Shown: piece by piece, positions 1-64,000 of the stretch
Numbering within the stretch: the stretch's first letter is position 1
Layout of the letters: each line of letters begins with the position of its first letter
From: Capillimicrobium parvum
GTDB taxonomy: Bacteria; Actinomycetota; Thermoleophilia; Solirubrobacterales; Solirubrobacteraceae
Length of the DNA stretch: 64,000 nucleotides
Direction: 5' to 3'
Assembly (NCBI RefSeq): GCF_021172045.1
Contig: NZ_CP087164.1
Location: 1,860,001-1,924,000, forward strand
Position numbers and translations under genes: made by a program
Notes under the pieces: generated by a model
Seen by the model: the letters and a program-made list of their open reading frames with translations, nothing else
Told to the model about the DNA's origin: nothing
Databases searched by the model: none

Positions 1-1
1 A

Positions 2-181
2 CTGTCGGACCGCGACCGCGAGATCCTGCGGCTGCGCTTCGAGGAGGACATGACGCAGACGGAGATCTCCAGCCTGATCGGGGTCTCGCAGATGCAGGTG
101 TCGCGGCTCATCCGCCAGTCGCTCGCGCGGCTGCGGATGGACATCGAGGCGACGAAGCCGACGCGCCGCCCGGCCGCCTAG
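2..181 (+). CDS. RNA polymerase sigma factor, SigB/SigF/FliA type, C-terminal end (partial)
   Basis: Only the last 59 codons are present; the gene begins before the window. The visible part is sigma-70 region 4, a helix-turn-helix that contacts the -35 element. It includes LSDRDREILRLRF, then the recognition helix around TQTEISSLIGVSQMQVSRL, and ends in a short Thr/Arg/Pro tail. The MTQTEIS...SQMQVSR pattern is characteristic of the SigB/SigF stress and sporulation branch rather than ECF or housekeeping sigma factors. The partner anti-sigma genes would lie upstream and cannot be seen. The next gene is convergent, 4 nt away. Confidence 0.88.
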   Translation: MSDRDREILRLRFEEDMTQTEISSLIGVSQMQVSRLIRQSLARLRMDIEATKPTRRPAA

Positions 182-185
182 CGGC

Positions 186-785
186 TCAGGTCGCCGAGCC
201 GGTCTGGCGGTCGACCCACTCCCCCGCCGCGCCGGCGACGCTGGCGACCCGGTGCGCGGCGCGCCCGACCGGCGAGCCGTCGGCCGGCGCGATCGCCTGG
301 TCGGGGTCCTCGGCCGCGGCGATCGCCAGTCCGCGGGCGGCGTTCTCGTGGGCCCACAGGCGCTCCTGCCAGCCGGCACAGGCGTCCGCGAGCTCGTCGT
401 CGCCGTCGTTGCGCACGAGTGCCTCGACGTAGGCGAGCAGGGTCGTGACGTGCTGGACGTCGAGCACGGCCGCGCGCAGGGCCTGGTTGCGCTCCAGGAA
501 GCGGTCGGCCAGGCGGCCGCGGACGCCGCCGAGCGCCGCGCCGAGCGCGTCCGCGGCCGGTTCGAGCGGCACGTCGCGCGCCGCGCCCATCGGGTAGAGC
601 TCGGTGAGCATGCCCGCCGCGCTGTCGGCACCGGCGCGCAGGACGACCGATTCGGGGCCGGCGAGGCGCCCGGCGAGCACGCTCCAGTGCTCGGTCAGGT
701 GCCGGCCGGCCGCCGACAGCTCTCGAAGGGCGTGATGGGCGGCGGGATGCATGGCTCGGGGCATACCCGTCTCATTCGCGACCAT
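186..785 (-). CDS. Conserved hypothetical protein, 199 aa
   Basis: I do not recognise a family. The predicted protein is alpha-helical and Ala-rich, with no signal peptide, membrane segment or cysteine cluster. It is acidic in the middle and has several His residues near the N-terminus (MHPAAHHAL). The codon pattern is that of a real gene, with strong GC at third positions. The start is uncertain. ATG 785 gives the longest form; ATG 752 (MHPAAHH...) is 33 nt shorter and has a TATGCC box 7 nt before it, which fits the leaderless pattern seen elsewhere in the window. It is convergent with the sigma factor gene. Confidence 0.6.
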   Translation of the reverse strand: MVANETGMPRAMHPAAHHALRELSAAGRHLTEHWSVLAGRLAGPESVVLRAGADSAAGMLTELYPMGAARDVPLEPAADALGAALGGVRGRLADRFLERNQALRAAVLDVQHVTTLLAYVEALVRNDGDDELADACAGWQERLWAHENAARGLAIAAAEDPDQAIAPADGSPVGRAAHRVASVAGAAGEWVDRQTGSAT

Positions 786-832
786 GCCCCAAAAGGGTGA
801 CTATCGCGTGAAACCGGGACCTGGCGCAGGCG

Positions 833-1183
833 CTACTGCGCCTGCGCGTCGCCGACCTCGACTCCGGCGGTGATCGGCTCCGGCTGCAGCCCGCCCGACA
901 CCACGAGGTCCTGCCACGAGTACAGGACCGGTACCTGGTACCAACCCTGGTGGTTGACACGGAAGGCGATGAACTCCTCGCCCTCCCAGTAGCGCTCCCA
1001 CTCGAGCTTCGTCTCGAACGTCGCCGTCTGCAGGAACTTGTACCGGTCGTCGCGGCTGCGGTAGACGCGGTAGTCGGTCGCCCCGTAGCGCATCGACACC
1101 GGCGCGATCCGCGCCAGCGCGTCCGAGAGCCGGTCGGACCGCATGCCCGTCGCGTACCAGGGGATGTGAACGATGCCCGCCAT
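833..1183 (-). CDS. Small conserved protein translationally coupled to the Ccr-like gene
   Basis: A 116-aa protein rich in aromatic residues (many Tyr and Trp, e.g. WERYWEGEE, WYQVPVLYSW). It looks like a compact alpha/beta fold. It may belong to the ferredoxin-like dimeric barrel (antibiotic-biosynthesis-monooxygenase-like) group, but no defining motif settles this. The start codon overlaps the stop of the upstream reductase gene as TGATG, so the two are almost certainly translated from one message and may act in the same pathway. No signal peptide or membrane segment is visible. Confidence 0.65.
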   Translation of the reverse strand: MAGIVHIPWYATGMRSDRLSDALARIAPVSMRYGATDYRVYRSRDDRYKFLQTATFETKLEWERYWEGEEFIAFRVNHQGWYQVPVLYSWQDLVVSGGLQPEPITAGVEVGDAQAQ

Positions 1184-2439
1184 CAGCTTCCGACCTCCGC
1201 CCGGATCGCTCCGGGACCCTCCTCGGTCTGGCCCAGACCCTCCTCGGCGGCGCCGACGAGGATCGAGATCTTCCCGAGGTGCTTGTTCTCATGCATCAAC
1301 TGGTGCGCCTCCGCCACCTTGTCGAAGCCCATCGTCTGCCAGAGCACCGGGCGTATCTTCGACTGCTCGATGAGCTCGTTGGCCTTCTTGCACTCCCACG
1401 CGTTGGCGAAGTGCGAGCCGATGATCTGCTTCTGGCGCATCCACAGGTAGCGCACGTCGAAGTCGAGTTGGTAGCCCGACGTCGCGCCGCAGATCACGAC
1501 CTTGCCGAACGGCTTGACGGTCAGCACCGACGTGGGGAACGTCGCCTTGCCGACGTGCTCGAACACGATGTCGGGCGGCTCGCCGAGCAGATCCCCGACG
1601 CGCTTGGAGAACGCGCGCGACACCTTGAAGCGCGCCTTCTCCTCATCGGGCGTCTCGCCGCCCTTGCGCATCATCCCCGCGAACTCGTTGCGGTTGATGT
1701 AGTCCGTCGCCCCGAGGCGCTTGATCAGCTCGCCCTTCTCGTCGGACGAGACGACGCCGACGCACTCGGCGCCGGACGCCTTGCAGAGCTGGGTGGCGAA
1801 GACGCCGAGCCCGCCCGCGGCGCCCCAGATCAGGACGCGGTGGCCCGCCTGCAGCTTCACCTGGTCGATGAGCATGCGGTAGGCGGTGAAGTACGTCAGC
1901 CCGTAGGACGCCGCCTCCTCCCACGTCAGGTTCCGGGGGCGGGGCAGGAGCTGCTGGGCCTGGACCTTCGTGAACTGGGCGAACGAGCCCCACGTCGTCT
2001 CGTAGCCCCAGATCCGCTGGCTCGGGGCGGCGAGCGGGTCGAGCCCGTGGACCTCCGGGTCCTCGTAGGAGGCCTGGTTGCAGTGGATGACGACCTCGTC
2101 GCCCGGCTTCCACCGCGTGACGCCGTCGCCGACCTTCCAGACGATGCCGGAGGCGTCCGAGCCGCCGATGTGGTGGCCGTACTGCGGGTGGTCGCCGTAG
2201 CCGAAGACCGATACCGGCTGGCCGAGCGCCGCCCAGACGTTGTTGAAGTTCACGCCGGCGGCCATGACGCGAACGACGACCTCGAAGGCTCCGGGCTCCG
2301 GTACCTCGATCTCCTCGATCTGGAAGGCGTCGACGGGCTCGCCCTGGCGCTCCTCGCGGATGACCCAGGCGGCCATCGTCGCGGGGAGCTCACCCGGCTC
2401 GGCAGCGATGCTGCTCACTTGCGATAGATCCACGGCCAT
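1183..2439 (-). CDS. ccr: Crotonyl-CoA carboxylase/reductase-like medium-chain dehydrogenase
   Basis: A 418-aa zinc-independent MDR-family protein. Ccr reductively carboxylates crotonyl-CoA to ethylmalonyl-CoA with NADPH and CO2, in the ethylmalonyl-CoA pathway or for extender-unit supply. The nucleotide-binding glycine motif is WGAAGGLG near residue 210. Positions that form the CO2 pocket in characterised Ccr enzymes appear conserved: the Asn of NFNNVWA, the Glu of GYETTWGS and the His of IGSHFAN. The usual Phe before that Glu is Tyr here, so substrate may differ (another 2-enoyl-CoA carboxylase or reductase). A TAGAGT box lies 9 nt before ATG 2439, suggesting a leaderless message. It is followed by a coupled small gene. 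Confidence 0.85.
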   Translation of the reverse strand: MAVDLSQVSSIAAEPGELPATMAAWVIREERQGEPVDAFQIEEIEVPEPGAFEVVVRVMAAGVNFNNVWAALGQPVSVFGYGDHPQYGHHIGGSDASGIVWKVGDGVTRWKPGDEVVIHCNQASYEDPEVHGLDPLAAPSQRIWGYETTWGSFAQFTKVQAQQLLPRPRNLTWEEAASYGLTYFTAYRMLIDQVKLQAGHRVLIWGAAGGLGVFATQLCKASGAECVGVVSSDEKGELIKRLGATDYINRNEFAGMMRKGGETPDEEKARFKVSRAFSKRVGDLLGEPPDIVFEHVGKATFPTSVLTVKPFGKVVICGATSGYQLDFDVRYLWMRQKQIIGSHFANAWECKKANELIEQSKIRPVLWQTMGFDKVAEAHQLMHENKHLGKISILVGAAEEGLGQTEEGPGAIRAEVGS

Positions 2440-2475
2440 AGGGCCAGGACTCTAGGGGAGTCCGGCGGCGGTCGC

Positions 2476-3405
2476 TCAGTCGAGGTAGCCGCGCTTGAGG
2501 ACGAACGCGAACAGCCCGACGAGCGTGGCGACGGGCAGCGCGATCCCGAGCGCGAGGAACCACCCGAGCGTGTCGATGTGGTCGACCATCCACGAGAAGT
2601 TCATGCCGAAGAAGCTCGCCACGGCGGTCAGCGGCAGGAAGACCGTGGCGATGAGCGCGAGCCGCTCGCTGGCCCGCGTCATGCGGGTGTTCGCGGCGCT
2701 GTCGGCGAGGTGGATCGCGGCGGTCAGCCGCTCGCGCTGGCCGTCGGCGCGGAGCGCGAGGCGGCGCAGGTGGTCCTGGACGTCGCGGAAGTAGGCGGTC
2801 GACTCGTCCTCCAGGCCGGCCAGCGCGGCGAGGTCCTTGGCCGAGCCGTCGAGGATGTCGCGCTGGGCGATCAGGACGCGGGTGAGCCGCCCGACGGAGC
2901 GCCGCAGCGTGATCACGTGCTCGCGCACCCGCTGCACGTTCCCGGTGAGGATCTCGTTCTCGAGCGCCTCGATGCGGTCGTCGAGCGTGTGCAGGACGCT
3001 GAAGAACGAGTCGGTCAGCGCGTCGATGACGCGGTAGACGATCCAGCGCTCGTCGCCCGGGTCGTCGCGGTGGACCAGGGTCTCGAGGGACATGCAGGGC
3101 TCGCGGCGTACGGTGACGAGCCAGTCGTGCGCGACGAACAGGTGCGTCTCGATGAGGTCGACCGGCTCGCTGTCGTCCTCGGCGACCCCGTAGAAGACGA
3201 GCAGCAGCCAGTCGCGGTAGTGGTCGATCTTCGGCAGCTGGTCGAACTCGGTGGCGTCCTCGATCGCGAGCGGGTGCAGGTCGAAGACGTCGCCGATCCG
3301 GGCGAGCTGCTCGGGGGTGGGGTCGAGCAGGTCGGCCCAGACGAACTCGCCCGCGGCGTGGGCGGCTGCGATGGCGTCCGCGTCGTCGGCGCCCAGGGCG
3401 TGCAC
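2476..3405 (-). CDS. corA: CorA-family magnesium/divalent metal channel
   Basis: A 309-aa CorA protein. The N-terminal two thirds form the cytoplasmic funnel: an alpha/beta domain followed by long helices with ILTGNVQRVREHV and LADSAANTRM. Two membrane helices lie at the C-terminus, and the signature loop FGMNF (Gly-Met-Asn) sits between them near residue 270. It ends in the usual short basic tail (LKRGYLD). It is an inner-membrane pentameric Mg2+ (Co2+, Ni2+) channel. The GTG start at 3405 has a TAGCTT box 8 nt upstream and no Shine-Dalgarno, so translation is probably leaderless. A GC-rich tandem repeat lies just upstream. Confidence 0.92.
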   Translation of the reverse strand: MHALGADDADAIAAAHAAGEFVWADLLDPTPEQLARIGDVFDLHPLAIEDATEFDQLPKIDHYRDWLLLVFYGVAEDDSEPVDLIETHLFVAHDWLVTVRREPCMSLETLVHRDDPGDERWIVYRVIDALTDSFFSVLHTLDDRIEALENEILTGNVQRVREHVITLRRSVGRLTRVLIAQRDILDGSAKDLAALAGLEDESTAYFRDVQDHLRRLALRADGQRERLTAAIHLADSAANTRMTRASERLALIATVFLPLTAVASFFGMNFSWMVDHIDTLGWFLALGIALPVATLVGLFAFVLKRGYLD

Positions 3406-3440
3406 GATCCGCGAAGCTACCCCCGGCGGTGGACGGCTCC

Positions 3441-3547
3441 GCGGCCGCCCCGGTCCGGGCCCGCCTACGCGGCCGCCCCGTCCGGGCCCGCCTACGCGGC
3501 CGCCCTCCGGGTCCGCCTACGCGGCCGCCCCGTCCGGGCCCGCCTAC
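3441..3547. repeat. GC-rich tandem repeat, four units of 25-28 bp
   Basis: Four head-to-tail units begin gcggccgccc and end cgcctac: 3441-3468 (28 bp), 3469-3495 (27 bp), 3496-3520 (25 bp) and 3521-3547 (27 bp). Units 2 and 4 are identical; units 1 and 3 differ by small indels. The array fills the gap between the exporter stop codon and corA, and its last unit includes the exporter stop codon. There are no spacers, so it is not a CRISPR. Copy number is likely variable through slippage. Confidence 0.85.
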
Positions 3548-5082
3548 GCGGCGAGCTCGGTCTGCGCGGCGTCCACGCCCTGGCCGGCGTTCGCGGGCAC
3601 GCGGCGACGGGAGGAGATCGTCGCCGCGGCCACGAACGCACCCACCAGGACGACGGCCGCGCCGAGGCGCATGCCGCCCTGGAGGGCATGGACGAACGCG
3701 TCGTCCATCGCCGACGACGGGGCGCCGGCCGGTGCGGCGCCGGCGCCGAGCGCGTCGGCGAGCTTGTCGAGCTGGCCGGAGCCGGCCTGGGGGAGGAGGT
3801 GGCCGAGCCGGTCGCGGCCCAGCGCGGTGATCAGCGCGCCGAGCGCGGCGACCCCGAACGTGCCGCCGACCATGCGGGTCATGGACAGGATGCCGGAGGC
3901 GACGCCGGCCTTCGTCACGGGCACCGCGTTCATCGCGGCCGTGCTCATCGGCGACATGACGAGGCCCATGCCGACGCCCATCATCATGAACGGGACGACG
4001 AGGAACCCGTAGCCGCTCGAGGTCGTCAGGAAGCTCTGCCAGAACAGCGAGCCGCTGACGATGAGCAGGCCGGCGACCATCGGCAGCTTCGAGCCGATGC
4101 GGTCGCTCAGGCGCCCGGCCAGCGGCGCCGTGACGATGATCAGCAGGGTCGTCGGCAGGAACCGCACGCCCGCCTGGAGCGCGGTGTAGTCGCGCACGTT
4201 CTGCATGTAGAGCGCGAGGAAGAAGAACATCGCGAACATGCCGAACGTCACGATGAACGCGACCGCGTTGGCGCCGAAGAACTCGCGCGAGCGGAAGAAC
4301 GTGAAGTCGACCATCGGCGCGCGGGACCGGCGCTCGATGATGACGAAGCCGACGAGGCCGATCACCGCGGTGGCGAAGAGCGCCAGGATGCGGGCCGAGC
4401 CCCAGCCCCACTGGTTGCCCTCGACGAGCGCGAAGACGAGCGCGCCGAGGCCGATCGTGATGGCCGCGACGCCGGGGACGTCGATCGTGCGAGCCACGCC
4501 CTCGTCGCGCGACTCGTTCGCGGCGATGAGCGTCAGCACGATGGCGAACGCGGCGACGGGCAGGTTGATGAAGAAGATCGACTGCCAGGAGACGTGCTCG
4601 ACGAGGAAGCCGCCGAGGACGGGCCCGATCGCCAGCGCGAGCGCGCTCACGCCGGCCCACGTGCCGATCGCCTTGCCGCGCTCCTCGGCCGGGAACGAGT
4701 GGGTGATGATCGAGAGGGTGCCCGGCATCATGAACGCGGCGCCGATGCCCTGGACCGCGCGGAAGCCGACGAGCCACGCCTCGCTCTGGGCGAAGCCGAT
4801 CATCGCGCTGGCGAGCGCGAACACGACGACGCCGAACAGGAACATCCGCTTGCGCCCGAACAGGTCGCCGAGGCGCCCGCCGGTCACGAGCAGGACGGCG
4901 AGCACGAGCGTGTAGGCGTTGATCGTCCACTCCAGGCCGGAGATGGACATATGCAGGTCGCGCTGGATCGCCGGCAGCGCCACGTTGACCACGGTGTTGT
5001 CGAGCATCACCATGAACAGCGCGAAGCACATCGCGGCGAGGGTCCACCAGCGGCGGTTGTCGTCGGTGATCGGCAGCCTCAC
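3544..5082 (-). CDS. DHA2-family MFS multidrug exporter (EmrB/QacA type)
   Basis: A 512-aa proton-driven drug exporter of the inner membrane with 14 predicted membrane segments. Family marks are visible in order: the TM1 motif MLDNTVVNVALPAI (D1), the motif A loop GRLGDLFGRKRMF near residue 70, and the antiporter motif C region IGPVLGGFL near residue 150. It starts with GTG at 5082, which overlaps the stop of the upstream MarR gene as GTGA, so the two form an operon. The MarR protein presumably represses both. The substrate cannot be inferred. Its last codons enter the tandem repeat, so the C-terminus may vary between strains. Confidence 0.9.
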   Translation of the reverse strand: MRLPITDDNRRWWTLAAMCFALFMVMLDNTVVNVALPAIQRDLHMSISGLEWTINAYTLVLAVLLVTGGRLGDLFGRKRMFLFGVVVFALASAMIGFAQSEAWLVGFRAVQGIGAAFMMPGTLSIITHSFPAEERGKAIGTWAGVSALALAIGPVLGGFLVEHVSWQSIFFINLPVAAFAIVLTLIAANESRDEGVARTIDVPGVAAITIGLGALVFALVEGNQWGWGSARILALFATAVIGLVGFVIIERRSRAPMVDFTFFRSREFFGANAVAFIVTFGMFAMFFFLALYMQNVRDYTALQAGVRFLPTTLLIIVTAPLAGRLSDRIGSKLPMVAGLLIVSGSLFWQSFLTTSSGYGFLVVPFMMMGVGMGLVMSPMSTAAMNAVPVTKAGVASGILSMTRMVGGTFGVAALGALITALGRDRLGHLLPQAGSGQLDKLADALGAGAAPAGAPSSAMDDAFVHALQGGMRLGAAVVLVGAFVAAATISSRRRVPANAGQGVDAAQTELAA

Positions 5083-5534
5083 GGGGTACGTCCTTCCAGC
5101 TCTCGCAGGATCGGTCCGATGGCGGCGCCGAGGCGGTCGAGATCCTCCGCCGGGAGGGTGGCGATGAGGCTCTCGAGGCCGGCCAGGCGCGCCTCTTCGA
5201 CGCGACGCAGGACGTCGCGTCCGTCATCCGTGATCCGCAGGCGCTTCATGCGACGGTCCTGCTCGTCCTCGCGGCGCTCGACCCATCCGCGGCGCAGGAG
5301 CGCGTCGGCGGCGCGGCTCGCCCCGGGCAGGGAGAGCCGCATGCTGTCGGCGAGCTCCTTGACGGTGGGCTCGGTGCGCGAGTGCGACAGGTGGTGCATG
5401 AGCTTCATGTCGGTGAGGCCGATGTCGAGCTCGGCGAGCAGCGAGTACAGGCGCGTCGCGTCGCTCAGGCAGTGGTGCCAGAGCGCGACGAGCTGCTCGG
5501 CGACTCGATGCGGGGTCTCAGTGCTTGCTTGCAC
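5079..5534 (-). CDS. MarR-family transcriptional regulator of the adjacent exporter
   Basis: A 151-aa winged-helix regulator. The recognition region is TVKELADSMRLSLPGASRAADALLRRGWVERR, split here by reading frame only, and the wing carries REDEQDRR-like acidic/basic residues. This is the normal MarR length. I chose GTG 5534 rather than the longer TTG 5555 because an AATACT box sits exactly 7 nt before that GTG, and the longer form would translate through the operator. Its stop overlaps the exporter start (GTGA). It probably represses its own operon and is released by a small hydrophobic or phenolic ligand, as in the family generally. Confidence 0.88.
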   Translation of the reverse strand: MQASTETPHRVAEQLVALWHHCLSDATRLYSLLAELDIGLTDMKLMHHLSHSRTEPTVKELADSMRLSLPGASRAADALLRRGWVERREDEQDRRMKRLRITDDGRDVLRRVEEARLAGLESLIATLPAEDLDRLGAAIGPILRELEGRTP

Positions 5535-5558
5535 GGACGCAAGTATTGCACGCAAGCA
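5522..5558 (-). promoter_or_regulatory. MarR operator and overlapping promoter
   Basis: A 7-bp inverted repeat, TGCTTGC at 5522-5528 and GCAAGCA at 5552-5558, encloses two nested sites of the form TTGC-n2-GCAA and TTGC-n6-GCAA. The AATACT -10 box (5542-5547) lies between them. A MarR dimer bound here would cover the promoter and the start codon. The operator assignment is inferred from symmetry and position. Confidence 0.65.
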
Positions 5559-5573
5559 TCTGATGTCAAGGGA

Positions 5574-6014
5574 CTACGGCAGCAGGAGGTCCTGCTGGGC
5601 GGATGCGCGCTCCTCGCCGACGTCGAGCCTGGCGGCGGAGATGTCGTTGCCCTTCACGTGCACGCGGTAGGGGCCCTGGGTGACGTTCGCCGCCAGCGAT
5701 GCGGTGTCGCGCGGGTTGATCGGCCCCGTCTCCTGGCGGATGCCGGCGTTGCCGGAGCCGGGGTCATCGGCGCTCTCGAGCGTGATCTGCTGCGAGCGAT
5801 CCGTCTGGTTGGTGATCACCAGGCGGATCGGGCCGGCGCCGAAGGTCGTCGGGGAGACCGAGACCTTGTGCTTCGAGATCGACGCGGTGACGACGATCGG
5901 GGACGGAGGGCGTTCCTCGTTGGCGTGGGTTCTGTCGTTCCCGCAGCCCGCGAGGAGGGGCGCCGCGATGGCCGTCGCACCCAGCGCAACGTGGATTCGT
6001 GACAGGCGAAGCAT
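5574..6014 (-). CDS. Putative lipoprotein of unknown function
   Basis: A 146-aa protein with a classic lipoprotein signal. The N-terminus is positively charged (MLRLSRIH), followed by a hydrophobic stretch and the lipobox LLAGC with Cys near residue 23. The mature part is predicted beta-rich (VVTASISKHKVSVSP, GPYRVHVKGND) and resembles a small Ig- or cupredoxin-like beta-sandwich. It carries no Cys/His/Met copper site that I can see. It is probably tethered to the outer face of the cell membrane. It stands alone between the MarR gene and a 55-aa ORF. Confidence 0.78.
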   Translation of the reverse strand: MLRLSRIHVALGATAIAAPLLAGCGNDRTHANEERPPSPIVVTASISKHKVSVSPTTFGAGPIRLVITNQTDRSQQITLESADDPGSGNAGIRQETGPINPRDTASLAANVTQGPYRVHVKGNDISAARLDVGEERASAQQDLLLP

Positions 6015-6068
6015 CCCCTCTGACCCTCCAGGTCCGAGCCGGAACCCTAGTCCAAATGAACGCCCGCG

Positions 6069-6236
6069 TCAGCGCGACGTCTCTGCGAGCCGGTCCTGCA
6101 GGCGCTCCCAGGCCTGCACCTCGGCGCTCTCGTACTCCGGGCCCTCGAGCCCGAGCAGCGTGGCGAGGTAGGCGTCCCACGCCTCGCGCTCGGCCGCCAG
6201 GCGGTCGAGCTCTTGGTCTGCGGCGAATGCGGGCAC
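6069..6236 (-). CDS. Small helical protein, 55 aa
   Basis: This short ORF begins at GTG 6236 (VPAFAADQELDRLAAE...) and ends ...DRLAETSR. A very strong ribosome site, GGAGGGAGGA, lies 5-6 nt before the start, which is why I accept it. The sequence is one long amphipathic, charged helix with heptad-like Leu spacing and may form a coiled coil. No family is recognised. It lies between a lipoprotein gene and the divergent exonuclease fusion. Confidence 0.55.
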   Translation of the reverse strand: MPAFAADQELDRLAAEREAWDAYLATLLGLEGPEYESAEVQAWERLQDRLAETSR

Positions 6237-6352
6237 CGGGTCCTCCCTCCGGACGTGTTCGGCTCCAGTAGCCGCGATGCTACCCCTCCACCCGGTCGCG
6301 CGATGCGCAATCTCGCGTGCGCTCCGTCGGGGCCATGCCGTAGGACACCGGC

Positions 6353-8077
6353 GTGGACCTTCTCGCCCAGCCGCTGCGCACCGTCGAGTTCCTGGCGGTC
6401 GACACCGAGACGAACGGCCTCGGCGGCGACGGGTGCGAGGTCACCGAGGTGGGCGCCGTGCTCGTCGGCGGCGGCGAGCTCCACGACCGCTTCGCCTCGC
6501 TGTGCGCCGTCCGCGCGCCGCTCTCGCGCGGGGTCCAGCGGCTCACCGGCATCACCCAGGCCATGGTGGACGAGGCGCCCGAGGCCGAGATCGTCCTCGC
6601 CGACCTCGTCGCTGCGCTCGAGGGCCGCGTGCTCGTCGCGCACAACGCCGCCTTCGACCGGCGGGTGCTGCGCCAGGCCTGCGAGCGCCGCGGGCTCGTC
6701 TGGCCCGACCCGCCCGCGATCTGCACGGTCGCGCTCGCCCGGCGCTTCGCGCCGCTGGCGCGCCAGCGGCGGCTGGTGCCGCTCGCCGAGTCGCTCGGCA
6801 TCGAGGTCACCGACCGCCACCGCGCGCTCGCCGACGCCGAGACCTGCGGCCGCGTGTTCTGCGCGCTGCTTCCGCGGCTGGCTGCGCACGCGCCCACGGT
6901 CGGCGATGCGCTGGCGCTGCTCAAGCCGGCGCGGGCAGCCCGGAGCCGGGCCGCCGCCACCGACGGCGGCCGCCACGGCGCGCGCCGCCGCCGCGCCGGC
7001 GCGCGGTCCGAGCTCATGGAGGAGCCGGCGGGCCGCGAGACGGCGCTCGACAGCCTCGCCGGCGCGCGCGAGCTCCCCGACGAGCCCGGCGTCTACATCT
7101 TCCGCAACGCCGGCGGCCAGCCGCTGTACGTCGGCAAGTCGATCGCCCTGCGCACGCGCGTGCGGTCGCACTTCGCCGCCTCGAGCGACCCGTCGGCCTG
7201 GACGGCGCAGGCGGCGAGCGTCGACTACCAGCAGGCGGCGTCCGAGCTGGGCGCGCTGGTGCTCGAGAACCGGCTCATCAAGCGGCTCGCCCCGCCCGGC
7301 AACGTGCGCCTCAAGCACCAGGACCGCTTCGTGTACCTGCGCTGCCGCCTCGACATCGCGTTCCCCGTGCTCGAGGTGGCGCCCGCGCCCGCGAGCGGGC
7401 ATGCCGTCAGCGTCGGGCCGCTGCGCGGGCGGGCGGTCGCCGCCGAGCTCGTCGAGCAGCTCAACTCGCTCTTCGGCCTGCGCCACTGCGGGCGCAAGCT
7501 GCCGCGCCGCCAGTGGCCGTCGGCGTACGGCCAGATGGGCCGCTGCCTGTCGCCCTGCCTCGGCGACCTCGACCCGAACCTCTACCGCCGCCGTCTCGAC
7601 GAGGCGCTTGCGCTGTTCACCGGGCAGGGCGACGGGGGCGCGGCGCTGCTCGCGCACATCGACGCCGAGACCCGCGCGGCGGCCGGCGCGCAGCGCTACG
7701 AGCGCGCGGCGTGGCTGCGGCGCCGGCGCGCGCGGCTGGAGCAGCTGCTGTCGCGCCTCGACGGCGTGCTCGGGGCGACGCACGCCCGGCCGAAGCTCGT
7801 CCGCGCTCCGCACCCGCGCGACGAGGGACGCGGAGACCTGTTCTGGCTCGTGGGCGGGCGGGTCGTCGACTGGTGCCCGAGCGGTCCGGACGACCTCGCC
7901 GAGCGCACCGCGGCGGCGCTGCGGCACTGGGACCCGCGGCGACCGACCGGGCATCTGCCCGCCGGCGAGGTCGACGAGGCGCGGATCGTCGCGGGGTGGG
8001 TGGCGACGAACGCGCCGCCGCAGCTGACGCTGGACCCGGTACCGGATTCGGGTCGGCTGGCGGCGTTCGCGGCCTGA
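6353..8077 (+). CDS. DnaQ-type 3'-5' exonuclease fused to a UvrC/Cho-like GIY-YIG nuclease
   Basis: A 574-aa two-nuclease fusion. Residues about 10-190 are a DEDDh exonuclease: the first acidic motif is AVDTETNGLGG, the second is LVAHNAAFDRRVL and the third is HRALADAETC. After an Arg/Ala-rich linker, residues about 235-330 form a GIY-YIG domain (PGVYIFRNAGG...LYVGKS...R.H) with the downstream Glu-containing ALVLENRLIK. The remaining C-terminal part resembles the UvrB-contacting half of UvrC/Cho without a helix-hairpin-helix end. It probably acts in nucleotide excision repair or in trimming repair intermediates. The fusion recurs in actinobacteria. The GTG start follows a TAGGAC box. Confidence 0.85.
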   Translation: MDLLAQPLRTVEFLAVDTETNGLGGDGCEVTEVGAVLVGGGELHDRFASLCAVRAPLSRGVQRLTGITQAMVDEAPEAEIVLADLVAALEGRVLVAHNAAFDRRVLRQACERRGLVWPDPPAICTVALARRFAPLARQRRLVPLAESLGIEVTDRHRALADAETCGRVFCALLPRLAAHAPTVGDALALLKPARAARSRAAATDGGRHGARRRRAGARSELMEEPAGRETALDSLAGARELPDEPGVYIFRNAGGQPLYVGKSIALRTRVRSHFAASSDPSAWTAQAASVDYQQAASELGALVLENRLIKRLAPPGNVRLKHQDRFVYLRCRLDIAFPVLEVAPAPASGHAVSVGPLRGRAVAAELVEQLNSLFGLRHCGRKLPRRQWPSAYGQMGRCLSPCLGDLDPNLYRRRLDEALALFTGQGDGGAALLAHIDAETRAAAGAQRYERAAWLRRRRARLEQLLSRLDGVLGATHARPKLVRAPHPRDEGRGDLFWLVGGRVVDWCPSGPDDLAERTAAALRHWDPRRPTGHLPAGEVDEARIVAGWVATNAPPQLTLDPVPDSGRLAAFAA

Positions 8078-8157
8078 GGGGCGCCCGCCGGCTGGACGGA
8101 TAGCCGATTTTGCCCCCGGCCGAGATGTGATCGGCTTGCCGCTTGGAGGGTCACGTC

Positions 8158-8850
8158 TTGGAGTCGCCGCTGTCGGATCAGAGCAGCGCCGCCCGTTCGC
8201 CGGTGCTCGCACCCAGGCGGATCCACGAGCACGCCCGCGTGTTCATGCCGCAGCCCGAGGAGCCAGTTCACGCGTACGCGGCGCGCCTGCGCGCGATGCA
8301 CAACCACCTCGGGATGCTCATCGAGGCGGTCGAGCGCGGCATGGGCGACCGCCCGCCGCTGCGCACGGTCAAGCGGGAGCGGCCTGCCGAGCCTCCGCCG
8401 CTGACGTCGCTCATCGTCGTCGCGCCGCCGGCCGCGTCGCTGGGGCCGCGGCCGCGCCTGCCCGTCGCGCCGGTCGTCGCGCCGGCCGTCGCGCCGGCGC
8501 CCAGCGCCGCACCGCCGATCGTGCCGCGGCCCTACGACCCGGCGGTCGACCCTGACCGCCGCGCCGGCGGGCCCGATCGCCGGCGCGGCGTGCGCGACCG
8601 CCGAGGCGGGCCGGCCGACCGCCGCCGCGGCGGCCCCGACCTGCGCGCGGCGCCCGTCGAGCGTCGCGCCGGTCCCGCCGATCGCCGCTCGGGCCGGCGC
8701 GACCGGCGTCTCGGCCACGCCCGCCGGACGGTCGACCGCCGCCCGGCGCAGATCCCCGAGCCGCGCCTGGACGGCGTCACCGCCTTCTGGATCGTCAACA
8801 TCGCCGTCTGGCTTGGGATCTTCGTCTTCGTGATGATCTGGGCCACCTGA
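8158..8850 (+). CDS. Tail-anchored protein with an Asp-Arg-Arg repeat region
   Basis: A 230-aa protein of unknown function. I chose TTG 8158 because GGAGGG lies 6-7 nt before it. Regions in order: a helical N-terminus; a Pro/Ala/Val-rich linker near residues 85-125; then about 70 residues built from repeated DRR or ERR triplets separated by Gly-rich spacers (e.g. GGPDRRRG, GGPADRRRGG). A single hydrophobic helix (FWIVNIAVWLGIFVFVMIW) sits at the extreme C-terminus and would anchor it in the membrane. The repeat segment is highly charged and probably disordered; it could bind nucleic acid or polyphosphate, but this is a guess. Confidence 0.65.
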   Translation: MESPLSDQSSAARSPVLAPRRIHEHARVFMPQPEEPVHAYAARLRAMHNHLGMLIEAVERGMGDRPPLRTVKRERPAEPPPLTSLIVVAPPAASLGPRPRLPVAPVVAPAVAPAPSAAPPIVPRPYDPAVDPDRRAGGPDRRRGVRDRRGGPADRRRGGPDLRAAPVERRAGPADRRSGRRDRRLGHARRTVDRRPAQIPEPRLDGVTAFWIVNIAVWLGIFVFVMIWAT

Positions 8851-8864
8851 GGGCCCGCGACCGC

Positions 8865-9800
8865 TCAGCCGCGGAACGGCAGCTCGACGACGGTCGCCCG
8901 CGCGCCGTCGCCGACCTCGACCTCGGCGCCCGGCTCGGCCTCGCGCCGCACCATCGCCAGCGCGATCGGCCCGAGCTGCGGCGACTCGACGACCGTGCCG
9001 ACCCGGCCCACCTCGCGCTCGCCGGCGCGCAGCACGTCGCCGGTCGCGGCGGGACCCTCGAGGCGCAGGCCGCGCAGGTGCCGGTTCGGCTTGCCCTTGT
9101 AGAACAGGCGCGCGACCGTCTCCTGGCCGACGTAGCAGCCCTTCGTGAAGCTGACCGCGCGCTCGTTGAGGCCGGCCTCCTGCGGGATCGTCGTGTCGTC
9201 GATGTCGATGCCGAAGCGCGGCCGTCCCGCCTCGACGCGGACGACGTCGGCGGCGGCCTCGGAGATCGGCACGGCGCCCTGCTCGGCGAGCCAGGCCCGC
9301 ACCGCCTCGACGTCCTGGGCGGCGCAGATGAGGTCGACGCCGGCGAACGTCGCGACGATCACGACGTCGGCGCCGCCGCGCCGCGCGCGCATCGAGCTGT
9401 GCTCGGCCACCGGCAGCTCCTGCGCCGCGGCGACGGCGCGGGCGCCCGGCCCGATCAGCGACAGGAGCCCGCACTCGAGCGTCCGCTTGTGCAGCTCGAC
9501 GTCGAAGCCGATCTTGAAGCGCCGGATCATGTCGAACAGCGCCTGCAGCGCGCCGCGCTCGGTGTCGAGCCACAGCTCGTCGCCGAGGTCGAGCACGCGC
9601 AGGTCGCCCTGCATCTTGCCCTTGTGGGTGAGGAAGGCGGCATAGCAGCCGGTCCCCGGCTCGAGCCCCTCCACGTCGTTGGTCACCTGGCCGGCCAGGA
9701 ACTCCTTGGCCTGGGCGCCGGTCAGCGCGAGCTTCCCGCGTTCGGAGCGATCCACCAGGCCGCACCCGTCCCGGATCGCGGCAACTTCGTTTTCAGTCAT
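8865..9800 (-). CDS. ygfZ: YgfZ/GcvT-like folate-binding protein
   Basis: A 311-aa member of the YgfZ family, which uses tetrahydrofolate to support iron-sulfur cluster assembly or repair and tRNA thiolation. The family signature KGCYVGQE is present (residues about 217-224), in line with the K-G-C-[FY]-x-G-Q-E consensus, and its Cys is the conserved one. The N-terminal folate-binding region includes LAGQVTNDV and the middle has RFGIDIDDTTIPQEAGL. I chose ATG 9800 (MTENEV) over upstream in-frame starts because those run into the divergent regulator gene. It diverges from the MntR-type gene, and the two start codons are only 17 nt apart. Confidence 0.9.
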   Translation of the reverse strand: MTENEVAAIRDGCGLVDRSERGKLALTGAQAKEFLAGQVTNDVEGLEPGTGCYAAFLTHKGKMQGDLRVLDLGDELWLDTERGALQALFDMIRRFKIGFDVELHKRTLECGLLSLIGPGARAVAAAQELPVAEHSSMRARRGGADVVIVATFAGVDLICAAQDVEAVRAWLAEQGAVPISEAAADVVRVEAGRPRFGIDIDDTTIPQEAGLNERAVSFTKGCYVGQETVARLFYKGKPNRHLRGLRLEGPAATGDVLRAGEREVGRVGTVVESPQLGPIALAMVRREAEPGAEVEVGDGARATVVELPFRG

Positions 9801-9803
9801 GGC

Positions 9804-9819
9804 TAAACTCGTGGTCATG
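9804..9819 (+). promoter_or_regulatory. -10 box of the leaderless MntR-type gene
   Basis: TAAACT at 9804-9809 is followed by exactly 7 nt and then ATG 9817. That places the expected transcription start at or next to the initiation codon. There is no Shine-Dalgarno sequence. The same geometry recurs at many genes in this window. Confidence 0.55.
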
Positions 9820-10494
9820 GAGAGCGTCACGTCCGCCGTCGAAGACTACGCCAAGGCGATCTACGCCCTGGAGCGGCGCTCCGAGGGCGGCGCGGTGACG
9901 ACGAACGCGCTGGCCGAGCGGCTCGGCGTGACGGCCGCCTCCGCCTCGAACATGGTCAAGAAGCTCGACGGCCTCGGGCTCGTGCGCCACGTCCCGTACC
10001 GCGGGGTCCAGCTGACGCCGGAGGGGGCGAAGGTGGCGCTGGAGGTCATCCGCCACCACCGCCTGCTCGAGCTCTACCTCGCGGAGAAGCTCGGGGTGCC
10101 GTGGGACCGCGTGCACGACGAGGCCGAGGTGCTCGAGCACGTGCTCTCCGAGGAGCTCGAGGAGCTCATCGCGACCAAGCTGGGCGACCCCACGCACGAC
10201 CCGCACGGCGACCCGATCCCCACCCGCGAGCTCGTCATCGACGACGTCGCGCACCCGACGCTGCAGGAGCTCGAGCCCGGCGCCGAGGGCATCTTCGTCC
10301 GCGTCTCGGACTCCGACCCGTCGATGCTGCGCTACCTCGCCGATCGCGGCATCCGGCCGGGAGCGGCGTTCGCGGTCGTCGACAAGCAGCCGTTCGACGG
10401 TCCCGTGTTCGCGCGCTTCGGCGAGGCCGCCGAGGTCCACGTGCTCGGCGGAGCGCTGGCGCGCGCGATGCGGGTGGACGTCGAGGAGCGATGA
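9817..10494 (+). CDS. DtxR/MntR-family metal-dependent regulator
   Basis: A 225-aa regulator with the three-part DtxR plan. The N-terminal winged helix has VEDYAKAIYALE then LAERLGVTAASASNMVKKL. A dimerisation/metal domain follows (ARHHRLLELYLAEKLGVPWDRVHDEAEVLEH, quoted in part), containing the His and Glu ligands typical of the family. The C-terminal SH3-like domain ends the protein. Its stop overlaps the start of an NRAMP transporter as ATGA. It is therefore most likely a Mn2+ (or Fe2+) sensor repressing mntH, although DtxR-type iron sensing cannot be excluded from sequence alone. The start is ATG 9817, leaderless. Confidence 0.88.
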   Translation: MESVTSAVEDYAKAIYALERRSEGGAVTTNALAERLGVTAASASNMVKKLDGLGLVRHVPYRGVQLTPEGAKVALEVIRHHRLLELYLAEKLGVPWDRVHDEAEVLEHVLSEELEELIATKLGDPTHDPHGDPIPTRELVIDDVAHPTLQELEPGAEGIFVRVSDSDPSMLRYLADRGIRPGAAFAVVDKQPFDGPVFARFGEAAEVHVLGGALARAMRVDVEER

Positions 10495-11828
10495 ACGAGC
10501 CGCCGGCAGCCGGGGTCCTCGCGACCGATGCGGCGCCGGCGGAGGCCGAGCTTTCCGCTCCGGCCGCGCTGCGCGCGGTGGCGGAGGGGCCGAGCGAGCT
10601 CGAGGCGCTGCGGGCCCGCGGTCGCGTGCGGGGCATGCTGCCGATGCTCGGCCCGGCGTTCGTCGCCGCGGTCGCGTACGTCGACCCGGGCAACTTCGCC
10701 ACGAACATCGCCGGCGGCGCGAAGTTCGGCTACCTGCTGCTGTGGGTGATCCTCGCCGCGAACCTGATGGCGATGCTCATCCAGTCGCTGTCGGCGAAGG
10801 TCGGCACCGCGACCGGCAAGAACCTCCCCGAGCTGTGCCGCGAGCGCTTCCCGCGGCCCGTGACCATCGGCCTGTGGATCCAGGCCGAGCTGATCGCGAT
10901 GGCGACCGACCTCGCCGAGTTCATCGGCGCCGCCATCGCGCTGAACCTGCTCTTCGGCGTCCCGCTGCTGCCCGCCGGCCTCATCACCGCGGTCGTCGCC
11001 TTCGGCATCCTCGCCCTGCAGTCGCGCGGCCACCGCCGCTTCGAACTCGTCATCGTCGGGATGCTCGGCGTGATCCTCCTCGGGTTCCTGTACGACACGC
11101 TGCGCATCGGCTTCGACGCGGGCGAGGCGGCCAAGGGCTTCGTGCCGAACTTCGAGGGCACTGACTCGATCCTGCTGGCCACCGGGATCCTCGGCGCCAC
11201 GGTGATGCCGCACGTGATCTACCTGCACAGCGCGCTGACCCAGCGCCGGATCATCGCCCGCGACGAGGGCGAGCGCCGGCGGATCGTCCGCTACGGCCGC
11301 GTCGACGTGCTCATCGCCCTCGGGCTCGCCGGCATCGTGAACATGTCGATGCTCCTCGTCGCTGCGTCGCTGTTCCACTCCAACGGCCTGACCGGCATCG
11401 ACACGATCGAGGGCGCCCATACCGCGTTCGGCGCCCTCGCGGGCGCGCCGGCCGCGCTCGCGTTCGCGCTCGCCCTGCTCGCCTCCGGATTCGCGTCGTC
11501 GAGCGTCGGCACCTACGCCGGGCAGGTCGTGATGCAGGGCTTCATCGGGCGCACGATCCCGCTCGCCCTGCGGCGGGCGATCACCATGGCGCCCGCGCTC
11601 GTCGTCCTGGCGATCGGGGCCGATCCGACCGACTCGCTCGTGCTCAGCCAGGTGGTGCTGAGCTTCGGCATCCCGTTCGCGCTCGTGCCGCTGGTCCTGC
11701 TCACCCGCAACCGCGAGGTGATGGGCGCGCTCGTCAACCGGCGCTCGACCACGATCCTCGCCGCCGTCGTCGCGCTGATGATCATCGCGCTGAACTGCTT
11801 CCTGCTCGTCGACACGTTCCTCGGCTGA
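10491..11828 (+). CDS. mntH: NRAMP-family Mn2+/Fe2+ transporter
   Basis: A 445-aa proton-coupled divalent metal importer of the inner membrane with about 11 membrane helices. The substrate-binding motif DPGN is in YVDPGNFATN (TM1) and the partner motif MPH is in TVMPHVIYLHS (TM6). The transport signature region is complete. About 50 residues of Ala/Glu-rich cytoplasmic tail precede TM1. The gene overlaps the upstream DtxR/MntR-type gene by 4 nt (ATGA), so transporter and metal sensor form one autoregulated unit. It most likely imports manganese. Confidence 0.92.
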   Translation: MNEPPAAGVLATDAAPAEAELSAPAALRAVAEGPSELEALRARGRVRGMLPMLGPAFVAAVAYVDPGNFATNIAGGAKFGYLLLWVILAANLMAMLIQSLSAKVGTATGKNLPELCRERFPRPVTIGLWIQAELIAMATDLAEFIGAAIALNLLFGVPLLPAGLITAVVAFGILALQSRGHRRFELVIVGMLGVILLGFLYDTLRIGFDAGEAAKGFVPNFEGTDSILLATGILGATVMPHVIYLHSALTQRRIIARDEGERRRIVRYGRVDVLIALGLAGIVNMSMLLVAASLFHSNGLTGIDTIEGAHTAFGALAGAPAALAFALALLASGFASSSVGTYAGQVVMQGFIGRTIPLALRRAITMAPALVVLAIGADPTDSLVLSQVVLSFGIPFALVPLVLLTRNREVMGALVNRRSTTILAAVVALMIIALNCFLLVDTFLG

Positions 11829-11856
11829 GCCGGAGCGCCGGGTACCCTCCAACGCC

Positions 11857-12219
11857 ATGGCCCTCGCCGACGACTTCCAGGCTCTCGTCGACTCGCTGCC
11901 CGACGACTGGTCCGACCTCGAGCTCGAGCTGCGCATCCGCGACGTCGAGCGCTACATCGACGCCGCGCTGTACCTCGTCCAGGTCAACGCCCAGCCGCTG
12001 TCCTACGACGAGTGGCACTGGCGCATCCTCGTCGCGCACCGCTTCGGCCACGCGGCCGCGGCGCCGGTCGTGCACGGCACGCTGCGCCTCATCGACGAGG
12101 CCGGCATCGACGGCGAGCTGGTCCTGCGCGACCTGCGCGTCGGCCGCGCCGAGGTCGTGCAGATGTGGGGCCGGCCGGAGTCCGCGCGCCAGGCCTTCCG
12201 CCAGATGCGCGCGCAGTAG
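11857..12219 (+). CDS. Conserved hypothetical protein, 120 aa
   Basis: An acidic soluble protein with an alpha/beta pattern. Features include LPDDWSDLELELRIRD, YIDAALYLVQVN and a C-terminal helix RQAFRQMRA. There is no signal peptide or membrane segment. I do not recognise a family. A TACCCT box lies 8 nt before ATG 11857, so it probably has its own leaderless promoter rather than being read through from mntH, which ends 28 nt upstream. Confidence 0.68.
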   Translation: MALADDFQALVDSLPDDWSDLELELRIRDVERYIDAALYLVQVNAQPLSYDEWHWRILVAHRFGHAAAAPVVHGTLRLIDEAGIDGELVLRDLRVGRAEVVQMWGRPESARQAFRQMRAQ

Positions 12220-12324
12220 CGCCCGTCCGCGCGAGCATCGCGCGGCGCCCGACCCGGCCGCCCGGCGCGTCGCGAGGGCGGCGACCCGGTCGCCCGGCTC
12301 GCCGCCCTCCGGATCGCGTCCCGC

Positions 12325-12678
12325 TCAGGTGAGCGGCGCGGTCTGCGCGCTGCTCTGACCGGACCCGCCGTCGCCGGCGGTCCCGTCGCTCTGGCCCTGC
12401 CCGCCGCCGGCCGCGCCATCAAGGTGCTTCGGGCAGTCCCGGCCATCGCGCGGCCCGGCACCGGGCGCGCTGCCCGGTCCGCCGCGGTCCCCGTTCTGCG
12501 GGGCCTGCGGAGTCGTCGCGCTCGGCGCGGGGGCCGTCGTGGTCGCGCCCTGGGCCGCGCCGCCGTCGTTGCCGCTGCCGCCCGTGGCGGCGACGGCCGG
12601 CACGGCGATGGCGAGGGCGACGACCGCGGCGGCGCCGATGGCCACCAGGCGCCTGTGCGGTGGCTGGTGTTCGCTCAT
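12325..12678 (-). CDS. Secreted low-complexity protein, 117 aa
   Basis: An N-terminal signal-like segment is visible: a short charged start (MSEHQPPHRR), a hydrophobic stretch AAAVVALAIAVPAVA and a plausible AxA cleavage site. The mature part is almost entirely Gly, Ser, Gln, Thr, Ala and Pro with one Cys, and is predicted disordered. No catalytic motif is seen. A ribosome-like GGGAGAA precedes ATG 12678. It may be a cell-wall-associated or exported linker protein, but function is unknown. Confidence 0.55.
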   Translation of the reverse strand: MSEHQPPHRRLVAIGAAAVVALAIAVPAVAATGGSGNDGGAAQGATTTAPAPSATTPQAPQNGDRGGPGSAPGAGPRDGRDCPKHLDGAAGGGQGQSDGTAGDGGSGQSSAQTAPLT

Positions 12679-12756
12679 TCGTTCTCCCTTCGTCGCGGAC
12701 GCCGACCACCATGACGAGCGGCCTGTCCGGTGGCCGTAAGCGCGGCGCCGCGGTTC

Positions 12757-13755
12757 TCAGGAGCCTCGCAGGGACGCGTTCGCGTAGCGCGTGTCGAACG
12801 CCTCGGCCACGTCGGGCGGCCGGCGCGTGATCCCGAACCGCGCCTCCCACCGGGCCCAGTCGCGCAGCACCCCGGGGTCGAGCGCGCCCGGCACGCCGGT
12901 CGGCCCGGTGAAGACGCTGTCGAGCACGTCGAGCTGGGCCATGATCTCGTCGCGCGACGCGGCCGGGACCTGCGACAGCAGATCGGCCGCGCTCGATTCC
13001 GGGTCCTCGAGCGTGAACCGGTAGCCGCGCTGCAGCGCGGCGACGGTCGCGCGCACGAGCGCGGGCTTGTCGCGCAGCGTCTCGTGCGTCACGCACAGCA
13101 CCAGCTCCGGGTAGGAGGGGGCGCCGAACTCGTCGACGCGGAACTGACGGAAGCCGGGGCGCCGGCGCTGGAGCGCCACGCCCTCGACGTCCCAGAACGC
13201 GGTCGCGCCGGCGACCTTGCCCCCGAGCAGGGCGGGCACGGCGTTGAAGCCGATCGTCGTCGTCCTCACCTGCTCGGGCTCGCCGCCCGCGCCCTTGACG
13301 ATCGACCGCAGCACCGCCTCGTCCGATGGCAGGCCGGTCACGCCGACCCGGTGGCCCTGCAGGTCGCGGGGGCTGCGCGTGCCGGGCTGGGCGAGCACCG
13401 CGGCCAGCGGGCGCTGGGCGATGCTCATGACGCCGACGACGTCGCGACCCTGCTCGCGCGCGATGGCCAGGTCATGGATGTCGAGGACGGCGAAGTCCGT
13501 GCGGCCGCCGAGCAGCAGCTTGACCGCGTCGCTGGACGACGACGGCTGGCGCACGCGCAGGTGGACCCCTTCCGCCGTGTCGTAGCCGCGCGCGACCGCC
13601 GAGTAGATGCCCGCGTGCACGCCGTTGGGCGTGAAGTCGAGCAGCAGGGTGGCGTCGGCGTTGGGGCGGTCCGCCTCCCGCGTGCCGCAGCCGGAGAGCA
13701 GGAGCGCGGCCGCGCTCAGCGAAAGCAGAACCCACACCAGTACGAGGCGTCGCAT
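12757..13755 (-). CDS. NMT1/THI5-like ABC substrate-binding lipoprotein (orphan)
   Basis: A 332-aa periplasmic-type binding lipoprotein. The signal ends in the lipobox LLLSGCG (Cys near residue 22). The mature part has the NMT1/ThiY pattern: LLLDFTPNGVHAGIYSA at the start, GVHLRVRQPSSS, DFAVLDIHDLAIAR and LPSDEAVLRSIV. Such proteins bind thiamine precursors (formylaminopyrimidine or HMP), riboflavin or aromatic sulfonates. I chose ATG 13755 because it starts the signal peptide. No permease or ATPase gene lies next to it; its neighbours are a small secreted protein and a divergent aquaporin. The ligand is unknown. Confidence 0.85.
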   Translation of the reverse strand: MRRLVLVWVLLSLSAAALLLSGCGTREADRPNADATLLLDFTPNGVHAGIYSAVARGYDTAEGVHLRVRQPSSSSDAVKLLLGGRTDFAVLDIHDLAIAREQGRDVVGVMSIAQRPLAAVLAQPGTRSPRDLQGHRVGVTGLPSDEAVLRSIVKGAGGEPEQVRTTTIGFNAVPALLGGKVAGATAFWDVEGVALQRRRPGFRQFRVDEFGAPSYPELVLCVTHETLRDKPALVRATVAALQRGYRFTLEDPESSAADLLSQVPAASRDEIMAQLDVLDSVFTGPTGVPGALDPGVLRDWARWEARFGITRRPPDVAEAFDTRYANASLRGS

Positions 13756-13777
13756 CAGCCGATCGGGGGGCGGGGGT

Positions 13778-14587
13778 ATGGAACAGCGGGGCGTTTCAGC
13801 GTTCATCGCGGAGTTCGTCGGGACCTTCTTCCTGGTCCTGTTCATCTGCATGGCCGTATCGGTCACGGCCCCCACCGGGTTGACCGTGCCGGCGCTCCTG
13901 GTGATCGCGCTCACCCATGCCATCGTCCTCGCCATGGCCATCTACGCGCTGGGCGAGACCTCCGGCGGGCACTTCAATCCCGCCGTCACGACGACGCTGA
14001 TGGTGCTGCGCAAGATCTCGCCGCCCAACGCCGCGGTCTACATCGTCCTGCAGTTCGCGGCCGCGGTCTGCGCGGCGCTCGTCTGCAAGCTGCTCATCGG
14101 CAACTTCGGCAAGGCCGCGAACTACGGTGCACCCGCGCTCTCGCCCATCGCCAACGGCAAGGGCGGCGGCTTCCTCGCGGAGATGATCGGAGTGTTCGTC
14201 CTGCTGTGGGCGATCATGGCGATGGCGGTCAACGTCCGCGCCCCGAAGGGCTGGGCGGGCCTGATCATCGGCCTCACGCTCGGTCTCGGCGTGTTGGGCT
14301 TCGGCGCGCTCACCGGGTCCGCGCTGAACCCGGCGCGCGCCTTCGGACCGGCGCTCGTGTCCGGCTCGTGGGGCCCCGCCGGCACCTGGCTGCTCGTCTA
14401 CGTCCTCGCGCCGCTCGTCGGCGGGGTGCTCGCGGGCATCGGCTACACGAAGCTCGTGCTCGACGAGCAGGAGAAGCGCTGGGGCGGGCGCCTCGTCGAC
14501 ACCGACGTCCCGCCCGGGCAGCTCCCGGACAGCCTCGCCGCCGCCGAGGAAGGTCCCGGCGAGCGCCCCATCGACAAGTTGAGCTGA
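13778..14587 (+). CDS. MIP-family aquaporin/glycerol facilitator
   Basis: A 269-aa channel with six membrane helices and both NPA boxes: HFNPAVT near residue 67 and ALNPARA near residue 187. The residue after the second NPA is Arg, the selectivity-filter arginine. The context GHFNPAV with small residues suggests a water channel or a permissive aquaporin, but glycerol transport cannot be excluded. An acidic C-terminal tail of about 45 residues (VDTDVPPGQLPD...) is unusual in length. ATG 13778 is divergent from the binding-protein gene, with only 22 nt between the starts. Confidence 0.92.
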   Translation: MEQRGVSAFIAEFVGTFFLVLFICMAVSVTAPTGLTVPALLVIALTHAIVLAMAIYALGETSGGHFNPAVTTTLMVLRKISPPNAAVYIVLQFAAAVCAALVCKLLIGNFGKAANYGAPALSPIANGKGGGFLAEMIGVFVLLWAIMAMAVNVRAPKGWAGLIIGLTLGLGVLGFGALTGSALNPARAFGPALVSGSWGPAGTWLLVYVLAPLVGGVLAGIGYTKLVLDEQEKRWGGRLVDTDVPPGQLPDSLAAAEEGPGERPIDKLS

Positions 14588-14600
14588 GCGCCTCACCGCG

Positions 14601-15191
14601 TCAGGCCTCGTCGGCGACGACCCACCGCCGCCGCGGCGGCATCGACCAGCCCTCGAGATCGTCGAGAAGCGCGGCGACGTCGCCCGACGACAGCAGGAGC
14701 CCACGGTTGCTCTGAGGCACGAAGCCCTCGGCGACTGCGTGGTCGACGAAGGCGATGAACGGCGCGTAGTAGCCCTCGACCTCGAGCAGCGCACACGGCT
14801 TGTCGTGGATGCCGAGCTGTGTCCACGTCATCGCCTCGACGAGCTCCTCGACCGTGCCGATGCCGCCGGGCAGCGCGATGAAGGCATCCGCGAGCTCGGC
14901 CATCGTCAGCTTGCGCTCGTGCATGGAGCCGACGATCCGCAGCTCGGTGAGGCCCTCGTGGCCGATCTCGCGATCCTGCAGCGCCTGCGGGATCACCCCG
15001 ACGACCACCCCGCCGGCCTCGATCGCGGCGTCGGCCAGGATTCCCATGAGCCCGACCGCCCCGCCGCCGTAGACGATCCGGACGCCCCGCTCGGCCAGGG
15101 TGCGGCCGAGCAGCGCGGCGGCCTCGGCGTACGCGGGCCGCGCGCCGACGCTCGAGCCGGCGTAGACGCAGACGCTGCGCAGGTGGGTCAT
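14601..15191 (-). CDS. LOG-family nucleotide phosphoribohydrolase
   Basis: A 196-aa LOG protein (TIGR00730 type). Family enzymes remove the base or ribose phosphate from cytokinin nucleotides or other nucleoside monophosphates. The N-terminal Rossmann start is [13 protein letters not shown]. The catalytic signature is complete: SMHERK followed by [12 protein letters not shown]. The fold is a cytosolic dimer. The gene is convergent with the aquaporin gene and its start codon lies beside the PhoD-like gene on the other strand. In bacteria without plant contact the physiological substrate is usually unknown. Confidence 0.9.
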
Positions 15192-15234
15192 GGGGAGGAG
15201 GGTAGGCTTGGGCTCGTGGGAGGCCACAGATCGC

Positions 15235-16866
15235 TTGGCTGAGCTGACGCTCGGCCCCATGCTGCGCCACGTCGGGCCGACCGAGGCCACCGTGTGGGTC
15301 GAGACCGACACGGCATGCGAGGTCGAGGTGCTGGGCCATGAGGCCCGGACCTTCACGGTCGAGGGCCACCACTTCGCGATCGTCTGCCTCACCGGGCTGG
15401 AGCCCGGGACGACGACGCCCTACGAGGTCGCGCTCGACGGCGAGCGGCGCTGGCCCGCCGGTGAGAGCCGGTTTCCGCCGAGCGTCATCCGCACGCCCGC
15501 GGAGGACGACCCGCTCGAGCTGGCGTTCGGCTCGTGCCGGGTGTGCGTGCCGCACGTCGAGCCGTTCTCGCTGCGCAAGGACGACGACGCGAGCGGGCGC
15601 GAGGTCGACGCGCTGCGGGCGCTCGCCCTGCGCATGGTCGACCTGCCCCCCGCGGAGTGGCCCCACGCGCTCGTGCTGCTGGGCGACCAGGTGTACGCCG
15701 ACGAGGTCTCGCCGCAGGCGCGGGCGCTCATCCGCCGTCGGCGCGATTCCGATCAGCCGCCCGGCGAGGAGGTCGCCGACTTCGAGGAGTACACGTACCT
15801 CTACCGCGAGTCGTGGGGCGAGCCGACGATGCGCTGGCTGCTGTCGACCGTGCCGAGCGCGATGGTCTGGGACGACCATGACGTCCACGACGACTGGAAC
15901 ACCTCGCGCCCCTGGGTCGAGACCATGCGGGCCAAGCCGTGGTGGGGCCCGCGCATCGAGGGTGCGGTCATGTCGTACTGGTGCTATCAGCACCTCGGCA
16001 ACCTGGCGCCGGAGGATCTCGGCGCCGACGAGGTGTACGACGCGGTGTGCGCCGCGGACGACGGCGGCACGATCCTGCGCGAGTTCGCCCGCCGGGCCGA
16101 CCGGGAGTCCGACGGGGCGCGCTGGAGCTTCCGGCGCGACTTCGGGCGGGTCCGGCTCGTGATGATCGACTCGCGGGCGGGCCGGGTCCTCGATCCGGGT
16201 CGGCGGTCGATGGTCGACGAGGACGAGTGGCGCTGGATCGAGGAGACCGCCACCGGCGGGTGCGACCACCTGGTGCTCGGCACCTCGCTGCCGTGGCTGC
16301 TGGCCTCGGGCATGCACGAGCTGGAGGCGTGGAACGAGGCGGTGTGCGACGGGGCGTGGGGACGCCGCGCGGCGCGGGTCGGGGAGAAGATCCGCCAGGC
16401 GCTCGACCTCGAGCACTGGGCGGCGTTCCAGAGCTCGTTCCGGCGGATGTGCCGGCTCGCCGACGACGTCGCGTGGGGGCGGCGCGGCGCCGCGCCCGCG
16501 ACGATCGTCGCGCTGTCGGGGGACGTCCACCACGCCTACCTGAGCGAGCTCCACGTGGGCGACGGCGCGACGTCGCGCGTCTACCAGGCGGTCTGCTCGC
16601 CGTTTCGCAACCCGCTCGACGAGCGCGAGCGCCGGATGATCCGGTTCGGGTGGTCGCGGCCCGCGCAGTGGCTCGGGCGGGCGCTGTCACGCAGCGCGGG
16701 GGTCGAGGCCGCCCCGTTCGCCTGGTCGCCGGTCCACGACGCGCCGTGGTTCGACAACCAGGTCGCCACGCTGCGCTTCGAGGGCCGCCAGGCCCACTTC
16801 CGGCTGGAGCGCACGAGGCCCGGCCAGGCCGGCCTGGAGTGCGTGTTCGAGCACGCGCTCGCCTGA
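15235..16866 (+). CDS. PhoD-like metallophosphatase
   Basis: A protein of about 543 aa in the alkaline phosphatase D group. The N-terminal Ig-like domain ([19 protein letters not shown]) precedes the metallophosphatase domain: [26 protein letters not shown], the central VRLVMIDSR and [11 protein letters not shown] near the end. These carry the usual Asp/His metal ligands. There is no Tat or Sec signal, so it may be cytosolic, unlike classic PhoD. The start is unclear. Homologues begin near LGPMLRHV, so I prefer TTG 15235; in-frame ATG 15190 and TTG 15208 are alternatives. It converges on cofE, 3 nt apart. Confidence 0.86.
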
Positions 16867-16869
16867 GAG

Positions 16870-17619
16870 CTACGCGAACAGGTCCTCCTCGGCCGCCCTG
16901 ACCAGGGCGACGGCCCCGGGGCCGTCCCCGGCGGTCACGTGGCGCTCGAGCCCGCGGACGACGACGGCGGGCTCGCGCGAGTCCTTGGCCCGCACGAGGT
17001 CCGCGGCGGCGGCCGCCTCGTCGGCGATCGCGATCGCGGTCGCCTGCAGCTCGCGGCCGTCGGCGTCGACGCGGCCGAGCCAATCGTCGACGAGCGTCAG
17101 CCCCGCCACGCCGATCGCCGTCTCGCACTGGCCGCGCCGCCACGCCCGGCCGAACGAGTCGGTGATGACGACCGCGGGGGCCGATCCCGTCCGCTCGCGC
17201 AGGCCGGCGCGCAGGCGCCGGGCCGAGGCGTCGGGATCCAGCGGCAGCAGGACGAGGCGGGTCGGGCCGCCCGCGTTGGAGGCGTCGACGCCGGCGTTGG
17301 CGCAGACGAAGCCGTGACGCGTGCGGCAGATGAGGACGCCGGGACGCTCGCGCACGATCGACGCCGCCTCGTCGAGCACGACCTGCACCTGGCGCGGGTC
17401 CTTGCCGTGGGCCGCCGCGATGGCGCGCGCCCGGTCGCCCGCGGTCACGGCGGCGAGGTCCACCACGCGGCCCTCGGCCTTCGACACGACCTTGTGCGCC
17501 ACGCAGAGCACGTCGCGGTCGCCCGCGCGCAGCCCGGCGTCGAGCAGCAGTCCGGCCAGGTCGTCGCCGGGGCGCACCTCGGGCAGGCCCGCCACGGCCT
17601 CGACCCGCAGCGCGCTCAC
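16870..17619 (-). CDS. cofE: Coenzyme F420-0:L-glutamate ligase
   Basis: A 249-aa CofE, which adds the gamma-linked glutamate tail to F420-0 using GTP. Family marks: VCVAHKVVSKAEGRVVDL (residues about 38-56), CRTRHGFVCANAGVDASN (about 118-135), ITDSFGRAWRRGQ (about 170) and ATAIAIADEAAAAADLV. There is no FbiB-type C-terminal nitroreductase domain, so this is the short single-domain form. It is the last gene of the cofD-cofC-cofE operon, starting with GTG 17619 that overlaps the cofC stop (GTGA). Confidence 0.93.
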   Translation of the reverse strand: MSALRVEAVAGLPEVRPGDDLAGLLLDAGLRAGDRDVLCVAHKVVSKAEGRVVDLAAVTAGDRARAIAAAHGKDPRQVQVVLDEAASIVRERPGVLICRTRHGFVCANAGVDASNAGGPTRLVLLPLDPDASARRLRAGLRERTGSAPAVVITDSFGRAWRRGQCETAIGVAGLTLVDDWLGRVDADGRELQATAIAIADEAAAAADLVRAKDSREPAVVVRGLERHVTAGDGPGAVALVRAAEEDLFA

Positions 17620-18269
17620 GGGACCCCCAGCCGGCCGAGCGTGGCCTCGGTGCTCTCACCGAGCCGTCCGCTCGCGCGCAGCGCCGCGAGGTCGTCGGGC
17701 GTGTCGGCGTCCAGCCCGAGCGAGGGCAGCTCGCACACCTGCCAGGCGACGCCTGCCGCCGCGGCGGCCGCCTCGTGCCGGGCCCGGCTGCCCGGCCCGA
17801 ACGACGGCGCGATCGCCCGGGGCGGGCGCAGGAGCAGCGCGTTCGTGCCGGTCCCGTGGCGGTCGGGCACGACCACCACGGCCGCGGTCGCCGCGAGCAG
17901 GTCGCCGACCTCGCCGGGATCGAGCGCGGGGCAGTCGCCGGGGACGAGCAGGACACGCTCGGCCCCGCGCTCGATCGCCCGCGCGATGCCGAGCTGCGCC
18001 GCCGCGCTCTGGCCGGCCTCGGCGGCGTCGTGGACGACCTCGGCGCCCGCCAGGCGCGCGAGCCCCGCCGCCAACGGCTCCCCGGTCACGACGATCACGC
18101 CGGCCAGGCCCGAGACCGCCCCGAGCGCGCGCAGCACGTCGCTGACCATCGCCTCGGCGAGACCGGCCCGCGGCCCGTCGGGCACCGCCTCGCGCAGCCG
18201 CGACTTCGCGCGCCCGAAGCCCTTGACCGGCAGGATCGCCAGCGTCGGCCCGTCCGCCCGCCCGGTCAC
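17616..18269 (-). CDS. cofC: 2-phospho-L-lactate (or PEP) guanylyltransferase
   Basis: A 217-aa MobA-like nucleotidyltransferase. CofC (FbiD) activates 2-phospholactate or phosphoenolpyruvate with GTP for F420 side-chain synthesis. Visible marks are LPVKGFGRAKSRL (nucleotide binding, residues about 13-25), VPGDCPALDP (metal-binding Asp) and the C-terminal LGLDADTPDDL typical of the family. The GTG start at 18269 overlaps the cofD stop and its own stop overlaps cofE. This gives tight translational coupling of all three genes. Whether the substrate is phospholactate or PEP cannot be read from sequence. Confidence 0.92.
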   Translation of the reverse strand: MTGRADGPTLAILPVKGFGRAKSRLREAVPDGPRAGLAEAMVSDVLRALGAVSGLAGVIVVTGEPLAAGLARLAGAEVVHDAAEAGQSAAAQLGIARAIERGAERVLLVPGDCPALDPGEVGDLLAATAAVVVVPDRHGTGTNALLLRPPRAIAPSFGPGSRARHEAAAAAAGVAWQVCELPSLGLDADTPDDLAALRASGRLGESTEATLGRLGVP

Positions 18270-19174
18270 CGCAGCGACCGCGCGAAGTCGAGCACCTCGG
18301 AGGCGACCCGCGCCCGCGCGGCCGCGTCGCCCAGCGTCACGTCGGTCACCAGCTGCGCCATCGCGGCGCCGGCGATCTGCTCGTCGCTGACGAAGCCGTC
18401 GGCCACGCCGGCGTAGTGCTCGGCCACGCCCGCGGGCGTCGCGTCGCGCCCGGCCCAGCGCAGGAACGACGCCGTCGGGCCCTTGAGGACGCGCCCGCCC
18501 ACGAACGGGCTGACCGCGACGACGGGCGCGGCCGCCGTGCGCAGCGCGTCGTGGATCCCGCCCAGCGCCAGGATCGGCCCGATCGAGATGATCGGGTTCG
18601 ACGGCCCGATGACGATCGCGTCGGCCTCGGCGATCGCCTCGAGGACCGCCGCGGTCGGCCGCGCCGCCTCGGCGCCCTCGAGCGCGACGCCGTCGACCGG
18701 GCCCTGCGCGCGCCGGCGCACGAGGAACTCCTGCAGCCGCCACCACTCGCCGCCCGCCATGACGTGGGTGCGGACCGGGCCGTCGCACATCGGCAGGACG
18801 CGGGCGCTGACGCCGAACGCGGCGGCGTGCTCGGCCAGAACCTCGGTCAGCGTCGCCCCGTCGGCCAGGCGCTGCGCCCGCCGCAGGCAGAGCGCGAGGT
18901 CGCGGTCGCCGAGGTTGAACCAGATCTCCTCGCCGGCCTCGCGCAGCGCGTCCATGACCGTGAACGTGTCGCCGTCGAGCCCCCAGCCGCGGCCGTCGAT
19001 GCGGTCGGCCAGCCAGAACGTGACGAGGTCCGGGTCCGGGGACACGTGCGCCCGGTAGATCTCGATGTCGTCGGCCGTGTTGGCGATCACGGTCAGCGCA
19101 TCGCCGGCGATGTCCAGCAGGCCCCGCGCGAGCTTGGCTCCGCCGGTGCCGCCCGCCAGGAGGACGGTCTTCAT
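18266..19174 (-). CDS. cofD: 2-phospho-L-lactate transferase
   Basis: A 302-aa CofD (FbiA), which joins the activated phospholactyl or enolpyruvyl group to the deazaflavin Fo. Family marks: the N-terminal LLAGGTGGAKLARGL, IANTADDIEIY, WFNLGDRDLALCLRR and VIGPSNPIISIGPIL. It is the first gene of the F420 operon. A TATCCT box lies 8 nt before ATG 19174, consistent with a leaderless message. The Fo synthase genes (cofG/cofH or fbiC) are not in this window. It diverges from the HMG-CoA lyase gene. Confidence 0.94.
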   Translation of the reverse strand: MKTVLLAGGTGGAKLARGLLDIAGDALTVIANTADDIEIYRAHVSPDPDLVTFWLADRIDGRGWGLDGDTFTVMDALREAGEEIWFNLGDRDLALCLRRAQRLADGATLTEVLAEHAAAFGVSARVLPMCDGPVRTHVMAGGEWWRLQEFLVRRRAQGPVDGVALEGAEAARPTAAVLEAIAEADAIVIGPSNPIISIGPILALGGIHDALRTAAAPVVAVSPFVGGRVLKGPTASFLRWAGRDATPAGVAEHYAGVADGFVSDEQIAGAAMAQLVTDVTLGDAAARARVASEVLDFARSLR

Positions 19175-19210
19175 GGCCGGGCAGGATATGGGGGTACAGT
19201 CCGGTGGCCC

Positions 19211-20134
19211 ATGAGCCGCCTGCCCGCCTCGGTCCACGTACGCGAAGTCGGCCCGCGCGACGGCTTCCAGAACGAGCCCGACATCATCGCGACCCCGGAC
19301 AAGGTCCGGCTCGTCGAGCTGCTCGCGCGGACCGGTGTGAGGCGCATGGAGGTCACGAGCTTCGTCCGCGCCGACGTCATCCCGCAGCTGGCCGACGCCG
19401 CCGACGTGCTGGAGACGGCCGACATCCCGGACGAGGTGTCCGTGTCGGTGCTGGTGCCCAACGAGCGCGGGCTCGACGGCGCGCTCGGGCATCGCGAGCG
19501 CATCGACGAGATCAGCGTGTTCCTGAGCGCGTCCGAGACGCACAACCGCAAGAACGTCAACCGTTCCGTCGAGGAGTCGATCGCGGGGCTCGAGCGAGTC
19601 CTGCCCCGCGCCCGCGAGGCGGGGCTGCGCACCGAGGCGGTCGTCGCGACGAGCTTCGGCTGCCCCTACGAGGGCCACGTGGCGCCCGCGCGCGTCTTCG
19701 AGATCGCGCGCCGCCTGGTCGCCGCCGGCGCGCAGGAGGTCGGCTTCGGCGACACGACCGGCATGGCCAACCCGCTGCAGGTGCGCGAGTTCTTCACCGC
19801 CGCGACCGCCGAGGTGCCGGGCGTCGAGCTGACCGCGCACTTCCACAACACGCGCGGACAGGGGCTGGCGAACGTGCTGGCCGCGCTCGAGGGCGGCTGC
19901 GCGTCGTTCGAGTCGAGCTTCGGCGAGCTCGGCGGCTGCCCGGTGCCCGCCGGCGCGACCGGCAACATCGCCACCGAGGACCTCGTCTCGATGCTGCACG
20001 AGATGGGCATCGAGACCGGGATCGACCTCGGCCGCCTCCTCGAGGCCTCGCGCGAGGCGCAGCGCATCCTCGGCCGTCCGCTCGGCAGCCACACGCTCGT
20101 GGCCGGGCCCGTCGACTGGAACGCCGCGGCCTGA
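19211..20134 (+). CDS. mvaB: Hydroxymethylglutaryl-CoA lyase
   Basis: A 307-aa TIM-barrel lyase that splits HMG-CoA into acetoacetate and acetyl-CoA, the last step of leucine breakdown. Marks in order: REVGPRDGFQNE (catalytic Arg and metal Asp), the substrate-binding ASETHNRKNVNRS, VATSFGCPYEG, FGDTTGMANP, HFHNTRGQGLAN (metal His pair), and the active-site cysteine loop FGELGGCPVPAGATGN. It is the expected length. It is transcribed away from the F420 operon; a TACAGT box lies 10 nt before ATG 19211. The convergent neighbour is an enoyl-CoA hydratase, consistent with acyl-CoA catabolism. Confidence 0.92.
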   Translation: MSRLPASVHVREVGPRDGFQNEPDIIATPDKVRLVELLARTGVRRMEVTSFVRADVIPQLADAADVLETADIPDEVSVSVLVPNERGLDGALGHRERIDEISVFLSASETHNRKNVNRSVEESIAGLERVLPRAREAGLRTEAVVATSFGCPYEGHVAPARVFEIARRLVAAGAQEVGFGDTTGMANPLQVREFFTAATAEVPGVELTAHFHNTRGQGLANVLAALEGGCASFESSFGELGGCPVPAGATGNIATEDLVSMLHEMGIETGIDLGRLLEASREAQRILGRPLGSHTLVAGPVDWNAAA

Positions 20135-20140
20135 GCCGGC

Positions 20141-20920
20141 TCAGCGCCCGGTGAACGCGGGCGGGCGCTTCTCGGCGAACGCGCGCGTGGCCTCGGCGAA
20201 GTCGGCGCTGCGCGCGCACTGGGCCTGCGCGGAGACCTCCTGCTCGAGCGTCAGCGCGAGCGCCGGCTTGGCCGCCCCGTCGAGGATGCGCTTGGCGAGC
20301 CCCACGGCCAGCGGCGCGCACGCGAGCAGCTCGTCGCACAGCTGCGCGGTGGCCGCGTCGAGCTCGTCGCCGGCGGCGACGCGGTTGACGAGCCCGATGC
20401 GCTCGGCCTCCGTGCCGTCGACGAGCTTGGAGGCCATGATCATCTCCTTGGCTCGGCCCAGCCCGACGACCGCGGGCAGGCGCGACGAGCCTCCGACGTC
20501 CGGCACCAGGCCGACGCGCGTCTCCACGAGCCCGATGACCGCGTCGTGCGCCATCACCCGCAGATCGCAGGCCAGCGCGAGCTCCATCGCGCCGCCGAGG
20601 CAGCCGCCGTGGATCTGGGCGATCGTCGGCTTCGTCATCTCCTCGCAGAGGTCCCAGGTCGCGAGGATCGCGCTGCGCAGCTCGCGCAGGCGCTCGGGCG
20701 CCGCCGCGAGCGCGCCGAGCGAGCCGTGGTCCATCCCCGACGAGAACATCGGACCGGCGCCGCGCACGACGACGACGCGGACGCCGTCGTCGGCCGCGGC
20801 GGCGCTCAGCGCGGCATGCAGGTCGCCGATCAGCGCATCGTTCATCGCGTTGCGCTTCTCGGGCCGGTTCATGACGACGTGGCGGACGGCGCCGTGGTCC
20901 TCGGTGATGACGGTGGACAT
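20141..20920 (-). CDS. Enoyl-CoA hydratase/isomerase family protein
   Basis: A 259-aa crotonase-fold protein. Oxyanion-hole segments are GAGPMFSSGMD and HGGCLGGAMELALACDL, with a glycine pair in place. The second catalytic region VETRVGLVPDVGGSSRLP retains an Asp where many hydratases have the second Glu, which suggests isomerase or other crotonase chemistry. A TACTGT box lies exactly 7 nt before ATG 20920, so it has its own leaderless promoter. It lies convergent with the HMG-CoA lyase gene, 6 nt apart, and both fit branched-chain or fatty acid degradation. Confidence 0.86.
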   Translation of the reverse strand: MSTVITEDHGAVRHVVMNRPEKRNAMNDALIGDLHAALSAAAADDGVRVVVVRGAGPMFSSGMDHGSLGALAAAPERLRELRSAILATWDLCEEMTKPTIAQIHGGCLGGAMELALACDLRVMAHDAVIGLVETRVGLVPDVGGSSRLPAVVGLGRAKEMIMASKLVDGTEAERIGLVNRVAAGDELDAATAQLCDELLACAPLAVGLAKRILDGAAKPALALTLEQEVSAQAQCARSADFAEATRAFAEKRPPAFTGR

Positions 20921-20949
20921 GGCGCGGACAGTAGTTACCCTCCCGGGCC

Positions 20950-21864
20950 ATGGTCGCCCGGGAGCTCCTGCGCCCCCTGCCCTTCCGCGGAGACCTGATC
21001 GCCGCGGGCGCCGTCGTGCTGGCCGTCGGCGCCCTGCTCGTCGACACGCGCATGCAGGACGCCTGGGCGGCGGGCGTGCGGTGCGCGGTGGTCGCCGCCG
21101 CCGCCGCGGTCCTGCTCGCGCTCGCCTGGCGCGCGCCGGTCGAGGGCCCTGCGCCCCGGACGTACGTGTCGGTCCTGCTGGTCGCCGCGTTCCCGCTCGC
21201 GGCGGCCGCCCTCGCCGAGCTGGCGGACGCGCTCGGCGGCAGCGCCGGCTCCGCGGGCACGATCTTCTGGGTGCTCGGCGCGCTCGCCGCGGGCTACGCG
21301 GTTCTCGCGCAGGGCAGGGGCTCGGCCGTGTGCACGATGCTGGCGGCGGCCAGCGCGGTCGGCGCGGCCCTCGCCTTCTGGGGCTGGGTCTTCGAGCCGC
21401 GCGGCGAGACGGCGTACCGCTGGCTCCTGCTCGGCGCGATCGTCCTGCTTGGCCTCGGCGCCGTGCGCCTGCGCGACGGCCATCGCCGCCACGCGGTCGC
21501 GCTGATCGACGTCGCGGGGCTGGCCGGGATCGCGATCGCCGCCGTGTCGATGCTCGGCCTGGTCGTCGAGGGTGCGGGCACCGGCGGCATCGGCACGGGC
21601 TGGGAGATCGTCCTGCTCATCGTCGGCCTCGGGCTCGTCGCCTACGCCGCCGTCGACCGCGAGCCGGGCCCCGGCTGGATCGGTGCGCTCGTGTTGGTGA
21701 GCTTCGTGTCGAGCGCCGCGACCGACGGCTCGCTGCTGTGGTGGCCGCTGCTGCTCGTCGTCCTCGGGGGCGCCGTGGTGGCCGCCGGCCTGCGCCCGAC
21801 CACGCCGGCGCCGCCCGCCCCCGACGCGGACGCGCCGCCCGCGCCGACCCGCGCGCTGCGGTGA
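20950..21864 (+). CDS. Polytopic membrane protein, unknown function
   Basis: A 304-aa integral membrane protein with about eight to nine predicted hydrophobic helices (e.g. LIAAGAVVLAVGALLV and LLLVAAFPLAAAALAELA in outline) and a Pro/Ala-rich cytosolic tail. No transporter signature is seen. A TACCCT box lies 8 nt before ATG 20950. Its TGA stop is shared with the GTG start of the downstream hydrolase (GTGA), so the two are co-translated. That pairing is the only clue to function. Confidence 0.7.
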   Translation: MVARELLRPLPFRGDLIAAGAVVLAVGALLVDTRMQDAWAAGVRCAVVAAAAAVLLALAWRAPVEGPAPRTYVSVLLVAAFPLAAAALAELADALGGSAGSAGTIFWVLGALAAGYAVLAQGRGSAVCTMLAAASAVGAALAFWGWVFEPRGETAYRWLLLGAIVLLGLGAVRLRDGHRRHAVALIDVAGLAGIAIAAVSMLGLVVEGAGTGGIGTGWEIVLLIVGLGLVAYAAVDREPGPGWIGALVLVSFVSSAATDGSLLWWPLLLVVLGGAVVAAGLRPTTPAPPAPDADAPPAPTRALR

Positions 21865-22691
21865 TCCGCCACCGCTTCGTCGACGCGGGCGGTCTGCGCG
21901 TCCATCTCGCCGAGGCCGGCGAGGAGGGCGCGCCCGCCGTCGTGCTGCTGCACGGCTGGCCGCAGACGAGCCACCTCTGGCGCCGCGTCGGGCCGTCGCT
22001 CGCCGACCGCCACCACGTCCTCATGCCCGACCTGCGCGGGTTCGGGGAGACGGAGGTCACCGAGGACGGCATGGACCCGGAGACGTTCGCCACCGACCAG
22101 ATCGCGCTGCTCGACGCGCTCGGCGTCGAGCGCGCCGCCGTCGTCGGCCACGACTGGGGCGGCTACGCCGCGTTCCTGCTCGCCGCCCGCCATCCCGCCC
22201 GGATCACCGCGGTGCTGGCGTGCAACGCCCCGCATCCGTGGGTGCGGGTGACGCCGCGGGTGGCCGCCGAGACCTGGCGCGCGTGGTATGCGCTCGTGCT
22301 CGCGTCGCCGCTCGGCCCGCAACTCATGCAGCGCACCGACCTGGTCAAGAAGGCGCTGACGGCGGACACCCGCGGGACGGGCTTCACCGCGGAGGACCTC
22401 GAGACGTTCGCCGCCGCCTTCCGGCCGCCGGCGCGCGCGCGGGCCGCGCAGCGGCTGTACCGCAGCTACCTGGCGACGGCCGCGGCGGCCGCCCGGGGCA
22501 GCGCCGCGCCGGTGCCCGAGCTGCGCGTGCCCGGGCACCTGCTGTTCGGTGTGCGCGACCGCGCCATCGGGCGGCCGCTGGTGGAGGGCTTCCCGAGCGT
22601 CGAGTTCGTCGACGCCGGGCACTTCGTCGTGGACGAGTGCCCGGAGCTCGTGAGCCGGAGGGCCCGCGAGCTCCTGGCCACGGTGCGCTAG
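21861..22691 (+). CDS. Alpha/beta hydrolase, epoxide hydrolase/haloalkane dehalogenase type
   Basis: A 276-aa alpha/beta hydrolase. The oxyanion motif is LLHGWPQTSHLW and the lid-side region is MPDLRGFGET. The nucleophile elbow is GHDWGGYAA: the nucleophile is Asp, not Ser, placing it with epoxide hydrolases and haloalkane or fluoroacetate dehalogenases rather than esterases. The C-terminal FVDAGHFVVDE carries the catalytic His. It is co-translated with the upstream membrane protein through a GTGA overlap. The substrate is unknown, and the family cannot be split further without structure. Confidence 0.86.
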   Translation: MIRHRFVDAGGLRVHLAEAGEEGAPAVVLLHGWPQTSHLWRRVGPSLADRHHVLMPDLRGFGETEVTEDGMDPETFATDQIALLDALGVERAAVVGHDWGGYAAFLLAARHPARITAVLACNAPHPWVRVTPRVAAETWRAWYALVLASPLGPQLMQRTDLVKKALTADTRGTGFTAEDLETFAAAFRPPARARAAQRLYRSYLATAAAAARGSAAPVPELRVPGHLLFGVRDRAIGRPLVEGFPSVEFVDAGHFVVDECPELVSRRARELLATVR

Positions 22692-22719
22692 TGGTTCGTC
22701 TTGGTTGCGAGACGGGCCA

Positions 22720-23391
22720 CTAGCTCAGACCACCCGTGCTCGGCGGCTGGTAGCCGCCCGCGCCGGCCGGCGCGGTGGGCTCGACCGTGGGGCTCGTCGG
22801 CGCCGGCCCGATGCCCTCGGGCGACTTCGGATCGGTGAACGGCGGCCAGTCCTCGGTGATGAGGAAGTAGTAGGCGTTGGCCCGCGTCAGGTAGCGGATG
22901 CCCATGTCGATGATGTCCTGCAGGCCCTGCGGCATCTTGCCGGTGAAGACGATCACGAACCACGCGCAGAACGCGCCGACCTCGGCGAGCAGCGAGAAGA
23001 CGTACGCGATGATCATCACCGGGATCGCCAGGATGATGCGGAAGCCCGCCTTCACCCGGCTGTAGCGCTCCAGCGGCGGTCCGATGTGGACCCGGACCGG
23101 GTAGTCGTCGTCGGGCGCGCCGTTCCACGGCGGGTACCGGTCGGTGACCAGGTGGAAGTAGGCGGTCAGGCGCGTCGCATTGCGCAGCGCGCCCGCCACG
23201 AAGTCGTAGATCCCCTCGGGATACCGCCCCGTGAAGACGATGGCGAACCATGCTCCGATCACGGCGAAGTACGCGCCGATCAGGTAGAGCATCGTCAACA
23301 GGGCGGCCGGGATGACGGTGAAGTAGCGGAAGAACGTCGTGAGCCTGCTGTGGCGCTCGACGTGGTCCGCCTCGTACTGAACGGGGTACAT
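22720..23391 (-). CDS. DUF4389-type membrane protein with internal duplication
   Basis: A 223-aa protein with two related halves. Half one has FAIVFTGRYPEGIYDFV and TAYFHLVTDRYPPW; half two has FVIVFTGKMPQGLQDII and NAYYFLITEDWPPF. Each half has two membrane helices before the conserved loop. This is the DUF4389 architecture common in actinobacteria; its function is not known. A Pro/Gly/Thr-rich tail follows. ATG 23391 has an AAGGAGTCC ribosome site, unlike the leaderless genes around it. It lies just downstream of the GGDEF-EAL gene and could be co-transcribed with it. Confidence 0.82.
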   Translation of the reverse strand: MYPVQYEADHVERHSRLTTFFRYFTVIPAALLTMLYLIGAYFAVIGAWFAIVFTGRYPEGIYDFVAGALRNATRLTAYFHLVTDRYPPWNGAPDDDYPVRVHIGPPLERYSRVKAGFRIILAIPVMIIAYVFSLLAEVGAFCAWFVIVFTGKMPQGLQDIIDMGIRYLTRANAYYFLITEDWPPFTDPKSPEGIGPAPTSPTVEPTAPAGAGGYQPPSTGGLS

Positions 23392-23403
23392 GATGGACTC
23401 CTT

Positions 23404-25101
23404 CTACCGGCTGGGATCGGCGCGGCGCAAGATGCCGCGCCCGGATGACAACAGGTCGCGTAGGGCGGGCAGCTGCATCGGCCGGCCGAGCAGGTAGCCC
23501 TGCGCCCGCGGGCAGCCGAGCTCCATGAGGCGCGCCGCCTGCTCGTGCGTCTCCACGCGCTCGGCGACGGCCGGCAGGTCGAGCGCGCGCGCCATCGTCA
23601 GCACGGCCTCGACGATCGCGGTGTCGACCGAGCCGGACTCGAGGCCGGCGACGAACGAGCCGTCGATCTTCAGGCCGTCGAGCGGCAGCCGGCGCAGGCG
23701 GCCGAGCGACGAGTAGCCGGTGCCGAAGTCGTCGATGACGAGGCGCACGCCGAGCTCGCGCAGCGCGTCGAGGGCCTGGACGGGCGGCCCGGCGTCGTCC
23801 ATGAGCGCCGTCTCGGTCAGCTCGAGCGCGAGGGCCGTGGGGGCCAGGCCGGAAGCGGTCAGCGCCGCGCGCACGTCGTGGCCCAGCAGCCCCGACGCCA
23901 CCTGGCGCGCCGAGACGTTGACCGACAGCTCGAGATCGCCGGCGGCCTGCGGCAGCTCGGCGCGCATGGTCGCCATCTCCATGCACGCGCGGGCGAGCAC
24001 GCGGCGGCCCAGGCCGCGCACGAGCCCGGCATCCTCGGCCAGGGCGACGAACGTGGCGGGGGACACGGGCCCGCGCTGCGGGTGCGTCCACCGGGCGAGG
24101 GCCTCGACGGCGCAGATGATGCCGCCGTCGCGCTCGAGCGTGACGATCGGCTGGTAGACCACCGCGATCTCGTCGCGCTCGATCGCGCGGCGCAGGTCCG
24201 CGACGAGTGAGAGGCGATCCTCGAGGCTGGCGCGGAGCTTGTCGTCGAACACCGCGACGAGGGCGCGGCCGCGCGCCTGCGCCCGGGCCCGCGCGGCCTC
24301 GGCGGCGGAGATCAGCCCGGCCGGATCGCGCGCCGACCGGCTGAGCGCGATGCCGATCGAGGCGGTCAGCTGGGCGCCGTCGATCGTCTGGAAGGGCGCG
24401 GCGAACGCGTCCTTGACCCGCTCGGCGAGGGCGCTCGCGGCCGCCTCGTCGCTCGATCCCGCCACGATGAGGAACTCGTCGCCCCCGAACCGCGCGGGCC
24501 GCGCGCTGCGGGGCAGCGCCCCGCGCAGCCGGCCCGCGATCTCGCGCAGCACGGCGTCGCCGGCCGCGTGGCCGAAGCCGCTGTTCACGGTGCCGAAGCC
24601 GTCGACGTTGACGAGCAGCAGCGCGAACGGCCCGCCGCCGGCGTGCAGCGCCTCGATGCGCTCGAGCACGGCGGCGCGGTTGGGCAGCCCGGTCACCCGA
24701 TCCTGGTGCGCGAGCGTCTCGAGCTGCTCGCGCGTGCGCAGCTCGTCGGTGCAGTCGCGGAAGGTCAGCACGACGGCGCCGCTCTCCAGCGGCTGCGTGC
24801 TGACCCGGAGCTGGCGACGGGTGGCATCCGAGGGGCGGCGGATGCGCACCTCGACGTCGCGCTGCGTCTCGTACAGCGCCTCGGGGAGGCGCGGCGGGGC
24901 GTCGCTCGGGCCGGCGGGGCGCAGAAGGTCCCACCAGCCCGCGTCGTCCAAGGCCTCGCGCTCGACGCCGAGGATCTCCAGCGCGCTGGGGTTGGCCGCG
25001 AGCACCTGACCGTCGGGCGCGACGGAGATCACGCCGTCCGACAGGACGCCGAAGACGGCCTGCAGATGCGCTTCCGTCGTCTCCTGCTCCGGCCTGGCCA
25101 C
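23404..25101 (-). CDS. PAS-GGDEF-EAL cyclic-di-GMP enzyme
   Basis: A 565-aa soluble signalling protein. Residues about 10-110 are a PAS-like sensor (LSDGVISVAPDGQVLAANPSA). Residues about 135-290 are a diguanylate cyclase with an intact active site (ARFGGDEFLIVAG). Residues about 305-550 are a phosphodiesterase with EAL intact (CAVEALARW), the second Glu (ELTETALMDD), the DFGTGYSS loop and LKIDGSFV. Both catalytic halves therefore look competent to make and break c-di-GMP. No RxxD inhibitory site is evident before GGDEF. There is no membrane segment. GTG 25101 is the likely start. Confidence 0.9.
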   Translation of the reverse strand: MARPEQETTEAHLQAVFGVLSDGVISVAPDGQVLAANPSALEILGVEREALDDAGWWDLLRPAGPSDAPPRLPEALYETQRDVEVRIRRPSDATRRQLRVSTQPLESGAVVLTFRDCTDELRTREQLETLAHQDRVTGLPNRAAVLERIEALHAGGGPFALLLVNVDGFGTVNSGFGHAAGDAVLREIAGRLRGALPRSARPARFGGDEFLIVAGSSDEAAASALAERVKDAFAAPFQTIDGAQLTASIGIALSRSARDPAGLISAAEAARARAQARGRALVAVFDDKLRASLEDRLSLVADLRRAIERDEIAVVYQPIVTLERDGGIICAVEALARWTHPQRGPVSPATFVALAEDAGLVRGLGRRVLARACMEMATMRAELPQAAGDLELSVNVSARQVASGLLGHDVRAALTASGLAPTALALELTETALMDDAGPPVQALDALRELGVRLVIDDFGTGYSSLGRLRRLPLDGLKIDGSFVAGLESGSVDTAIVEAVLTMARALDLPAVAERVETHEQAARLMELGCPRAQGYLLGRPMQLPALRDLLSSGRGILRRADPSR

Positions 25102-25142
25102 TTGCGGACCTATTCGTCAGGGTGGCAAGAAATCCTTAGCGG

Positions 25143-26369
25143 TCATGTTCTCACTTCCACATCGAGGCGAGCGGCGATCCCCCGGCACAGCGCGAGGACG
25201 GCCGCCAGCGCCTCGGGATCGAGCGTGGCCGGCGGGCGCCGGGGCAGGATCGCTCCCACGCCGAGCGCGGGCCAGCGCGCGAGCCGGGCGGCGAGGGCGT
25301 CGCTGCGCCCGCGGCGCACCGGCTGGGCACCCAGACCCGGTTCGCCGGCCGCGGTGTCGCGCGCGGCGGCGATCATCGCCGGGTGCAGGCGCCGGGGCCA
25401 GAGCCGGCCCTCGGTGAGGTGGAACGCGGGCGGGCCGGCGCCGCACGGCGCCACGGCGAGGACGGCGAGCTCCTCCGGCCGCGCGAGGCGGCGCCGGGCG
25501 CGCACGTAGGCGCGCAGGCCCAGCCCGCCCGCCTCGCTCGCGCCCGCGAGGACGAGCTCGACGGCGAGGCCGGGCGGGGGTCGGCGGTCGAGCTCCTCGG
25601 TCAGCGCGAGGGCGACGGCCGCCGCGCCGGCGTGGGGGTCGGCGCCGGGATCGGGCGCGCGCGCCGTCGCCAGGTCGGCGTAGCTCGCGGCGCCGATCAG
25701 CAGCGCGATCGTCGGCGCGAGCGCGACGGGGCCCAGCCACGCGCCGTCCTCGCCGGCCACGCGCGCCGCCGCCAGCCCGCACAGCAGCGCGAGGCACGCG
25801 ACCAGCAGCGCCGCGGGCGAGGACAGATGGCCGCCCAGCGCCCGACGCGCGGCCGCCTCCAGCGCGGCCGGCCGGTGGGCGATCCCTCCGGGCCGGGAGT
25901 CGAGCGGGGCGGTGACGATCAGGCGGACCCGCGCACCGGGTGGGATCCGGGGCGGTTCGGCGACGACGCACTGGGTCGCGCGGCGAGGGAGGATCGCGCG
26001 GGCCACGGGCGGCAGGCCGCCCAGGTCGGCGGCCAGGAGGACCAGGGCGGCGGCGAGCAGGCCGAGGCCGACGGCGGGGGCGCCGGACGCGGCCGCGACG
26101 CTGCCGGCGACGCCGAGCAGGCACAGCAGCGCATGGAGGGCGGGCACGCCGGGCCGCACCCAGGCGGGCTCGATCCGCGCCGCGGGGCGTCCGCGGGCGC
26201 GCAGCGCGTCGCGCAGCAGGACCGCGGCGCGGCGCTCGGCGTCGCTGCACGGCGGCCGCGGCCCGATCGCGGCGATCCGGCGGGCGGTCTCGATCGGCTC
26301 GCTGATCGGCGGGACTGTAGGGCTCCGGCGGACGGGGCCGGGGCACAGGCCGTAAGCTCCCGCAGCCAT
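25143..26369 (-). CDS. Degenerate M28-peptidase-like membrane protein
   Basis: A 408-aa protein with an M28 (Zn aminopeptidase) plan interrupted by membrane helices near residues 75-115 and 185-240. The opening ISEPIETARRIAAIGPRP is typical of M28 proteins. The metal-site positions are altered: where HxDS is expected there is TAPLDS, where DDNASG is expected there is DPHAGAAAV, and where EE is expected there is ASEAGGLG. It is therefore probably not a zinc peptidase. The start codon ATG 26369 overlaps the divergent amidase start (ATG 26368); a later GTG start is possible. Role unknown. Confidence 0.68.
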   Translation of the reverse strand: MAAGAYGLCPGPVRRSPTVPPISEPIETARRIAAIGPRPPCSDAERRAAVLLRDALRARGRPAARIEPAWVRPGVPALHALLCLLGVAGSVAAASGAPAVGLGLLAAALVLLAADLGGLPPVARAILPRRATQCVVAEPPRIPPGARVRLIVTAPLDSRPGGIAHRPAALEAAARRALGGHLSSPAALLVACLALLCGLAAARVAGEDGAWLGPVALAPTIALLIGAASYADLATARAPDPGADPHAGAAAVALALTEELDRRPPPGLAVELVLAGASEAGGLGLRAYVRARRRLARPEELAVLAVAPCGAGPPAFHLTEGRLWPRRLHPAMIAAARDTAAGEPGLGAQPVRRGRSDALAARLARWPALGVGAILPRRPPATLDPEALAAVLALCRGIAARLDVEVRT

Positions 26370-27759
26370 GGACGCCGCCGATCTCGCGTTCGCCGGCCTG
26401 GCCCGTCAGGCGGAGCTCGTCGCCTCGGGCGAGGTGAGCCCGTCGGAGCTCGTCGAGCTGTCGCTCGAGCGCATCGCCCGCGTGGACCCCCGGCTGAACG
26501 CGTTTCGCGTCGTGTTCGCCGACCGCGCGCGCACGGAGGCTCAGCAGGCCGAGGCGCGCCGCGGCGCCGGCGACCGCCGCCCGCTGCTCGGCGTGCCGGT
26601 CGCCGTGAAGGACGACATGGACGTGGCCGGGGAGGTCACCGCCCAGGGGACGGGCGCCAACCAGCGCCCGGCGCAGGCCGACAGCGAGATCGTGCGCCGG
26701 CTGCGCGAGGCCGGCGCGATCATCATCGGCAAGACCAACGTGCCGGAGCTGACGATGTGGCCGTTCACCGAGACGGCGACGTGGGGCGTCACCCGCAACC
26801 CGTGGGACCTCGACAGGACGCCGGGCGGGTCGAGCGGCGGCAGCGGGTCGGCGGTCGCCGCGGGGCTCGTCGCGGCCGCGACGGCGTCCGACGGGCTCGG
26901 CTCGATCCGCATCCCCGCTGCCTGCAGCGGCCTGTTCGGGCTCAAGCCGCAGTACCGGCGGGTGCCGACGGCGCCCAAGGGCGACGACGCCTGGCACGGC
27001 ATCGTGCACTACGGGACGGTCACGCGATCGGTCCGCGACAGCGCCCTCTTCCTCGACGCGGTGGCCGACCGGCCGTCGTGGGGCACCTTCGCCGAGGCGG
27101 CCGGCCGGCCGGCCGGGCAGCTGCGCATCGCGGTGTCGACCAGGGTGCCGCCGCCCGTGATGGCGCCGCTCGACCCGCGGGTGGTCGCGGCGGTCGACGA
27201 GACGGCGCAGCTCCTGCGCGGTCTCGGCCACACGGTCGTCCAGCGCGATCCCGACTACGACGCCGCGGCGATGGCGCGCGGCCTGGCGCGCTACTTCCGC
27301 GGCATCCTCGACGACGCGGCGGCCACCGAGCACCCGGAGCGCCTCGAGCGCCGGTCGAAGGCCATGGCGCGCATCGGGCGGCTCATCCCCGGGCCGGTGC
27401 TCGCGCGGTCGCTGGCCGAGACGAGCGCGCTCACCGAGCGGCTCGGGCGGCTGTGGGACGACGTCGACGTGCTGCTCACGCCGACGCTGACGTCGCTGCC
27501 GCTCGCGGTCGGCGCCTTCGAGGGCCGGGGCGCGCTGTGGACCTTCAACGGCGTCTCGCGCTTCGTCCCGCACCTGGGGATCTGGAACATGACCGGCCAG
27601 CCCGCGGCCTCGGTCCCGGCGGGCTTCACGCCCGAGGGCGTGCCGCTGGCGGTGCACCTCGTCGCGCGGTCGGGCGATGAGGCGACCCTGATGTCGCTCT
27701 CGGCGCAGATCGAGGCGGAGCGGCCGTGGGCCGACCGCCGTCCCCCGATCGCATCGTGA
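26368..27759 (+). CDS. Amidase-signature family hydrolase
   Basis: A 463-aa amidase-signature enzyme with the Ser-cisSer-Lys triad. The catalytic Lys is in VAVKDDMDV (about residue 80), the cis-Ser in TPGGSSGGSGSAVAAG (about 150-165) and the nucleophile Ser in GLGSIRIPAACSG (about 177). The usual GTDxGGS is SDGLGS here, a mild change. It may hydrolyse small amides or nitrile-derived amides; it is not clearly GatA, because no gatB or gatC lies nearby. A TAAGCT box is 9 nt before ATG 26368. Its stop overlaps the next start (GTGA). Confidence 0.88.
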   Translation: MDAADLAFAGLARQAELVASGEVSPSELVELSLERIARVDPRLNAFRVVFADRARTEAQQAEARRGAGDRRPLLGVPVAVKDDMDVAGEVTAQGTGANQRPAQADSEIVRRLREAGAIIIGKTNVPELTMWPFTETATWGVTRNPWDLDRTPGGSSGGSGSAVAAGLVAAATASDGLGSIRIPAACSGLFGLKPQYRRVPTAPKGDDAWHGIVHYGTVTRSVRDSALFLDAVADRPSWGTFAEAAGRPAGQLRIAVSTRVPPPVMAPLDPRVVAAVDETAQLLRGLGHTVVQRDPDYDAAAMARGLARYFRGILDDAAATEHPERLERRSKAMARIGRLIPGPVLARSLAETSALTERLGRLWDDVDVLLTPTLTSLPLAVGAFEGRGALWTFNGVSRFVPHLGIWNMTGQPAASVPAGFTPEGVPLAVHLVARSGDEATLMSLSAQIEAERPWADRRPPIAS

Positions 27760-28523
27760 CGCTGCTCGAGGTGGCGCTGGAGGCGGCTCAGGCCGGCGCC
27801 GAGGTGCTCGTGCCGCGCTTCGGCCGCGAGCGCGCAGCCGGCTCGAAGTCGTCGCCGACCGACCTGGTCTCCGAGGCCGACCTCGCCTCCGAGCGGGCGA
27901 TCCGCGCCGTCATCGCGGCGCGCCGCCCGGACGACGGGGTGCTGGGGGAGGAGGGCACCGGCGATCTGGAGGGCACCAGCGGCCTGCGCTGGGTCGTCGA
28001 TCCGCTCGACGGGACGGTCAACTACCTCTTCGGCCATCCGCAGTGGTGCGTGAGCGTGGCGGTGGAGGACGAGGACGGCGGCGTGGCCGGCGTCGTCCTC
28101 GACCCGCTGCGCGGCGAGTGCTTCGCCGCGGCCCGCGGCGAGGGCGCGACGCTCAACTCGGCGCCGCTGCCGCCGCCGCGCGACCTGACCGAGCTCGGCG
28201 AGGCGCTGGTCGCGACCGGCTTCGGCTACGACGCCGCCGTGCGCGAGCGCCAGGCGGCCATCGTGGCCGGGCTGCTGCCGTCCGTGCGCGACATCCGCCG
28301 CGCCGGCAGCGCCGCGCTCGACCTCGCCTGGACGGCGGCGGGCCGGCACGACGCGTACTTCGAGTTCGGCGTGCAGCACTGGGACTACGCGGCGGGGGTC
28401 ATCATCTGCCGCGAGGTGGGGATGTCGGCGCAGGTGCTGCCGGGCGACGGGGTGCTGCCGACCGGCCTGGCGGTCGCCAAGCCGGCGCTGCTCGAGGCGC
28501 TGGTCAGCCGCCTTGCACCGTGA
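27756..28523 (+). CDS. Inositol monophosphatase family phosphatase
   Basis: A 255-aa Mg2+-dependent phosphatase (IMPase/HisN-like). Metal ligands are visible in LGEEG (Glu near 69), WVVDPLDGTVNYLFG (Asp-Pro-Leu-Asp-Gly near residues 88-92) and the C-terminal HWDYAAG. It may act on inositol-1-phosphate, histidinol phosphate or similar sugar phosphates. I chose GTG 27756, which overlaps the amidase stop as GTGA; an earlier GTG at 27726 would add ten residues of no family likeness. Its 3' end overlaps the convergent PPOX gene by 20 bp. Confidence 0.9.
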   Translation: MTLLEVALEAAQAGAEVLVPRFGRERAAGSKSSPTDLVSEADLASERAIRAVIAARRPDDGVLGEEGTGDLEGTSGLRWVVDPLDGTVNYLFGHPQWCVSVAVEDEDGGVAGVVLDPLRGECFAAARGEGATLNSAPLPPPRDLTELGEALVATGFGYDAAVRERQAAIVAGLLPSVRDIRRAGSAALDLAWTAAGRHDAYFEFGVQHWDYAAGVIICREVGMSAQVLPGDGVLPTGLAVAKPALLEALVSRLAP

Positions 28524-28905
28524 CCTTCTCGGGCTCCACGTAGAACTTCACGCGCTGCTCGCCCTCCTGGTGGAAGGGGTACTCGTCCACGCCCAGGTAC
28601 TTCTTGGCGAGCGCGTCGATGTGGTCGTGGCCCTCCTCGTCGCTCTCCTTGGCGACGCGGCCGCGGACCGAGACGAACTCGTAGGGGTTCTCCGCGTTGG
28701 CGACGGTGATCGTCACGCGCGGGTCGCGCTCCAGGTTCGTCGGCCAGATCCGCCCGCGCGCGCTGTTGAGCGTCACGTGCCCGTCCTCCACGTCGGCCCA
28801 CGCGACGACGCCGTGGATGCTGCCGTCCGCGCGCAGGGTGGCGACGTGTGCCATGTTCGGCGCCTCGAGGATCTCCCGGGCGCGCCCCTCGATCTGTGCG
28901 GCCAT
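28504..28905 (-). CDS. PPOX-class F420/FMN-dependent protein
   Basis: A 133-aa split-barrel flavoprotein-fold protein. The pattern AHVATLRADGSIHGVVAWADVEDGHVTLNSARGRIWPTNLERDPRV, quoted here only to describe its course, matches the PPOX F420-dependent group: strand-turn-strand, then TNLxRDPRV. Proteins of this family reduce biliverdin, quinones or other compounds with F420H2, or bind FMN. The cofD-C-E operon in the same window shows F420 is made by this organism, which supports the F420 reading. The start ATG 28905 is preceded by AAGGAGGC. It is a cytosolic homodimer in the known family. Confidence 0.84.
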   Translation of the reverse strand: MAAQIEGRAREILEAPNMAHVATLRADGSIHGVVAWADVEDGHVTLNSARGRIWPTNLERDPRVTITVANAENPYEFVSVRGRVAKESDEEGHDHIDALAKKYLGVDEYPFHQEGEQRVKFYVEPEKVTVQGG

Positions 28906-28939
28906 GATGCCTCCTTGAGACTCGGGTCAGGGCTGGTCA

Positions 28940-29023
28940 TGCGGCGGGTGGGATTCGAACCCACAATCCCGAAAGGGCAATGCATTTTGAGTGCATCGAG
29001 TATTCCAGTTCCTCCACCGCCGC
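28940..29023 (-). tRNA. tRNA-Leu (anticodon CAA)
   Basis: An 84-nt tRNA on the minus strand. The acceptor arm GCGGCGG pairs with CCGCCGC, and the discriminator is A. The anticodon stem ATGCA/TGCAT holds the loop CTCAAAA, giving CAA. A class II long variable arm (TTGCCCTTTCGGGAT region) and the TTCGAATCC T-loop are present. CCA is not encoded. Confidence 0.95.
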
Positions 29024-29041
29024 CGGTGGGAAGCGCGCATG

Positions 29042-29521
29042 CTACGCGGGCGCGGGCCCGGCGTCCCGCGGACGCTCGACCTCGACGTGCCAGTCCTGCG
29101 CGAAGCCGCGCATCGAGAACGCGATGAGCAGGAACTGGACGGGCACGAGCAGCAGCGTGACGAGGCCAAGAACGCCCGAGTCGACGGCCGGGTCCGTGTA
29201 GCCGGTCTTGTCGCGGGCGAACCACTCCGGGCCGGCGATCGCGGCGAAGATCAGCAGGATGATGCCCAGCGCGGCGGCGAGCGGGAGGGTGCCGCGCGTC
29301 CACCGCGCGCAGTAGAACGCCAGGATCAGGTAGATGACCATGTAGCCGATCAGCAGCGGCTTGGCGCCCTCGAGCGCGCTCCACCCGCCGAAGGTCACGA
29401 AGGCCATCAGCGCGACGCTCACCAGCAGGAGGAGAATGACGATCAGCTTCGTCACCTTCGCCGCCGGCTTCTTGCGGTTCGGGTGCTCGATGACGATGTC
29501 GCGCCGCTCCTCTTCGGCCAT
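29042..29521 (-). CDS. Small membrane protein with four to five helices
   Basis: A 159-aa protein starting at ATG 29521 (MAEEERRDIVIEHPNRKK); an in-frame ATG 12 nt upstream is less likely. A short charged N-terminus is followed by about five hydrophobic helices (e.g. LIVILLLLVSVALMAFV and LLIGYMVIYLILAF). It ends in a short tail with WHVEVERPRD. No family motif is recognised. It lies between two leucine tRNA genes of opposite orientation. It is likely an inner-membrane protein of unknown role. Confidence 0.65.
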   Translation of the reverse strand: MAEEERRDIVIEHPNRKKPAAKVTKLIVILLLLVSVALMAFVTFGGWSALEGAKPLLIGYMVIYLILAFYCARWTRGTLPLAAALGIILLIFAAIAGPEWFARDKTGYTDPAVDSGVLGLVTLLLVPVQFLLIAFSMRGFAQDWHVEVERPRDAGPAPA

Positions 29522-29542
29522 GTGTCGGATCATACGAGTCGC

Positions 29543-29624
29543 GCGGGCGTGGTGGAATTGGCAGACACGCTGGGTTTAGGTCCCAGTGGCGCAAGCCGTG
29601 GGGGTTCGAGTCCCTCCGCCCGCA
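29543..29624 (+). tRNA. tRNA-Leu (anticodon UAG)
   Basis: An 82-nt tRNA on the plus strand. The acceptor GCGGGCG pairs with CGCCCGC; the discriminator is A. The anticodon stem CTGGG/CCCAG holds loop TTTAGGT, giving TAG. The long variable arm TGGCGCAAGCCGT and T-arm GGGGGTTCGAGTCCCTC are typical of class II leucine tRNA. CCA is not encoded. Confidence 0.95.
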
Positions 29625-29642
29625 CTTCCTCTCTCCTCTGAC

Positions 29643-30569
29643 TCAGGGGGTCGGAAAGCCCGGCGGCGGGCCGCCGGGCCCGCCGCCCGCCGCTGCCTCC
29701 CCGCCGGCGGGCTTGGTGGCGGTGTCGACCCCGACGGCGAGCGCAACGCGGTAGCCCTTCCTGACGTTGCCTCTCACCGTGGCGAGCTGGTCGGCGCCAC
29801 CGTCGTCGCCGAAGACGCTGTCGCTGTCGAGCGAGACCTGCGCCAGGTTCGACACCGACTGCTCGTAGCCCGCCTGTCGGTAGACGCGCCGGCAGACCCT
29901 CCGCGGCAGCGCGACCTGCGAGGTGGCGATGGCCTTGCCCGCATCGGTGATGCTCCTGCGGTCCGGGTAGACCTCGAAGTGGATGTGCGGCCAGCGTCCG
30001 CTGTAGCACGCCGGGAAGATGCTCCGAAACCGGACGCGCCCATCGGCGTCGGCGATCTGGACCCCGCGCAGGAAGTTCTCGTCCTCGACGCCCGGGGAGT
30101 ACATGGAGTAGCCACCCTCGCGGGTGCAGTGCCACACGTAGACCGCGACACCCTCGAATGGCGCGCCGCCGTTGGCGAGATCCGCCACGACCAGCTCGAG
30201 GGTCATCGGCACGCCCTCGGCGACCCCGTTCGCGGCCCCGAAGCTCGACCGGACGTCGCGGCGCACGATGCCGCTCTGTTCGAGCACGTCCGGCCCGTTC
30301 GATCCGTCGCCCGGGTACGGACCGGCCGTCTCGTCGGGGATCTCGCCGAGCGCCTTGGCCTTCGCGGCCGCGGTCCCGGTCGAGCCGCCCGAGCCGCCGC
30401 AGGCGACGAGCCCGGCGCTCACCGCGCCGAGGCCGAGGATCTGCAGCACCCGGCGGCGGCTGAGCAGCGTCTCCACGTCGAATCCGAGCCCCTGATCGAC
30501 CACCTCCTCCCGCGGGCGCGGCAGGCGGCGTCCCTCGTAGGTCTCGTGCATCGTCGGTTCGTCCATCAC
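29643..30569 (-). CDS. Membrane-anchored intradiol ring-cleavage dioxygenase family protein
   Basis: A 308-aa protein with a twin-arginine-like lipoprotein signal (SRRRVLQILGLG followed by LVACGG; Cys near residue 57), so it is probably folded in the cytosol, exported by Tat and lipid-anchored. The catalytic domain matches the intradiol dioxygenase family: VAVYVWHCTREGGYSMYS carries one Tyr/His region and PACYSGRWPHIHFEVY carries the Fe(III) ligands Tyr, His and His. Cytosolic family members cleave catechol or protocatechuate; exported ones are poorly characterised and may act on external aromatics. A Gly/Pro-rich tail ends the protein. Confidence 0.83.
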   Translation of the reverse strand: MMDEPTMHETYEGRRLPRPREEVVDQGLGFDVETLLSRRRVLQILGLGAVSAGLVACGGSGGSTGTAAAKAKALGEIPDETAGPYPGDGSNGPDVLEQSGIVRRDVRSSFGAANGVAEGVPMTLELVVADLANGGAPFEGVAVYVWHCTREGGYSMYSPGVEDENFLRGVQIADADGRVRFRSIFPACYSGRWPHIHFEVYPDRRSITDAGKAIATSQVALPRRVCRRVYRQAGYEQSVSNLAQVSLDSDSVFGDDGGADQLATVRGNVRKGYRVALAVGVDTATKPAGGEAAAGGGPGGPPPGFPTP

Positions 30570-30635
30570 GCCACCGTGGCGATGCGCCCTGGGATCACGG
30601 CGGGTGGAACCTGAGAGGAACCTGGACGTCGCCGG

Positions 30636-31550
30636 CTACGGGACGAGGACGATCTTGCCGCGGGTGTGGCGCTTGGCGAGCTCGGTGTAGGCCTCGCGGA
30701 CCTGGTCGAGTGGGTACGTCGCGGCGATCGGCACCTCGAGCTCGCCGGCCGCGACCAGCGCCGCCACCTCGGCGAGCACGTCGGCCGATGCCGCGTCGTT
30801 GTTGCCCGCCGACTGGATGCCGCGCGTGCGCTCCGGCGGGATGATCGTGTTGACCCGCAGCGGGGCGACGCCCAACTCGTCGAGGGCGAGGCCGACGTAG
30901 CCGCCGAACGTGTCCACGAACGCGTCGACCCCGCCGGGGGCGGCGGCGCGGATGCCGTCGGCGACGCCGTCGCCGTGGGCGACCGGGATCACGTCGTGCG
31001 CGCGCAGCCAGTCATGGTTGGGTGCGCTGGCCAGGCCGATCACGCGGGCGCCGGTGCGCCGCGCGAGCTGGACCGTGAGCGAGCCGACCCCGCCGGCCGC
31101 GCCGGTCACCACGACCGTCTCGTCCGGTCCGGGCGCGACGGCACGGATGCACGCCCACGCGGTGGTGCCGGCGACGAACAGCGACCCCGCGACCTCCCAC
31201 GACACCTCCGGCGGCCGCGCGACCAGGTCGCCGGCCTCGGTCACGACCAGCTCGGCCTGGCTGGCGCGGCGGTCGGTCCAGCCGAGCACCTCGTCGCCGG
31301 GCGCCCACGTCGTCACGCCGTCGCCGGCGACGCCCACGACGCCGGCCAGGTCGCTGCCCTGCCCCGACGGGAACGTCGCCGGCCACAGGTCGTGCAGGAG
31401 GCCCTCGCGGATGCTGGCCTCACCGGGGTTGATCGCCGCGGCCTTGACGCGCACCACCACCTCGCCCGGACCCGGCGCCGGAGCCTCGACGTCGACGACC
31501 TGCAGGACGTCGACGCCACCGTATTCGTTGAACCGCACTGCTCTGGGCAT
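30636..31550 (-). CDS. NADPH:quinone reductase-like MDR oxidoreductase
   Basis: A 304-aa medium-chain dehydrogenase/reductase without the structural zinc cysteines, i.e. the zeta-crystallin/QOR branch. The N-terminal GroES-like domain has GPGEVVVRVKAAAINPGE, and the Rossmann core has VVTGAAGGVGSLTVQLA near residue 150. The C-terminal IPAERTRG-like segment and KIVLVP close the fold. It probably reduces quinones or enones with NADPH. I took ATG 31550 (MPRAVRF) as start, since an upstream MLM adds only two residues. It is monocistronic on the minus strand. Confidence 0.86.
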   Translation of the reverse strand: MPRAVRFNEYGGVDVLQVVDVEAPAPGPGEVVVRVKAAAINPGEASIREGLLHDLWPATFPSGQGSDLAGVVGVAGDGVTTWAPGDEVLGWTDRRASQAELVVTEAGDLVARPPEVSWEVAGSLFVAGTTAWACIRAVAPGPDETVVVTGAAGGVGSLTVQLARRTGARVIGLASAPNHDWLRAHDVIPVAHGDGVADGIRAAAPGGVDAFVDTFGGYVGLALDELGVAPLRVNTIIPPERTRGIQSAGNNDAASADVLAEVAALVAAGELEVPIAATYPLDQVREAYTELAKRHTRGKIVLVP

Positions 31551-31671
31551 GAGCACAGTTCAGCGCACCGCCCGCCCGCTCGCTCGCTCGCTCGGATACC
31601 CGTGTTCTCGTTCGCCGCGGCGCTCAAGCGTTCACGGGGGCGTGGCGCCAAGGCCGCCGGCGGGCGGCGGC

Positions 31672-32580
31672 TCAGCGTGCCCGGCCCGCCCGCACGACGT
31701 TCGTCGGATCCGGCTTGAGCTCCCGGTCGCCCTGGCTGTAGTCGCCGAACGGGCCGTCGCGCTGCGCCACCGCGGCGCCGACGCCCTCCGACTCGGCGAG
31801 CTCGATCCACGCCCGCGCCTCCGGCGTGTTGCGCATCATCGAGTCCATGACCGAGCCGAGCAGCTGGGTCGACGCGAGCCCCATGTTGTCGTAGGCCTGG
31901 TTGACGACGAGCTTCATCGAGGCGAGCTGGGAGAGCGGGATCGTGGCGAGCTCGCCGGCGAGCTGACGCGTGGCGGCCTCGAGCTCCTCGAACGGCACCG
32001 CCCGGTTGATCAACCCCAGCTCCGCCGCCTCGTCGCCCGACAGCGACCGGCCGGTCAGCGCGAGCTCCTTCGCCTTCGCCAGCCCGAGTCGGTAGACCCA
32101 CATGCCCGCGTGATGGCAGCCCCACATCCGCGAGTACGGCGTGCCGATCCGCGCGTCCTGCGAGGCGATGACGATGTCCGCGCACAGCGCCATCTCGCTG
32201 CCGCCGCCGACGCACCAGCCGTGCACCTGCGCGATCACCGGCTTCGGGCTGCGCCACAGCGACATGAACCGGGGCACCCAGCCGATCGACTGCGACGTGG
32301 CCATGATCAGGTCCCGGCCGGCGTCCCACTCGCCCTCGGTCGCGATGTCCTCGTTCCAGTGGGTGAAGCCGCCCGCGAAGTTGAAGCCGGCGCAGAACGA
32401 CCGCCCTGCGCCCTGCAGCAGGATCACCTTCACCGCGCGGTCGCGGATGGACTGCGTGACTGCATCCTCGAGCTCGTCGAGCATCGGCGGCACGATCGTG
32501 TTGAGGTCCTCGGGACGGTCCAGCGTGATGACCGCCGTGGCGTCCTGCACCGCGTAGTCGATCGTCTCGTAGGTGGTCAC
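31672..32580 (-). CDS. Crotonase-family enoyl-CoA hydratase/isomerase in a catabolic operon
   Basis: A 302-aa crotonase-fold protein, longer than usual through a C-terminal extension. Oxyanion-hole segments are FCAGFNFAGGF and HGWCVGGGSEMALCADI. The second active-site stretch TPYSRMWGCHHAGMW is unlike the Glu-containing loop of classical hydratases, so chemistry may be different (hydrolase, isomerase or ring cleavage). The GTG start at 32580 overlaps the stop of the upstream gene (GTGA). It is last in the order MarR, HpaB-like, AttH-like, crotonase and probably acts late in that pathway. Confidence 0.85.
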   Translation of the reverse strand: MTTYETIDYAVQDATAVITLDRPEDLNTIVPPMLDELEDAVTQSIRDRAVKVILLQGAGRSFCAGFNFAGGFTHWNEDIATEGEWDAGRDLIMATSQSIGWVPRFMSLWRSPKPVIAQVHGWCVGGGSEMALCADIVIASQDARIGTPYSRMWGCHHAGMWVYRLGLAKAKELALTGRSLSGDEAAELGLINRAVPFEELEAATRQLAGELATIPLSQLASMKLVVNQAYDNMGLASTQLLGSVMDSMMRNTPEARAWIELAESEGVGAAVAQRDGPFGDYSQGDRELKPDPTNVVRAGRAR

Positions 32581-33725
32581 TTGCGGTCCCTCCCTTGGAA
32601 GCCGTAGGGCGCGTAGCGGCCCATGACGTGATGCTCGAAATGCGCCATCCCGCGCACCCCGCCCGGGCCGCTGATGGTGAACGGGAACTCGGTGGGGCCG
32701 AGCCGGCGGTCCATCGGGACATGCGGCGGACCGGCCGGGCGCGCCGCGACCGCATAGCGGTCGGACTCGACGTGCGGCCCCGCGCCGCGCCAGACGCCGG
32801 CGCTGCCGCCGTCGTGCCAGCCGCCGTAGTAGCCGAAGCCCTGGACGTCGGCCGGGGTGCCCGGCTCCTCGAGCCGGTACTCGTGCCAGGCGCCGTGCTC
32901 GTCGAGGACCGCGAAGGCGCCGCCGGTGACGTACCGCGTCCCGGGCTCGTATTCGATCTCGTGGCGCACCTCGGTCAGCGCGACCACGCGGCCGTCCGGG
33001 TAGGTCAGCTGGCCCTCGAAGTCCAGCGGCCGGCCGTCCTCGCCCTCGTGGGTGTTGAAGAACCCGCCGTGGTCGTCGGTCTCGAACGGCACCCACAGCC
33101 GGTAGCGGCGCAGGTCGGCCTCGGACTCGATCGCGTCGACGCCGCCGTGCGGCGTGCGCGGCCCCATCGTCGAGCGCACGCCCCAGGAGTGGTCGCGCAT
33201 CGCGTGCCAGCCGTCGACCGCGACCTCGGCGCCGTCGCAGCGCAGCGTCCCGGACGCCCGGCACACCTGCGTGTAGCGGACCATGTCGTTGATGACGTGG
33301 CCGAACTTGAGATGGCGATAGGGCGCCTCGACGAAGGCGGCGCCGCGGGCCTGGAAGACGAGGTCGAAGGCGAGGTCGACCGGCGAGCCGGCAAGCGACA
33401 CGCGGATCTCCTGCATGGGCCGGACGAGCTCGATGCGCAGCGGTCCGGCCTCGAGCTCGGTGTAGCGGGGGCGCAGCGCGCGCGAGGCGCGAACGACGCG
33501 CTGCTCGCCGTCGCGGGCGAGGCCGGCGAAGCCGTCGACGACGTTCATGTTCGGGTGCAGCCGCATGCCGAAGATCACGTACCAGTCGCCCGGCGCGTAC
33601 GCCGCGAACCAGTAGCCGTCGTTGAAGTGCACGTCGGAGGTGCCCACGACGTTGAACGGCGTCGAGACCTGGTGGAACGGGAGGTCGTCGACGTCGTCGA
33701 GGCGCATCGCCGCAGCCTTCAACAT
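32577..33725 (-). CDS. Conserved protein, possibly AttH/CrtC lipocalin-like
   Basis: A 382-aa beta-rich protein. Conserved-looking stretches include HFNDGYWFAAYAPGDWYVIFGMRLHPN, described here by their Trp/Tyr content, and GWHAMRDHSWGVRS near residue 195, with paired His and Trp. The pattern resembles the double-lipocalin fold of AttH and hydroxyneurosporene synthase (CrtC) proteins. The family assignment is tentative. There is no signal peptide. It is translationally coupled to the downstream crotonase gene and follows the HpaB-like monooxygenase gene, so it may be a hydratase or binding protein for a hydrophobic substrate in the same pathway. Confidence 0.62.
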   Translation of the reverse strand: MLKAAAMRLDDVDDLPFHQVSTPFNVVGTSDVHFNDGYWFAAYAPGDWYVIFGMRLHPNMNVVDGFAGLARDGEQRVVRASRALRPRYTELEAGPLRIELVRPMQEIRVSLAGSPVDLAFDLVFQARGAAFVEAPYRHLKFGHVINDMVRYTQVCRASGTLRCDGAEVAVDGWHAMRDHSWGVRSTMGPRTPHGGVDAIESEADLRRYRLWVPFETDDHGGFFNTHEGEDGRPLDFEGQLTYPDGRVVALTEVRHEIEYEPGTRYVTGGAFAVLDEHGAWHEYRLEEPGTPADVQGFGYYGGWHDGGSAGVWRGAGPHVESDRYAVAARPAGPPHVPMDRRLGPTEFPFTISGPGGVRGMAHFEHHVMGRYAPYGFQGRDRK

Positions 33726-33760
33726 CGCGCCGCGCGTGTCGAGCGCGCGGCGCCGCGCGC

Positions 33761-35278
33761 TTATGCGTTCGCCCAGGGCGCCGCGGTGAACCCGTCGAGG
33801 TCGTAGTCGGACATGCAGTCCTCGACCATGCCGGTGAACTTCGCCATCAGCCCGTCGCGGCCCGCCCAGCTGAGCATGTCGAGGCGCACCTGCTCATGGT
33901 TGCCGCAGTAGTTCATCTCGTAGAGCTCGTGGCGGCCGCCGAACTCGCTGCCGATCGCGTCCCAGATCAGCTTGAACAGCTTGACGCGGTCGTGGGCGTC
34001 GCCGGTGGAGCCGCGGTAGAAGCGCTCGACGAGCGGGCCGATCTCCTCGCTGGTGAGGTCGCCCGGGCCGGAGGGGACGACGAGCGGCGAGCCGCCGAGG
34101 ATCTGCAGGAACGTCTGCTTGATCTTCGGCCAGGCCATCGTGCCGAAGATCCGCGCGATCGCCGCGTTCTCCTGTGACGGCATCACCGTGCCGCCCGGCC
34201 CTTCCTGCGTCTCGTTGATGAGCGCGGTGACGATCGCCCAGATCATCGTCCGCCACGCCACGACCTCGCCGAGCATCGTCTGCGGGCCGCGGAAGCCGTC
34301 CGTGCCGTTGGCCTCGAGGCCCTTGGCGAGCAGGCCGCACATGAAGTCGAGCTTGACCCCGAGCCGGGTCGTCGACTGCAGCGTGTAGCGGTTCACGAAG
34401 CCGGACGCCTGGAAGAAGCTCTGCGCGCGCTCGACGTCGCCGCAGACCAGGACGTTCTCCCACGGGATGAGCGCGTTGTCGAAGATGACGACCGCATCGT
34501 TCTCGTCGAAGCGGCTCGACAGCGGGTAGTTCCACGGCGACGTCGACGCCTTCTCGTAGGACGTGCGGCACAGGAGCTTCTTGCCGGGGGTGTCCATCGG
34601 CGCGATGAAGACCAGCGCGTAGTCCTCGGACCTGCCCTTCTCCATGACCGCCTGCGCGTTCTGGGCGACGAACGTCGCGTGCGTCAGCGCCGAGCCGGTC
34701 GCGAGCATCTTGGCGCCGCTGACGATGATGCCCTCGTCGGTCTCGCCGACCTTGTGCACGTAGACGTCGGCGACCTCGTGCACCGCCTTGCCGCGGTCGA
34801 TCGGGGGGTTGATCAGGACGTGGTTGAGGAAGAGGCCCTTCGTGGCGTAGTCGCGGTACCACTTCTCGCCGCTGGCCTCGAACGGGGCGTAGAAGGAGGG
34901 ATCGGCGCCGAGGGTCGCCATGAACGCCGCCTTGTAGTCGGGCGTGCGGCCCATCCAGCCGTACGACATGCGCGACCACAGCTCGACCGCCTTCGCGCCC
35001 CGTCGCAGGTCCTCGACCGAGTAGGCGGGCTTGAAGAACTCGTGGGTCACGATCCCGTTGCGGTCCTCGCCGACCAGCGTGTCGCGATGTTGCGGGTCGT
35101 GCAGCGCGTCGTACAGGCCCGCGATGGTGCGCGCCGACGTCGCGAAGGCGGGGTGCGTCGTGACGTCCTCGACGCGCTCGCCGTCCAGGTAGACCTGGCG
35201 CGCGTCGCGAAGGCTCGCGAGGTACTCGTCACCGGTGTACAGCTGCCCGCTGCGCACCTCGGTCGTGGTCGTCGCCAT
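33761..35278 (-). CDS. HpaB-family FADH2-dependent 4-hydroxyphenylacetate 3-monooxygenase-like oxygenase
   Basis: A 505-aa protein of the HpaB/4-hydroxybutyryl-CoA dehydratase superfamily. Family marks: GDEYLASLRDARQVYLDGERV at the start (described), GRTPDYKAAF, the FAD-binding HVLINPPIDRGK and KLLCRTSYEK region, and PWENVLVCGD. The Cys/His set that binds the 4Fe-4S cluster in the dehydratases is not apparent, so a flavin monooxygenase is favoured. It would need a flavin reductase (HpaC), which is not nearby. AGGAGGAG precedes ATG 35278. An 18-bp palindrome sits 24 nt upstream. The MarR gene just upstream on the same strand is its likely regulator. Confidence 0.85.
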   Translation of the reverse strand: MATTTTEVRSGQLYTGDEYLASLRDARQVYLDGERVEDVTTHPAFATSARTIAGLYDALHDPQHRDTLVGEDRNGIVTHEFFKPAYSVEDLRRGAKAVELWSRMSYGWMGRTPDYKAAFMATLGADPSFYAPFEASGEKWYRDYATKGLFLNHVLINPPIDRGKAVHEVADVYVHKVGETDEGIIVSGAKMLATGSALTHATFVAQNAQAVMEKGRSEDYALVFIAPMDTPGKKLLCRTSYEKASTSPWNYPLSSRFDENDAVVIFDNALIPWENVLVCGDVERAQSFFQASGFVNRYTLQSTTRLGVKLDFMCGLLAKGLEANGTDGFRGPQTMLGEVVAWRTMIWAIVTALINETQEGPGGTVMPSQENAAIARIFGTMAWPKIKQTFLQILGGSPLVVPSGPGDLTSEEIGPLVERFYRGSTGDAHDRVKLFKLIWDAIGSEFGGRHELYEMNYCGNHEQVRLDMLSWAGRDGLMAKFTGMVEDCMSDYDLDGFTAAPWANA

Positions 35279-35301
35279 CGCGTTCTCCTCCTGGCCGGAT
35301 T

Positions 35302-35319
35302 TCGTCCGTATACGTACGA
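35302..35319 (-). promoter_or_regulatory. Probable MarR operator upstream of the HpaB-like gene
   Basis: The 18-bp sequence TCGTCCGTATACGTACGA is a palindrome with eight of nine pairs matching. It lies 24 bp before the HpaB-like start codon and 57 bp beyond the MarR stop. Size and symmetry fit a MarR-dimer site. Binding is inferred, not shown. Confidence 0.55.
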
Positions 35320-35375
35320 TCTGGATGGAAGACGGTACGCCTCGGCCCATGGGCAGTCAAGCACGCCGCCGGACG

Positions 35376-35807
35376 TCAGAGGTCGATGAGCTTGGACAGC
35401 AGCGCGACGACGTCGCGCTGCTCGGCCGGCTCGAGGTGCGCGACAAGGCGACGGCCGACCTCGTCGACCTGCGGGGCGGTGCGCGCGAGCAGCTCGGATC
35501 CGGTGGCGGTGTTGCGCAGCAGGTTGCGGCGCGTGTCGACGGTGTCCCGGCGGCGCTCGACGAGGCCGCGCGCGACGAGCCGCCGGCACACCTCCGCCAG
35601 CGAGGAGGAGTCGAGCGAGATGCGCGCGCCGAGCGTGCGCTGGTCCAGATCCGGCTCGACCTCCAGCGCGGCGAGAACGGCGAACTGCACGCCGGTCACG
35701 CCGGTGTCGACCACGTCGGCCCAGATGGCGGTGTGCATCTGCTGGGCGCGCCGGATCAGGTGGCCCGGCGCGATGGCGAGGTCGAACTGGGTCGGCGCGC
35801 GCGGCAT
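35376..35807 (-). CDS. MarR-family regulator of the HpaB/crotonase cluster
   Basis: A 143-aa winged-helix regulator. The helix-turn-helix is QRTLGARISLDSSSLAEVCRRLVARGLV (in outline), followed by the wing RRDTVDTRRNLL with the basic-acidic pattern typical of MarR. It precedes the HpaB-like gene on the same strand, with a 97-bp gap containing a palindrome. It probably responds to an aromatic acid or its CoA ester, as MarR proteins of aromatic catabolism do. The ligand is inferred from context only. Confidence 0.86.
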   Translation of the reverse strand: MPRAPTQFDLAIAPGHLIRRAQQMHTAIWADVVDTGVTGVQFAVLAALEVEPDLDQRTLGARISLDSSSLAEVCRRLVARGLVERRRDTVDTRRNLLRNTATGSELLARTAPQVDEVGRRLVAHLEPAEQRDVVALLSKLIDL

Positions 35808-35878
35808 GGGCGCGATGATCGCAGCGCGCCGGGACGGGTGGCGGGCGTGCGCCCGCCACCCCCCGGCAGCTGATCAGG

Positions 35879-36067
35879 TCAGCGGCCGGCCAGCACCGGC
35901 TCGGCGTCCGGTACGGCCTCCGGCTGCTGCTCGGCCGGCATGTCCCGGCCGATCCGCTCGGCGCTCTCCCGCGCGTGGGCGCGATAGCGCTCGAACAGCT
36001 GGCGGACATCCTCTGTCGTGCGGCACTCGCCGTGGAGGCTCCGCTCGATCTCAGATCCGAAGCACAT
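35879..36067 (-). CDS. Small conserved-looking protein, 62 aa
   Basis: I chose ATG 36067 (MCFGSEIERSLHGECRTTED...) because GGAGGTGA lies 9 nt before it. The sequence has two Cys near the N-terminus, a helix with many charged residues (VRQLFERYRAHARESAERI) and a Pro/Glu-rich end. No family is recognised. It follows an MFS exporter gene by 30 nt on the same strand and may be co-transcribed with it. Confidence 0.55.
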   Translation of the reverse strand: MCFGSEIERSLHGECRTTEDVRQLFERYRAHARESAERIGRDMPAEQQPEAVPDAEPVLAGR

Positions 36068-36097
36068 TCCCCGGATCACCTCCTTCGTCTGTCGAGG

Positions 36098-37516
36098 TTA
36101 CGCCTCGACGGGCTCGGCCACAACCGCCCCGGACCGCGCGCGAGCCGCACCGACGCCCGGCACGAACAGCGCGGCGGCCGCGCCGATCGCCAGGACCACC
36201 ACGGCGACCGGCAGCGCGGCGACCACGCCGTCGGTGAACGCCTGCGGCGTCGCGTAGGAGCCGTGCGCGCTGAACACGGAGGCGAGCACGGCGACGCCGA
36301 GGACGCCGCCGAGCTCACGGATCGCGTTCGTCGCGCCCGAGGCCTGGCCGGCCTGCTCGGGACGCACGGAGGCGAGGATCGCGTTCGCCGACGGGGCGAA
36401 GACGAGCGCCATGCCGAAGCCCGCCATGGCCAGCGGCACGATGAGCGACGTGTAGGCGGCGTCGGGGGACGACACGGCGGCCAGCCACCCGAGCGCGACG
36501 GCCTGCAGCGCCAGCCCCGCGGCCATGAGCGGCCGCGCGCCGATCCGGTCGCTGAGCAGGCCGGCGACAGGCGCGACGAACATCGGCATCGCGGTCCACG
36601 GCAGCGTCCGCAGACCGGACTCGAGCGGCGACAGGCCCTGGCCGGTCTGGAAGAACTGCGACAGCAGGAACACGGCGCCGAACGTCCCGAAGAACATGGC
36701 GAACGAGACGCCGTTCGTCGCGCTGAACCCGCGCTCGCGGAAGAAGCGCATCGGCAGCATCGGCGCGCGCGCACGCAGCTCCCAGGCGACGAACGCGGCG
36801 ACGAGTGCGACGCCCGCCCCGATGCTCGCCAGGATCGGGGCGCTGGTCCACCCGAGCGCCTGGCCGCGGACCACGCCGAACACGATGCCGAACAGGCCCG
36901 CGCCGACGAGCGCGAGGCCGCGCAGGTCCAGCGCGCGGGCGGGGCCGAAGGACTCCGTCAGGCGGCCGGCGGCCAGCGGGATCAGCGCGAGGCCGATCGG
37001 GACGTTCAGCCAGAAGATCCAGTGCCAGGAGACGCCCTCGACCACCGCGCCGCCGACGAGCGGCCCGAGCGCGACGCCGAGGCCGCTGATGCCGGCCCAG
37101 ACGCCGAGGGCCGCGCCGCGGCGGGCGGGCGGGACCGCCTCCGAGAGGAGCGTGAGCGTCAGCGGCAGCACGATCGCCGCGCCGACGCCCTGGATCGCCC
37201 GCGCGGCGACGAGCGCGTCGATGCTCGGCGCGAGCGCGGCCGCTGCGCTCGCGGCGGTGAACAGCCCGAGGCCGATCACGAACATCCGCTTGCGCCCGAA
37301 GCGGTCGCCGAGCGCGGCGCCCGTCAGGAGGAGGACGGCGAACGACAGGGTGTACGCGTTGACGGTCCACTCGAGCGCCTCGAGCGAACCGCCGAGGTCC
37401 GCCCGGATGGACGGCAGCGCGACCCCGACGACGAGGTTGTCGAGCGACGTCATGAACAGCGCGATCGACACGATCGCGAGGGTCCACAGCGCGTGGCGGC
37501 GGGGCGTGGGGGACAT
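36098..37516 (-). CDS. DHA2-family MFS multidrug exporter under TetR control
   Basis: A 472-aa, 14-helix proton/drug antiporter. Marks: TM1 SLDNLVVGVALPSI (D1), motif A ALGDRFGRKRMFV near residue 67, and motif C GLGVALGPLVGG near residue 145. It is related to but clearly distinct from the exporter at 3.5-5.1 kb. ATG 37516 has a GAGGAGG site 9 nt upstream; a longer in-frame start (37555) would run through the operator. The palindrome at 37540-37555 matches one at the tetR start, so the upstream TetR protein almost certainly controls it. Confidence 0.9.
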   Translation of the reverse strand: MSPTPRRHALWTLAIVSIALFMTSLDNLVVGVALPSIRADLGGSLEALEWTVNAYTLSFAVLLLTGAALGDRFGRKRMFVIGLGLFTAASAAAALAPSIDALVAARAIQGVGAAIVLPLTLTLLSEAVPPARRGAALGVWAGISGLGVALGPLVGGAVVEGVSWHWIFWLNVPIGLALIPLAAGRLTESFGPARALDLRGLALVGAGLFGIVFGVVRGQALGWTSAPILASIGAGVALVAAFVAWELRARAPMLPMRFFRERGFSATNGVSFAMFFGTFGAVFLLSQFFQTGQGLSPLESGLRTLPWTAMPMFVAPVAGLLSDRIGARPLMAAGLALQAVALGWLAAVSSPDAAYTSLIVPLAMAGFGMALVFAPSANAILASVRPEQAGQASGATNAIRELGGVLGVAVLASVFSAHGSYATPQAFTDGVVAALPVAVVVLAIGAAAALFVPGVGAARARSGAVVAEPVEA

Positions 37517-37539
37517 GGGGGCCGGCCTCCTCGTTGTGT

Positions 37540-37555
37540 GTGACTGGTTACTCAC
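37540..37555 (-). promoter_or_regulatory. TetR operator 1 (exporter promoter)
   Basis: GTGACT-GGTT-ACTCAC, a 16-bp inverted repeat 24 nt before the exporter start. It shares the GTGA(G/C)T-n4-ACTCAC design with the site at the tetR start, with identical spacing. Confidence 0.72.
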
Positions 37556-37595
37556 TGTCTCGGCAAAAAAAAGAGAGGGGTCGCGCTCGGCTCCG

Positions 37596-38150
37596 TCAGT
37601 CCCAGCACGTGAGGGCGCGGGCCCACGGCTCGTCGAGCTCGTCGGCGCGCATGGCGGCGACGACGTTCATCAGCATCCCGTGCGCGAACCAGGTCTGCAG
37701 CTCGGCGTCGGTGGCCTCCGAGCGGCGGGCGACGAGCTCGTACAGGCGGCGGAAGCCGCGCCGGACCGCCTCGCGGACCTCGGGGTCGTCGGCGGCGGCG
37801 TGGGTCTGCAGCTGCAGCAGCAGCGCGTCGCGGTTGCGCAGGAGCTCGCCATAGGCGGCGCCCATCGCGGCGAGCGGGCTCGTGCCGTCGTCCGCCGCGG
37901 CGGCGCGATCGGCGGCCTCGGCGAAGGTCGCGACCGTGCGCTCGTAGCAGCGGTCGACGAGCGCGACGAAGAGCTCGCGCTTCGTCGGGAACAGGCGGAA
38001 GAGGTAGGCCTGGGAGATGCCGGCGGCCTTGGCGATCTCGGTCGTCGGCGTGCCGTGGTAGCCGCGCGCGGCGAAGGCCTTCTCGGCGGCCTGGAGCACG
38101 GCCTCGCGGCGCTCCTCGGCGGTGGAGAGGGTGCGGGTGGCGGTGGACAC
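37596..38150 (-). CDS. TetR-family repressor of the adjacent exporter
   Basis: A 184-aa TetR regulator. The N-terminal helix-turn-helix is intact: REAVLQAAEKAFAARGYHGTPTTEIAKAAGISQAYLFRLFPTKREL in outline, with the YLFRLFPTK signature. The rest is a helical ligand domain ending in LTCWD. I chose GTG 38150 because a CATACT box lies 7 nt upstream within the operator; the longer GTG 38174 would translate through it. It lies upstream of the exporter on the same strand, 79 nt away. It probably represses both genes and is released by an exporter substrate. Confidence 0.87.
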   Translation of the reverse strand: MSTATRTLSTAEERREAVLQAAEKAFAARGYHGTPTTEIAKAAGISQAYLFRLFPTKRELFVALVDRCYERTVATFAEAADRAAAADDGTSPLAAMGAAYGELLRNRDALLLQLQTHAAADDPEVREAVRRGFRRLYELVARRSEATDAELQTWFAHGMLMNVVAAMRADELDEPWARALTCWD

Positions 38151-38154
38151 GGGT

Positions 38155-38170
38155 GTGAGTATGCACTCAC
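38155..38170 (-). promoter_or_regulatory. TetR operator 2 (tetR promoter)
   Basis: GTGAGT-ATGC-ACTCAC, a 16-bp inverted repeat with perfect 6-bp arms. It overlaps the CATACT -10 box of tetR, so binding would give autorepression. It matches operator 1 in 11 of 12 arm positions. Confidence 0.74.
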
Positions 38171-38224
38171 TCACTCTCGGCTGTCAAGGTTGGACCGCTT
38201 ATCCGCGGGGTACGCTGCCCGCCA

Positions 38225-39256
38225 ATGCGCGTTGGACTGGTTCTTGGTGCAGGGGGCGTGGTCGGCGCCGCCTGGTTGATCGGGGCGCTCGAGGCGCTCG
38301 AGTCCGAGACCGGATTCGCCGCGACCGGCGCCGACGTCATCGTCGGGACCTCGGCCGGATCGGTGATCGGAGCGCTGACCGCCGCGGGCTGGCCGGCGCC
38401 GTACATGGCCGCGTACGCGTCGGGGCGCTCGCTCGACGGCTTCTCGGACCTCGAGGGCGCCGCGGTCGACCTCGACGAGCTCGCCCTGCGGGAGCGCGAG
38501 AGCGGCGACCGGTTCCGGCTGCAGCTCGCGCTCCCGCCGATCGGGCCGGGCTCGTGGCGCATGGCGCTGTCGACGTTGCGCAACCCGCTCAAGCACGCGC
38601 CGGCGGCGGTCATCGGCGGCTGGCTGCCGCGCGGGACGATCTCGACAGTGCCGATCCGCAGCCTGGTCGATCGGTTCGTGGGCGACGCGTGGCCGGACCG
38701 CCTGCGCGTCGTCGCCTGCGACTACCGCACGGGGCGCCGTGTGTGCTTCGGCTCCGACACCGCGCCGCCGGCGGAGGTCGCCGACGCGGTCGCCGCCTCC
38801 TGTGCGATCCCGGCCTTCTACCACCCGGTGTCGATCGGCGGGCGCCGCTACGTCGACGGCGGCCTGTGCTCGATGTCGAACCTCGATCTCCTGCGCCACG
38901 AGGACATCGAGGTGGCGGTCTGCCTGAACCCGATGTCGTCGACCGCGCCGGTCGCGGGCGGCGGGCCCGCGGGCGCGCTGATGGCCGCACTGCGCGGCAC
39001 CGCGCGGCGCCGGCTCGAGCACGAGGTCCGCAAGCTCGAGGCAGGCGGCGTCGAGGTGCTCACGGTGGAGCCGTCGTCCGAGGACCTGGCCGTGATGGGC
39101 ACGAACTTCATGTCGCGCAAGCGCCGCAGCCAGGTGGCCGAGCAGGCGCACCGCAGCGTGGCGCGCGACCTGCGCCTGCGCTCCTCGCAGCTGCCGCCCC
39201 TCAGCGGTACGCGGGGTCCCGCGCGCGGGCGCGAGCCGCTGCGCCGCGCCGCCTGA
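38225..39256 (+). CDS. Patatin-like phospholipase
   Basis: A 343-aa patatin-fold acyl hydrolase with a Ser-Asp dyad. The oxyanion glycine motif is VLGAGGVVGAAW at the N-terminus, the nucleophile motif is VGTSAGSVIG (Ser near residue 44) and the catalytic Asp is in YVDGGLCSMSN (DGG, near residue 215). There is no signal peptide, so it is likely cytosolic or peripheral to the membrane. The Arg-rich C-terminus is typical of actinobacterial members. A TACGCT box lies 8 nt before ATG 38225. It probably hydrolyses phospholipids or other acyl esters. Confidence 0.9.
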   Translation: MRVGLVLGAGGVVGAAWLIGALEALESETGFAATGADVIVGTSAGSVIGALTAAGWPAPYMAAYASGRSLDGFSDLEGAAVDLDELALRERESGDRFRLQLALPPIGPGSWRMALSTLRNPLKHAPAAVIGGWLPRGTISTVPIRSLVDRFVGDAWPDRLRVVACDYRTGRRVCFGSDTAPPAEVADAVAASCAIPAFYHPVSIGGRRYVDGGLCSMSNLDLLRHEDIEVAVCLNPMSSTAPVAGGGPAGALMAALRGTARRRLEHEVRKLEAGGVEVLTVEPSSEDLAVMGTNFMSRKRRSQVAEQAHRSVARDLRLRSSQLPPLSGTRGPARGREPLRRAA

Positions 39257-39304
39257 GCGTCAGTCGTCGTCCGCGGGGCGGCTGGCTGGAGATGCTGCGC
39301 AACG

Positions 39305-39329
39305 AAAAAGGCCCGCATCTGGGCGGGCC
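39305..39329 (-). terminator. Intrinsic terminator after tRNA-Trp
   Basis: Read on the minus strand: a GGCCCGC/GCGGGCC 7-bp stem with a 6-nt loop, followed directly by TTTTT. It lies 10 nt after the tRNA-Trp 3' end and would stop that transcript. Confidence 0.82.
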
Positions 39330-39338
39330 TCTCTGAAG

Positions 39339-39409
39339 CGGGGGACCGAGGAGTCGAACCTCGCGTTGCGGTTTTGGAGACCGCCGTGTTACCGATACAC
39401 CAGTCCCCC
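39339..39409 (-). tRNA. tRNA-Trp (anticodon CCA)
   Basis: A 71-nt tRNA on the minus strand. The acceptor GGGGGAC pairs with GTCCCCC; the discriminator is G. The anticodon stem GCGGT/ACCGC holds loop CTCCAAA, giving CCA. The T-arm contains GGTTCGACTCC. CCA at the 3' end is not encoded. Confidence 0.94.
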
Positions 39410-39521
39410 GAGGGACGGAGAACTGTAGCCAGCCGGCGCGCCGGGGCGCGCACCGGCCGGTCGTCATCCGGCGCCGCGGATGCGTTGTCTCGCGCGGCGG
39501 GGAAGGTTCAACAGACTCCTA

Positions 39522-39689
39522 CTAGACGTCCTCGTCGCGCTCGAGGTCCTCGATCGCCACCTGCTCGTCGAGGTCGTATCCGGGCAGGTCGCCGCGATGG
39601 TCCTCGCCGAGGTCGTCCAGGTCGTCGTCGAGGTCGTCATCGAGTCCCTCGAGCGTCGGATCGTCGAAGTCTGGATCGTCGTTTGCCAT
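39522..39689 (-). CDS. Highly acidic 55-residue protein
   Basis: A short ORF from ATG 39689 (MANDDPDFDDPTLEGLDDDL...) to ...LERDEDV. Close to half of its residues are Asp or Glu, and the aspartates fall in runs separated by Leu. A TAGCAT box lies 6 nt before the ATG, consistent with a leaderless promoter; a GGAGG lies too far upstream to be ideal. Third codon positions are strongly GC, as in real genes here. It may bind a basic protein or metal. It diverges from the SDR gene. No family is recognised. Confidence 0.6.
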   Translation of the reverse strand: MANDDPDFDDPTLEGLDDDLDDDLDDLGEDHRGDLPGYDLDEQVAIEDLERDEDV

Positions 39690-39732
39690 GGCGCGATGCT
39701 ACCTCCTGCCCTCCGCGTACATTGCCGGTCTC

Positions 39733-40563
39733 ATGACGTCGCAGATCTTCGCCGATGGGGCGCTCGAAGGACAGGTCATCGCGGTGACAGGCGGCGGCAC
39801 CGGCCTCGGCCGGGCGGCCGCGGCCGAGCTGCTCGCCTGCGGTGCGTCGGTGGTCATCTGCGGGCGCCGGGAGGAGGTGCTCGCCGAGGCCGCGGACGAG
39901 CTCGGCCCGCGCTGCTCCTGGGTCGCCGGCGACGTGCGCGAGGCGGCCGACGCCGAGCGGATCGTCGACGCCTGCCTCGAGCGCCACGGCCGCCTCGACA
40001 CGCTCGTCAACAACGCCGGCGGCCAGTACTTCGTGCCGGCGGAGGCGATCGCGCTGAAGGGCTGGCGCGCGGTCACGCGGCTGAACGTGGGGGGGACCCT
40101 CACGATGGCGACCGCCGCGTACGACCGCGCCATGCGGCCCGCGGGCGGCGGCATGGTCATCAACGTCACGCTCTCCCCGCACCACGGCCTGGCCGGCATG
40201 ACCCACTCGAGCGCCGCCCGCGCCGCGGTCGAGGGCGCCACGCGCGAGCTCGCTGCGGCCTGGGCGCCCGACGGCGTCGCCGTGTGCGCGGCGGCGGCCG
40301 GCCACTTCGACACCCCGGCGCTCGACAAGTACCCGGAGTCCGTGCGCACCGCCGCGGCACGCACCGTCCCGCTCGGCCGACTCGGCCGCGTCGAGGAGCA
40401 CGCCTGGCTCATCGCCCTGCTCGCCTCACCGCTCGGCCGCCGCCTCAGCGGCTCGGTCGTCACGCTCGACGGCGCCCGCGACAACTGGTTCGGACCATGG
40501 CCCCCGGCGGGCATGGCCGACGAGTCCGGCGAGGTTCCGACCGAGGAGCGCCGGCGCGGCTAG
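39733..40563 (+). CDS. SDR-family oxidoreductase, 2,4-dienoyl-CoA reductase-like
   Basis: A 276-aa short-chain dehydrogenase/reductase. The NAD(P) motif is VTGGGTGLGRAAA (TGxxxGxG) and the NNAG motif is LVNNAGG. The catalytic YxxxK is absent: the aligned stretch is GMTHSSAARAAVEG. This form is seen in dienoyl-CoA reductase and trans-enoyl-CoA reductase relatives, so an acyl-CoA substrate is likely. The C-terminal LSGSVVTLDGARDNWFGP fits that group. I chose ATG 39733, 9 nt after a TACATT box. A tandem tRNA pair follows. Confidence 0.84.
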   Translation: MTSQIFADGALEGQVIAVTGGGTGLGRAAAAELLACGASVVICGRREEVLAEAADELGPRCSWVAGDVREAADAERIVDACLERHGRLDTLVNNAGGQYFVPAEAIALKGWRAVTRLNVGGTLTMATAAYDRAMRPAGGGMVINVTLSPHHGLAGMTHSSAARAAVEGATRELAAAWAPDGVAVCAAAAGHFDTPALDKYPESVRTAAARTVPLGRLGRVEEHAWLIALLASPLGRRLSGSVVTLDGARDNWFGPWPPAGMADESGEVPTEERRRG

Positions 40564-40583
40564 GATGAGGCTCGAGCGAGCTT

Positions 40584-40654
40584 GCGGGCGAAGTGTTGTG
40601 GTTGCACAGAAGCCTTCCAAGCTTCTAGGGCGGGTTCGATTCCCGTCGCCCGCT
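40584..40654 (+). tRNA. tRNA-Gly (anticodon UCC)
   Basis: A 71-nt tRNA. The acceptor GCGGGCG pairs with CGCCCGC; the discriminator is T. The anticodon stem GAAGC/GCTTC holds loop CTTCCAA, giving TCC. The T-arm GCGGGTTCGATTCCCGT is canonical. It lies 7 nt before tRNA-Pro in tandem. Confidence 0.93.
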
Positions 40655-40661
40655 TGACATA

Positions 40662-40735
40662 CGGGGAGTGGCGCAGTCTGGTAGCGCACCCGGCTGGGGG
40701 CCGGGCGGTCGCAGGTTCAAATCCTGTCTCCCCGA
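40662..40735 (+). tRNA. tRNA-Pro (anticodon GGG), integration target
   Basis: A 74-nt tRNA. The acceptor CGGGGAG pairs with CTCCCCG; the discriminator is A. The anticodon stem CCCGG/CCGGG holds loop CTGGGGG, giving GGG. The T-arm is GCAGGTTCAAATCCTGT. Its last 13 nt and the following bases recur 8.1 kb downstream, which marks this tRNA as the attachment site of the element that follows. Confidence 0.95.
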
Positions 40736-40742
40736 TGAAAGA
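40723..40742 (+). repeat. Left attachment-site repeat (3' end of tRNA-Pro)
   Basis: CCTGTCTCCCCGATGAAAGA covers the 3' end of tRNA-Pro and 7 nt beyond. It recurs at 48866-48885 with one change (G to C at the 15th base) in the same orientation. This is the hallmark of site-specific integration into a tRNA gene. Confidence 0.88.
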
Positions 40743-40785
40743 CCCCGAAGGCCCAGGAAGGTTCTCGGCGGGTCTGGAAGGACCA

Positions 40786-40812
40786 GAAAGCCCTGGTGCT
40801 GCCGGGGCTTTC
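40786..40812. terminator. Hairpin downstream of tRNA-Pro, left side
   Basis: GAAAGCCCTGG-TGCTG-CCGGGGCTTTC forms an 11-bp stem with one G-T pair. It is probably a terminator for the tRNA transcript supplied by the element. A sister hairpin lies just outside the right repeat. The T-run is short, so strength is uncertain. Confidence 0.6.
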
Positions 40813-41154
40813 GTGTGCTCGGGTCGATTCGGCCGGCCGACCCGCAGACCCCGGATGTGCGGCTCGCGAGTCACGCCGCGAGTCACGTGTCGCGCCGTGA
40901 CTCGCCACCGGAGGTGTGGCGTAGCTTGACGATCGTGGCGGGGATGTCTCTCCCGCTGCCACGCCCCCGGCGGTTGCTGCCGCGCGGGGGGACCCTTTCG
41001 CCTACGGCGGTGCCGCCCACAGGGCGGCGAACGCCACCATCGACGTCGCTAGGGGGGTGCAAGAGGGCGAATGCACTTGCAAAGCTGCAAAGCGCCCGTC
41101 CCGCGCCGGCGGTGAGATCCTGCGCGCCAGAGATCCCGCCCTCAGGAGGACCAC
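40813..41154. other. Non-coding left arm of the element
   Basis: About 340 bp with no ORF I can support. It contains a repeat cluster at 40865-40905, listed separately, and near its end the AGGAGG ribosome site of the following small gene. Confidence 0.5.
40865..40905. repeat. Direct plus inverted repeats near the left attachment site
   Basis: CGCGAGTCACG occurs at 40865-40875 and 40877-40887, and CGTGACTCGC, its inverse, at 40896-40905. Short repeats of this kind about 130-170 bp from an attachment core can be arm-type sites for integrase or excisionase. That role is inferred. Confidence 0.55.
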
Positions 41155-41514
41155 ATGGCCCGCCGTCTGTCGCGCCGCACCCGTGAGAACCTCGACCGCA
41201 CCGCGCGCTGCTGGGCCGCCCTGGAGGAGCGCCGTGAACTCCAGGCGCCCGCCTCGTGCCGCTGCCCCCGGCCGTTGCCGGCGACGGAGGGCCCGCGCTG
41301 CTTCTGGTGTGGGCGGGAAACGCCGCAAGCCCACTGGAGCCGGCACTGCCGCTTCTCACCAACTCGGCAGTGCGGCGACGCGGGGTCAGCGCTGGTGCTC
41401 TTGCCTCGCAGCGGCAGCGCCGGCTCCATACCGGCAGCCGCGAGTGCAGTCGTGTCCGGTTCCCTAGCGTGCGAGGTTCGAGCCAGCCGTTTCTCGTGGC
41501 GGCGCGCCCGCTGA
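41155..41514 (+). CDS. Small protein with a zinc-finger-like Cys/His cluster
   Basis: A 119-aa ORF with a strong AGGAGG 5-6 nt before ATG 41155. The first 65 residues look like real protein: a basic helical start (MARRLSRRTRENLDRTARCW), then CRCPRP and CFWCGRETPQAHWSRHC, which could bind one zinc. The second half is low-complexity and less convincing, and the true gene may end differently. No family is recognised. It lies convergent with the hydrolase gene, 9 nt apart. Confidence 0.45.
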   Translation: MARRLSRRTRENLDRTARCWAALEERRELQAPASCRCPRPLPATEGPRCFWCGRETPQAHWSRHCRFSPTRQCGDAGSALVLLPRSGSAGSIPAAASAVVSGSLACEVRASRFSWRRAR

Positions 41515-41523
41515 GGGTTGCCG

Positions 41524-43023
41524 TCAGTTGACAGGGAGGGGTGGGATCTTGGTCAGGCAGCTCGTGTCGCCGAGGCGTTGGTTGCGGATGAAGGCGGACG
41601 TGATCGACAGGGCGCAGCCGGTCCCCTCCCGTTCTGGTCCGTGCCAGGCGTTGGGCACGTCGACGACCTGGGCATGTGCAAACTGCCGGGCGGCCTGGCG
41701 GCCCTCCGCGGTGGGCACGTTGGCGTCAAGGTCGCCCGAGATGACCAGTACCGGCACGTCGGGGAACGGGCCCGAGGTACGTTGCGCCGGCCGGTGACGG
41801 TCGGGCCAGCGGATGCAGGTGTTGCCGCGGTCGATGATCGCGCTGGTCCAGGCGCGTGTGCTGAATGGCCGGAAGGCGGCTTGGCGGAGCCGCGCCCGTC
41901 GGGCGGCGAACTGCCGCAGGCGCACCGCCACGGGCGCGCGGCGATCCCACAGCGTCGGGTAGTCGTTGCACGTGAGCGAGACCGCCAAGGCCAGGTCGGG
42001 CGCTGCATCGCCGACCCCCGACCCGCTGAACAACGGCCCCAGCGCTTGCGCCGCGGAGATCAGCGGCTGGTTGTCGCCCTGGAGGGCGGCCCGGATGACC
42101 GCCGGGAGCTGGCCGATGACGCCGTTGGTCGCGGCCTGGTAGGCGATGCCGGCCAGGGTGGTGTCGTCAAGGCGGCGGCGCTCGCCGTTCACTGTGTAGC
42201 CGATCGGATGGGCGCGCACGCGGCGGGCGAGCCGGCCAAGCTGGCGGAGGGTCCGGGCGCCGTCGCACTTGCCCGTCGTCGAGCGCGAGCACACGCGCCC
42301 GATCGCCAGGCGCAGCGCCTGTGCGTTGCGGCGCGCCCACATGTCAAAGCGCAGCGGGACGGCGCTGGACAGCACGATCGAGCGCACCGATCTCGGGTGA
42401 CGCTGGGCGAACACGGTCATCAGGTACGTGCCGCTCGACACACCGTAGAGGTCGAGCTTGGGGATGCCGAGGCGCTCACGCACCGCCTCGAAATCGTCGG
42501 CCGTCGCCGCCGCGGTGTACGCACGCGCCTGCCGACCCAGCCGTCTGCCGCAGCGCGCGACCGCGCGAACCAAACCCTTCCGGGTGCCAGGTACCGCCGT
42601 CACCCCGCAGCGGATCGGATGCGAGCGTCCGCCGCCGCGCGGGTCGATCAGCAGCAGGTCGTGGTCGCTGAGCAGATCGGTGAAGACTCCGGCCCACATC
42701 GCCGCGCTGTCGATCACAGGCGCGTTCGAGTCGCCTGGGTTGAAGACGACGGTGCCGCGCGCGACGGGAAGCGCCGCGTCACTGTGGCGGATGAGCACGT
42801 AGCCAATGTCGATCTTCGGGCCCGCCGGCTTGGACCGAAACAACGGCGCCCGAACCGACCCGCACTCCGCCGCGGGCACGGGCACGCACCCCGGCGCCTG
42901 CGCGACACGACCGGCGCGTGACAACCCGAACGGGGGCGCCCCGACAGCGGTCGGCAGCGCCGACAGGGCCAGGCTGGCGACCAGCGTGGCACCAGCCGCG
43001 CAAGACAGCGGTGCGAAACGCAT
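41524..43023 (-). CDS. Secreted alpha/beta hydrolase, tripeptidyl-aminopeptidase-like
   Basis: A 499-aa exported hydrolase. The N-terminal signal peptide (MRFAPLSCAAGATLVASLALSALP in outline, cleavage near AVGA) is clear. The oxyanion region is TVVFNPGDSN and LLLIDPRGGGRS, and the nucleophile elbow is GVSSGTYL (Ser near residue 197). The catalytic Asp and His are in VISGDLDANVPTAEG and PNAWHGPE. The C-terminal TAP-like domain has a Cys pair typical of Streptomyces tripeptidyl aminopeptidases. A GGGAGGTG site precedes ATG 43023. It is cargo of the integrated element and probably degrades peptides or esters outside the cell. Confidence 0.85.
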   Translation of the reverse strand: MRFAPLSCAAGATLVASLALSALPTAVGAPPFGLSRAGRVAQAPGCVPVPAAECGSVRAPLFRSKPAGPKIDIGYVLIRHSDAALPVARGTVVFNPGDSNAPVIDSAAMWAGVFTDLLSDHDLLLIDPRGGGRSHPIRCGVTAVPGTRKGLVRAVARCGRRLGRQARAYTAAATADDFEAVRERLGIPKLDLYGVSSGTYLMTVFAQRHPRSVRSIVLSSAVPLRFDMWARRNAQALRLAIGRVCSRSTTGKCDGARTLRQLGRLARRVRAHPIGYTVNGERRRLDDTTLAGIAYQAATNGVIGQLPAVIRAALQGDNQPLISAAQALGPLFSGSGVGDAAPDLALAVSLTCNDYPTLWDRRAPVAVRLRQFAARRARLRQAAFRPFSTRAWTSAIIDRGNTCIRWPDRHRPAQRTSGPFPDVPVLVISGDLDANVPTAEGRQAARQFAHAQVVDVPNAWHGPEREGTGCALSITSAFIRNQRLGDTSCLTKIPPLPVN

Positions 43024-43529
43024 CGCACACCTCCCTCGTGCCGGCGCCGGCCCCGGCGAAGGCGCGCCACCGGCCTCCTCGAAGTACAGCCCAACGTACC
43101 GGTCACCCGGCCGGCCGTCAACGAGGGCGGTCCAGCCCCCATCCAGCCGCTCCCAAGAGCGCGACGACCGCCGGCGATGCGCTGCTCGTTCCGCAAGGCA
43201 GCCGTACTGGCGCTACCAAGTTGCATGCGCCTCGACGCTCCGACGACGCCAGGCGGGGTCGGGACGTGCGCTGCCGCTTTCGCCTGAAACCGGCAGCGAC
43301 GCGACCGCCAGCACGATTGCCGCTTTCAAGCCCGTTCTGACCCCGATTCGGCACAGATTCGACCCCGGTTTCTCTCGCCGGGAGCCACCCGGCTGCGTCG
43401 CCTCAGCGCGCTTGAGGGTCCCTCGCCTACCCCCGCCCCGCCGCACGGCGAATCTGCGGTCGGGACACGGTCGGGACACCGTCGGGACACCATTGCCGTG
43501 CGTGTCCCGACCGCAACCTTCCGTCCGAC
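43024..43529. other. Non-coding region upstream of the hydrolase, holding iteron-like repeats
   Basis: About 500 bp with no supported gene. It contains the promoter of the hydrolase gene on the minus strand and a cluster of 11-bp repeats at 43458-43513, listed separately. Confidence 0.5.
43458..43513. repeat. Iteron-like repeats: three direct copies and one inverted copy
   Basis: GGTCGGGACAC at 43458-43468 and 43469-43479 and CGTCGGGACAC at 43480-43490 stand head to tail with no spacer. GTGTCCCGACCG at 43502-43513 is the exact inverse of a 12-bp unit. The array could bind a replication or transfer initiator, since it lies just before a possible Rep remnant, or it could form a hairpin. Confidence 0.7.
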
Positions 43530-43982
43530 CAGACGCGGTTCGAGTTAGGCGTCGGCGCGGATGCTGATGAAGTCACGAAGCAGCTCACGGGCTACCTGAC
43601 CAAGCAGAGCGCTACGGCGCTCTCGGCGAAGACGAATTTGCGTCGCCGGCCGCTACGAACGTCACGCGGCTGGGGCGACGGGATAAACATGCGGCGCGCT
43701 CTCCGCCTGCTCTCCCAGGGCTGGATGGAGGACGCGGGCAAGGAGCGAGATGAGGGGCCGTTCGCGTTCGTGCAAGCGCTCCCGAGTGGTGACCTGCTCG
43801 TGCGAGTCGCCGGAGGGTGGGAGCGTCACGACACGGTGCGGCGCGCCGCCGAGCACGCGCAGCCGGCGAGCGACGACGACGACGCGGAGCCGCCTCGCGG
43901 CGGAGCGGAGGAGGAGGAGGAGGGAGCCTGCGAAGCAGCGCAGGCGACAAGCTGCCCCGTGCAGGAGGCGCGGGCCGCATGA
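43530..43982 (+). pseudogene. Possible C-terminal remnant of a replication-initiator gene
   Basis: An open frame without a clear start reads TRFELGVGADADEVTKQLTG, then YLTKQSATALSAKTN, RPLRTSRGWGDG and RALRLLSQGW, followed by an acidic tail (QPASDDDDAEPP...EEEEEG). The YLTK...LRTSRGW pattern is reminiscent of the end of actinobacterial plasmid/ICE replication initiators (RepSA-like), with the 5' part missing. If an intact start is used it would be TTG 43638 or ATG 43689. Codon usage supports coding. The assignment is tentative. Its stop overlaps the next ATG (ATGA). Confidence 0.42.
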
Positions 43983-44143
43983 GGCCGCTCCCGCCGCCAC
44001 GTTTCGCGACTGCCGGCTACGAGCGCGTCGGCTTCGCGCTCCTTGTCGCCGCTACTCCGCCGCGCGTCGCGCCCGAGTACAACAAGTGCCGCGGCGAGCT
44101 CTGGGGGCGCTGCCAGTCGCGACGCGGACTCCCCGCCGCCTGA
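43979..44143 (+). CDS. Small ORF coupled to the Rep-like remnant, 54 aa
   Basis: ATG 43979 overlaps the preceding stop as ATGA, and the ORF ends at 44143. The peptide (MRPLPPPRFATAGYERVGFALL...) is basic with no recognised motif. Coupling and position in the element are the only support. Confidence 0.35.
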   Translation: MRPLPPPRFATAGYERVGFALLVAATPPRVAPEYNKCRGELWGRCQSRRGLPAA

Positions 44144-44360
44144 GGAGTTCGAGGCTCAGACGGCCGCGCTACGTGACCTTCTCCGCGTCGCCGCTGCGCC
44201 GGCACGCGTCTGCGACGAGGAAACGTACGTGGAGCTGGTCCGCGCCGCCCGACGACTGGAGTCGTCGAACAGGCAGCTCGGGACATCGGCCTCGCGTAGC
44301 GTCACCGTCCTGCACCGCCGCGGCGGCGCCCGCGCGGGGAGCCGCGCTCGTCGCCCATGA
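44043..44360 (+). CDS. Small helical ORF, 105 aa
   Basis: An open frame from TTG 44043 whose central part (EEFEAQTAALRDLLRVAAAP...DEETYVELVRAARRLESSNRQLG) has a good codon pattern and looks like two amphipathic helices. The ends are low complexity. It overlaps the 54-aa ORF in another frame and the 3' end of the divergent XRE gene by 59 bp. No family is recognised. The start is uncertain and the true gene may begin later. Confidence 0.35.
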   Translation: MSPLLRRASRPSTTSAAASSGGAASRDADSPPPEEFEAQTAALRDLLRVAAAPARVCDEETYVELVRAARRLESSNRQLGTSASRSVTVLHRRGGARAGSRARRP

Positions 44361-44601
44361 CGGCGGAGAACCGGTCGCTGCCCTCGGCGCCGGGTTCAGG
44401 CTTCGGGTCGGCGTCGAGCCTGAGAACTAGGCCGAGCGCATCGAGCAGAGCGGCGAGCTGGGCGACCGTCACCGGCTTTTTGCCGGTCTCCCACGCGGAG
44501 ACCTGCGGCTGGTGCGAACCCACGCGCCGCGCGAGTTCACCCTGCGAGACGCCCTGGCGCTTGCGCATCCGTCGCAGGAAGTCGCCGGCGTCCGAGGTCA
44601 T
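44302..44601 (-). CDS. XRE-family repressor of the element
   Basis: A 99-aa protein with one helix-turn-helix of the XRE/Cro type: FLRRMRKRQGVSQGELARRVGSHQPQVSAWETG in outline, residues about 8-45. A short helical region and a basic tail (RGRRRGGAGR) follow. I chose ATG 44601 (MTSDAGDF) over an upstream start because the TATACC box and the 44615-44632 palindrome lie just before it. It is divergent from the excisionase-like gene. Arrangement and operators indicate a phage-type control switch that keeps the element integrated. Confidence 0.8.
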   Translation of the reverse strand: MTSDAGDFLRRMRKRQGVSQGELARRVGSHQPQVSAWETGKKPVTVAQLAALLDALGLVLRLDADPKPEPGAEGSDRFSAVMGDERGSPRGRRRGGAGR

Positions 44602-44614
44602 CGCGCCGGACGGT

Positions 44615-44632
44615 ATAGGCGAGCGCATCTAT
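44615..44632. promoter_or_regulatory. Operator 1 of the repressor/excisionase switch
   Basis: ATAGGCGAGCGCATCTAT, an imperfect palindrome that overlaps the TATACC box of the XRE gene on the minus strand. It resembles operator 2 (ATA-GCG-A-CGCAT-TAT design). Confidence 0.5.
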
Positions 44633-44668
44633 CGGTCGCCGCCGAGAGGTCAACGTCCAGGCGCGTCC

Positions 44669-44684
44669 ATATGCGAACGCATAT
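44669..44684. promoter_or_regulatory. Operator 2 of the repressor/excisionase switch
   Basis: ATATGCG-AA-CGCATAT, a perfect 7-bp inverted repeat. It overlaps the TATATT -10 box (44682-44687) of the excisionase-like gene, whose GTG follows 9 nt later. Binding by the XRE protein would shut off xis and int. Confidence 0.68.
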
Positions 44685-44696
44685 ATTCTTCCTGTC

Positions 44697-44954
44697 GTGA
44701 CGTCTTGTCCGGTCGAGACGGATTTCGCCCCGACCGTGGCGGCATGGGCATCGTCAATCGCCTTCCCACGCCGCTCCGACTGGGAGCCCGAGCTGAGCAA
44801 GCGTCAGCTTGCCGACCGGCTCGGCTACTCGACCCGTTGGGTCGAGCTGCGGGTGCGCGAAGGCATGCCCACGTCATCCATCAAGGGCAACCAGCGCCGG
44901 TTCCTCCTCTCGGAAGTCGAGACGTGGCTGGCGCAGAGGAGGAAGAGCGCGTGA
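44697..44954 (+). CDS. xis: Excisionase-like HTH protein
   Basis: An 85-aa protein with a C-terminal winged-helix of the MerR/excisionase (HTH_17) type: ELSKRQLADRLGYSTRWVELRVREGMPTSSIKGNQRRFLLSEVETWL, in outline. The first 30 residues are unrelated. It starts at GTG 44697 and its stop overlaps the integrase start (GTGA), the usual xis-int coupling in actinobacterial elements. It would bend attachment-site DNA and direct excision. Confidence 0.8.
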   Translation: MTSCPVETDFAPTVAAWASSIAFPRRSDWEPELSKRQLADRLGYSTRWVELRVREGMPTSSIKGNQRRFLLSEVETWLAQRRKSA

Positions 44955-45980
44955 TTCTCAAGCGTGGCGACCGCTACGGCGTTCGCATCTACCGGGCAGG
45001 CAAGCAGGAGTGGGTTGGCACCTTCCGGACGCGGAAGGAGGCCAAGGAGGCCGAGCGTGAGGCGCTCCAGCGGGCGCGGCCGACGCGCGACGAGACCGTC
45101 GCGCACTTCGTCGAACGCTGGAAGGCGCAGTACGCGCGGCCGCGAGCCTCGACGAACCGCCACAACGCCTACATGGTGAAGCCGTTCGTCGCCTCGTTCG
45201 GCGGCGTCCGCATGGGGGACATCACGCGCCGGCAGGCGCGCGAGTGGGCGCTGCAGCATCGCGCCAGCGTCCCGGTCGTGCGAGCTCTCTTCAACGACGG
45301 GCTCGACGAGGAGGTCGTCACGTCGAACCCGTTCGCGAACCTCCGGCTCGACCAGCGCCGAGGCCGGCGGGACCTCACCGGCGCTGACCCGGGCGGAGCT
45401 GGACCGGCTCGCCGATGCGGCGCTCGCCACGCTCGGCGACTACGGTCCGACGTTCCGTGCGTGCATCCTCTTCGCGGCGTACGTCGGCCTCCGTCCGGCG
45501 GAGCTGTTCATGCTGCGCTGGACCGACGTGGACTTCGGTCGGCACGAGGTCCGCATCCGTCAGTCGCTCGGCTCGACCGGGGACGTGACGCTGCCCAAGA
45601 ACGGCCAGGCGCGCACGGTGACGCAGCCGCCTCCGGCACGGGACGCGCTGGTGGAGATGCCGCGCCGCGCCGACAGCCCGTACGTCTTCACGACGCGCAC
45701 CGGCAAGCGGTTCTCCAAGACGTCGCATTACTACTACTGGCACGCGGTCCGCTCGTCCTGCGGCCGGCCGGGCATGGACTTCTACGAGCTGCGTCACTTC
45801 TGCGCGACGGAGCTGCTTCGGCTCGGCGTGAGTCACGCCGATGTGGCCGTGCAGCTCGGGCACACGGATGGCGGGGCGCTTGTCATGAGCACGTACGGCC
45901 ACCCCTCTGAGGACGAAGCCCGGGAGCGGCTGCGGCGCGCTTACGCGCCCGATGTTCGCCGGCTTCGGGCGGCGGAGTAG
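44951..45980 (+). pseudogene. int: Tyrosine recombinase (integrase), split by a one-base frameshift
   Basis: Frame one runs from GTG 44951 (MILKRGDRYGVRIYRAGK, arm-binding domain, then SAM-like core-binding domain to NPFANLRLDQ). Near 45380 an extra G in ACC-GGCG shifts the frame. Removing it restores RDLTALTRAELDRL and continues through AYVGLRPAELFMLRW (catalytic Arg), LPKNGQARTV (Lys), FYELRHFCATELL (Arg and His) and LGHTDGGALVMSTYGHP (nucleophile Tyr) to 45980. The repaired protein would be about 342 aa, normal for the family. It is either inactive, a sequencing error, or made by ribosomal frameshifting. Confidence 0.82.
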
Positions 45981-46017
45981 CCGTGCGGTCCGAGCCCTCC
46001 CGTAACGTTCCGCGCTC

Positions 46018-47742
46018 ATGATGGAGCCGCTTTTCACGCTCGACGAGCCGCAGGCTCCGGCCGTCGGTCGCCACTCGTCTCAGAAGGCGAACGGCATCCA
46101 CTACACGCCAACGGAGCTTGCCGCGTTCGTTGCGCGCCGGGCGCTGTCGGAGCTCGACGGGGGAGAGCTGGTCGTGCTCGACCCGGCGTGCGGCGACGGA
46201 GAGCTCCTCCTTGCCCTGGCCGTCGAGGCTGCTGCCCTCGGCCTTCCTCGACCTCATCTCGTCGGAGTGGACACGGACGCGGAGGCCATCCGTGTTGCCG
46301 CGGACCGACTTGGCGATGCGCCCGCTGCGAGCGTTGTTCTGCGCACGGGCGACTTCCTGGCGATGGGAAGTGACGAAGCGGGGGAGCTTCCCGACTCGTA
46401 CGACCTTGTCATCTCCAACCCGCCGTACGTGAGGACTCAAGTCTTGGGCGCCGCGCGGGCCCAAGCGCTTGGCAAGCAGTTCGGCCTGACGGGGCGCGTG
46501 GACCTCTATCACGCCTTCGTCGCAGGCATGACCGCGAAGCTGTCTGAGGGTGGAGTTCTCGGGCTGCTGTGCTCGAACCGCTTCGTAACGACTAAGGGCG
46601 GTCAGTCGCTGCGGGCCCTGCTGCTTCGTCACTACGACATCGGGGAGCTATGGGACCTCGGGGACACGAAGCTGTTCGAGGCTGCCGTGCTGCCGGCGGT
46701 CGTCGTCGCCAGGCGGACGGCTATGCCGTCATCCAGAACAGGGTCGTTCGTACGCGTGTACGAGGACGAGGCGGCCAACGGTGAGGTGACCGCCGAAGAC
46801 TCCCTGCTGGCGGCGCTGGAGAGTGACGCCGAAGGACTTGTAGAGGTGGCTGGCCGCCAATTCGAGGTCGAGCGCGGCGAACTCGTGGAGCCGTCTTCGG
46901 AGCGACCGTGGCGGCTCACGTCGGCGCGCGGCGCTCGATGGATGGAAGTAGTCCAGAAGCGTTCCGCCGGCCGGTTCGGGGACCTCGGGCCGATACGCGT
47001 TGGCATCAAGACGACTGCCGACAGCGTGTTCATCAAGGCGACGTGGGACGACCTTCCCGCAGACATTCGTCCGGAAAGCGAGCTCGTGCACCCACTGCTC
47101 ACGCATCGCCTCGCGGCTCGATGGCGCGCAGAGGAAAGCGCGAAGGGCGCGCGTTTCGTCCTGTACCCGCACGAGATGAGGAACGGCCGTAAGCAGGCCG
47201 TGGACCTCGCGCGCTTCCCGCGCGCAGCGAGGTACTTGGAGCTTCATCGCGAGCGGCTCGAAGGCCGCGAGTACGTGCGCAAGGCGGGTCGCTCTTGGTA
47301 CGAGATTTGGGTGCCGCAGCAGCCGGACGCGTGGGCGCATCCGAAGCTCGTGTGGCCGGACATCTCTGACCGACCGAAGTTCTTCCTCGATGAGAGCGGC
47401 GCCATCGTGAACGGTGACTGCTACTGGCTGTCCTGCAAGGGGCTGGCGGAGGACGAGGCTGCTCTCGCGCTCGCCGTTGCCAATTCCTCCTTCGCGCTTC
47501 GGTACTACGACCTCTGTTGCGGCAACCGCCTGTACGCGGGCCGGCGGCGGTTCATCACGCAGTACCTGGAAGAGTTGCCTGTGCCGGAGGCGCCTTCTGC
47601 TGCGCTGCGCGAAGTCGCGGACATGGTGTCGCAGCTACGGGACCCGGCCAGTCAGGACCCGGAGACACGCAGCGCGACTGAAGCGTCGCTTGACGCCGTG
47701 GTGTCGGAGCTGTTCGGCCTAAGAGAAGAAGTTGCTAGGTAG
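46018..47742 (+). CDS. N6-adenine DNA methyltransferase (gamma class) of a restriction-modification system
   Basis: A 574-aa amino-methyltransferase. The SAM site (motif I) is VVLDPACGDGELLLA near residue 57 and the catalytic motif IV is LVISNPPYVRTQ near residue 137. The order I then IV and a long C-terminal target-recognition region give the M.TaqI-like gamma class; HYTPTELA at the start is typical. The C-terminal half (residues about 300-560) should set the recognised DNA site, which is unknown. A TAACGT box lies 9 nt before ATG 46018. Its 3' end overlaps the convergent nuclease gene by 24 bp. It would protect host DNA from that nuclease. Confidence 0.88.
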   Translation: MMEPLFTLDEPQAPAVGRHSSQKANGIHYTPTELAAFVARRALSELDGGELVVLDPACGDGELLLALAVEAAALGLPRPHLVGVDTDAEAIRVAADRLGDAPAASVVLRTGDFLAMGSDEAGELPDSYDLVISNPPYVRTQVLGAARAQALGKQFGLTGRVDLYHAFVAGMTAKLSEGGVLGLLCSNRFVTTKGGQSLRALLLRHYDIGELWDLGDTKLFEAAVLPAVVVARRTAMPSSRTGSFVRVYEDEAANGEVTAEDSLLAALESDAEGLVEVAGRQFEVERGELVEPSSERPWRLTSARGARWMEVVQKRSAGRFGDLGPIRVGIKTTADSVFIKATWDDLPADIRPESELVHPLLTHRLAARWRAEESAKGARFVLYPHEMRNGRKQAVDLARFPRAARYLELHRERLEGREYVRKAGRSWYEIWVPQQPDAWAHPKLVWPDISDRPKFFLDESGAIVNGDCYWLSCKGLAEDEAALALAVANSSFALRYYDLCCGNRLYAGRRRFITQYLEELPVPEAPSAALREVADMVSQLRDPASQDPETRSATEASLDAVVSELFGLREEVAR

Positions 47743-48756
47743 CCGGAGCTGGAGCTTGCGGTTCTGTACCAGCCCGCCGAACCGCTGGAACTCCCCGAAG
47801 AAGTCGATGCCTGTGGACAAGACGATGTGCTCGATATGGACCACTTCGGTGTCGTGAGCCCCGTATGCCACGAGATACCGGGCGTCGGAGTGACGAAGGC
47901 GAGGCGAGAGCGTGACGGCTGGTCCGTCGCTATCGGGCGAAACAAGACCGAGGTCGATAGTCGGCGACGTCTGGAGCTTCACCTCAAGCGCTTGGCAAAC
48001 GATGTCTGGGAACTTGCCGGTGTCGGCGTAGCTCCCCAACCCGAGCGCCTCACAAGCGAGGCGGTGAAGACGCTCGCCGCGCAGCCGCTCGCTCGTCGAG
48101 TACTCCATCTCGCGTCCGACTAGACCGAGCAAGCGGTCGTAAAGCGCCCGGACGCTCAGCACCTTTCCGTGGACGGGAGGGTCGACCGGCCGCAAGCCGC
48201 GCAGTGTCCTCTCGTCGAGGTGGTCGGTAGGCGCCAATTCGGCGATGAAATCGGGCGTGTCCGTGTCGAACACGAGCTTGCTGCCTGAGTTGGCGTTCCG
48301 TCGCTTTGCCTGATACTTGCTCGTTAGCGTGCCGGTTCGGTCGAACATCGCGAGTTCCGTACCCTCGGCGACGCGAACCGCGATGACATCGCCGACATCA
48401 TCAACCCGGATGACGGCGTAGCGCCGGGTGGGACTCAACTCCTCGTTCCAGACCTGAAGGTTGTCGTGCTGCTGCACGTACACGTCAAGGTCCTGGCCAG
48501 GGAACCGCGGCTTGACACGCCTGAACGAGGCGGGCACGGGATAGCCGAGAGCACGACACACGGCTTCCTTGGCGAGCTTTGACCGTGTGCGGATAGGGCC
48601 GGCGAACACAGAACCAGCGAGCTCGTGACGGAGTAGCTCCTCAAGCTCCTGATGGGTGTAGACGGCCTCGGGATGCTCTGTCAGTGGTTCGTAGATGTCG
48701 AACCCGAGTTCGGAGATGGCTTCGCGGATGGCGAGGGCGTCATCAAGGATGGACAC
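47719..48756 (-). CDS. Type II restriction endonuclease-like protein (PD-ExK)
   Basis: A 345-aa protein partnered with the methyltransferase. A PD-(D/E)xK nuclease core is visible near residues 250-270: KFPDIVCQALEVKLQTSP, i.e. P-D, then E-V-K after 8 residues. The N-terminal 150 residues (LDVYVQQHDNLQVWNEE, RYAVIRVDDVGDVIAVRV) probably form the DNA-recognition part. The start is GTG 48756. It converges with and overlaps the methyltransferase gene by 24 bp, so their expression is likely separately timed. It does not obviously match XhoI/PaeR7I or BsuBI/PstI types. The cleavage site is unknown. Confidence 0.8.
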   Translation of the reverse strand: MSILDDALAIREAISELGFDIYEPLTEHPEAVYTHQELEELLRHELAGSVFAGPIRTRSKLAKEAVCRALGYPVPASFRRVKPRFPGQDLDVYVQQHDNLQVWNEELSPTRRYAVIRVDDVGDVIAVRVAEGTELAMFDRTGTLTSKYQAKRRNANSGSKLVFDTDTPDFIAELAPTDHLDERTLRGLRPVDPPVHGKVLSVRALYDRLLGLVGREMEYSTSERLRGERLHRLACEALGLGSYADTGKFPDIVCQALEVKLQTSPTIDLGLVSPDSDGPAVTLSPRLRHSDARYLVAYGAHDTEVVHIEHIVLSTGIDFFGEFQRFGGLVQNRKLQLRLPSNFFS

Positions 48757-48865
48757 GTCCCGATGGTTCGGGCTCGTGACCGAACTCCCTTCGACTCAGT
48801 CGCACGCCGGCAGCACCGGCGTCGCGAAACCGCGATGGAATCAGGGCGTTTCGCAGGCCGTTGAA

Positions 48866-48885
48866 CCTGTCTCCCCGATCAAAGA
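48866..48885 (+). repeat. Right attachment-site repeat
   Basis: CCTGTCTCCCCGATCAAAGA, matching the left site in 19 of 20 positions. A 7-bp inverted repeat, GCGAAAC (48824-48830) and GTTTCGC (48848-48854), lies just inside it and may be a protein-binding arm. Confidence 0.88.
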
Positions 48886-48909
48886 AAGCCCTGCTACGGC
48901 AGGGCTTTC
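48884..48909. terminator. Hairpin beyond the right repeat, likely original tRNA-Pro terminator
   Basis: GAAAGCCCTGC-TACG-GCAGGGCTTTC is a perfect 11-bp stem with a 4-nt loop. It lies where the tRNA-Pro transcript would have ended before insertion, so it is probably the native terminator. Confidence 0.66.
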
Positions 48910-49274
48910 TGCTCTCCGGGTACGAATCCCGGGTACCAATCGCGTGCCTCGGGCGATAGCACGGCCGCCGCTCGTGATCTGGGAGGTTGGGCGCTGGCCC
49001 CTACTCGTCAACGGCGCGAGTCTCTTGCCTGAAGCTGCGGCGGGCGCTCGAACCCCGGGACTTCTGCATGGCAAGAAAGGGGCGGCGGGACCCGTGAGCG
49101 AAGGAAACGCCTGCAAAGGTGGCCGGTTTCGTTATGTCGGATTTCCATGCGCGGCCGCTGAATTTTGGCACTTTTCGGGCTCAAAGGGGAGGGTTTTGGC
49201 ACGGTTCTGGCACCCGACATGCGATCTCGCTGTGCGGCTCGCGTGCAGCGCATCGAGAAACCTTGGGTCAAACT
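48910..49274. other. Region without a supported gene, right of the element
   Basis: About 365 bp. No coding frame is convincing. It contains three near copies of a TTnTGGCAC motif (near 49164, 49196 and 49206), which could be binding sites for the gene that follows. Confidence 0.45.
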
Positions 49275-49544
49275 ATGTCCTGGGCCGAGCGGTACGAGCC
49301 GGTCCAGGTGTGGCCGGACATCATCGCGACGCCGCCGTACAGCTTCGTTTCGAGCATCGCCTCGCTCGGCGACGAGGAGCAGCGCTCGGCCATGACCTAC
49401 CCCGACCTCAACAGCGAGCCCACGACGCTCCAGGTGGAGATGTGGTCGAACACCTACAAGGTCTTCGTGCTCATCTGGGTCGCACAGCGCGAGCGCCCGA
49501 AGCGCCGGCCGGGCATCATCGTGCCGAGGGCGCGCGCGGCCTGA
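49275..49544 (+). CDS. Small hypothetical protein, 89 aa
   Basis: Begins at ATG 49275 (MSWAERYEPVQVWPDI...). Codon usage is that of a real gene. It has several Trp residues and a basic end (RERPKRRPGIIVPRA). No family or motif is recognised. It precedes the RES-Xre pair by about 155 bp and is not clearly part of it. Confidence 0.5.
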   Translation: MSWAERYEPVQVWPDIIATPPYSFVSSIASLGDEEQRSAMTYPDLNSEPTTLQVEMWSNTYKVFVLIWVAQRERPKRRPGIIVPRARAA

Positions 49545-49700
49545 CCTGGGCAAGCGACTCGGTCCGGAGGGTGCTTGGGCGGCCCCCGGCCACGGCACCC
49601 GCGCCCATCCGTCCGCGTGTAGGCGAAAAGCCCTCGCCGCGGCCTGCGACTTCCGATAGACTTCCTCGGCAAGAAGAAGTTCTGCGGACCAGGAGAGACG

Positions 49701-50414
49701 ATGAGCGCGGTGGCCGAGGTAGCTGAGCAGATGACCGTCCTGCGGCACAAGGCCGAGCAGGTCGAGGAGCTGGTCAGCCCGCCGCGCTCGGTCCGCGAGC
49801 GCCGCCCCGAGACCGCGGCCGAGGAGTCGCTGGCGCAGCGGCGCTGGGGCTGGTACCAGGGCCTGGAGGACGCGGTGCTGGACCTCTCTAACTCGCTGCC
49901 CGAGGGCACCGAGGACTACGACGCCCGCAAGCTGTTCGAGTTCCTCATCGAGCTGCGGCGGGCCATCACAGCCGACCCCGAAGCCAGCGATGAGCGCGGC
50001 GAGGTCGAGCTCGCGACCATCAAGATGCGCGACGTCGTGCACCGCATCGGCCGGCGGCTGGAGCACAACATCCTCGACGACCCGCAGTCGGCCGCGCGCT
50101 CGGTCTTCACCACCTTGAGGAGCGTCGGGGTCGGCGACCTGTCCCGGCTGCTGGGCGTGTCGACGAAGACCATCAACACGTGGAAGGCGGGCGGGCCGGT
50201 CACGCGCAAGGCCGACCGGGTGGTGGTGCTGGCGCAGCTGCTGACGTACCTGCGGTCGTCGATGACGCCGACGGGCCTGGTGATGTGGTTCGACGCGCCG
50301 CGCCATCAGCTCGGAGGGCGAACGCCGCTCCAGCTCTTGGACGAGAACGAGGCGGCCGCGCGCGAGACGCTGGTAGCTCTCGCGCGGGGTGCCCGTGGCC
50401 AGCTGGCAGGCTGA
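49701..50414 (+). CDS. Xre/MbcA/ParS-like antitoxin of a RES-Xre pair
   Basis: A 237-aa antitoxin, longer than the usual 110-160 aa. The first 140 residues are helical and charged. Residues about 140-165 form a helix-turn-helix (GVGDLSRLLGVSTKTINTWKAG), and the C-terminal part (LTPTGLVMWFDAPRHQLGGRTPLQLL in outline) matches the toxin-binding segment of the family. AGGAGAG precedes ATG 49701. It overlaps the RES toxin gene by 26 bp. It should neutralise the toxin and repress its own promoter. Confidence 0.82.
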   Translation: MSAVAEVAEQMTVLRHKAEQVEELVSPPRSVRERRPETAAEESLAQRRWGWYQGLEDAVLDLSNSLPEGTEDYDARKLFEFLIELRRAITADPEASDERGEVELATIKMRDVVHRIGRRLEHNILDDPQSAARSVFTTLRSVGVGDLSRLLGVSTKTINTWKAGGPVTRKADRVVVLAQLLTYLRSSMTPTGLVMWFDAPRHQLGGRTPLQLLDENEAAARETLVALARGARGQLAG

Positions 50415-51057
50415 ACCCGCACGCGTCAGCGACGAGTGGGTCTGCTACCGCCAGGTCTCACCGGAGTGGGCGCCGCTGTATCACGCCGCCGGCGAGCCGG
50501 TGCCGTCGCAGTCCGACGCGCGCTGGCACCGCCAAGGCGAGGGCTACGCGCAGTACATGGCGCTGGAGCCGCTCGGCGCGTGGGCGGAGCTCGTGCGCTA
50601 CGAGGGCATCCGCGGCAACGCGCGCGCCGATGAGTACCGGCGCCGGCTGTGGGTGATGTTCGTGCGCGAGCACGACATCGCCGACCTTTCGACGTTCGAG
50701 GCCTACGACGCCTGCGGACTCGACCCGCGCATCGCCGTCGGCAAGCACACCGAGTCGCAGAAGCTGGCCGATGACCTGCGCGCGGCCGGGTTTCGCGGCG
50801 TGCTGTCGCCCTCGGCGGCGCTGGTCGGCGCGACCAACCTCACTCTGTTCGGCGCGCGCTACGAAAAGCTCCTGCTCGGCGGCCTGGCCACATGGCCCAA
50901 CCCCCAGCCGGGACTGCGTCTGCCCTGCAGCCTCGTCGTCGAGGGCAATCCGCCCGACCAGCTCATCACCGAAACGGTGTTCGAGGACATCGAACACGAC
51001 GGCTATCGCGACTGGCTGAGAGCCAACGGCAAGCCGCTTCCCGCGGACCCGCCGTAG
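50389..51057 (+). CDS. RES-domain toxin (NAD+-degrading type)
   Basis: A 222-aa RES-family toxin. Characterised RES toxins deplete or phosphorolyse NAD+. Visible family features: an N-terminal Tyr-Arg start (WVCYRQVSPEWAPLYHAAGEP), then ARWHRQGEGYAQYMALEPLGAWAELVRYE (in outline), carrying conserved Arg, Tyr and Glu, and later SPSAALVGATNLTLFG with the conserved Ser/Asn. The start is GTG 50389 inside the antitoxin gene, so expression is coupled. The gene looks intact, which predicts a working module. Confidence 0.82.
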   Translation: MPVASWQAEPARVSDEWVCYRQVSPEWAPLYHAAGEPVPSQSDARWHRQGEGYAQYMALEPLGAWAELVRYEGIRGNARADEYRRRLWVMFVREHDIADLSTFEAYDACGLDPRIAVGKHTESQKLADDLRAAGFRGVLSPSAALVGATNLTLFGARYEKLLLGGLATWPNPQPGLRLPCSLVVEGNPPDQLITETVFEDIEHDGYRDWLRANGKPLPADPP

Positions 51058-51438
51058 TCCGCCAACCCAAGCAGTCGCGACCCTCGCGAGCTGCAGGCGC
51101 CTGAACCGTCGCCATGTGCGCGGCCTGCGCGGCAGTCTCCTGCGAGGACTGCTCCGTCGCTCCGAAACAGCGCGAAAGAGCGTAAAGCCTTTCAAGCGCA
51201 CCGGCGGAAGCCGTCCGGGACGTTTCATAACTTGTGCGGTCCGTGGCAATCGCCCTCGACACCGACGTTCTTCCGGGCCGGATTTCGCGGCGGCGCAACC
51301 CGGGACAGCTCATTGTCAGACCTCGCCGCCTTACTGCGACTTCTGCTTATCCGGGCACGCATTTGGCGCTCGGAGCGGAGGGCGATTCGGTCCCAGCTCG
51401 CGGTCACGTTCGCTTCCCAAGGCTCGGGATTAAGGCGC
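51058..51438. other. Region without a supported gene between the toxin and the next ORF
   Basis: About 380 bp. No frame has a convincing start and codon pattern. It presumably contains the promoter of the gene starting at 51439. No repeat or hairpin of note was seen. Confidence 0.45.
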
Positions 51439-52644
51439 ATGGATGACGACCAGCTCTCACTCGGCTTCACCGGACGGCACCGCTCGCCGCTGATGCGACG
51501 CCTGGCGGCGATGGTGGCGCCCATCGCGACCGACGCCGGAGCGGTCATCGACGACGAGCAGATGCTCGACGTCGCTCGCGCGGTCTGCGACGCGTTCAGC
51601 CACGACGACGCCATCGGCGGCCTCACCCGCTCGGAGATAGGAGCGCGCATCAACGGCGCCTGCTCGCGCGACCTGCTCGACGCGCGCATCGGCGTGTTCG
51701 TCCGGATGGAGCTGCTGCGTCCCATTCTCGACAAGAAGCACCAGCAGCGCTACGTGCTCGCGCCCGCCGGCCTAGTCGGCGTGCTCATCGTCGACCGGTT
51801 CTCCACCCGCGTCGGCGTGGAGGAGTTGCTGGCGCTGCTGGACCGGACCGCAAGCGCACTGGAGCGCCACGAGGCCGACGCGCCCGCGGTGCGCGCCGCC
51901 CTGGATAGCTGCCGCGCGATGTTCGCCGTCTTCGCCAACGAGCTCGGGCGCCTCGTCGCGACCGCCCCGCTGGACGAGCTCCTGGAAGAGCGCCGCTTCC
52001 ACGACGACTCGAGCTTCATGGTCCGCGTCGGTGACCTGCAACGGCTCGTCACCGACCAGTTCCCCGAGCTCGACCCGTCCGCCTACAAGCTGCTGTTGGA
52101 GGCGCAGCGGTACATCGGCGCCGTCGAGGACGTGCTCGGGCGCGTCCTCGACGAGGGCGGAGAGGCGCGCAACTTCTCGCTGCTGGACCCGGAGGAGTAC
52201 CTCAACGCCGCGCGCACCGCGACCGTCGCGCAGCTCGGCGAGGTCGCCGCGGACATCGCGTTTGACCCGGCGCTGCCATGGGTGGACGCCGGCGCGGTCA
52301 TCGAGGCGGTCGAGAAGTACCGGCCGCGCCGCACGGTCCGAACGCGCCCGCCGGAGCCGCCGGCGCCCAGCGCCGAGGACCCGGTCGCGCAGATGCAGGC
52401 ACGCACCGACGCGTCCACGCGGCGCCGGGCGCTGCAGGCCGAGGCGCTGCTCGGCGGAGCTCGCACCAAGATCACGAGCGCGGCAAGCGCCGCACGATCG
52501 TCGCCGTCGCCGTCGCTCGCGAACTGGCCGGGTTCTGCTGGGCCGTCGCCAACGCCGACTGACCACGCCTGCACCACGTCGGTTGAGGAGGCGGCGGGAA
52601 CCATCCGGCACCCACGCGCGAGGACATCCGCGGTTCGACTATGA
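51439..52644 (+). CDS. Helical protein, possibly kleisin/JetA-like, truncated by an insertion sequence
   Basis: ATG 51439 (MDDDQLSLGF). Residues about 20-110 look like a winged helix (VARAVCDAF...LTRSEIGARI...RYVLAPAGL), then long helices (LDRTASALERHEAD, LDSCRAMFAVFANEL, ELDPSAYKLLLEAQRYIGAVEDVLGRVL) and a Pro-rich linker after YRPRRTVRTRPPEPP. Winged helix plus helical neck resembles MukF/JetA kleisins of SMC/Wadjet systems, but no signature proves it. From about residue 348 the frame runs into the tail of an IS110-type transposase read in another frame, so the native C-terminus is lost. No SMC or JetD gene follows. Confidence 0.55.
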   Translation: MDDDQLSLGFTGRHRSPLMRRLAAMVAPIATDAGAVIDDEQMLDVARAVCDAFSHDDAIGGLTRSEIGARINGACSRDLLDARIGVFVRMELLRPILDKKHQQRYVLAPAGLVGVLIVDRFSTRVGVEELLALLDRTASALERHEADAPAVRAALDSCRAMFAVFANELGRLVATAPLDELLEERRFHDDSSFMVRVGDLQRLVTDQFPELDPSAYKLLLEAQRYIGAVEDVLGRVLDEGGEARNFSLLDPEEYLNAARTATVAQLGEVAADIAFDPALPWVDAGAVIEAVEKYRPRRTVRTRPPEPPAPSAEDPVAQMQARTDASTRRRALQAEALLGGARTKITSAASAARSSPSPSLANWPGSAGPSPTPTDHACTTSVEEAAGTIRHPRARTSAVRL

Positions 52645-52850
52645 GCAACCGCTGCGGCGGCCACGCTCGATCCTAGACAGCGGGTCCTCACGACGAAAAC
52701 CGGTCCTGCGGCCACCCGGATCCGCGCATATCAGTCTGACCGCGCGTCGCGCACACAGCCGGACCCGCCGCCCCCTCAACCGACACGACGCCCGCCCCGG
52801 CCGCGGGTGTCCGGTGCTGAGCCTTGACAGAACCCCCGTCCATATCAGAC
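52485..52850 (+). mobile_element. IS110-family right-end remnant
   Basis: In the third frame a fragment GKRRTIVAVAVARELAGFCW...ANAD followed by TGA is the characteristic C-terminus of IS110-family transposases. It has no upstream transposase domain. About 270 bp of non-coding DNA follow, ending near TTGACAGAACCCCCGTCCATATCAG (described; quoted in pieces CCTTGACAG and CCATATCAG), which resembles an IS110 right end. It has replaced the 3' end of the preceding gene. Confidence 0.66.
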
Positions 52851-53000
52851 GGGCGGCTGGACGAGGAGGGTGGAGCCACTGATGATCGCGGTGACCGAAG
52901 CCGCCGAGCCAGCAGCTCTCGCGGAGGACGGCGAGCGCATCCGACATGGCATGCACGAAGGCGCCCGCCAAGCGACGCACCGGCGGGTGAGAATCGCGCG

Positions 53001-53309
53001 ATGCGTCCTGACTGGCTCGGCAGCCCCCAGCACTTCGTGGCAGGCGTGCTCCTCGCGCTGGCGGTGGGTGCGCTCGGCTACCGCATGCGGCTTGGACCTC
53101 CGTGGCTGGTCGCGACGATCGCCGTCATGGCGACCGTGACCGCCGAGACGCTCGTCGAGTTGTTCGAGTACCCGGTGCTCCATCCGGAGCGGCACATGAC
53201 GAACCCCTATTTCGACACGATCGCGGATCTGGCGAACACCCTCGCGGGTGCGCTGATCGGCGGTGCCATCGTGCTCGCCTGGCCGCGGTTCAGCCGGCGC
53301 AGGCTATGA
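53001..53309 (+). CDS. Small YjdF/DUF2238-like membrane protein
   Basis: A 102-aa protein with three hydrophobic helices (FVAGVLLALAVGALGY, LVATIAVMATVTAETLVE and the C-terminal LANTLAGALIGGAIVLAW). The stretch YFDTIADLANTLAGALIGG resembles the conserved DT..DL..N..G segment of YjdF/DUF2238 proteins, but it is shorter than that family. It stands alone between an IS110 remnant and an IS3 remnant. Function unknown. Confidence 0.6.
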   Translation: MRPDWLGSPQHFVAGVLLALAVGALGYRMRLGPPWLVATIAVMATVTAETLVELFEYPVLHPERHMTNPYFDTIADLANTLAGALIGGAIVLAWPRFSRRRL

Positions 53310-53387
53310 CGACGCCAGACCGCTGACCACCGAAACGTCCTGGGGTGCCTCGAGACTTCTGGCCTTGGACAACCGAGGACGGAGTTC

Positions 53388-53572
53388 ATGTCGCGAGAGC
53401 ACACAGCTGGCAAGCCGACGACGCCTCGGTATTCGATCGCGGAGACGCAGGCGGCGGTGCGGATGGTCCGCTCGTTGTGGGCCGAGACGGGTATGACGCA
53501 CGGAGCGGTCCGCCGGATCGCCGATCAGCGCGGCTACGGGATCGAGTCGGTGCGTAGCTGGATCAAGCAGGC
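53388..53572 (+). pseudogene. IS3-family transposase OrfA, truncated
   Basis: ATG 53388 opens RYSIAETQAAVRMVRSLWAE and IADQRGYGIESVRSWIKQA, the helix-turn-helix of an IS3-type OrfA. It stops matching near 53572, after about 60 residues, where the frame runs into the antisense of the creatininase gene. OrfB is absent. It is a dead fragment that marks the boundary of the accessory strip. Confidence 0.72.
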
Positions 53573-54348
53573 CGGGCGGGAAGGTCGACGGCGAGCGCGT
53601 CCCGAAGGCTCGACACGATCTCCGGCCATGCCGACGCGCCCTTCTCCGGCGCTGCCCGCGTCGCTTTCCACAGGACCCCCGACGCGGGAACGAAGTCGGC
53701 CGGTGGCGGCACCACGTCATAGAACGGATGGCGCGCCGCCGCGTCGTCGACGGCGCGGTCGAAGCGCACGAGCTCCGGTCGGAGGTGCAGCATGAGCGAG
53801 GTCTCGAGTATGGCCGCATGCTCGACGTCCCAGCCCGGGAACTCGTCACCGAACAGCGCCTGCATGGTGTCCTCCGAGAGCTCGGCGAACGGCGCCTCGA
53901 CCACCATGATCTGCGCCGCCGTCGGCTTGCAGCGCTCGTGCGCGAGCCAAGCGGCCTCGTAGACGAAGTTCGCGTTCTCGAAGTGCCAGCTCAGCACCGC
54001 GAGGCGGCGAAAGCCGCTCTGGACCAGGCCGGCGAGCACGTCCTCGAGCAGCGCCATCAGCGTCCGTGCGCCGAGCGAGATCGTGCCCGGAAAGGACGGG
54101 CCGCCGCCCGACAGGGGCCGTGAGCGATACCCGTACGCGAGCGGCGGCGCGACGTGGAGATCCAGCGGTTCGGCCACGGCGAGGGCCAGCTCGGTGGCGA
54201 GCAGTGCGTCCGTGGCCAGGGGCAGGTGCGGGCCGTGCTGCTCCGTCGCGCCGACGGGCACGATCACACCCGCGTCCCGGGCGGCGGCGTCGCGGACCTC
54301 CGGCCACGTCAGCTGGTCGAGCAGCCGCGGTGTGCGATCCCGGGCCAT
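53563..54348 (-). CDS. Creatininase (creatinine amidohydrolase)
   Basis: A 261-aa creatininase-family metalloenzyme converting creatinine to creatine. The first metal site is VPVGATEQHGPHLPLATD (Glu, His, Asp). The second, SWHFENANFVYE, carries H-x-E as in true creatininases (HYEN) rather than the HGGN of many relatives. This and the neighbouring creatinase gene support the specific name. It is last in the operon creatinase, permease, creatininase, 1 nt after the permease stop. Its 3' end abuts an IS3 fragment, so the last few residues could be altered. Confidence 0.86.
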   Translation of the reverse strand: MARDRTPRLLDQLTWPEVRDAAARDAGVIVPVGATEQHGPHLPLATDALLATELALAVAEPLDLHVAPPLAYGYRSRPLSGGGPSFPGTISLGARTLMALLEDVLAGLVQSGFRRLAVLSWHFENANFVYEAAWLAHERCKPTAAQIMVVEAPFAELSEDTMQALFGDEFPGWDVEHAAILETSLMLHLRPELVRFDRAVDDAAARHPFYDVVPPPADFVPASGVLWKATRAAPEKGASAWPEIVSSLRDALAVDLPARPA

Positions 54349-54349
54349 G

Positions 54350-55819
54350 TCAGCCCAGCACCGTCGGCTCGACAGCGGGCTCCTTGGGTGCGGCCGGCGC
54401 AGCGGGGGCGCTGAACCGCGGGAAGCCGAGCGCGTGCTCCGGCGTGCGCCCGCGGATCGCGAGCGCCGCCAACGCGACGTACACGACCGCGCCCACGGCC
54501 CACGCCTCGAGCGTCGGGATGCCCCAGCCGCTCAGCGGCACGCCGTCCTGGCCGGGCAGGATCCCGTTGCCGAAGCTGCCGAAGAGGATCGCCACGACCA
54601 GCGCCCCGATCGCGGGCCAGTTCGCCGGGGCCGTCTCCCGCCACGCCGGCACGCGATCCAGCTTGCGCCGCACGCCGAGCACGCGCGGCAGCAGGAGCTG
54701 GTCGGTGTACATGATCACCGTCGCGGTCGGGACGGTCACCGCCAGCAGCGTCGTGATCCGGAAGAAGTTGTCCAGGCTCTGGGGCACCCACCAGGCCATG
54801 AAGCCGCCGACCGCCGCGAGGATCAGGCAGGTGTACAGCCGGCGCCACGGCCGCCAGCCGCCGAGCACGTTCTGGCCGCCGTTCAGGGACTCGTAGTAGT
54901 TCGCGTCGTTGACGGCGATCTGGGTCGCCGTGGCGAGGATGAAGGCGAGCGCCGACGCTCCGAACAACGAGAAGGTCACGGTCGCGTCGAACACCTTGCC
55001 GAAGTCGCCGCTACCGACCCGCGCGGCCATGATCCAGCCGGCGGTCGGGAGGACGATCTGGCCGACGAACAGCCCGATCGCCAGCGGCGGCACGCAATCA
55101 CGAAGCCGCGGCTTGGCGTAGCGGAACAGGTCCGGCTCGTTGCCGTAGGTGGCGAAGCTGATCGCGAGGACGATCCCCGCGACCGTCGTCGTCGCGCCCG
55201 GGCCGTGCGAGGAGAGGACGTGCCCCGGCGTCACGGTGAGCGCCTTGATGAGGGCATAGACCACCCAGACGAGCGTCAGGGGCGCGGCCACGAAGCGGGC
55301 GAACAGGGTGATGCCCGTGAAGCCGAGGATGTTGTTCACGACGCCGAGCACCGCGATGACGATGCCGAGCGTGAGCACGGGGCCCCAGCCGTACAGCCCG
55401 TTCCAGATCGAGCCGAGGAGGTTCGCCTGGTAACCCACCCACCCGAGCGGCACGATCATCACCAGCACCGACACGAGCCCCGAGCCGGCCACGCCGAAGA
55501 TCGAGCGGCTCATGAGCGTGGTGGTCTGCCCGCGCGTCGCGCCGAGATATGCCGCAGGGATCGCGTAGGCCAGATAGCAGCATGAGCTGATCACCACGCA
55601 GAACAGCATCCGGCGCAGCGTGAAGCCCTCCCCGTACAGCTCGAAGCCCAGCGCCATGTAGGCGAAGCCCGGATAGAACGTCAGCCACAGCGGCACGTGG
55701 TGCGTCCACGTGCCGCGCCGCTCGCTCAGCGGGACGATGCCGTGGTTGCTGGAGGAATAGTCGTGGCCGACCTGTGCGGCGATCTCTGCGCCGGCGTGGT
55801 GATGGTCGGTTGGCTCCAT
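54350..55819 (-). CDS. NCS1-family permease, likely creatinine/creatine uptake
   Basis: A 489-aa membrane transporter of the NCS1 (purine-cytosine permease-like) family with about 12 helices. Family features: GIVPLSERRGTWTHHVPLW at the N-terminal cytoplasmic segment, YLGATRGQTTTLMSRSIFG (TM3 region), GWVGYQANLLGS and FATYGNEPDLFRYAKPR. NCS1 members import nucleobases, hydantoins and related small ring compounds with Na+ or H+. Placement between creatinase and creatininase makes creatinine, a similar ring, the most likely substrate. A Pro/Ala tail ends the protein. Start ATG 55819 with GGGGAGAG. Confidence 0.86.
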   Translation of the reverse strand: MEPTDHHHAGAEIAAQVGHDYSSSNHGIVPLSERRGTWTHHVPLWLTFYPGFAYMALGFELYGEGFTLRRMLFCVVISSCCYLAYAIPAAYLGATRGQTTTLMSRSIFGVAGSGLVSVLVMIVPLGWVGYQANLLGSIWNGLYGWGPVLTLGIVIAVLGVVNNILGFTGITLFARFVAAPLTLVWVVYALIKALTVTPGHVLSSHGPGATTTVAGIVLAISFATYGNEPDLFRYAKPRLRDCVPPLAIGLFVGQIVLPTAGWIMAARVGSGDFGKVFDATVTFSLFGASALAFILATATQIAVNDANYYESLNGGQNVLGGWRPWRRLYTCLILAAVGGFMAWWVPQSLDNFFRITTLLAVTVPTATVIMYTDQLLLPRVLGVRRKLDRVPAWRETAPANWPAIGALVVAILFGSFGNGILPGQDGVPLSGWGIPTLEAWAVGAVVYVALAALAIRGRTPEHALGFPRFSAPAAPAAPKEPAVEPTVLG

Positions 55820-55888
55820 CGCGGTCTCTCCCCTCTGGTGTGATCGGCCCGTCGCCGCGGCGGGCGCCCCGGCGACGGTGTGTCGCGG

Positions 55889-57121
55889 CTACGCGCCGAC
55901 GACGTTGTGCTCCGGCCCGAACGGGAACCCGGTGATGTCGTCGGCGCCGTCGTCGGTCACGACGAGGATGTCGTGCTCGCGGTAGCCACCGGCGCCGGGC
56001 ACGCCCTCGGGCAGCATGATCATCGGCTCGATCGAGACGACCATGCCCGGCTCGAGCACCGTTTCGATGTCCTCGCGCAGCTCGAGGCCCGCCTCGCGCC
56101 CGTAGTAGTGACACAGGACCCCGAAGGAGTGCCCGTAACCGAATGTGCGGTACTGCAGGACGTCGTACGCGGCGTAGATCTCGTTGAGCTCCGCGGCGAT
56201 GTCGCAGCAGCGCACCCCGGGGCGGACGAGCGCCAGCCCGCGACGATGCACCTCGCAGTTGATCTCCCACAGCTGGAGGTGGCGCGGCGTCGGCACGTGG
56301 CCGAGGAAGAGCGTCCGTTCCAGAGCGGTGTAGTAGCCCTGGATCATCGGGAAGCAGTTCAGGCTCAGGATGTCGCCGGCGCGCAGGCGCCGGCTCGTCA
56401 CCGGATTGTGCGCGCCGTCGGTGTTGATCCCGGACTGGAACCACGTCCACGTGTCCATCAGCTCGGCGTGCGGGTAGGTGCGCGCGATCTCGTCAACCAT
56501 GGCGTGCGTCGCGTGCTGCGCGACCTGGTGTTCCGGCACGCCCTCGGCGGCCGCCTCGAGACAGGCGGCGCCGCCGATGTCGGCGACGCGCGCCCCGTTG
56601 CGGATGACGTCGATCTCCTCGGCTGACTTGACCATCCGGCGGCGCATCGTCGCCGGGCCGATGTCCACGAGCTCGACCCCCGGTACGGCGACCTCGAGCT
56701 TGGCGCGCCCCTCCAGCGTCAGGTGGTCGAACTCGACGCCCAGCCGGCGCGTGCCGTTCGCGAGCTCCGCGACGGCGCGGAAGTAGTTGTCGCGCTGCCA
56801 GTCGGTGTAGACGACGTTCTCACCGTACGTCCGCCGCCACGGCTGGCCGCCGTCGATGTTCGCGCTGATCGACGTCTGGCGCTCGGGCGTGACGAACAGG
56901 CCGTAACGGCGCCCGAACGTGCAGTAGAGGAAGTCTGCGTGGTAGTTGATGTTGTGGATCGACGTGAGCAGCACCGCCTCCACGTCGAGCTCCGCCATGG
57001 CGGCGCGCAGCCCGGCGAGGCGGCGGTCCATCTCGGCGTCCGAGAAGAACGGCGTCGCTCGCTCCCCGTTCTCGATGTGGATGAGCTGCGGGCGTTCGGC
57101 CAACCGTGCGGCGGCTTCCAC
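55889..57121 (-). CDS. Creatinase (creatine amidinohydrolase)
   Basis: A 410-aa pita-bread fold protein. Creatinase splits creatine into sarcosine and urea without metal. The C-terminal half matches creatinase closely: FGYGHSFGVLCHYYGREAGLEL and GYREHDILVV, with the Arg and Glu known to hold creatine, and SGINTDGAHNPVTSR with the catalytic-region His. The M24 metal ligands are not all kept, as expected for creatinase. The length is that of the Pseudomonas enzyme. The start GTG 57121 has GGAGGTGG. First gene of the operon, divergent from a PucR-type regulator. Confidence 0.92.
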   Translation of the reverse strand: MEAAARLAERPQLIHIENGERATPFFSDAEMDRRLAGLRAAMAELDVEAVLLTSIHNINYHADFLYCTFGRRYGLFVTPERQTSISANIDGGQPWRRTYGENVVYTDWQRDNYFRAVAELANGTRRLGVEFDHLTLEGRAKLEVAVPGVELVDIGPATMRRRMVKSAEEIDVIRNGARVADIGGAACLEAAAEGVPEHQVAQHATHAMVDEIARTYPHAELMDTWTWFQSGINTDGAHNPVTSRRLRAGDILSLNCFPMIQGYYTALERTLFLGHVPTPRHLQLWEINCEVHRRGLALVRPGVRCCDIAAELNEIYAAYDVLQYRTFGYGHSFGVLCHYYGREAGLELREDIETVLEPGMVVSIEPMIMLPEGVPGAGGYREHDILVVTDDGADDITGFPFGPEHNVVGA

Positions 57122-57257
57122 GGGCCACCTCCTCGTTGTCGCGGCGTGGTGCGAGGATCGAGTATCCGGTGGCGCCTTGGTGGCCGGGAAGAGGACGAAG
57201 CACTACCTTTCAACCAGTCACCCTGGACACTCTGCCAGGGGACCATCGAGGAGAGCG

Positions 57258-58805
57258 ATGCCGATCACGGTGCACGAGCTGCTCGCGGATCCGCTGCTGC
57301 GGCTCGAGCCGGTGGTCACCGGCGACACCCAGCGCACCATCTCGTGGGTGCACTCGAGCGAGATGCCGGACCCGGCCGACGCGGCGTTCCTGCGCGGCGG
57401 CGAGGTGGTGCTCACCGCCGGCGTCTGGTACTGGGCCGGGGCCTCTGCGGCGGCGTTCGTCGATGGGCTGGCGCGCGTGGGGGCCGCCGCGCTCGGGTTC
57501 GGCGTCAGCTCGCTGGTGGACGAGGTGCCCGCGCCGCTCGTCACGGCGTGTCGCGACGCCACGCTGACGCTCTTCCGGGTGCCCAGCGATATGGCGTTCA
57601 TCACGATCACCCAGACGTTCGTCGAGTGCTTCGTCAAGGAGCGCGAGCAGGCCCTCCGCGAGACGGTGGCGCGCAACGACCGGTTCGTCCGGGCCGCGCG
57701 CAACGGCCGCGGGCTGCCGGGCACCCTGAGCGTGCTGCGCAGCTACCACGCGAGGCCCGCGTGGGTCCTGAGCCCGACCCGCGGCGTGCTCGCCGCCGCC
57801 CACCACGCGCCGCCCGCGCACCTGCTCGATGCCGTCGGCGAGCTGCCCGCGCACCTCGATCAGCCGGCAGACGTGGCCGGCCACAGCGCCTTCTCGATCC
57901 TCGGGCCGTCGGACACGGACGCCTACCTCGTGCTGGCCGCGTCGTTGGCGGAGCTGTCGGTCGCCGAGCGCGCGATCATCGACCAGGCGCTCGCCTTCCT
58001 CGCTGTCGAGCTCCAGCGCGAGGCGGCCGTGCGTGAGAGCGAGCAGCGCTACGCGGCGGAGCTGTTCGACCTGATCGCCGCCGGCGACGCCCAGTTCGCC
58101 GCCGTCGAGGCGCGGCTGCGCGCACTGGACCTCCCCGCCGACGCGCCGCTCGCCGGCCTCGTGTGCCGCGCGCCCGACCTCCCGGTCGCAGGTGCCCGCC
58201 TGCTCGCGGCGCTCGAGGAGCTTCACCTCCCCAACGTGACGGCAACCAAGGGCGCCGAGGTCGCCGCCCTGATCCCGTGGCCGCACCCGATCGAGGAGCT
58301 CGAGGCGCTCGGCGCGCGACTGCTCCAGGCTCTCGGTGACGGCGCCGCGCTCGGTGCCGGCAGCCCGGCCGAGGCGCCCCAGGACCTGCGCCGGACGCTG
58401 CTCGAGGCGCGCCACGCGTGCCGCATCGCCCTGCGGCGCCGGGACGCGCACTACGCGACGTACCCGCAGGTCGGCTCGCACGCGCTGCTCCTCGCGCTGC
58501 AGGACGACCAGGTGCTGGAGACGTTCCGTGGCGCGCTCCTTGAGCCCCTGCTCGCCCAGGACACCCGGCGGCACACGGTGCTCGTGCCCACGATCCGCGC
58601 GTTCCTCGCGGCCGACGGCCACTACCGCCAGACGGCGGCCGCGCTGCACGTCCATGTGAACACGCTGCGTCTGCGCCTTGCGCGCATCGAGCAACTGACC
58701 GGGCGCGACCTGTCGCGGCTCGAGGACCGCGTCGACTTCTACCTGGCCCTCAGCGCCGCCGGCGAGCTGCCCGGCGACAGCGAGACGCCGCCCGGCGCCG
58801 GGTGA
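57258..58805 (+). CDS. PucR-family regulator, probable activator of the creatinine operon
   Basis: A 515-aa regulator. The N-terminal PucR sensor domain (VHELLADPLLRLEPVVTG, VHSSEMPDPADAAFLRGGEVVLTAG in outline) occupies residues about 1-130. A middle GGDEF-like CdaR region follows, and the C-terminal helix-turn-helix has DGHYRQTAAALHVHVNTLRLRLARIEQLTGRDL (residues about 455-490, in outline). PucR proteins usually activate purine, urate or amine catabolism. It is divergent from the creatinase operon with 136 bp between starts, so creatine, creatinine or a product is the likely effector. ATG 57258 with GAGGAGAG. Confidence 0.9.
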   Translation: MPITVHELLADPLLRLEPVVTGDTQRTISWVHSSEMPDPADAAFLRGGEVVLTAGVWYWAGASAAAFVDGLARVGAAALGFGVSSLVDEVPAPLVTACRDATLTLFRVPSDMAFITITQTFVECFVKEREQALRETVARNDRFVRAARNGRGLPGTLSVLRSYHARPAWVLSPTRGVLAAAHHAPPAHLLDAVGELPAHLDQPADVAGHSAFSILGPSDTDAYLVLAASLAELSVAERAIIDQALAFLAVELQREAAVRESEQRYAAELFDLIAAGDAQFAAVEARLRALDLPADAPLAGLVCRAPDLPVAGARLLAALEELHLPNVTATKGAEVAALIPWPHPIEELEALGARLLQALGDGAALGAGSPAEAPQDLRRTLLEARHACRIALRRRDAHYATYPQVGSHALLLALQDDQVLETFRGALLEPLLAQDTRRHTVLVPTIRAFLAADGHYRQTAAALHVHVNTLRLRLARIEQLTGRDLSRLEDRVDFYLALSAAGELPGDSETPPGAG

Positions 58806-58924
58806 GCGTGGTCGCGGGGCTGGGCCCGACTGCTACGTCGTATGGCGTGGGTTGACTGTCGGGCCGTGACGGCCGCACGCTCCTCGCGCGGGTTCGTCTG
58901 GCCGGAGACCGGCTCCGGCCGACC

Positions 58925-61285
58925 TCAGGTGTCGTGAGGACCTGCGCCGTCACGCCCGGGTAGGCGCAGGCGCCTCAGCGAGACGGCGTTGAGGGCGACG
59001 ATGATGCTCGAGCCGGCCATGGAGATGGCGCCCACCTCCGGGCGCAGGACGAAGCCGACAGGTTCGAGGACGCCCGCGGCGATCGGCAGGGCGAGGCTGT
59101 TGTAGCCGACCGCCCAGGCGAGGTTCTGGTGCATCTTGCGCCTCGTGCCGCGGCTGATGGTGATGGCGGTGGCGACGTCGAGCGGGTCCGAGCGCATGAG
59201 CACGACATCCGCGGTCTCGACGGCGACGTCCGTGCCGGCGCCGATCGCGATGCCGACGTCGGCCTGGGCGAGTGCGGGAGCGTCGTTGACGCCGTCGCCG
59301 ACCATCGCGACCCTGCGGGCGGACGGGGCCGATTGGAGCTCCCTGATCTTGGCCGCCTTGTCGGCGGGCAGCACCTCGGCGATGACCTCGTCGATGCCGA
59401 GCCGAGCGGCGATGCGCCGGGCGGTGGCCTGGCTGTCGCCGGAGAGCATGACCGCGCGGACGCCCTGTTCGCGCAGGGCGCGGATGGCCTCGGCGGACGT
59501 CTCTCGCGGCGCATCGGCGATCGCGATGACGGCCGCGGCACGATCGCCGACGGCCACCTCCACGCTCGTGCGGCCCGCGCCGGCCATCTCCTCGGATCGT
59601 GCGGCCAGGCCATCGCGCGAGATGCCGTGCGCTTCGAGCAGGCGCGCGTTGCCGACCAGCACGCGACGGCCGTCGACGGTCGCGAGCAGACCGTGGCCGG
59701 GGACCGCCTCGAACGCGTCGGTCCGCGGCGGCTGCAGCCCGCGGCTCCTCGCGGCCTCGACGATCGCCCGTGCGAGCGGGTGCTCGCTGTCGCCCTCCGC
59801 GCCGGCGACGAGCCGGAGGACCTCGTCCTCGTCGATGCCGTCGGCGGTGGCGACGTCGACGACCTCGGGCTCGCCTCGGGTCAGCGTGCCGGTCTTGTCG
59901 AAGACGACCGTGTCGAGCGCCGCGGCCTGCTCGAGGGCGATGGCGTTCTTGAAAAGGATGCCGCGCTTGGCTCCGAGGCTCGTGCCGACCATGATCGCGG
60001 TCGGAGTGGCCAGGCCGAGGGCGTCCGGGCAGGTGATGACGACCACGGTGATCGCGAACAGCAGCGATTCCTGGAGGTCGCGGCCGACGACGAGGTACCA
60101 GACGACGAAGGTCAGCGTGCCGCCCACAAGGGCGACCAGCACGAGCCAGAACGCTGCGCGGTCGGCGAGGCGCTGGCCGGGGGCCTTGGAGTTCTGGGCC
60201 TCCTGGACGAGCTTGACCACCTGCGCGAGCGCGGTGTCGGAGCCGACCGCGGACGCGCGGGCGCGCAACGTGCCGTTCTGGTTGATCGTCGCGCCGATGA
60301 GCTGGTCGCCGGGCGCCTTCCTGACCGGCAGGCTCTCCCCGGTGACCGTGGACTCGTCGACGTGGCTCTCGCCCTCCTCGACGGTGGCGTCGACGGGGAC
60401 CTTGGACCCGGGGCGGACGAGCAGCAGGTCGCCGACCGCGACCTCGGCGGTGGGCACTTCGACCGGTTCGCCCTCGCGCACGATCACGGCCTTCGGCGGT
60501 GCGAGGTCCAGCAGGGTGCGCACGGCGTCGTTGGCGCCGCCCCGCGCGCGCATCTCGAACCAGTGGCCGAGCAGGACGAACGAGGCGAGCATCCCGGCCG
60601 ACTCGTAGAAGACCTCGCCGTCGACGAAGAACGTCACGGCGACCGAGTAGACCCACGCGGTCCCGATCGCCACGGCGACCAGGACCATCATGTCGAGCGT
60701 CCGGTTGCGCAGTGCGTTGACGGCGCCGGTGAAGAAGATCGTCGAGGAGTAGAAGACGATCGGCAGACTCAGCAGGAACTGCCAGACGTCACGGTCGATG
60801 CCGAACGGCGTGGGCAGCTCCGTCCCGAGGAGGTTGGTCCCGACCGTCGACCACAGGACGATCGGGATCGTGAAGACGACCGCGACCAGGAAGCGGTCGC
60901 GCATGTCGCGGACCATCGAGTCCATCGACATCCCGGCATGGCCGCCGTGACCGTGGCCATGGGCGTCCGCGGCGCGCTCGACGGCCGCGCGGTCGTGGGC
61001 CCGGTGGGGCGCGGTGCGCTCGGCCATCGGGTCGCACACGTGGCCCGGCACGGATTGGCCGGCGCAGTGATAGCCGCATTCCTGGACCCAGCGGCGCAGG
61101 TCCTCCACGGACGTCTGCGCCGGGTCGAACGTCACCGTGGCGGTCTGGGCCACCGGGTTGGCGTCGACGTCGATCACCCCAGGCCGGGCGCCCAGCGCGT
61201 GCTCGACCACGGCCTTCTCGCCGGCGTAGTGGAGACCCCCGACGTGCAGGACCGTCGACTCGCTGGGTGGGGCGGCGGAGACCAC
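58925..61285 (-). CDS. P1B-type heavy-metal ATPase (copper-type) with a CPD motif
   Basis: A 786-aa metal-exporting ATPase. A ferredoxin-like N-terminal domain (VGGLHYAGEKAVVEHAL) lacks the CxxC metal site. A Cys/His-rich linker follows (CGYHC, GHVCDP, HGHGHGGHAGMSM). TM6 carries ITCPDALGLATP, so the membrane site is CPD rather than CPC or CPH. The phosphorylation site is FDKTGTLT, the actuator is TGES, the nucleotide domain is GDSEHPLA, and the hinge is GDGVNDAPAL. GTG 61285 follows a TAGATT box by 7 nt. The CsoR-like palindrome upstream suggests copper control; other soft metals are possible. Confidence 0.9.
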   Translation of the reverse strand: MVSAAPPSESTVLHVGGLHYAGEKAVVEHALGARPGVIDVDANPVAQTATVTFDPAQTSVEDLRRWVQECGYHCAGQSVPGHVCDPMAERTAPHRAHDRAAVERAADAHGHGHGGHAGMSMDSMVRDMRDRFLVAVVFTIPIVLWSTVGTNLLGTELPTPFGIDRDVWQFLLSLPIVFYSSTIFFTGAVNALRNRTLDMMVLVAVAIGTAWVYSVAVTFFVDGEVFYESAGMLASFVLLGHWFEMRARGGANDAVRTLLDLAPPKAVIVREGEPVEVPTAEVAVGDLLLVRPGSKVPVDATVEEGESHVDESTVTGESLPVRKAPGDQLIGATINQNGTLRARASAVGSDTALAQVVKLVQEAQNSKAPGQRLADRAAFWLVLVALVGGTLTFVVWYLVVGRDLQESLLFAITVVVITCPDALGLATPTAIMVGTSLGAKRGILFKNAIALEQAAALDTVVFDKTGTLTRGEPEVVDVATADGIDEDEVLRLVAGAEGDSEHPLARAIVEAARSRGLQPPRTDAFEAVPGHGLLATVDGRRVLVGNARLLEAHGISRDGLAARSEEMAGAGRTSVEVAVGDRAAAVIAIADAPRETSAEAIRALREQGVRAVMLSGDSQATARRIAARLGIDEVIAEVLPADKAAKIRELQSAPSARRVAMVGDGVNDAPALAQADVGIAIGAGTDVAVETADVVLMRSDPLDVATAITISRGTRRKMHQNLAWAVGYNSLALPIAAGVLEPVGFVLRPEVGAISMAGSSIIVALNAVSLRRLRLPGRDGAGPHDT

Positions 61286-61301
61286 GACCGTCAATCTACC
61301 A

Positions 61302-61316
61302 TACCCCCAGGGGGTA
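61302..61316 (-). promoter_or_regulatory. CsoR-like operator upstream of the metal ATPase
   Basis: TACCCCCAGGGGGTA, a perfect palindrome around a central base, 4 bp upstream of the TAGATT -10 box. GC-rich TACCCCC-n-GGGGGTA sites are typical of the CsoR copper-sensor family. No csoR gene is present in the window. Confidence 0.65.
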
Positions 61317-61472
61317 GTACCGCCGGCACGACGGCGGCGCCTCCTCCGCGGACCGCGTCGCGCCGCCTTCGGTTGTTCCAATCGCGTGACGCCGCTCGCC
61401 TGGCGGCCCGCGCGAAACGTGGAATGCTCGCCCGCCCGGGATCGTGCTCCCGGCAGGCGAAGGAGAGAGAGC

Positions 61473-62156
61473 ATGACGGCTGACCCCAACGCACCGACGC
61501 CGACGCTGCCGCTGTCCGCGGAGCAGCTGCTGACGACCACGCGGGCGGTGCGCAAGCGACTGGACTTCGACCGGCCGGTGCCGCGCGCATTGCTGCGCGA
61601 GTGCGTCGAGGCCGCGCTCCAGGCGCCGTCGGGGTCCAACCGCTGGGCCATGCAGTTCGTGATCGTGACCGACCCGGAGCGCCGCCGGGCCCTCGCCGAC
61701 GTCTACCGAGCCGGCTACGCCCTCTATCGCGAGATGGACGGCGTGTACATCGGCAGCGTGGACAAGGGCGACGAGGAGCTCAACCGCCAGCAGCAGCGCA
61801 CGGCGCGGTCGGCGGACCATCTGGCCGAGAACATGCATCGCGCTCCCGCACTGGTCGTCGCGTGCGCGCCCGGGCGCGCGGAGGGCGACGTCGCGCCGAT
61901 CCGCAAGACCACGCTGCTCGGCAGCGTCCTGCCGGGCATGTGGTCCTTCATGCTCGCGGCCCGCCTGCGTGGGCTCGGCACGGCATGGACCACGGTCCAC
62001 CTCTTCAAGGAGCAGGACGCCGCCGACGTCCTCGGGATCCCGAACGACGCGGTCACGATGGGCGCCCTGACCCCCGTGGCGTTCACGAAGGGCACGGACT
62101 TCCGCCCGGCGCTGCGCCCGGACCCGGACTCCGTCATCCACTGGGATCGCTGGTAG
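61473..62156 (+). CDS. Nitroreductase-family FMN oxidoreductase
   Basis: A 227-aa nitroreductase-fold protein. The N-terminal signature TTTRAVRKRLDFDRPVP (R-x-V-R-x-F type) and APSGSNRWAMQFVIV (FMN phosphate binding) are present. The C-terminal PVAFTKGTDFRPALR is the usual FMN-contact end. The middle insert (YALYREMDGVYIGSVDKG) is typical of actinobacterial members of unknown substrate. AGGAGAGAG lies 5 nt before ATG 61473. It leads an operon with a nitronate-monooxygenase-like and an acyl-CoA ligase gene. Confidence 0.88.
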   Translation: MTADPNAPTPTLPLSAEQLLTTTRAVRKRLDFDRPVPRALLRECVEAALQAPSGSNRWAMQFVIVTDPERRRALADVYRAGYALYREMDGVYIGSVDKGDEELNRQQQRTARSADHLAENMHRAPALVVACAPGRAEGDVAPIRKTTLLGSVLPGMWSFMLAARLRGLGTAWTTVHLFKEQDAADVLGIPNDAVTMGALTPVAFTKGTDFRPALRPDPDSVIHWDRW

Positions 62157-62167
62157 GCGGCCGCATC

Positions 62168-63130
62168 GTGCTGTCGCGATCGGCCCTCCCGCTCGTCGTG
62201 GCTCCGATGCTGACCGTGTCGGGGACGGACCTCGTCGTCGCGGCGTGCCGCAGCGGCGTCGTGGGGGCGTTCCCCACGGCCAACTGCCGTGCCGGGGGCG
62301 AGCTCGACGAGTGGCTCGCGCGAATCGAGGCGGAACTGGAGACGCCCGCCGGAGAGCAGGCGCCCGCGCCGTTCTGCCCGAACCTCATCGTGCACCGCTC
62401 CAACCGGCGCCTGGAGCGCGACCTCGAGACGCTCGTGCGCCACCGCGTCGAGCTCGTGATCACCAGCGTCGGGTCCCCCGCGCCGGTGATCGACGCGCTG
62501 CGTTCGACGGGCTGTCAGGTCTGGAGCGACGTCGCGACGCTGCGCCACGCCGAGCGCGCCATCGAGCTCGGGGTCGACGGGCTCGTCCTGCTCGCCGCCG
62601 GCGCCGGCGGACAGACGGGCGCCGCCAACCCGTTCGCCTTCGCCCGGGCCGTCCGCCGGCGCTTCGACGGCACGGTGATCCTCGCCGGCGGGATCTCCGA
62701 CGGGGTCGCGCTGCGCGCCGCACACGTCCTCGGCTGCGATCTGGCGTACATGGGGACGCGCTTCATCGCGACGCGCGAGAGCATGGCGCCGCCCGCGTAC
62801 AAGCGGATGCTCGTCGACTGCGAGCTCGACGACGTCGTGTTGACCTCGGCCTTCACGGGCTTGCCCACGAACATGCTGCGCCCGTCGATCGCCGCCGCGG
62901 GGCTCGATCCGGACGCTCTCGGCCCCGCCGCGACGTTCGACATGGGGCACACGCTCATCGGCGCCGACGGCGAGCCCCCGACGCGCTGGCGCGACATCTG
63001 GAGCGCCGGCCACTCCGTCTCGGGGGTCGACGGGATCCTGCCGGTCGCCGAGCTGGTGGCGGTGATCGCCGGCGAGTACGAGGCGGCGGCCCGGACGCCG
63101 GCGGCGCGCAGCGCCGGAGCACTGCACTGA
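62168..63130 (+). CDS. Nitronate monooxygenase/2-nitropropane dioxygenase-like FMN protein
   Basis: A 320-aa TIM-barrel flavoprotein. Marks: VAPMLTVSGTDLVVAACRSGVVGAFP at the start (in outline), ITSVGSPAPVIDALRSTG, the FMN-phosphate loop VILAGGISDG and LGCDLAYMGTRFIATRES. Family members oxidise nitronates or act as enoyl reductase relatives. The GTG start at 62168 lies 11 nt after the nitroreductase stop, so they share a message. Its stop overlaps the acyl-CoA ligase start (TGATG). The linked genes suggest degradation of a nitro or acyl-CoA compound. Confidence 0.87.
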   Translation: MLSRSALPLVVAPMLTVSGTDLVVAACRSGVVGAFPTANCRAGGELDEWLARIEAELETPAGEQAPAPFCPNLIVHRSNRRLERDLETLVRHRVELVITSVGSPAPVIDALRSTGCQVWSDVATLRHAERAIELGVDGLVLLAAGAGGQTGAANPFAFARAVRRRFDGTVILAGGISDGVALRAAHVLGCDLAYMGTRFIATRESMAPPAYKRMLVDCELDDVVLTSAFTGLPTNMLRPSIAAAGLDPDALGPAATFDMGHTLIGADGEPPTRWRDIWSAGHSVSGVDGILPVAELVAVIAGEYEAAARTPAARSAGALH

Positions 63131-64000
63131 TGGCCGCCCTGTCGAGCATGCAGGACGACTTCCCGCTCACGCTGACGCACGTCCTGCGGCGGATGCGCAC
63201 GGTCCACGCGGCAGCCACCGTCACGACGCTGCGCGACGAGGGCGGCCGCAAGGACCGGGCGACCTTCGCCGAGATCGCCGATCGGGCGGGGCGGCTCGCG
63301 GCGGCCCTGCGCCGGCTCGGCGTGCGTCCCGGCGACCGCGTCGCCACGTTCGCCTGGAACACGCAGGAGCACGTCGAGGCCTACTACGCGGTCACGTGCT
63401 CCGGCGCCGTCCTGCACACGGCCAACCTGCGCCTGCACCCCGAGCAGGTGGCGTGGACGATGAACCACGCGGGTGATCGCGTGGTCATCTTCGACGACTC
63501 CCTCGTCGCGCAGATGGAGCAGATCCGGCCGCACCTCGAGCACGTCGAGCACCTCGTGATGATCGGGGACGGCGACCCCGGCTCGCTGACCGGCGTGCTG
63601 CACTACGAGGACGTGCTCGCAACGGAGTCGGCCGGCTTCGCGTGGCCCGAGCTGAAGGAGCGTGCCGGCGCCGCCCTCTGCTACACGTCGGGGACGACCG
63701 GGGACCCGAAGGGCGTCCTGTACTCCCATCGCTCGATCGTCCTGCACGTCCTCGCGATGGCCGGCTTCGACGTGTTCCGCGTCGCCGAGCGCGACCGCGT
63801 CCTGGCGATCGTCCCGATGTTCCACGCCATGGGCTGGAACCTGCCGTTCATCTGCGGCATCGTCGGGGCGGACCTCGTCATGCCCGGGCGCTTCCTGCAG
63901 TCGCCCTTCCTGGCCCGGCTGATCGAGGAGGAGCGCATCACGTACAGCTCCGGGGTGCCGACGATCTGGATGGACCTGCTGCGCCACGTCGACCGCCACG
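63130..64000 (+). CDS. Acyl-CoA synthetase (AMP-forming), partial at window end
   Basis: The first 290 residues of an ANL-superfamily ligase that activates a carboxylic acid as acyl-AMP and then acyl-CoA. Visible are MQDDFPLTLTHVLRRM at the start, GVRPGDRVATFAWNTQEHVEAYYAV, and the AMP-binding loop LCYTSGTTGDPKGVLYSHRS (residues about 188-207). MFHAMGWNLPF follows. The pattern is that of medium/long-chain fatty acid ligases. ATG 63130 overlaps the upstream stop as TGATG. The C-terminal domain lies outside the window. Confidence 0.92.
   Translation, partial: MAALSSMQDDFPLTLTHVLRRMRTVHAAATVTTLRDEGGRKDRATFAEIADRAGRLAAALRRLGVRPGDRVATFAWNTQEHVEAYYAVTCSGAVLHTANLRLHPEQVAWTMNHAGDRVVIFDDSLVAQMEQIRPHLEHVEHLVMIGDGDPGSLTGVLHYEDVLATESAGFAWPELKERAGAALCYTSGTTGDPKGVLYSHRSIVLHVLAMAGFDVFRVAERDRVLAIVPMFHAMGWNLPFICGIVGADLVMPGRFLQSPFLARLIEEERITYSSGVPTIWMDLLRHVDRH

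Follow-up and report, generated by a model that had tools for sequence, protein, structure and literature searches.

The AttH/CrtC-like protein encoded in a compact gene cluster of Capillimicrobium parvum is a member of the Rv3169 family, which also contains the structurally solved 25-phosphosteroid lyase (25-PSL), and most family genes compared lie close to a phosphotransferase gene. We propose, tentatively, that the cluster is a catabolic operon under MarR control, whose substrate is a phenolic compound bearing a side chain that is both hydrophobic and hydroxylated. The model draws on gene order and spacing, Pfam and NCBIfam assignments, a PDB match to 25-PSL only, a conserved Asp, the kinase association and candidate trans partners in the genome.

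The cluster lies in a stretch of 64,000 nucleotides, analysed as a whole and called the window here (GC 66–78% per 2-kb step), from a genome comprising a single 5.95-Mb contig. Four genes had been described between 31672 and 35807 in an earlier note on this DNA, and they are indeed co-directional ORFs on the minus strand (Table 1), with GC3 values of 0.96–0.98 throughout. The overlaps ascribed to them come down to one junction, of 4 bp between the AttH-like and crotonase genes; the others are gaps of 97 bp (MarR–HpaB) and 35 bp (HpaB–AttH), the latter widening to 53 bp if the AttH-like protein starts at its second Met (perhaps 33707), the start site of its two nearest relatives.

Table 1. Features of the gene cluster, numbered from the first nucleotide of the window.
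Feature	Position	Strand	Basis
MarR-family regulator gene, 143 aa	35376..35807	-	Winged-helix domain: PF12802 47.2 and PF01047 41.8 bits, both above cut-off
MarR–HpaB intergenic region	35279..35375	-	Candidate operators by palindrome scan; putative function
HpaB-like two-component flavin-dependent phenol hydroxylase, oxygenase component, 505 aa	33761..35278	-	PF11794, PF03241; TIGR02310 under cut-off; PDB 6qyh
AttH/CrtC-like protein, Rv3169 / 25-phosphosteroid lyase family, 382 aa	32577..33725	-	NF053593; PDB 9fzn; family profile
Crotonase, PRK12478 family, 302 aa, GTG start	31672..32580	-	NF009125; PF00378 domain; closest solved relative PDB 3njb (E 1.1e-52); family loop alignment

The AttH-like protein scores 267.3 bits against the NCBI Rv3169-family model (NF053593; cut-off 150) and is the sole member above cut-off in its genome. 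A phmmer search of the PDB at E values up to 5 matched it to 25-PSL entries only (best 9fzn, E 1.3e-31), and a profile of 12 family members, built with 25-PSL left out, matched 25-PSL over its full length (E 5.5e-83), against E 0.93 for the CrtC-domain structure 7a0q. CrtC (PF07143) is absent from its Pfam matches at E 0.001, where the sole entry listed is DUF7065 at 20 bits, below the cut-off of 27. The earlier note saw this lipocalin-like protein as one that does not fit 4-hydroxyphenylacetate degradation; it can be placed in a family with a solved member. Since that member is a steroid lyase, the suggestion of a hydrophobic substrate is plausible. Residues 177–184 read RDHSWGVR, in which D178 is conserved in 17 of 18 alignment rows, the exception being L085 with Asn, while S180 and G182 occur in all 18. 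PDB entry 9g4c carries Asn where 9fzn carries Asp in RDRSWGVR, at the equivalent of D178, and this Asn appears to be a designed active-site (catalytic) mutation. For the AttH-like protein, an AlphaFold prediction based on an alignment of two rows was too poor for use (mean pLDDT 38).

The closest relative found, 59% identical (L031), shares its contig with a TctC-type gene, a DMFA2_C-type gene and a further gene that we read as class III CoA-transferase-like; the second, 47% identical and from genome G522, lies near an APH gene, among neighbours that look to us like CoA ligases and a P450. Searches for close homologues reduced 17 pattern matches in genome_contigs to one confirmed locus, again L031, and returned none from viral_contigs. 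Within the order of G522, one of 30 genomes had a close homologue (G522 itself); at class level 5 of 199 genomes, our own included, had a homologue at E 1e-10; and none of 358 genomes in the order of G365 did at E 1e-50, a search run without a positive control, which shows little. In the catabolic clusters of actinobacteria, proteins of the AttH/Rv3169 type carry the annotation hypothetical.

In the part displayed, seven of the eight annotated plasmid loci of family members have a gene for a phosphotransferase, an "ecdysteroid 22-kinase" or a PEP-utilising protein; the eighth, from Variovorax (L089), has none of these, and two further family loci carried no annotation. Twelve kinase proteins from the plasmid loci, L019 and L021 (the locus of the closest HpaB paralogue, described below), that is, queries drawn from the test set and L021, were searched against 4.5 kb either side of each AttH-like gene. 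APH-type or PEP-utilising phosphotransferase genes were found within 4.5 kb of 14 of the 17 other family members (ten APH-type and six PEP-type, two loci having both), in a set that includes close copies (L084 and L086) and short loci (L013–L016 and L031). Each of the 14 was matched by at least one query from a different locus, the match at L014 being weak (54 bits across about 100 residues), and the negative loci were L031, L089 and L013. Among 25 control loci, 14 crotonase-centred and 11 HpaB-centred and unmatched by taxon, one had a phosphotransferase match, namely L021. This proximity is an association and no defining catalytic feature of the family. The 12 queries found no kinase in the window; genome-wide there are ten APH matches and, in L021, a PEP-type kinase pair, all candidates for a trans-acting partner.

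The kinase neighbouring the Tsukamurella family gene matches PDB 3ats/3att (1.9e-74) and 9fsg (2e-55). In the portions of the literature available to us, 3ATT is Rv3168, an APH-like protein (PMC3691515), and Rv3168–Rv3169 of Mycobacterium tuberculosis form an operon repressed by Rv3167c (PMC5340868); Rv3169, the family's namesake, therefore also lies beside an APH-like gene. The same portions assign the pair no kinase/lyase role. Accounts of Sterolibacterium denitrificans, as excerpted, have the kinase 25-HSK phosphorylating a tertiary alcohol and a C–O lyase, not yet identified in 2021, eliminating the phosphate (PMC8449060, PMC11061730). In our reading, proteins of the Rv3169 family supply the lyase in dehydration modules that pair a kinase with a lyase.

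An unlikely alternative retains the operon and makes its AttH-like protein phosphate-independent, a CrtC-like hydratase/dehydratase or isomerase whose substrate offers either an isolated double bond or a free alcohol; a kinase would then be unnecessary. This accords with a window that has none and with the His found where 25-PSL has Arg; the stretch D-H-S-W, moreover, contains a His-x-Trp resembling His239/Trp241, the pair essential in CrtC in the part of PMC4717167 consulted, by likeness of spacing and not by alignment. The missing PF07143 match argues against it, as does the gulf between the profile's E values for 7a0q and 25-PSL.

The HpaB-like protein has both the HpaB_N and HpaB domains (287.3 and 189.7 bits), and its closest solved relatives are HpaB structures at E values of about 1e-154 (3.3e-154 for 6qyh). 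GRTPDY is conserved in it and so, in the NPP stretch, is the NH, residues that we take to be catalytic in HpaB. It nonetheless scores 571.5 bits against an HpaB-2 equivalog cut-off (TIGR02310) of 885.2, and the MarR protein 45.8 against the HpaR equivalog cut-off of 121.2, which bears out the earlier view that this is not 4-hydroxyphenylacetate degradation. The genome has nine HpaB-type places, the operon copy included. The closest paralogue, 62% identical and at 777 kb, is that of L021, where a PEP-utiliser and a PPDK_N protein form a PEP-type kinase pair beside it, together with genes for a CoA ligase, an SDR, a PYC/OADA-type protein, a biotinyl protein and a biotin carboxylase, and with a flavin reductase encoded in the same frame as GntR and FCD domains. 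Two other genomes have HpaB relatives at 63% identity in different gene contexts, one of which (L050) has flavin reductase–GntR and IclR genes in common with L021.

Two-component hydroxylases use diffusible reduced flavin. Flavin reductases (PF01613) occur at seven places in the genome, none within 1860001–1924000, so that their reported absence from the window stands; its use as evidence is not supported, because seven are available elsewhere and reduced flavin diffuses. The parallel statement that no ring-cleavage gene is present gives way to a putative intradiol dioxygenase gene at 29643–30569 (PF00775, 38.5 bits; cut-off 27), on the same strand and two genes, or 1.1 kb, downstream. Five intradiol homologues in four relatives had short flanks without a match to the other seven genes of this region, and membership of Qor and the intradiol gene in the operon is unproven.

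The crotonase exceeds the PRK12478 equivalog cut-off (NF009125, 464.1 bits against 347). Its second active-site loop had been called odd and offered as a sign of novelty, but the alignment of 15 sequences, window included, does not support this: within SRMWGCHHAGMW (residues 150–161) R151, W153, G154 and W161 are invariant, so the loop is mostly typical of the family, and CHHA, found in the window protein alone, is its one unusual element. The first catalytic position is acidic in all 15 rows (Glu or Asp, at GGGS[ED] or like) and presumably corresponds to Glu144 of the rat hydratase. In the following loop 13 rows have Tyr and two have Gly or Pro, at a position that we assume to be that of Glu164 in the classical enoyl-CoA hydratase with its two catalytic Glu.

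The best NCBIfam matches of the MarR protein are BagL/FevM, Saro_0803 and HpaR, all below cut-off; the ligands of HpaR and Saro_0803 are, we assume, of phenolic type. The protein may be a ligand-responsive repressor. A palindrome scan of the MarR–HpaB intergenic region found GCCCATGGGC at 35345–35354 and the overlapping palindromes CGTACG/CGTATACG at 35307–35318, which we consider candidate operators. The promoter scan gave no sigma-70 match within 35279–35375, and AGGAGGAGA stands directly upstream of the HpaB start. By its appearance the operon is probably switchable and of the regulated catabolic kind.

HpaB and crotonase families are frequent in phenolic-acid catabolism. On these general grounds, and because the MarR protein weakly matches HpaR, Saro_0803 and similar regulators of phenolic type, one might see here an ordinary phenolic-acid or phenylpropanoid operon, in which HpaB hydroxylates a phenolic acid of small size, the CoA ester of that acid is the substrate of the crotonase, and the AttH-like protein is an accessory. 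We find this more doubtful still than a phosphate-independent AttH-like protein: the scores fall short of the equivalog cut-offs for HpaB-2 and HpaR, the p-hydroxycinnamoyl-CoA hydratase/lyase model gives the crotonase 108.7 against a cut-off of 276, and the AttH-like gene is left unexplained.

Conservation was assessed in 396 Actinomycetota genomes, our own included, by scoring the best few candidates per genome at strict thresholds. Counting the own genome, these candidates included an AttH homologue in 3 genomes (E 1e-40), HpaB in 3 (1e-185) and the crotonase in 13 (1e-75). Otherwise G522 alone appeared in two of the lists, with its genes on different contigs, and in none of the other genomes of the 396 did the best few candidates place close homologues of any two of the three enzymes next to each other. 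Crotonase and HpaB neighbourhoods in other genomes are varied, with no pathway in common; a Rhodococcus ruber plasmid crotonase match has no HpaB gene listed adjoining it in an incomplete gene table. Rhodococcus plasmid AttH clusters were rejected as orthologues of the window operon, the HpaB listed at L084 being only 24% identical to the window's. The proteins all come from known families, and the combination was seen nowhere else in the sample. Since no other sampled genome has the genes side by side, conservation cannot confirm the single pathway that the earlier note inferred; gene spacing suggests it and is its one basis. The analysis turned up no related cluster whose substrate is known, and so nothing of the kind that, by the earlier note, would overturn its reading. 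The least probable reading, that the genes are chance neighbours on one strand without a common pathway, agrees with the lack of co-occurrence in the 396 genomes, the varied contexts of crotonase homologues and the unrelated contexts of the nearest AttH relatives, but is opposed by the 4-bp AttH/crotonase overlap, the short HpaB–AttH gap and the uniformly high GC3.

Under our preferred model of a MarR-controlled operon, a phenolic ligand would free the MarR protein from the intergenic region. The HpaB-like enzyme, judging from its family, would then hydroxylate the ring ortho to the phenol OH, with reduced flavin from a reductase encoded elsewhere. The AttH-like protein, by family membership, might take phosphate off a phosphorylated secondary or tertiary side-chain alcohol and leave an alkene, as 25-PSL does, the phosphoester being made by a kinase presumably encoded outside the operon. 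The substrate of the crotonase may be the CoA thioester of the side chain, and CoA ligation and ring cleavage would be supplied by other loci. Several observations count against the model: the 64-kb window has no kinase of either type, unlike 14 of the 17 family loci; the AttH-like protein is only about 23–32% identical to most family members fetched, so that its reaction could have changed; and the gene set is repeated in no sampled genome, with no CoA ligase among the genes examined adjoining the operon.

A broader proposal is possible, and we hold it a little less firmly than the operon model: that the Rv3169 family comprises a wide range of phosphate-eliminating lyases, which in aerobic Actinomycetota join with APH-like or PEP-utilising dikinase-like kinases (unrelated types) to dehydrate hydrophobic alcohols at the expense of ATP, Rv3168–Rv3169 included, the window operon being a phenol-hydroxylation version with its kinase in trans. 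If this is true, Rv3168 would be an alcohol kinase and no aminoglycoside-resistance enzyme. The lyase reading offers concrete, testable chemistry for an uncharacterised family and a possible function for the Rv3168–Rv3169 pair, and the kinship with 25-PSL hints that phosphate-elimination chemistry extends beyond steroids. The pairing with kinases across the family, if it is new, holds the greater interest; the authors of the 25-PSL structures may already have noted it.

The nearest known system is 25-PSL (PDB 9fzn, 9g2i, 9g4c), which works together with 25-hydroxysteroid kinase when the cholesterol side chain is degraded anaerobically. It belongs to the same family over its full length by profile and has in common with the window protein the motif RD-x-SWGVR with its conserved Asp; the window protein is about one third identical or less, has His in place of the motif Arg of 25-PSL, and is encoded next to HpaB and crotonase genes, without a kinase in the window. 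The Rv3168–Rv3169 operon of M. tuberculosis is linked through Rv3169, after which NCBI named the family model that the window protein matches above cut-off; there an APH-like gene is part of the operon, in the portion of PMC5340868 consulted, and control is by a TetR-type regulator, whereas here the companions are MarR, HpaB and a crotonase. Like E. coli-type HpaB (4-hydroxyphenylacetate 3-monooxygenase; PDB 6qyh, 6b1b), the window oxygenase has the two HpaB domains as well as the stretches GRTPDY and NH...NPP; it differs in falling below the equivalog cut-off and in the 205–220 loop of the alignment, and its gene was not seen adjoining HpaC or homoprotocatechuate pathway genes. The PRK12478 crotonases (NF009125; 3njb the nearest solved) have the RMWG loop in common with the window protein, which carries CHHA where others have AYL[ST] or similar and whose gene is coupled to an AttH-like gene.

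Immediately beyond the operon, a zinc-type dehydrogenase / quinone reductase-like gene lies on the same strand as the crotonase gene, 115 bp downstream of it, and is a candidate member of the operon. The intradiol-dioxygenase-like protein encoded further downstream is read as bearing a putative Tat/lipoprotein signal, and its homologues number five in four relatives; with the C. parvum genome counted, 5 of 61 genomes have it. Upstream of MarR, the DHA2-type efflux transporter scores above the efflux_EmrB cut-off.

Features adjoining the operon, and the cluster of the HpaB paralogue
Feature	Position	Strand	Remark
Intradiol-dioxygenase-like protein	window 29643-30569	-	PF00775
Zinc-type dehydrogenase / quinone reductase-like gene	window 30636-31556	-	
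DHA2-type efflux transporter gene and TetR gene	window 36098-38174	-	upstream of MarR, co-directional
HpaB-paralogue cluster	L021 3525-17384		C. parvum genome, about 772-786 kb

Elsewhere in the genome, at L021, the HpaB paralogue is grouped with a CoA ligase, a flavin reductase-GntR fusion and an SDR, and next to these genes lie the set for a biotin-dependent carboxylase and a PEP-utiliser/PPDK_N pair; together they perhaps constitute a kinase-plus-carboxylase pathway acting on a phenol or ketone.

Near-alike plasmid clusters of Rhodococcus oxybenzonivorans S2-17 and R. pyridinivorans P23 (L086 and L084) place an AttH-like gene together with CoA ligases and several genes for PEP-utilising enzymes. 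Another member of the AttH-like family (L085 7016-8113) carries Asn in its SWG motif at the site of the conserved Asp, and this protein may be inactive or of altered function; the 25-phosphosteroid lyase structure 9g4c likewise has Asn at that position.

Follow-up and report, generated by a model that had tools for sequence, protein, structure and literature searches.

M.BseCI (PDB 7qw5-7qw8), from a Bacillus relative, is a methylase that recognises ATCGAT. The ClaI system targets AT^CGAT; at 41.6 kDa, the ClaI subunit stands out among type IIP enzymes for its large size (PMC4081073). S. oneidensis MR-1 was reported to methylate GATC and ATCGAT, with a type II system lowering plasmid transformation (PMC12838424); the ATCGAT motif is reported there for the strain, without assignment to the M gene compared below, and the title of a work cited in it (Rachkevych 2014) indicates that ClaI site removal improves MR-1 transformation. 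Convergent and overlapping restriction-modification (R-M) genes are already known elsewhere. C-controlled systems of the AhdI/Esp1396I/Csp231I type have convergent CR and M units (PMC5333194), and R-M systems of Psychrobacter pP62BP1 (CCNGG) are reported to have tail-to-tail genes with overlapping stop codons and weak reverse promoters (PMC10779009).

The window, which is the whole 64,000-nucleotide stretch of Capillimicrobium parvum DNA analysed here, carries a methyltransferase gene (M) and a nuclease gene (R) that most probably (roughly 85%) form a complete ClaI/BseCI-type IIP R-M system for ATCGAT. An earlier note had regarded the pair as a plausible new type II system of unknown specificity. 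Its type II character stands on homology, conserved catalytic residues and fold; its novelty and its unknown specificity were not supported, and M.BseCI homology and a pair in S. oneidensis predict ATCGAT.

The two genes and their predicted target

The M gene (46018-47742, plus strand, ATG start) encodes a 574-aa M.BseCI homologue. Its DPACGDGE motif is followed by NPPY and then, at the C-terminus, by a specificity domain like that of TaqI (Pfam Eco57I, 3.5e-16; TaqI_C, 1.6e-06), an order that fits the gamma class of N6-adenine methyltransferases, in line with the gamma-class adenine methyltransferase of the earlier note. Residues 20-550 matched M.BseCI (PDB 7qw5) with E=1.2e-135 in phmmer, and the protein matched the PADLOC type II methyltransferase model PDLC03226 with E=1.4e-187. 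Identity to M.BseCI, 42.8% overall, was higher in the catalytic part (47.3%) than in the specificity part (40.5%), and the two proteins were collinear over their full length.

The R gene (47719-48756, minus strand, GTG start) encodes a 345-aa type II restriction endonuclease, which matched the PADLOC model REase_II PDLC03565 over nearly its whole length (E=3e-89). Its core is P249-D250...E257-V-K259 (numbered without the start residue), and P249, D250, Q254, E257 and K259 were invariant in 47 aligned sequences, in agreement with the nuclease and PD...EVK core of the earlier note. Pfam and NCBIfam searches with R gave no match. Roundabout, which had appeared as a PDB sequence match of R, was rejected as a set of chance matches, and a profile search of PDB then gave none. 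The AF2 model of R had a pLDDT of 93.5. Foldseek searches with the models of R or of its N-terminal half gave no significant match (best E about 0.05). The top ranks for R in VIA were EcoRV (Z 7.3, rmsd 3.4, 117 aligned), NhoI (7.0) and HincII (6.8), with NaeI, MutH and PvuII further down the list; EcoRV, HincII, NhoI and MutH spanned Z 5.5-7.3, and values below 8 are of middling strength. Although the Z scores are only moderate, this list is dominated by restriction enzymes, and along with the conserved catalytic residues it supports the assignment of R as a PD-(D/E)XK nuclease, with the conserved D...E-x-K placed on the modelled core fold.

R appears to consist of two tandem PD-(D/E)XK-type domains, with a degenerate first copy, a proposed architecture that is new at the family level. 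The putative C-terminal catalytic domain (47722-48171, minus strand, approximately residues 195-344) was delimited from conserved residues and VIA, and the PD-(D/E)XK-like N-terminal domain (48172-48654, minus strand, approximately residues 34-194) contains D90, Q94 and Q100-x-W102. The profiles of the two halves could be aligned to each other with hhalign (31 columns; score 36.6, whereas none of 60 column shuffles exceeded 21.4). A separate model of the N-terminal half (pLDDT 84) had VIA matches that were almost all PD-(D/E)XK proteins, including HincII (6.8), Rai1/DXO (6.5), NlaIV (6.3), EcoRV, MutH and NhoI. D90...Q100-x-W102 apparently sits where D250...E257-x-K259 sits in the C-terminal domain, so the N-terminal domain is probably a dead copy, and we infer a role for it in DNA recognition or in assembly. 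The family has neither a Pfam entry nor a solved structure, and its tandem-domain model is a second testable point, besides regulation.

Among plasmid-borne pairs, the closest were those of the S. oneidensis MR-1 megaplasmid and of plasmids from Thioclava and Acinetobacter. The MR-1 pair (SO_RS22150/SO_RS22155) consists of convergent M and R homologues like those of the window (R 45-46%, M 41% identity), and the MR-1 M is in turn homologous to M.BseCI (E=7e-124); the strain is the one reported to methylate ATCGAT. This pair and the homology to M.BseCI make ATCGAT the best prediction, by analogy, for the window pair. M would thus methylate an adenine of ATCGAT in host DNA (by analogy ATCGm6AT), and R would cut incoming DNA at unmethylated ATCGAT. 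Taken together, the window locus appears to be an ordinary bacterial defence system for ATCGAT, with a specificity that can be predicted without experiment, and its specialist interest lies in the conserved overlap and the tandem-domain nuclease.

ATCGAT sites were absent from the window (0 versus about 9 expected). The observed/expected ratio was 0.41 in the host and 0.33 and 0.45 in two relatives without the R family; avoidance was therefore rejected as a signature of the pair, and the scarcity of ATCGAT in the host lends the pair no support. ATCGAT, TCGCGA, AGCGCT and AACGTT all fell below Markov expectation in the host (window 1-64000 plus sampled genome). The two relatives showed similar depletion of the first three, and one of these relatives also of AACGTT; the depletion is thus common to the clade and has nothing to do with the R-M pair. 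A Caulobacter paper on ATNNAT (PMC11945714) turned out to be unrelated.

Genomic setting

The M/R pair is probably the cargo of a small element integrated at tRNA-Pro(GGG), whose mobility we infer from its features. A 20-nt direct repeat (D10, 95%) joins the 3' end of this tRNA gene (40662-40735) with a site beyond R, giving a probable attL (40723-40742, plus strand) and a probable attR (48866-48885, plus strand) just past the 5' end of R. Upstream of M are an HTH_17 excisionase-like protein (44697-44954, plus strand; Pfam 3e-4, under the curated cut-off) and a tyrosine integrase (44951-45980, plus strand; Phage_integrase 1.8e-11 on its downstream part). A shift near 45390 splits the integrase between two frames, which makes it either a pseudogene or the product of an assembly indel. 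A search of the genus for an empty site found none, and the flanks were not conserved there. As the earlier note had stated, the pair is less GC-rich than the host (0.64-0.67 per kb versus 0.725 in 864 kb of sampled host genome).

Several other features lie in or near this region. An XRE-family regulator (44302-44628, minus strand) lies ahead of the integrase, is weakly similar to the C proteins of the family (8e-08) and is perhaps the repressor of the element. Downstream of the probable attR, a tRNA T-arm-like sequence, CCGGGTACGAATCCCGG (48910-48937), follows a hairpin and is possibly what is left of a tRNA. A weakly matching Xre-like antitoxin gene, located immediately beyond the probable attR, overlaps a gene for a RES-domain toxin (PF08808, 1.9e-10), and the two (49701-51057) are a probable RES-Xre toxin-antitoxin pair.

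Junction layout and alternative readings

The M and R genes are both intact. As the earlier note had described, they converge and share 24 bp, which here are 47719-47742. The overlap is codon-aligned: the M stop TAG is the complement of the CTA codon of R Leu338, and the R stop TAG is the complement of a CTA Leu codon of M. Nothing resembling a terminator was found there.

An alignment-based scan found 183 relatives in genome contigs, the best 80 of which were kept, and 11 in viral contigs; a single-protein scan of the genome contigs had found none, and phage records gave no match. The surveyed loci were taken from a single best-80 list obtained with R, and their related sequences are not independent. 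In this set (genome-contig loci being the best 80 of 183, here and in all counts of this section), M and R were neighbours in nearly all relatives, and they converged in 93 of the 95 loci with both genes; the two divergent loci belonged to Bacilli, and in one of them the M match was weak and may be another gene. Full-length homology and the retention of the pair in unrelated genomes exclude a chance pairing. Among the convergent loci, 81 overlapped and 12 did not, with overlap lengths that included 27 nt (35 loci), 21 nt (18 loci) and 24 nt (9 loci). The exact codon register of the window was shared by 70 of the 81 overlapping loci. Within these 70, the M stop complemented a Leu codon of R (CTA/TTA) in 50, usually just before a conserved Pro, and the Ser codon TCA in 20, mostly in LPS. 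This tail-to-tail overlapping layout is conserved across many bacterial phyla and is new at the family level, and in the best-80 set one register persisted through some eleven phyla, with proteins about 45% identical.

The R tail LPxxFF was present both with and without overlap. On the other hand, a charged M end (EE, EK or KE), which is the antisense of the FF codons of R, was found in 61 of the 68 loci with matched register, in 2 of the 11 that overlap otherwise and in none of the 14 without overlap. The R tail is therefore under protein-level constraint, and the last residues of M mostly mirror it. The tree requires at least 15 changes of the overlap state.

The controller (C) gene was also considered. 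An HTH gene lay immediately upstream of R in 60 of 96 loci; no C gene was found upstream of the window R, nor among the upstream ORFs of R in the window clade. This clade of 11 mainly actinobacterial members (99% SH-aLRT in a quick tree) has its own long branch, and such a C-less clade is new at the family level. The overlap was kept in 9 of its 11 members, L027 and L089 being the exceptions. The closest R relative among the best 80 (L017, 68%), on a contig labelled Alphaproteobacteria, grouped with actinobacterial sequences in the tree, which suggests mis-binning or recent transfer; an integrase-like ORF lies upstream of its R.

Without a C gene in the clade, the R/M balance must come from other sources; in the ClaI/BseCI-type reading the strengths of the promoters would set it, perhaps helped by the convergent overlapping layout. 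The earlier note had suggested that antisense interference could limit the nuclease. In this reading the overlap would itself be a conserved regulator: M transcripts would run antisense into R and hold it down, or the reverse, in place of the C protein in this clade. The conserved convergent overlap with its common register, the lack of a terminator-like site at the junction and the lack of a C gene make this idea plausible, and overlapping stops and weak reverse promoters are reported for tail-to-tail genes of a CCNGG system (PMC10779009). However, the 12 convergent relatives without overlap include the C-less L027 and L089, C-containing loci overlap equally often, and the codon register can be explained by common descent. 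Antisense control is thus possible but doubtful. It concerns regulation only and is compatible with a ClaI/BseCI-type system, and the natural overlap-free and C-free variants of the best-80 set make regulation by a convergent R-M layout directly testable. The joint proposal that the codon-locked overlap is an antisense control replacing C in the clade, and that R is a one-chain PD-(D/E)XK pair whose dead first copy reads DNA, is unlikely.

It is still less likely that the window holds a type II pair which belongs to this family but has come to recognise another sequence, such as a degenerate or related 6-mer. Identity to M.BseCI of just 40.5% in the specificity half makes a changed motif possible, and the separate long branch of the window clade points the same way; against this, the two methylases are collinear over their full length, the specificity half being free of large insertions or swaps, and throughout the family conservation of R goes hand in hand with that of M. 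Equally improbable is a decaying or silent pair with M active as a solitary methylase and R inactive: the adjoining integrase is frameshifted, the C gene of most relatives is absent and a Limosilactobacillus reuteri plasmid has M without R, but the window R is full length with all invariant family residues, and since the entire clade lacks C, the missing gene is no sign of decay here. The M homologue of that plasmid (L007, 3983-5656) is a solitary methylase near two PemK/MazF-type toxin genes. The ClaI/BseCI-type reading is therefore retained, and the system of the window is probably functional.

Comparison with known systems

M.BseCI is the end-to-end homologue of the window M, with catalytic and specificity domains collinear in both; the two are 43% identical. 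The ClaI system shares the predicted target of the window pair, and its 41.6 kDa subunit is comparable with the 345-aa R of the window. In the MR-1 pair, a C-like HTH gene precedes R and 4 bp separate the two genes, whereas the window R has no such neighbour and the window genes overlap. Systems of the AhdI/Esp1396I/Csp231I type are convergent like the window pair but possess a C gene, which is not found next to the window R. The R-M systems of pP62BP1 resemble the window pair in layout, but their target is CCNGG.
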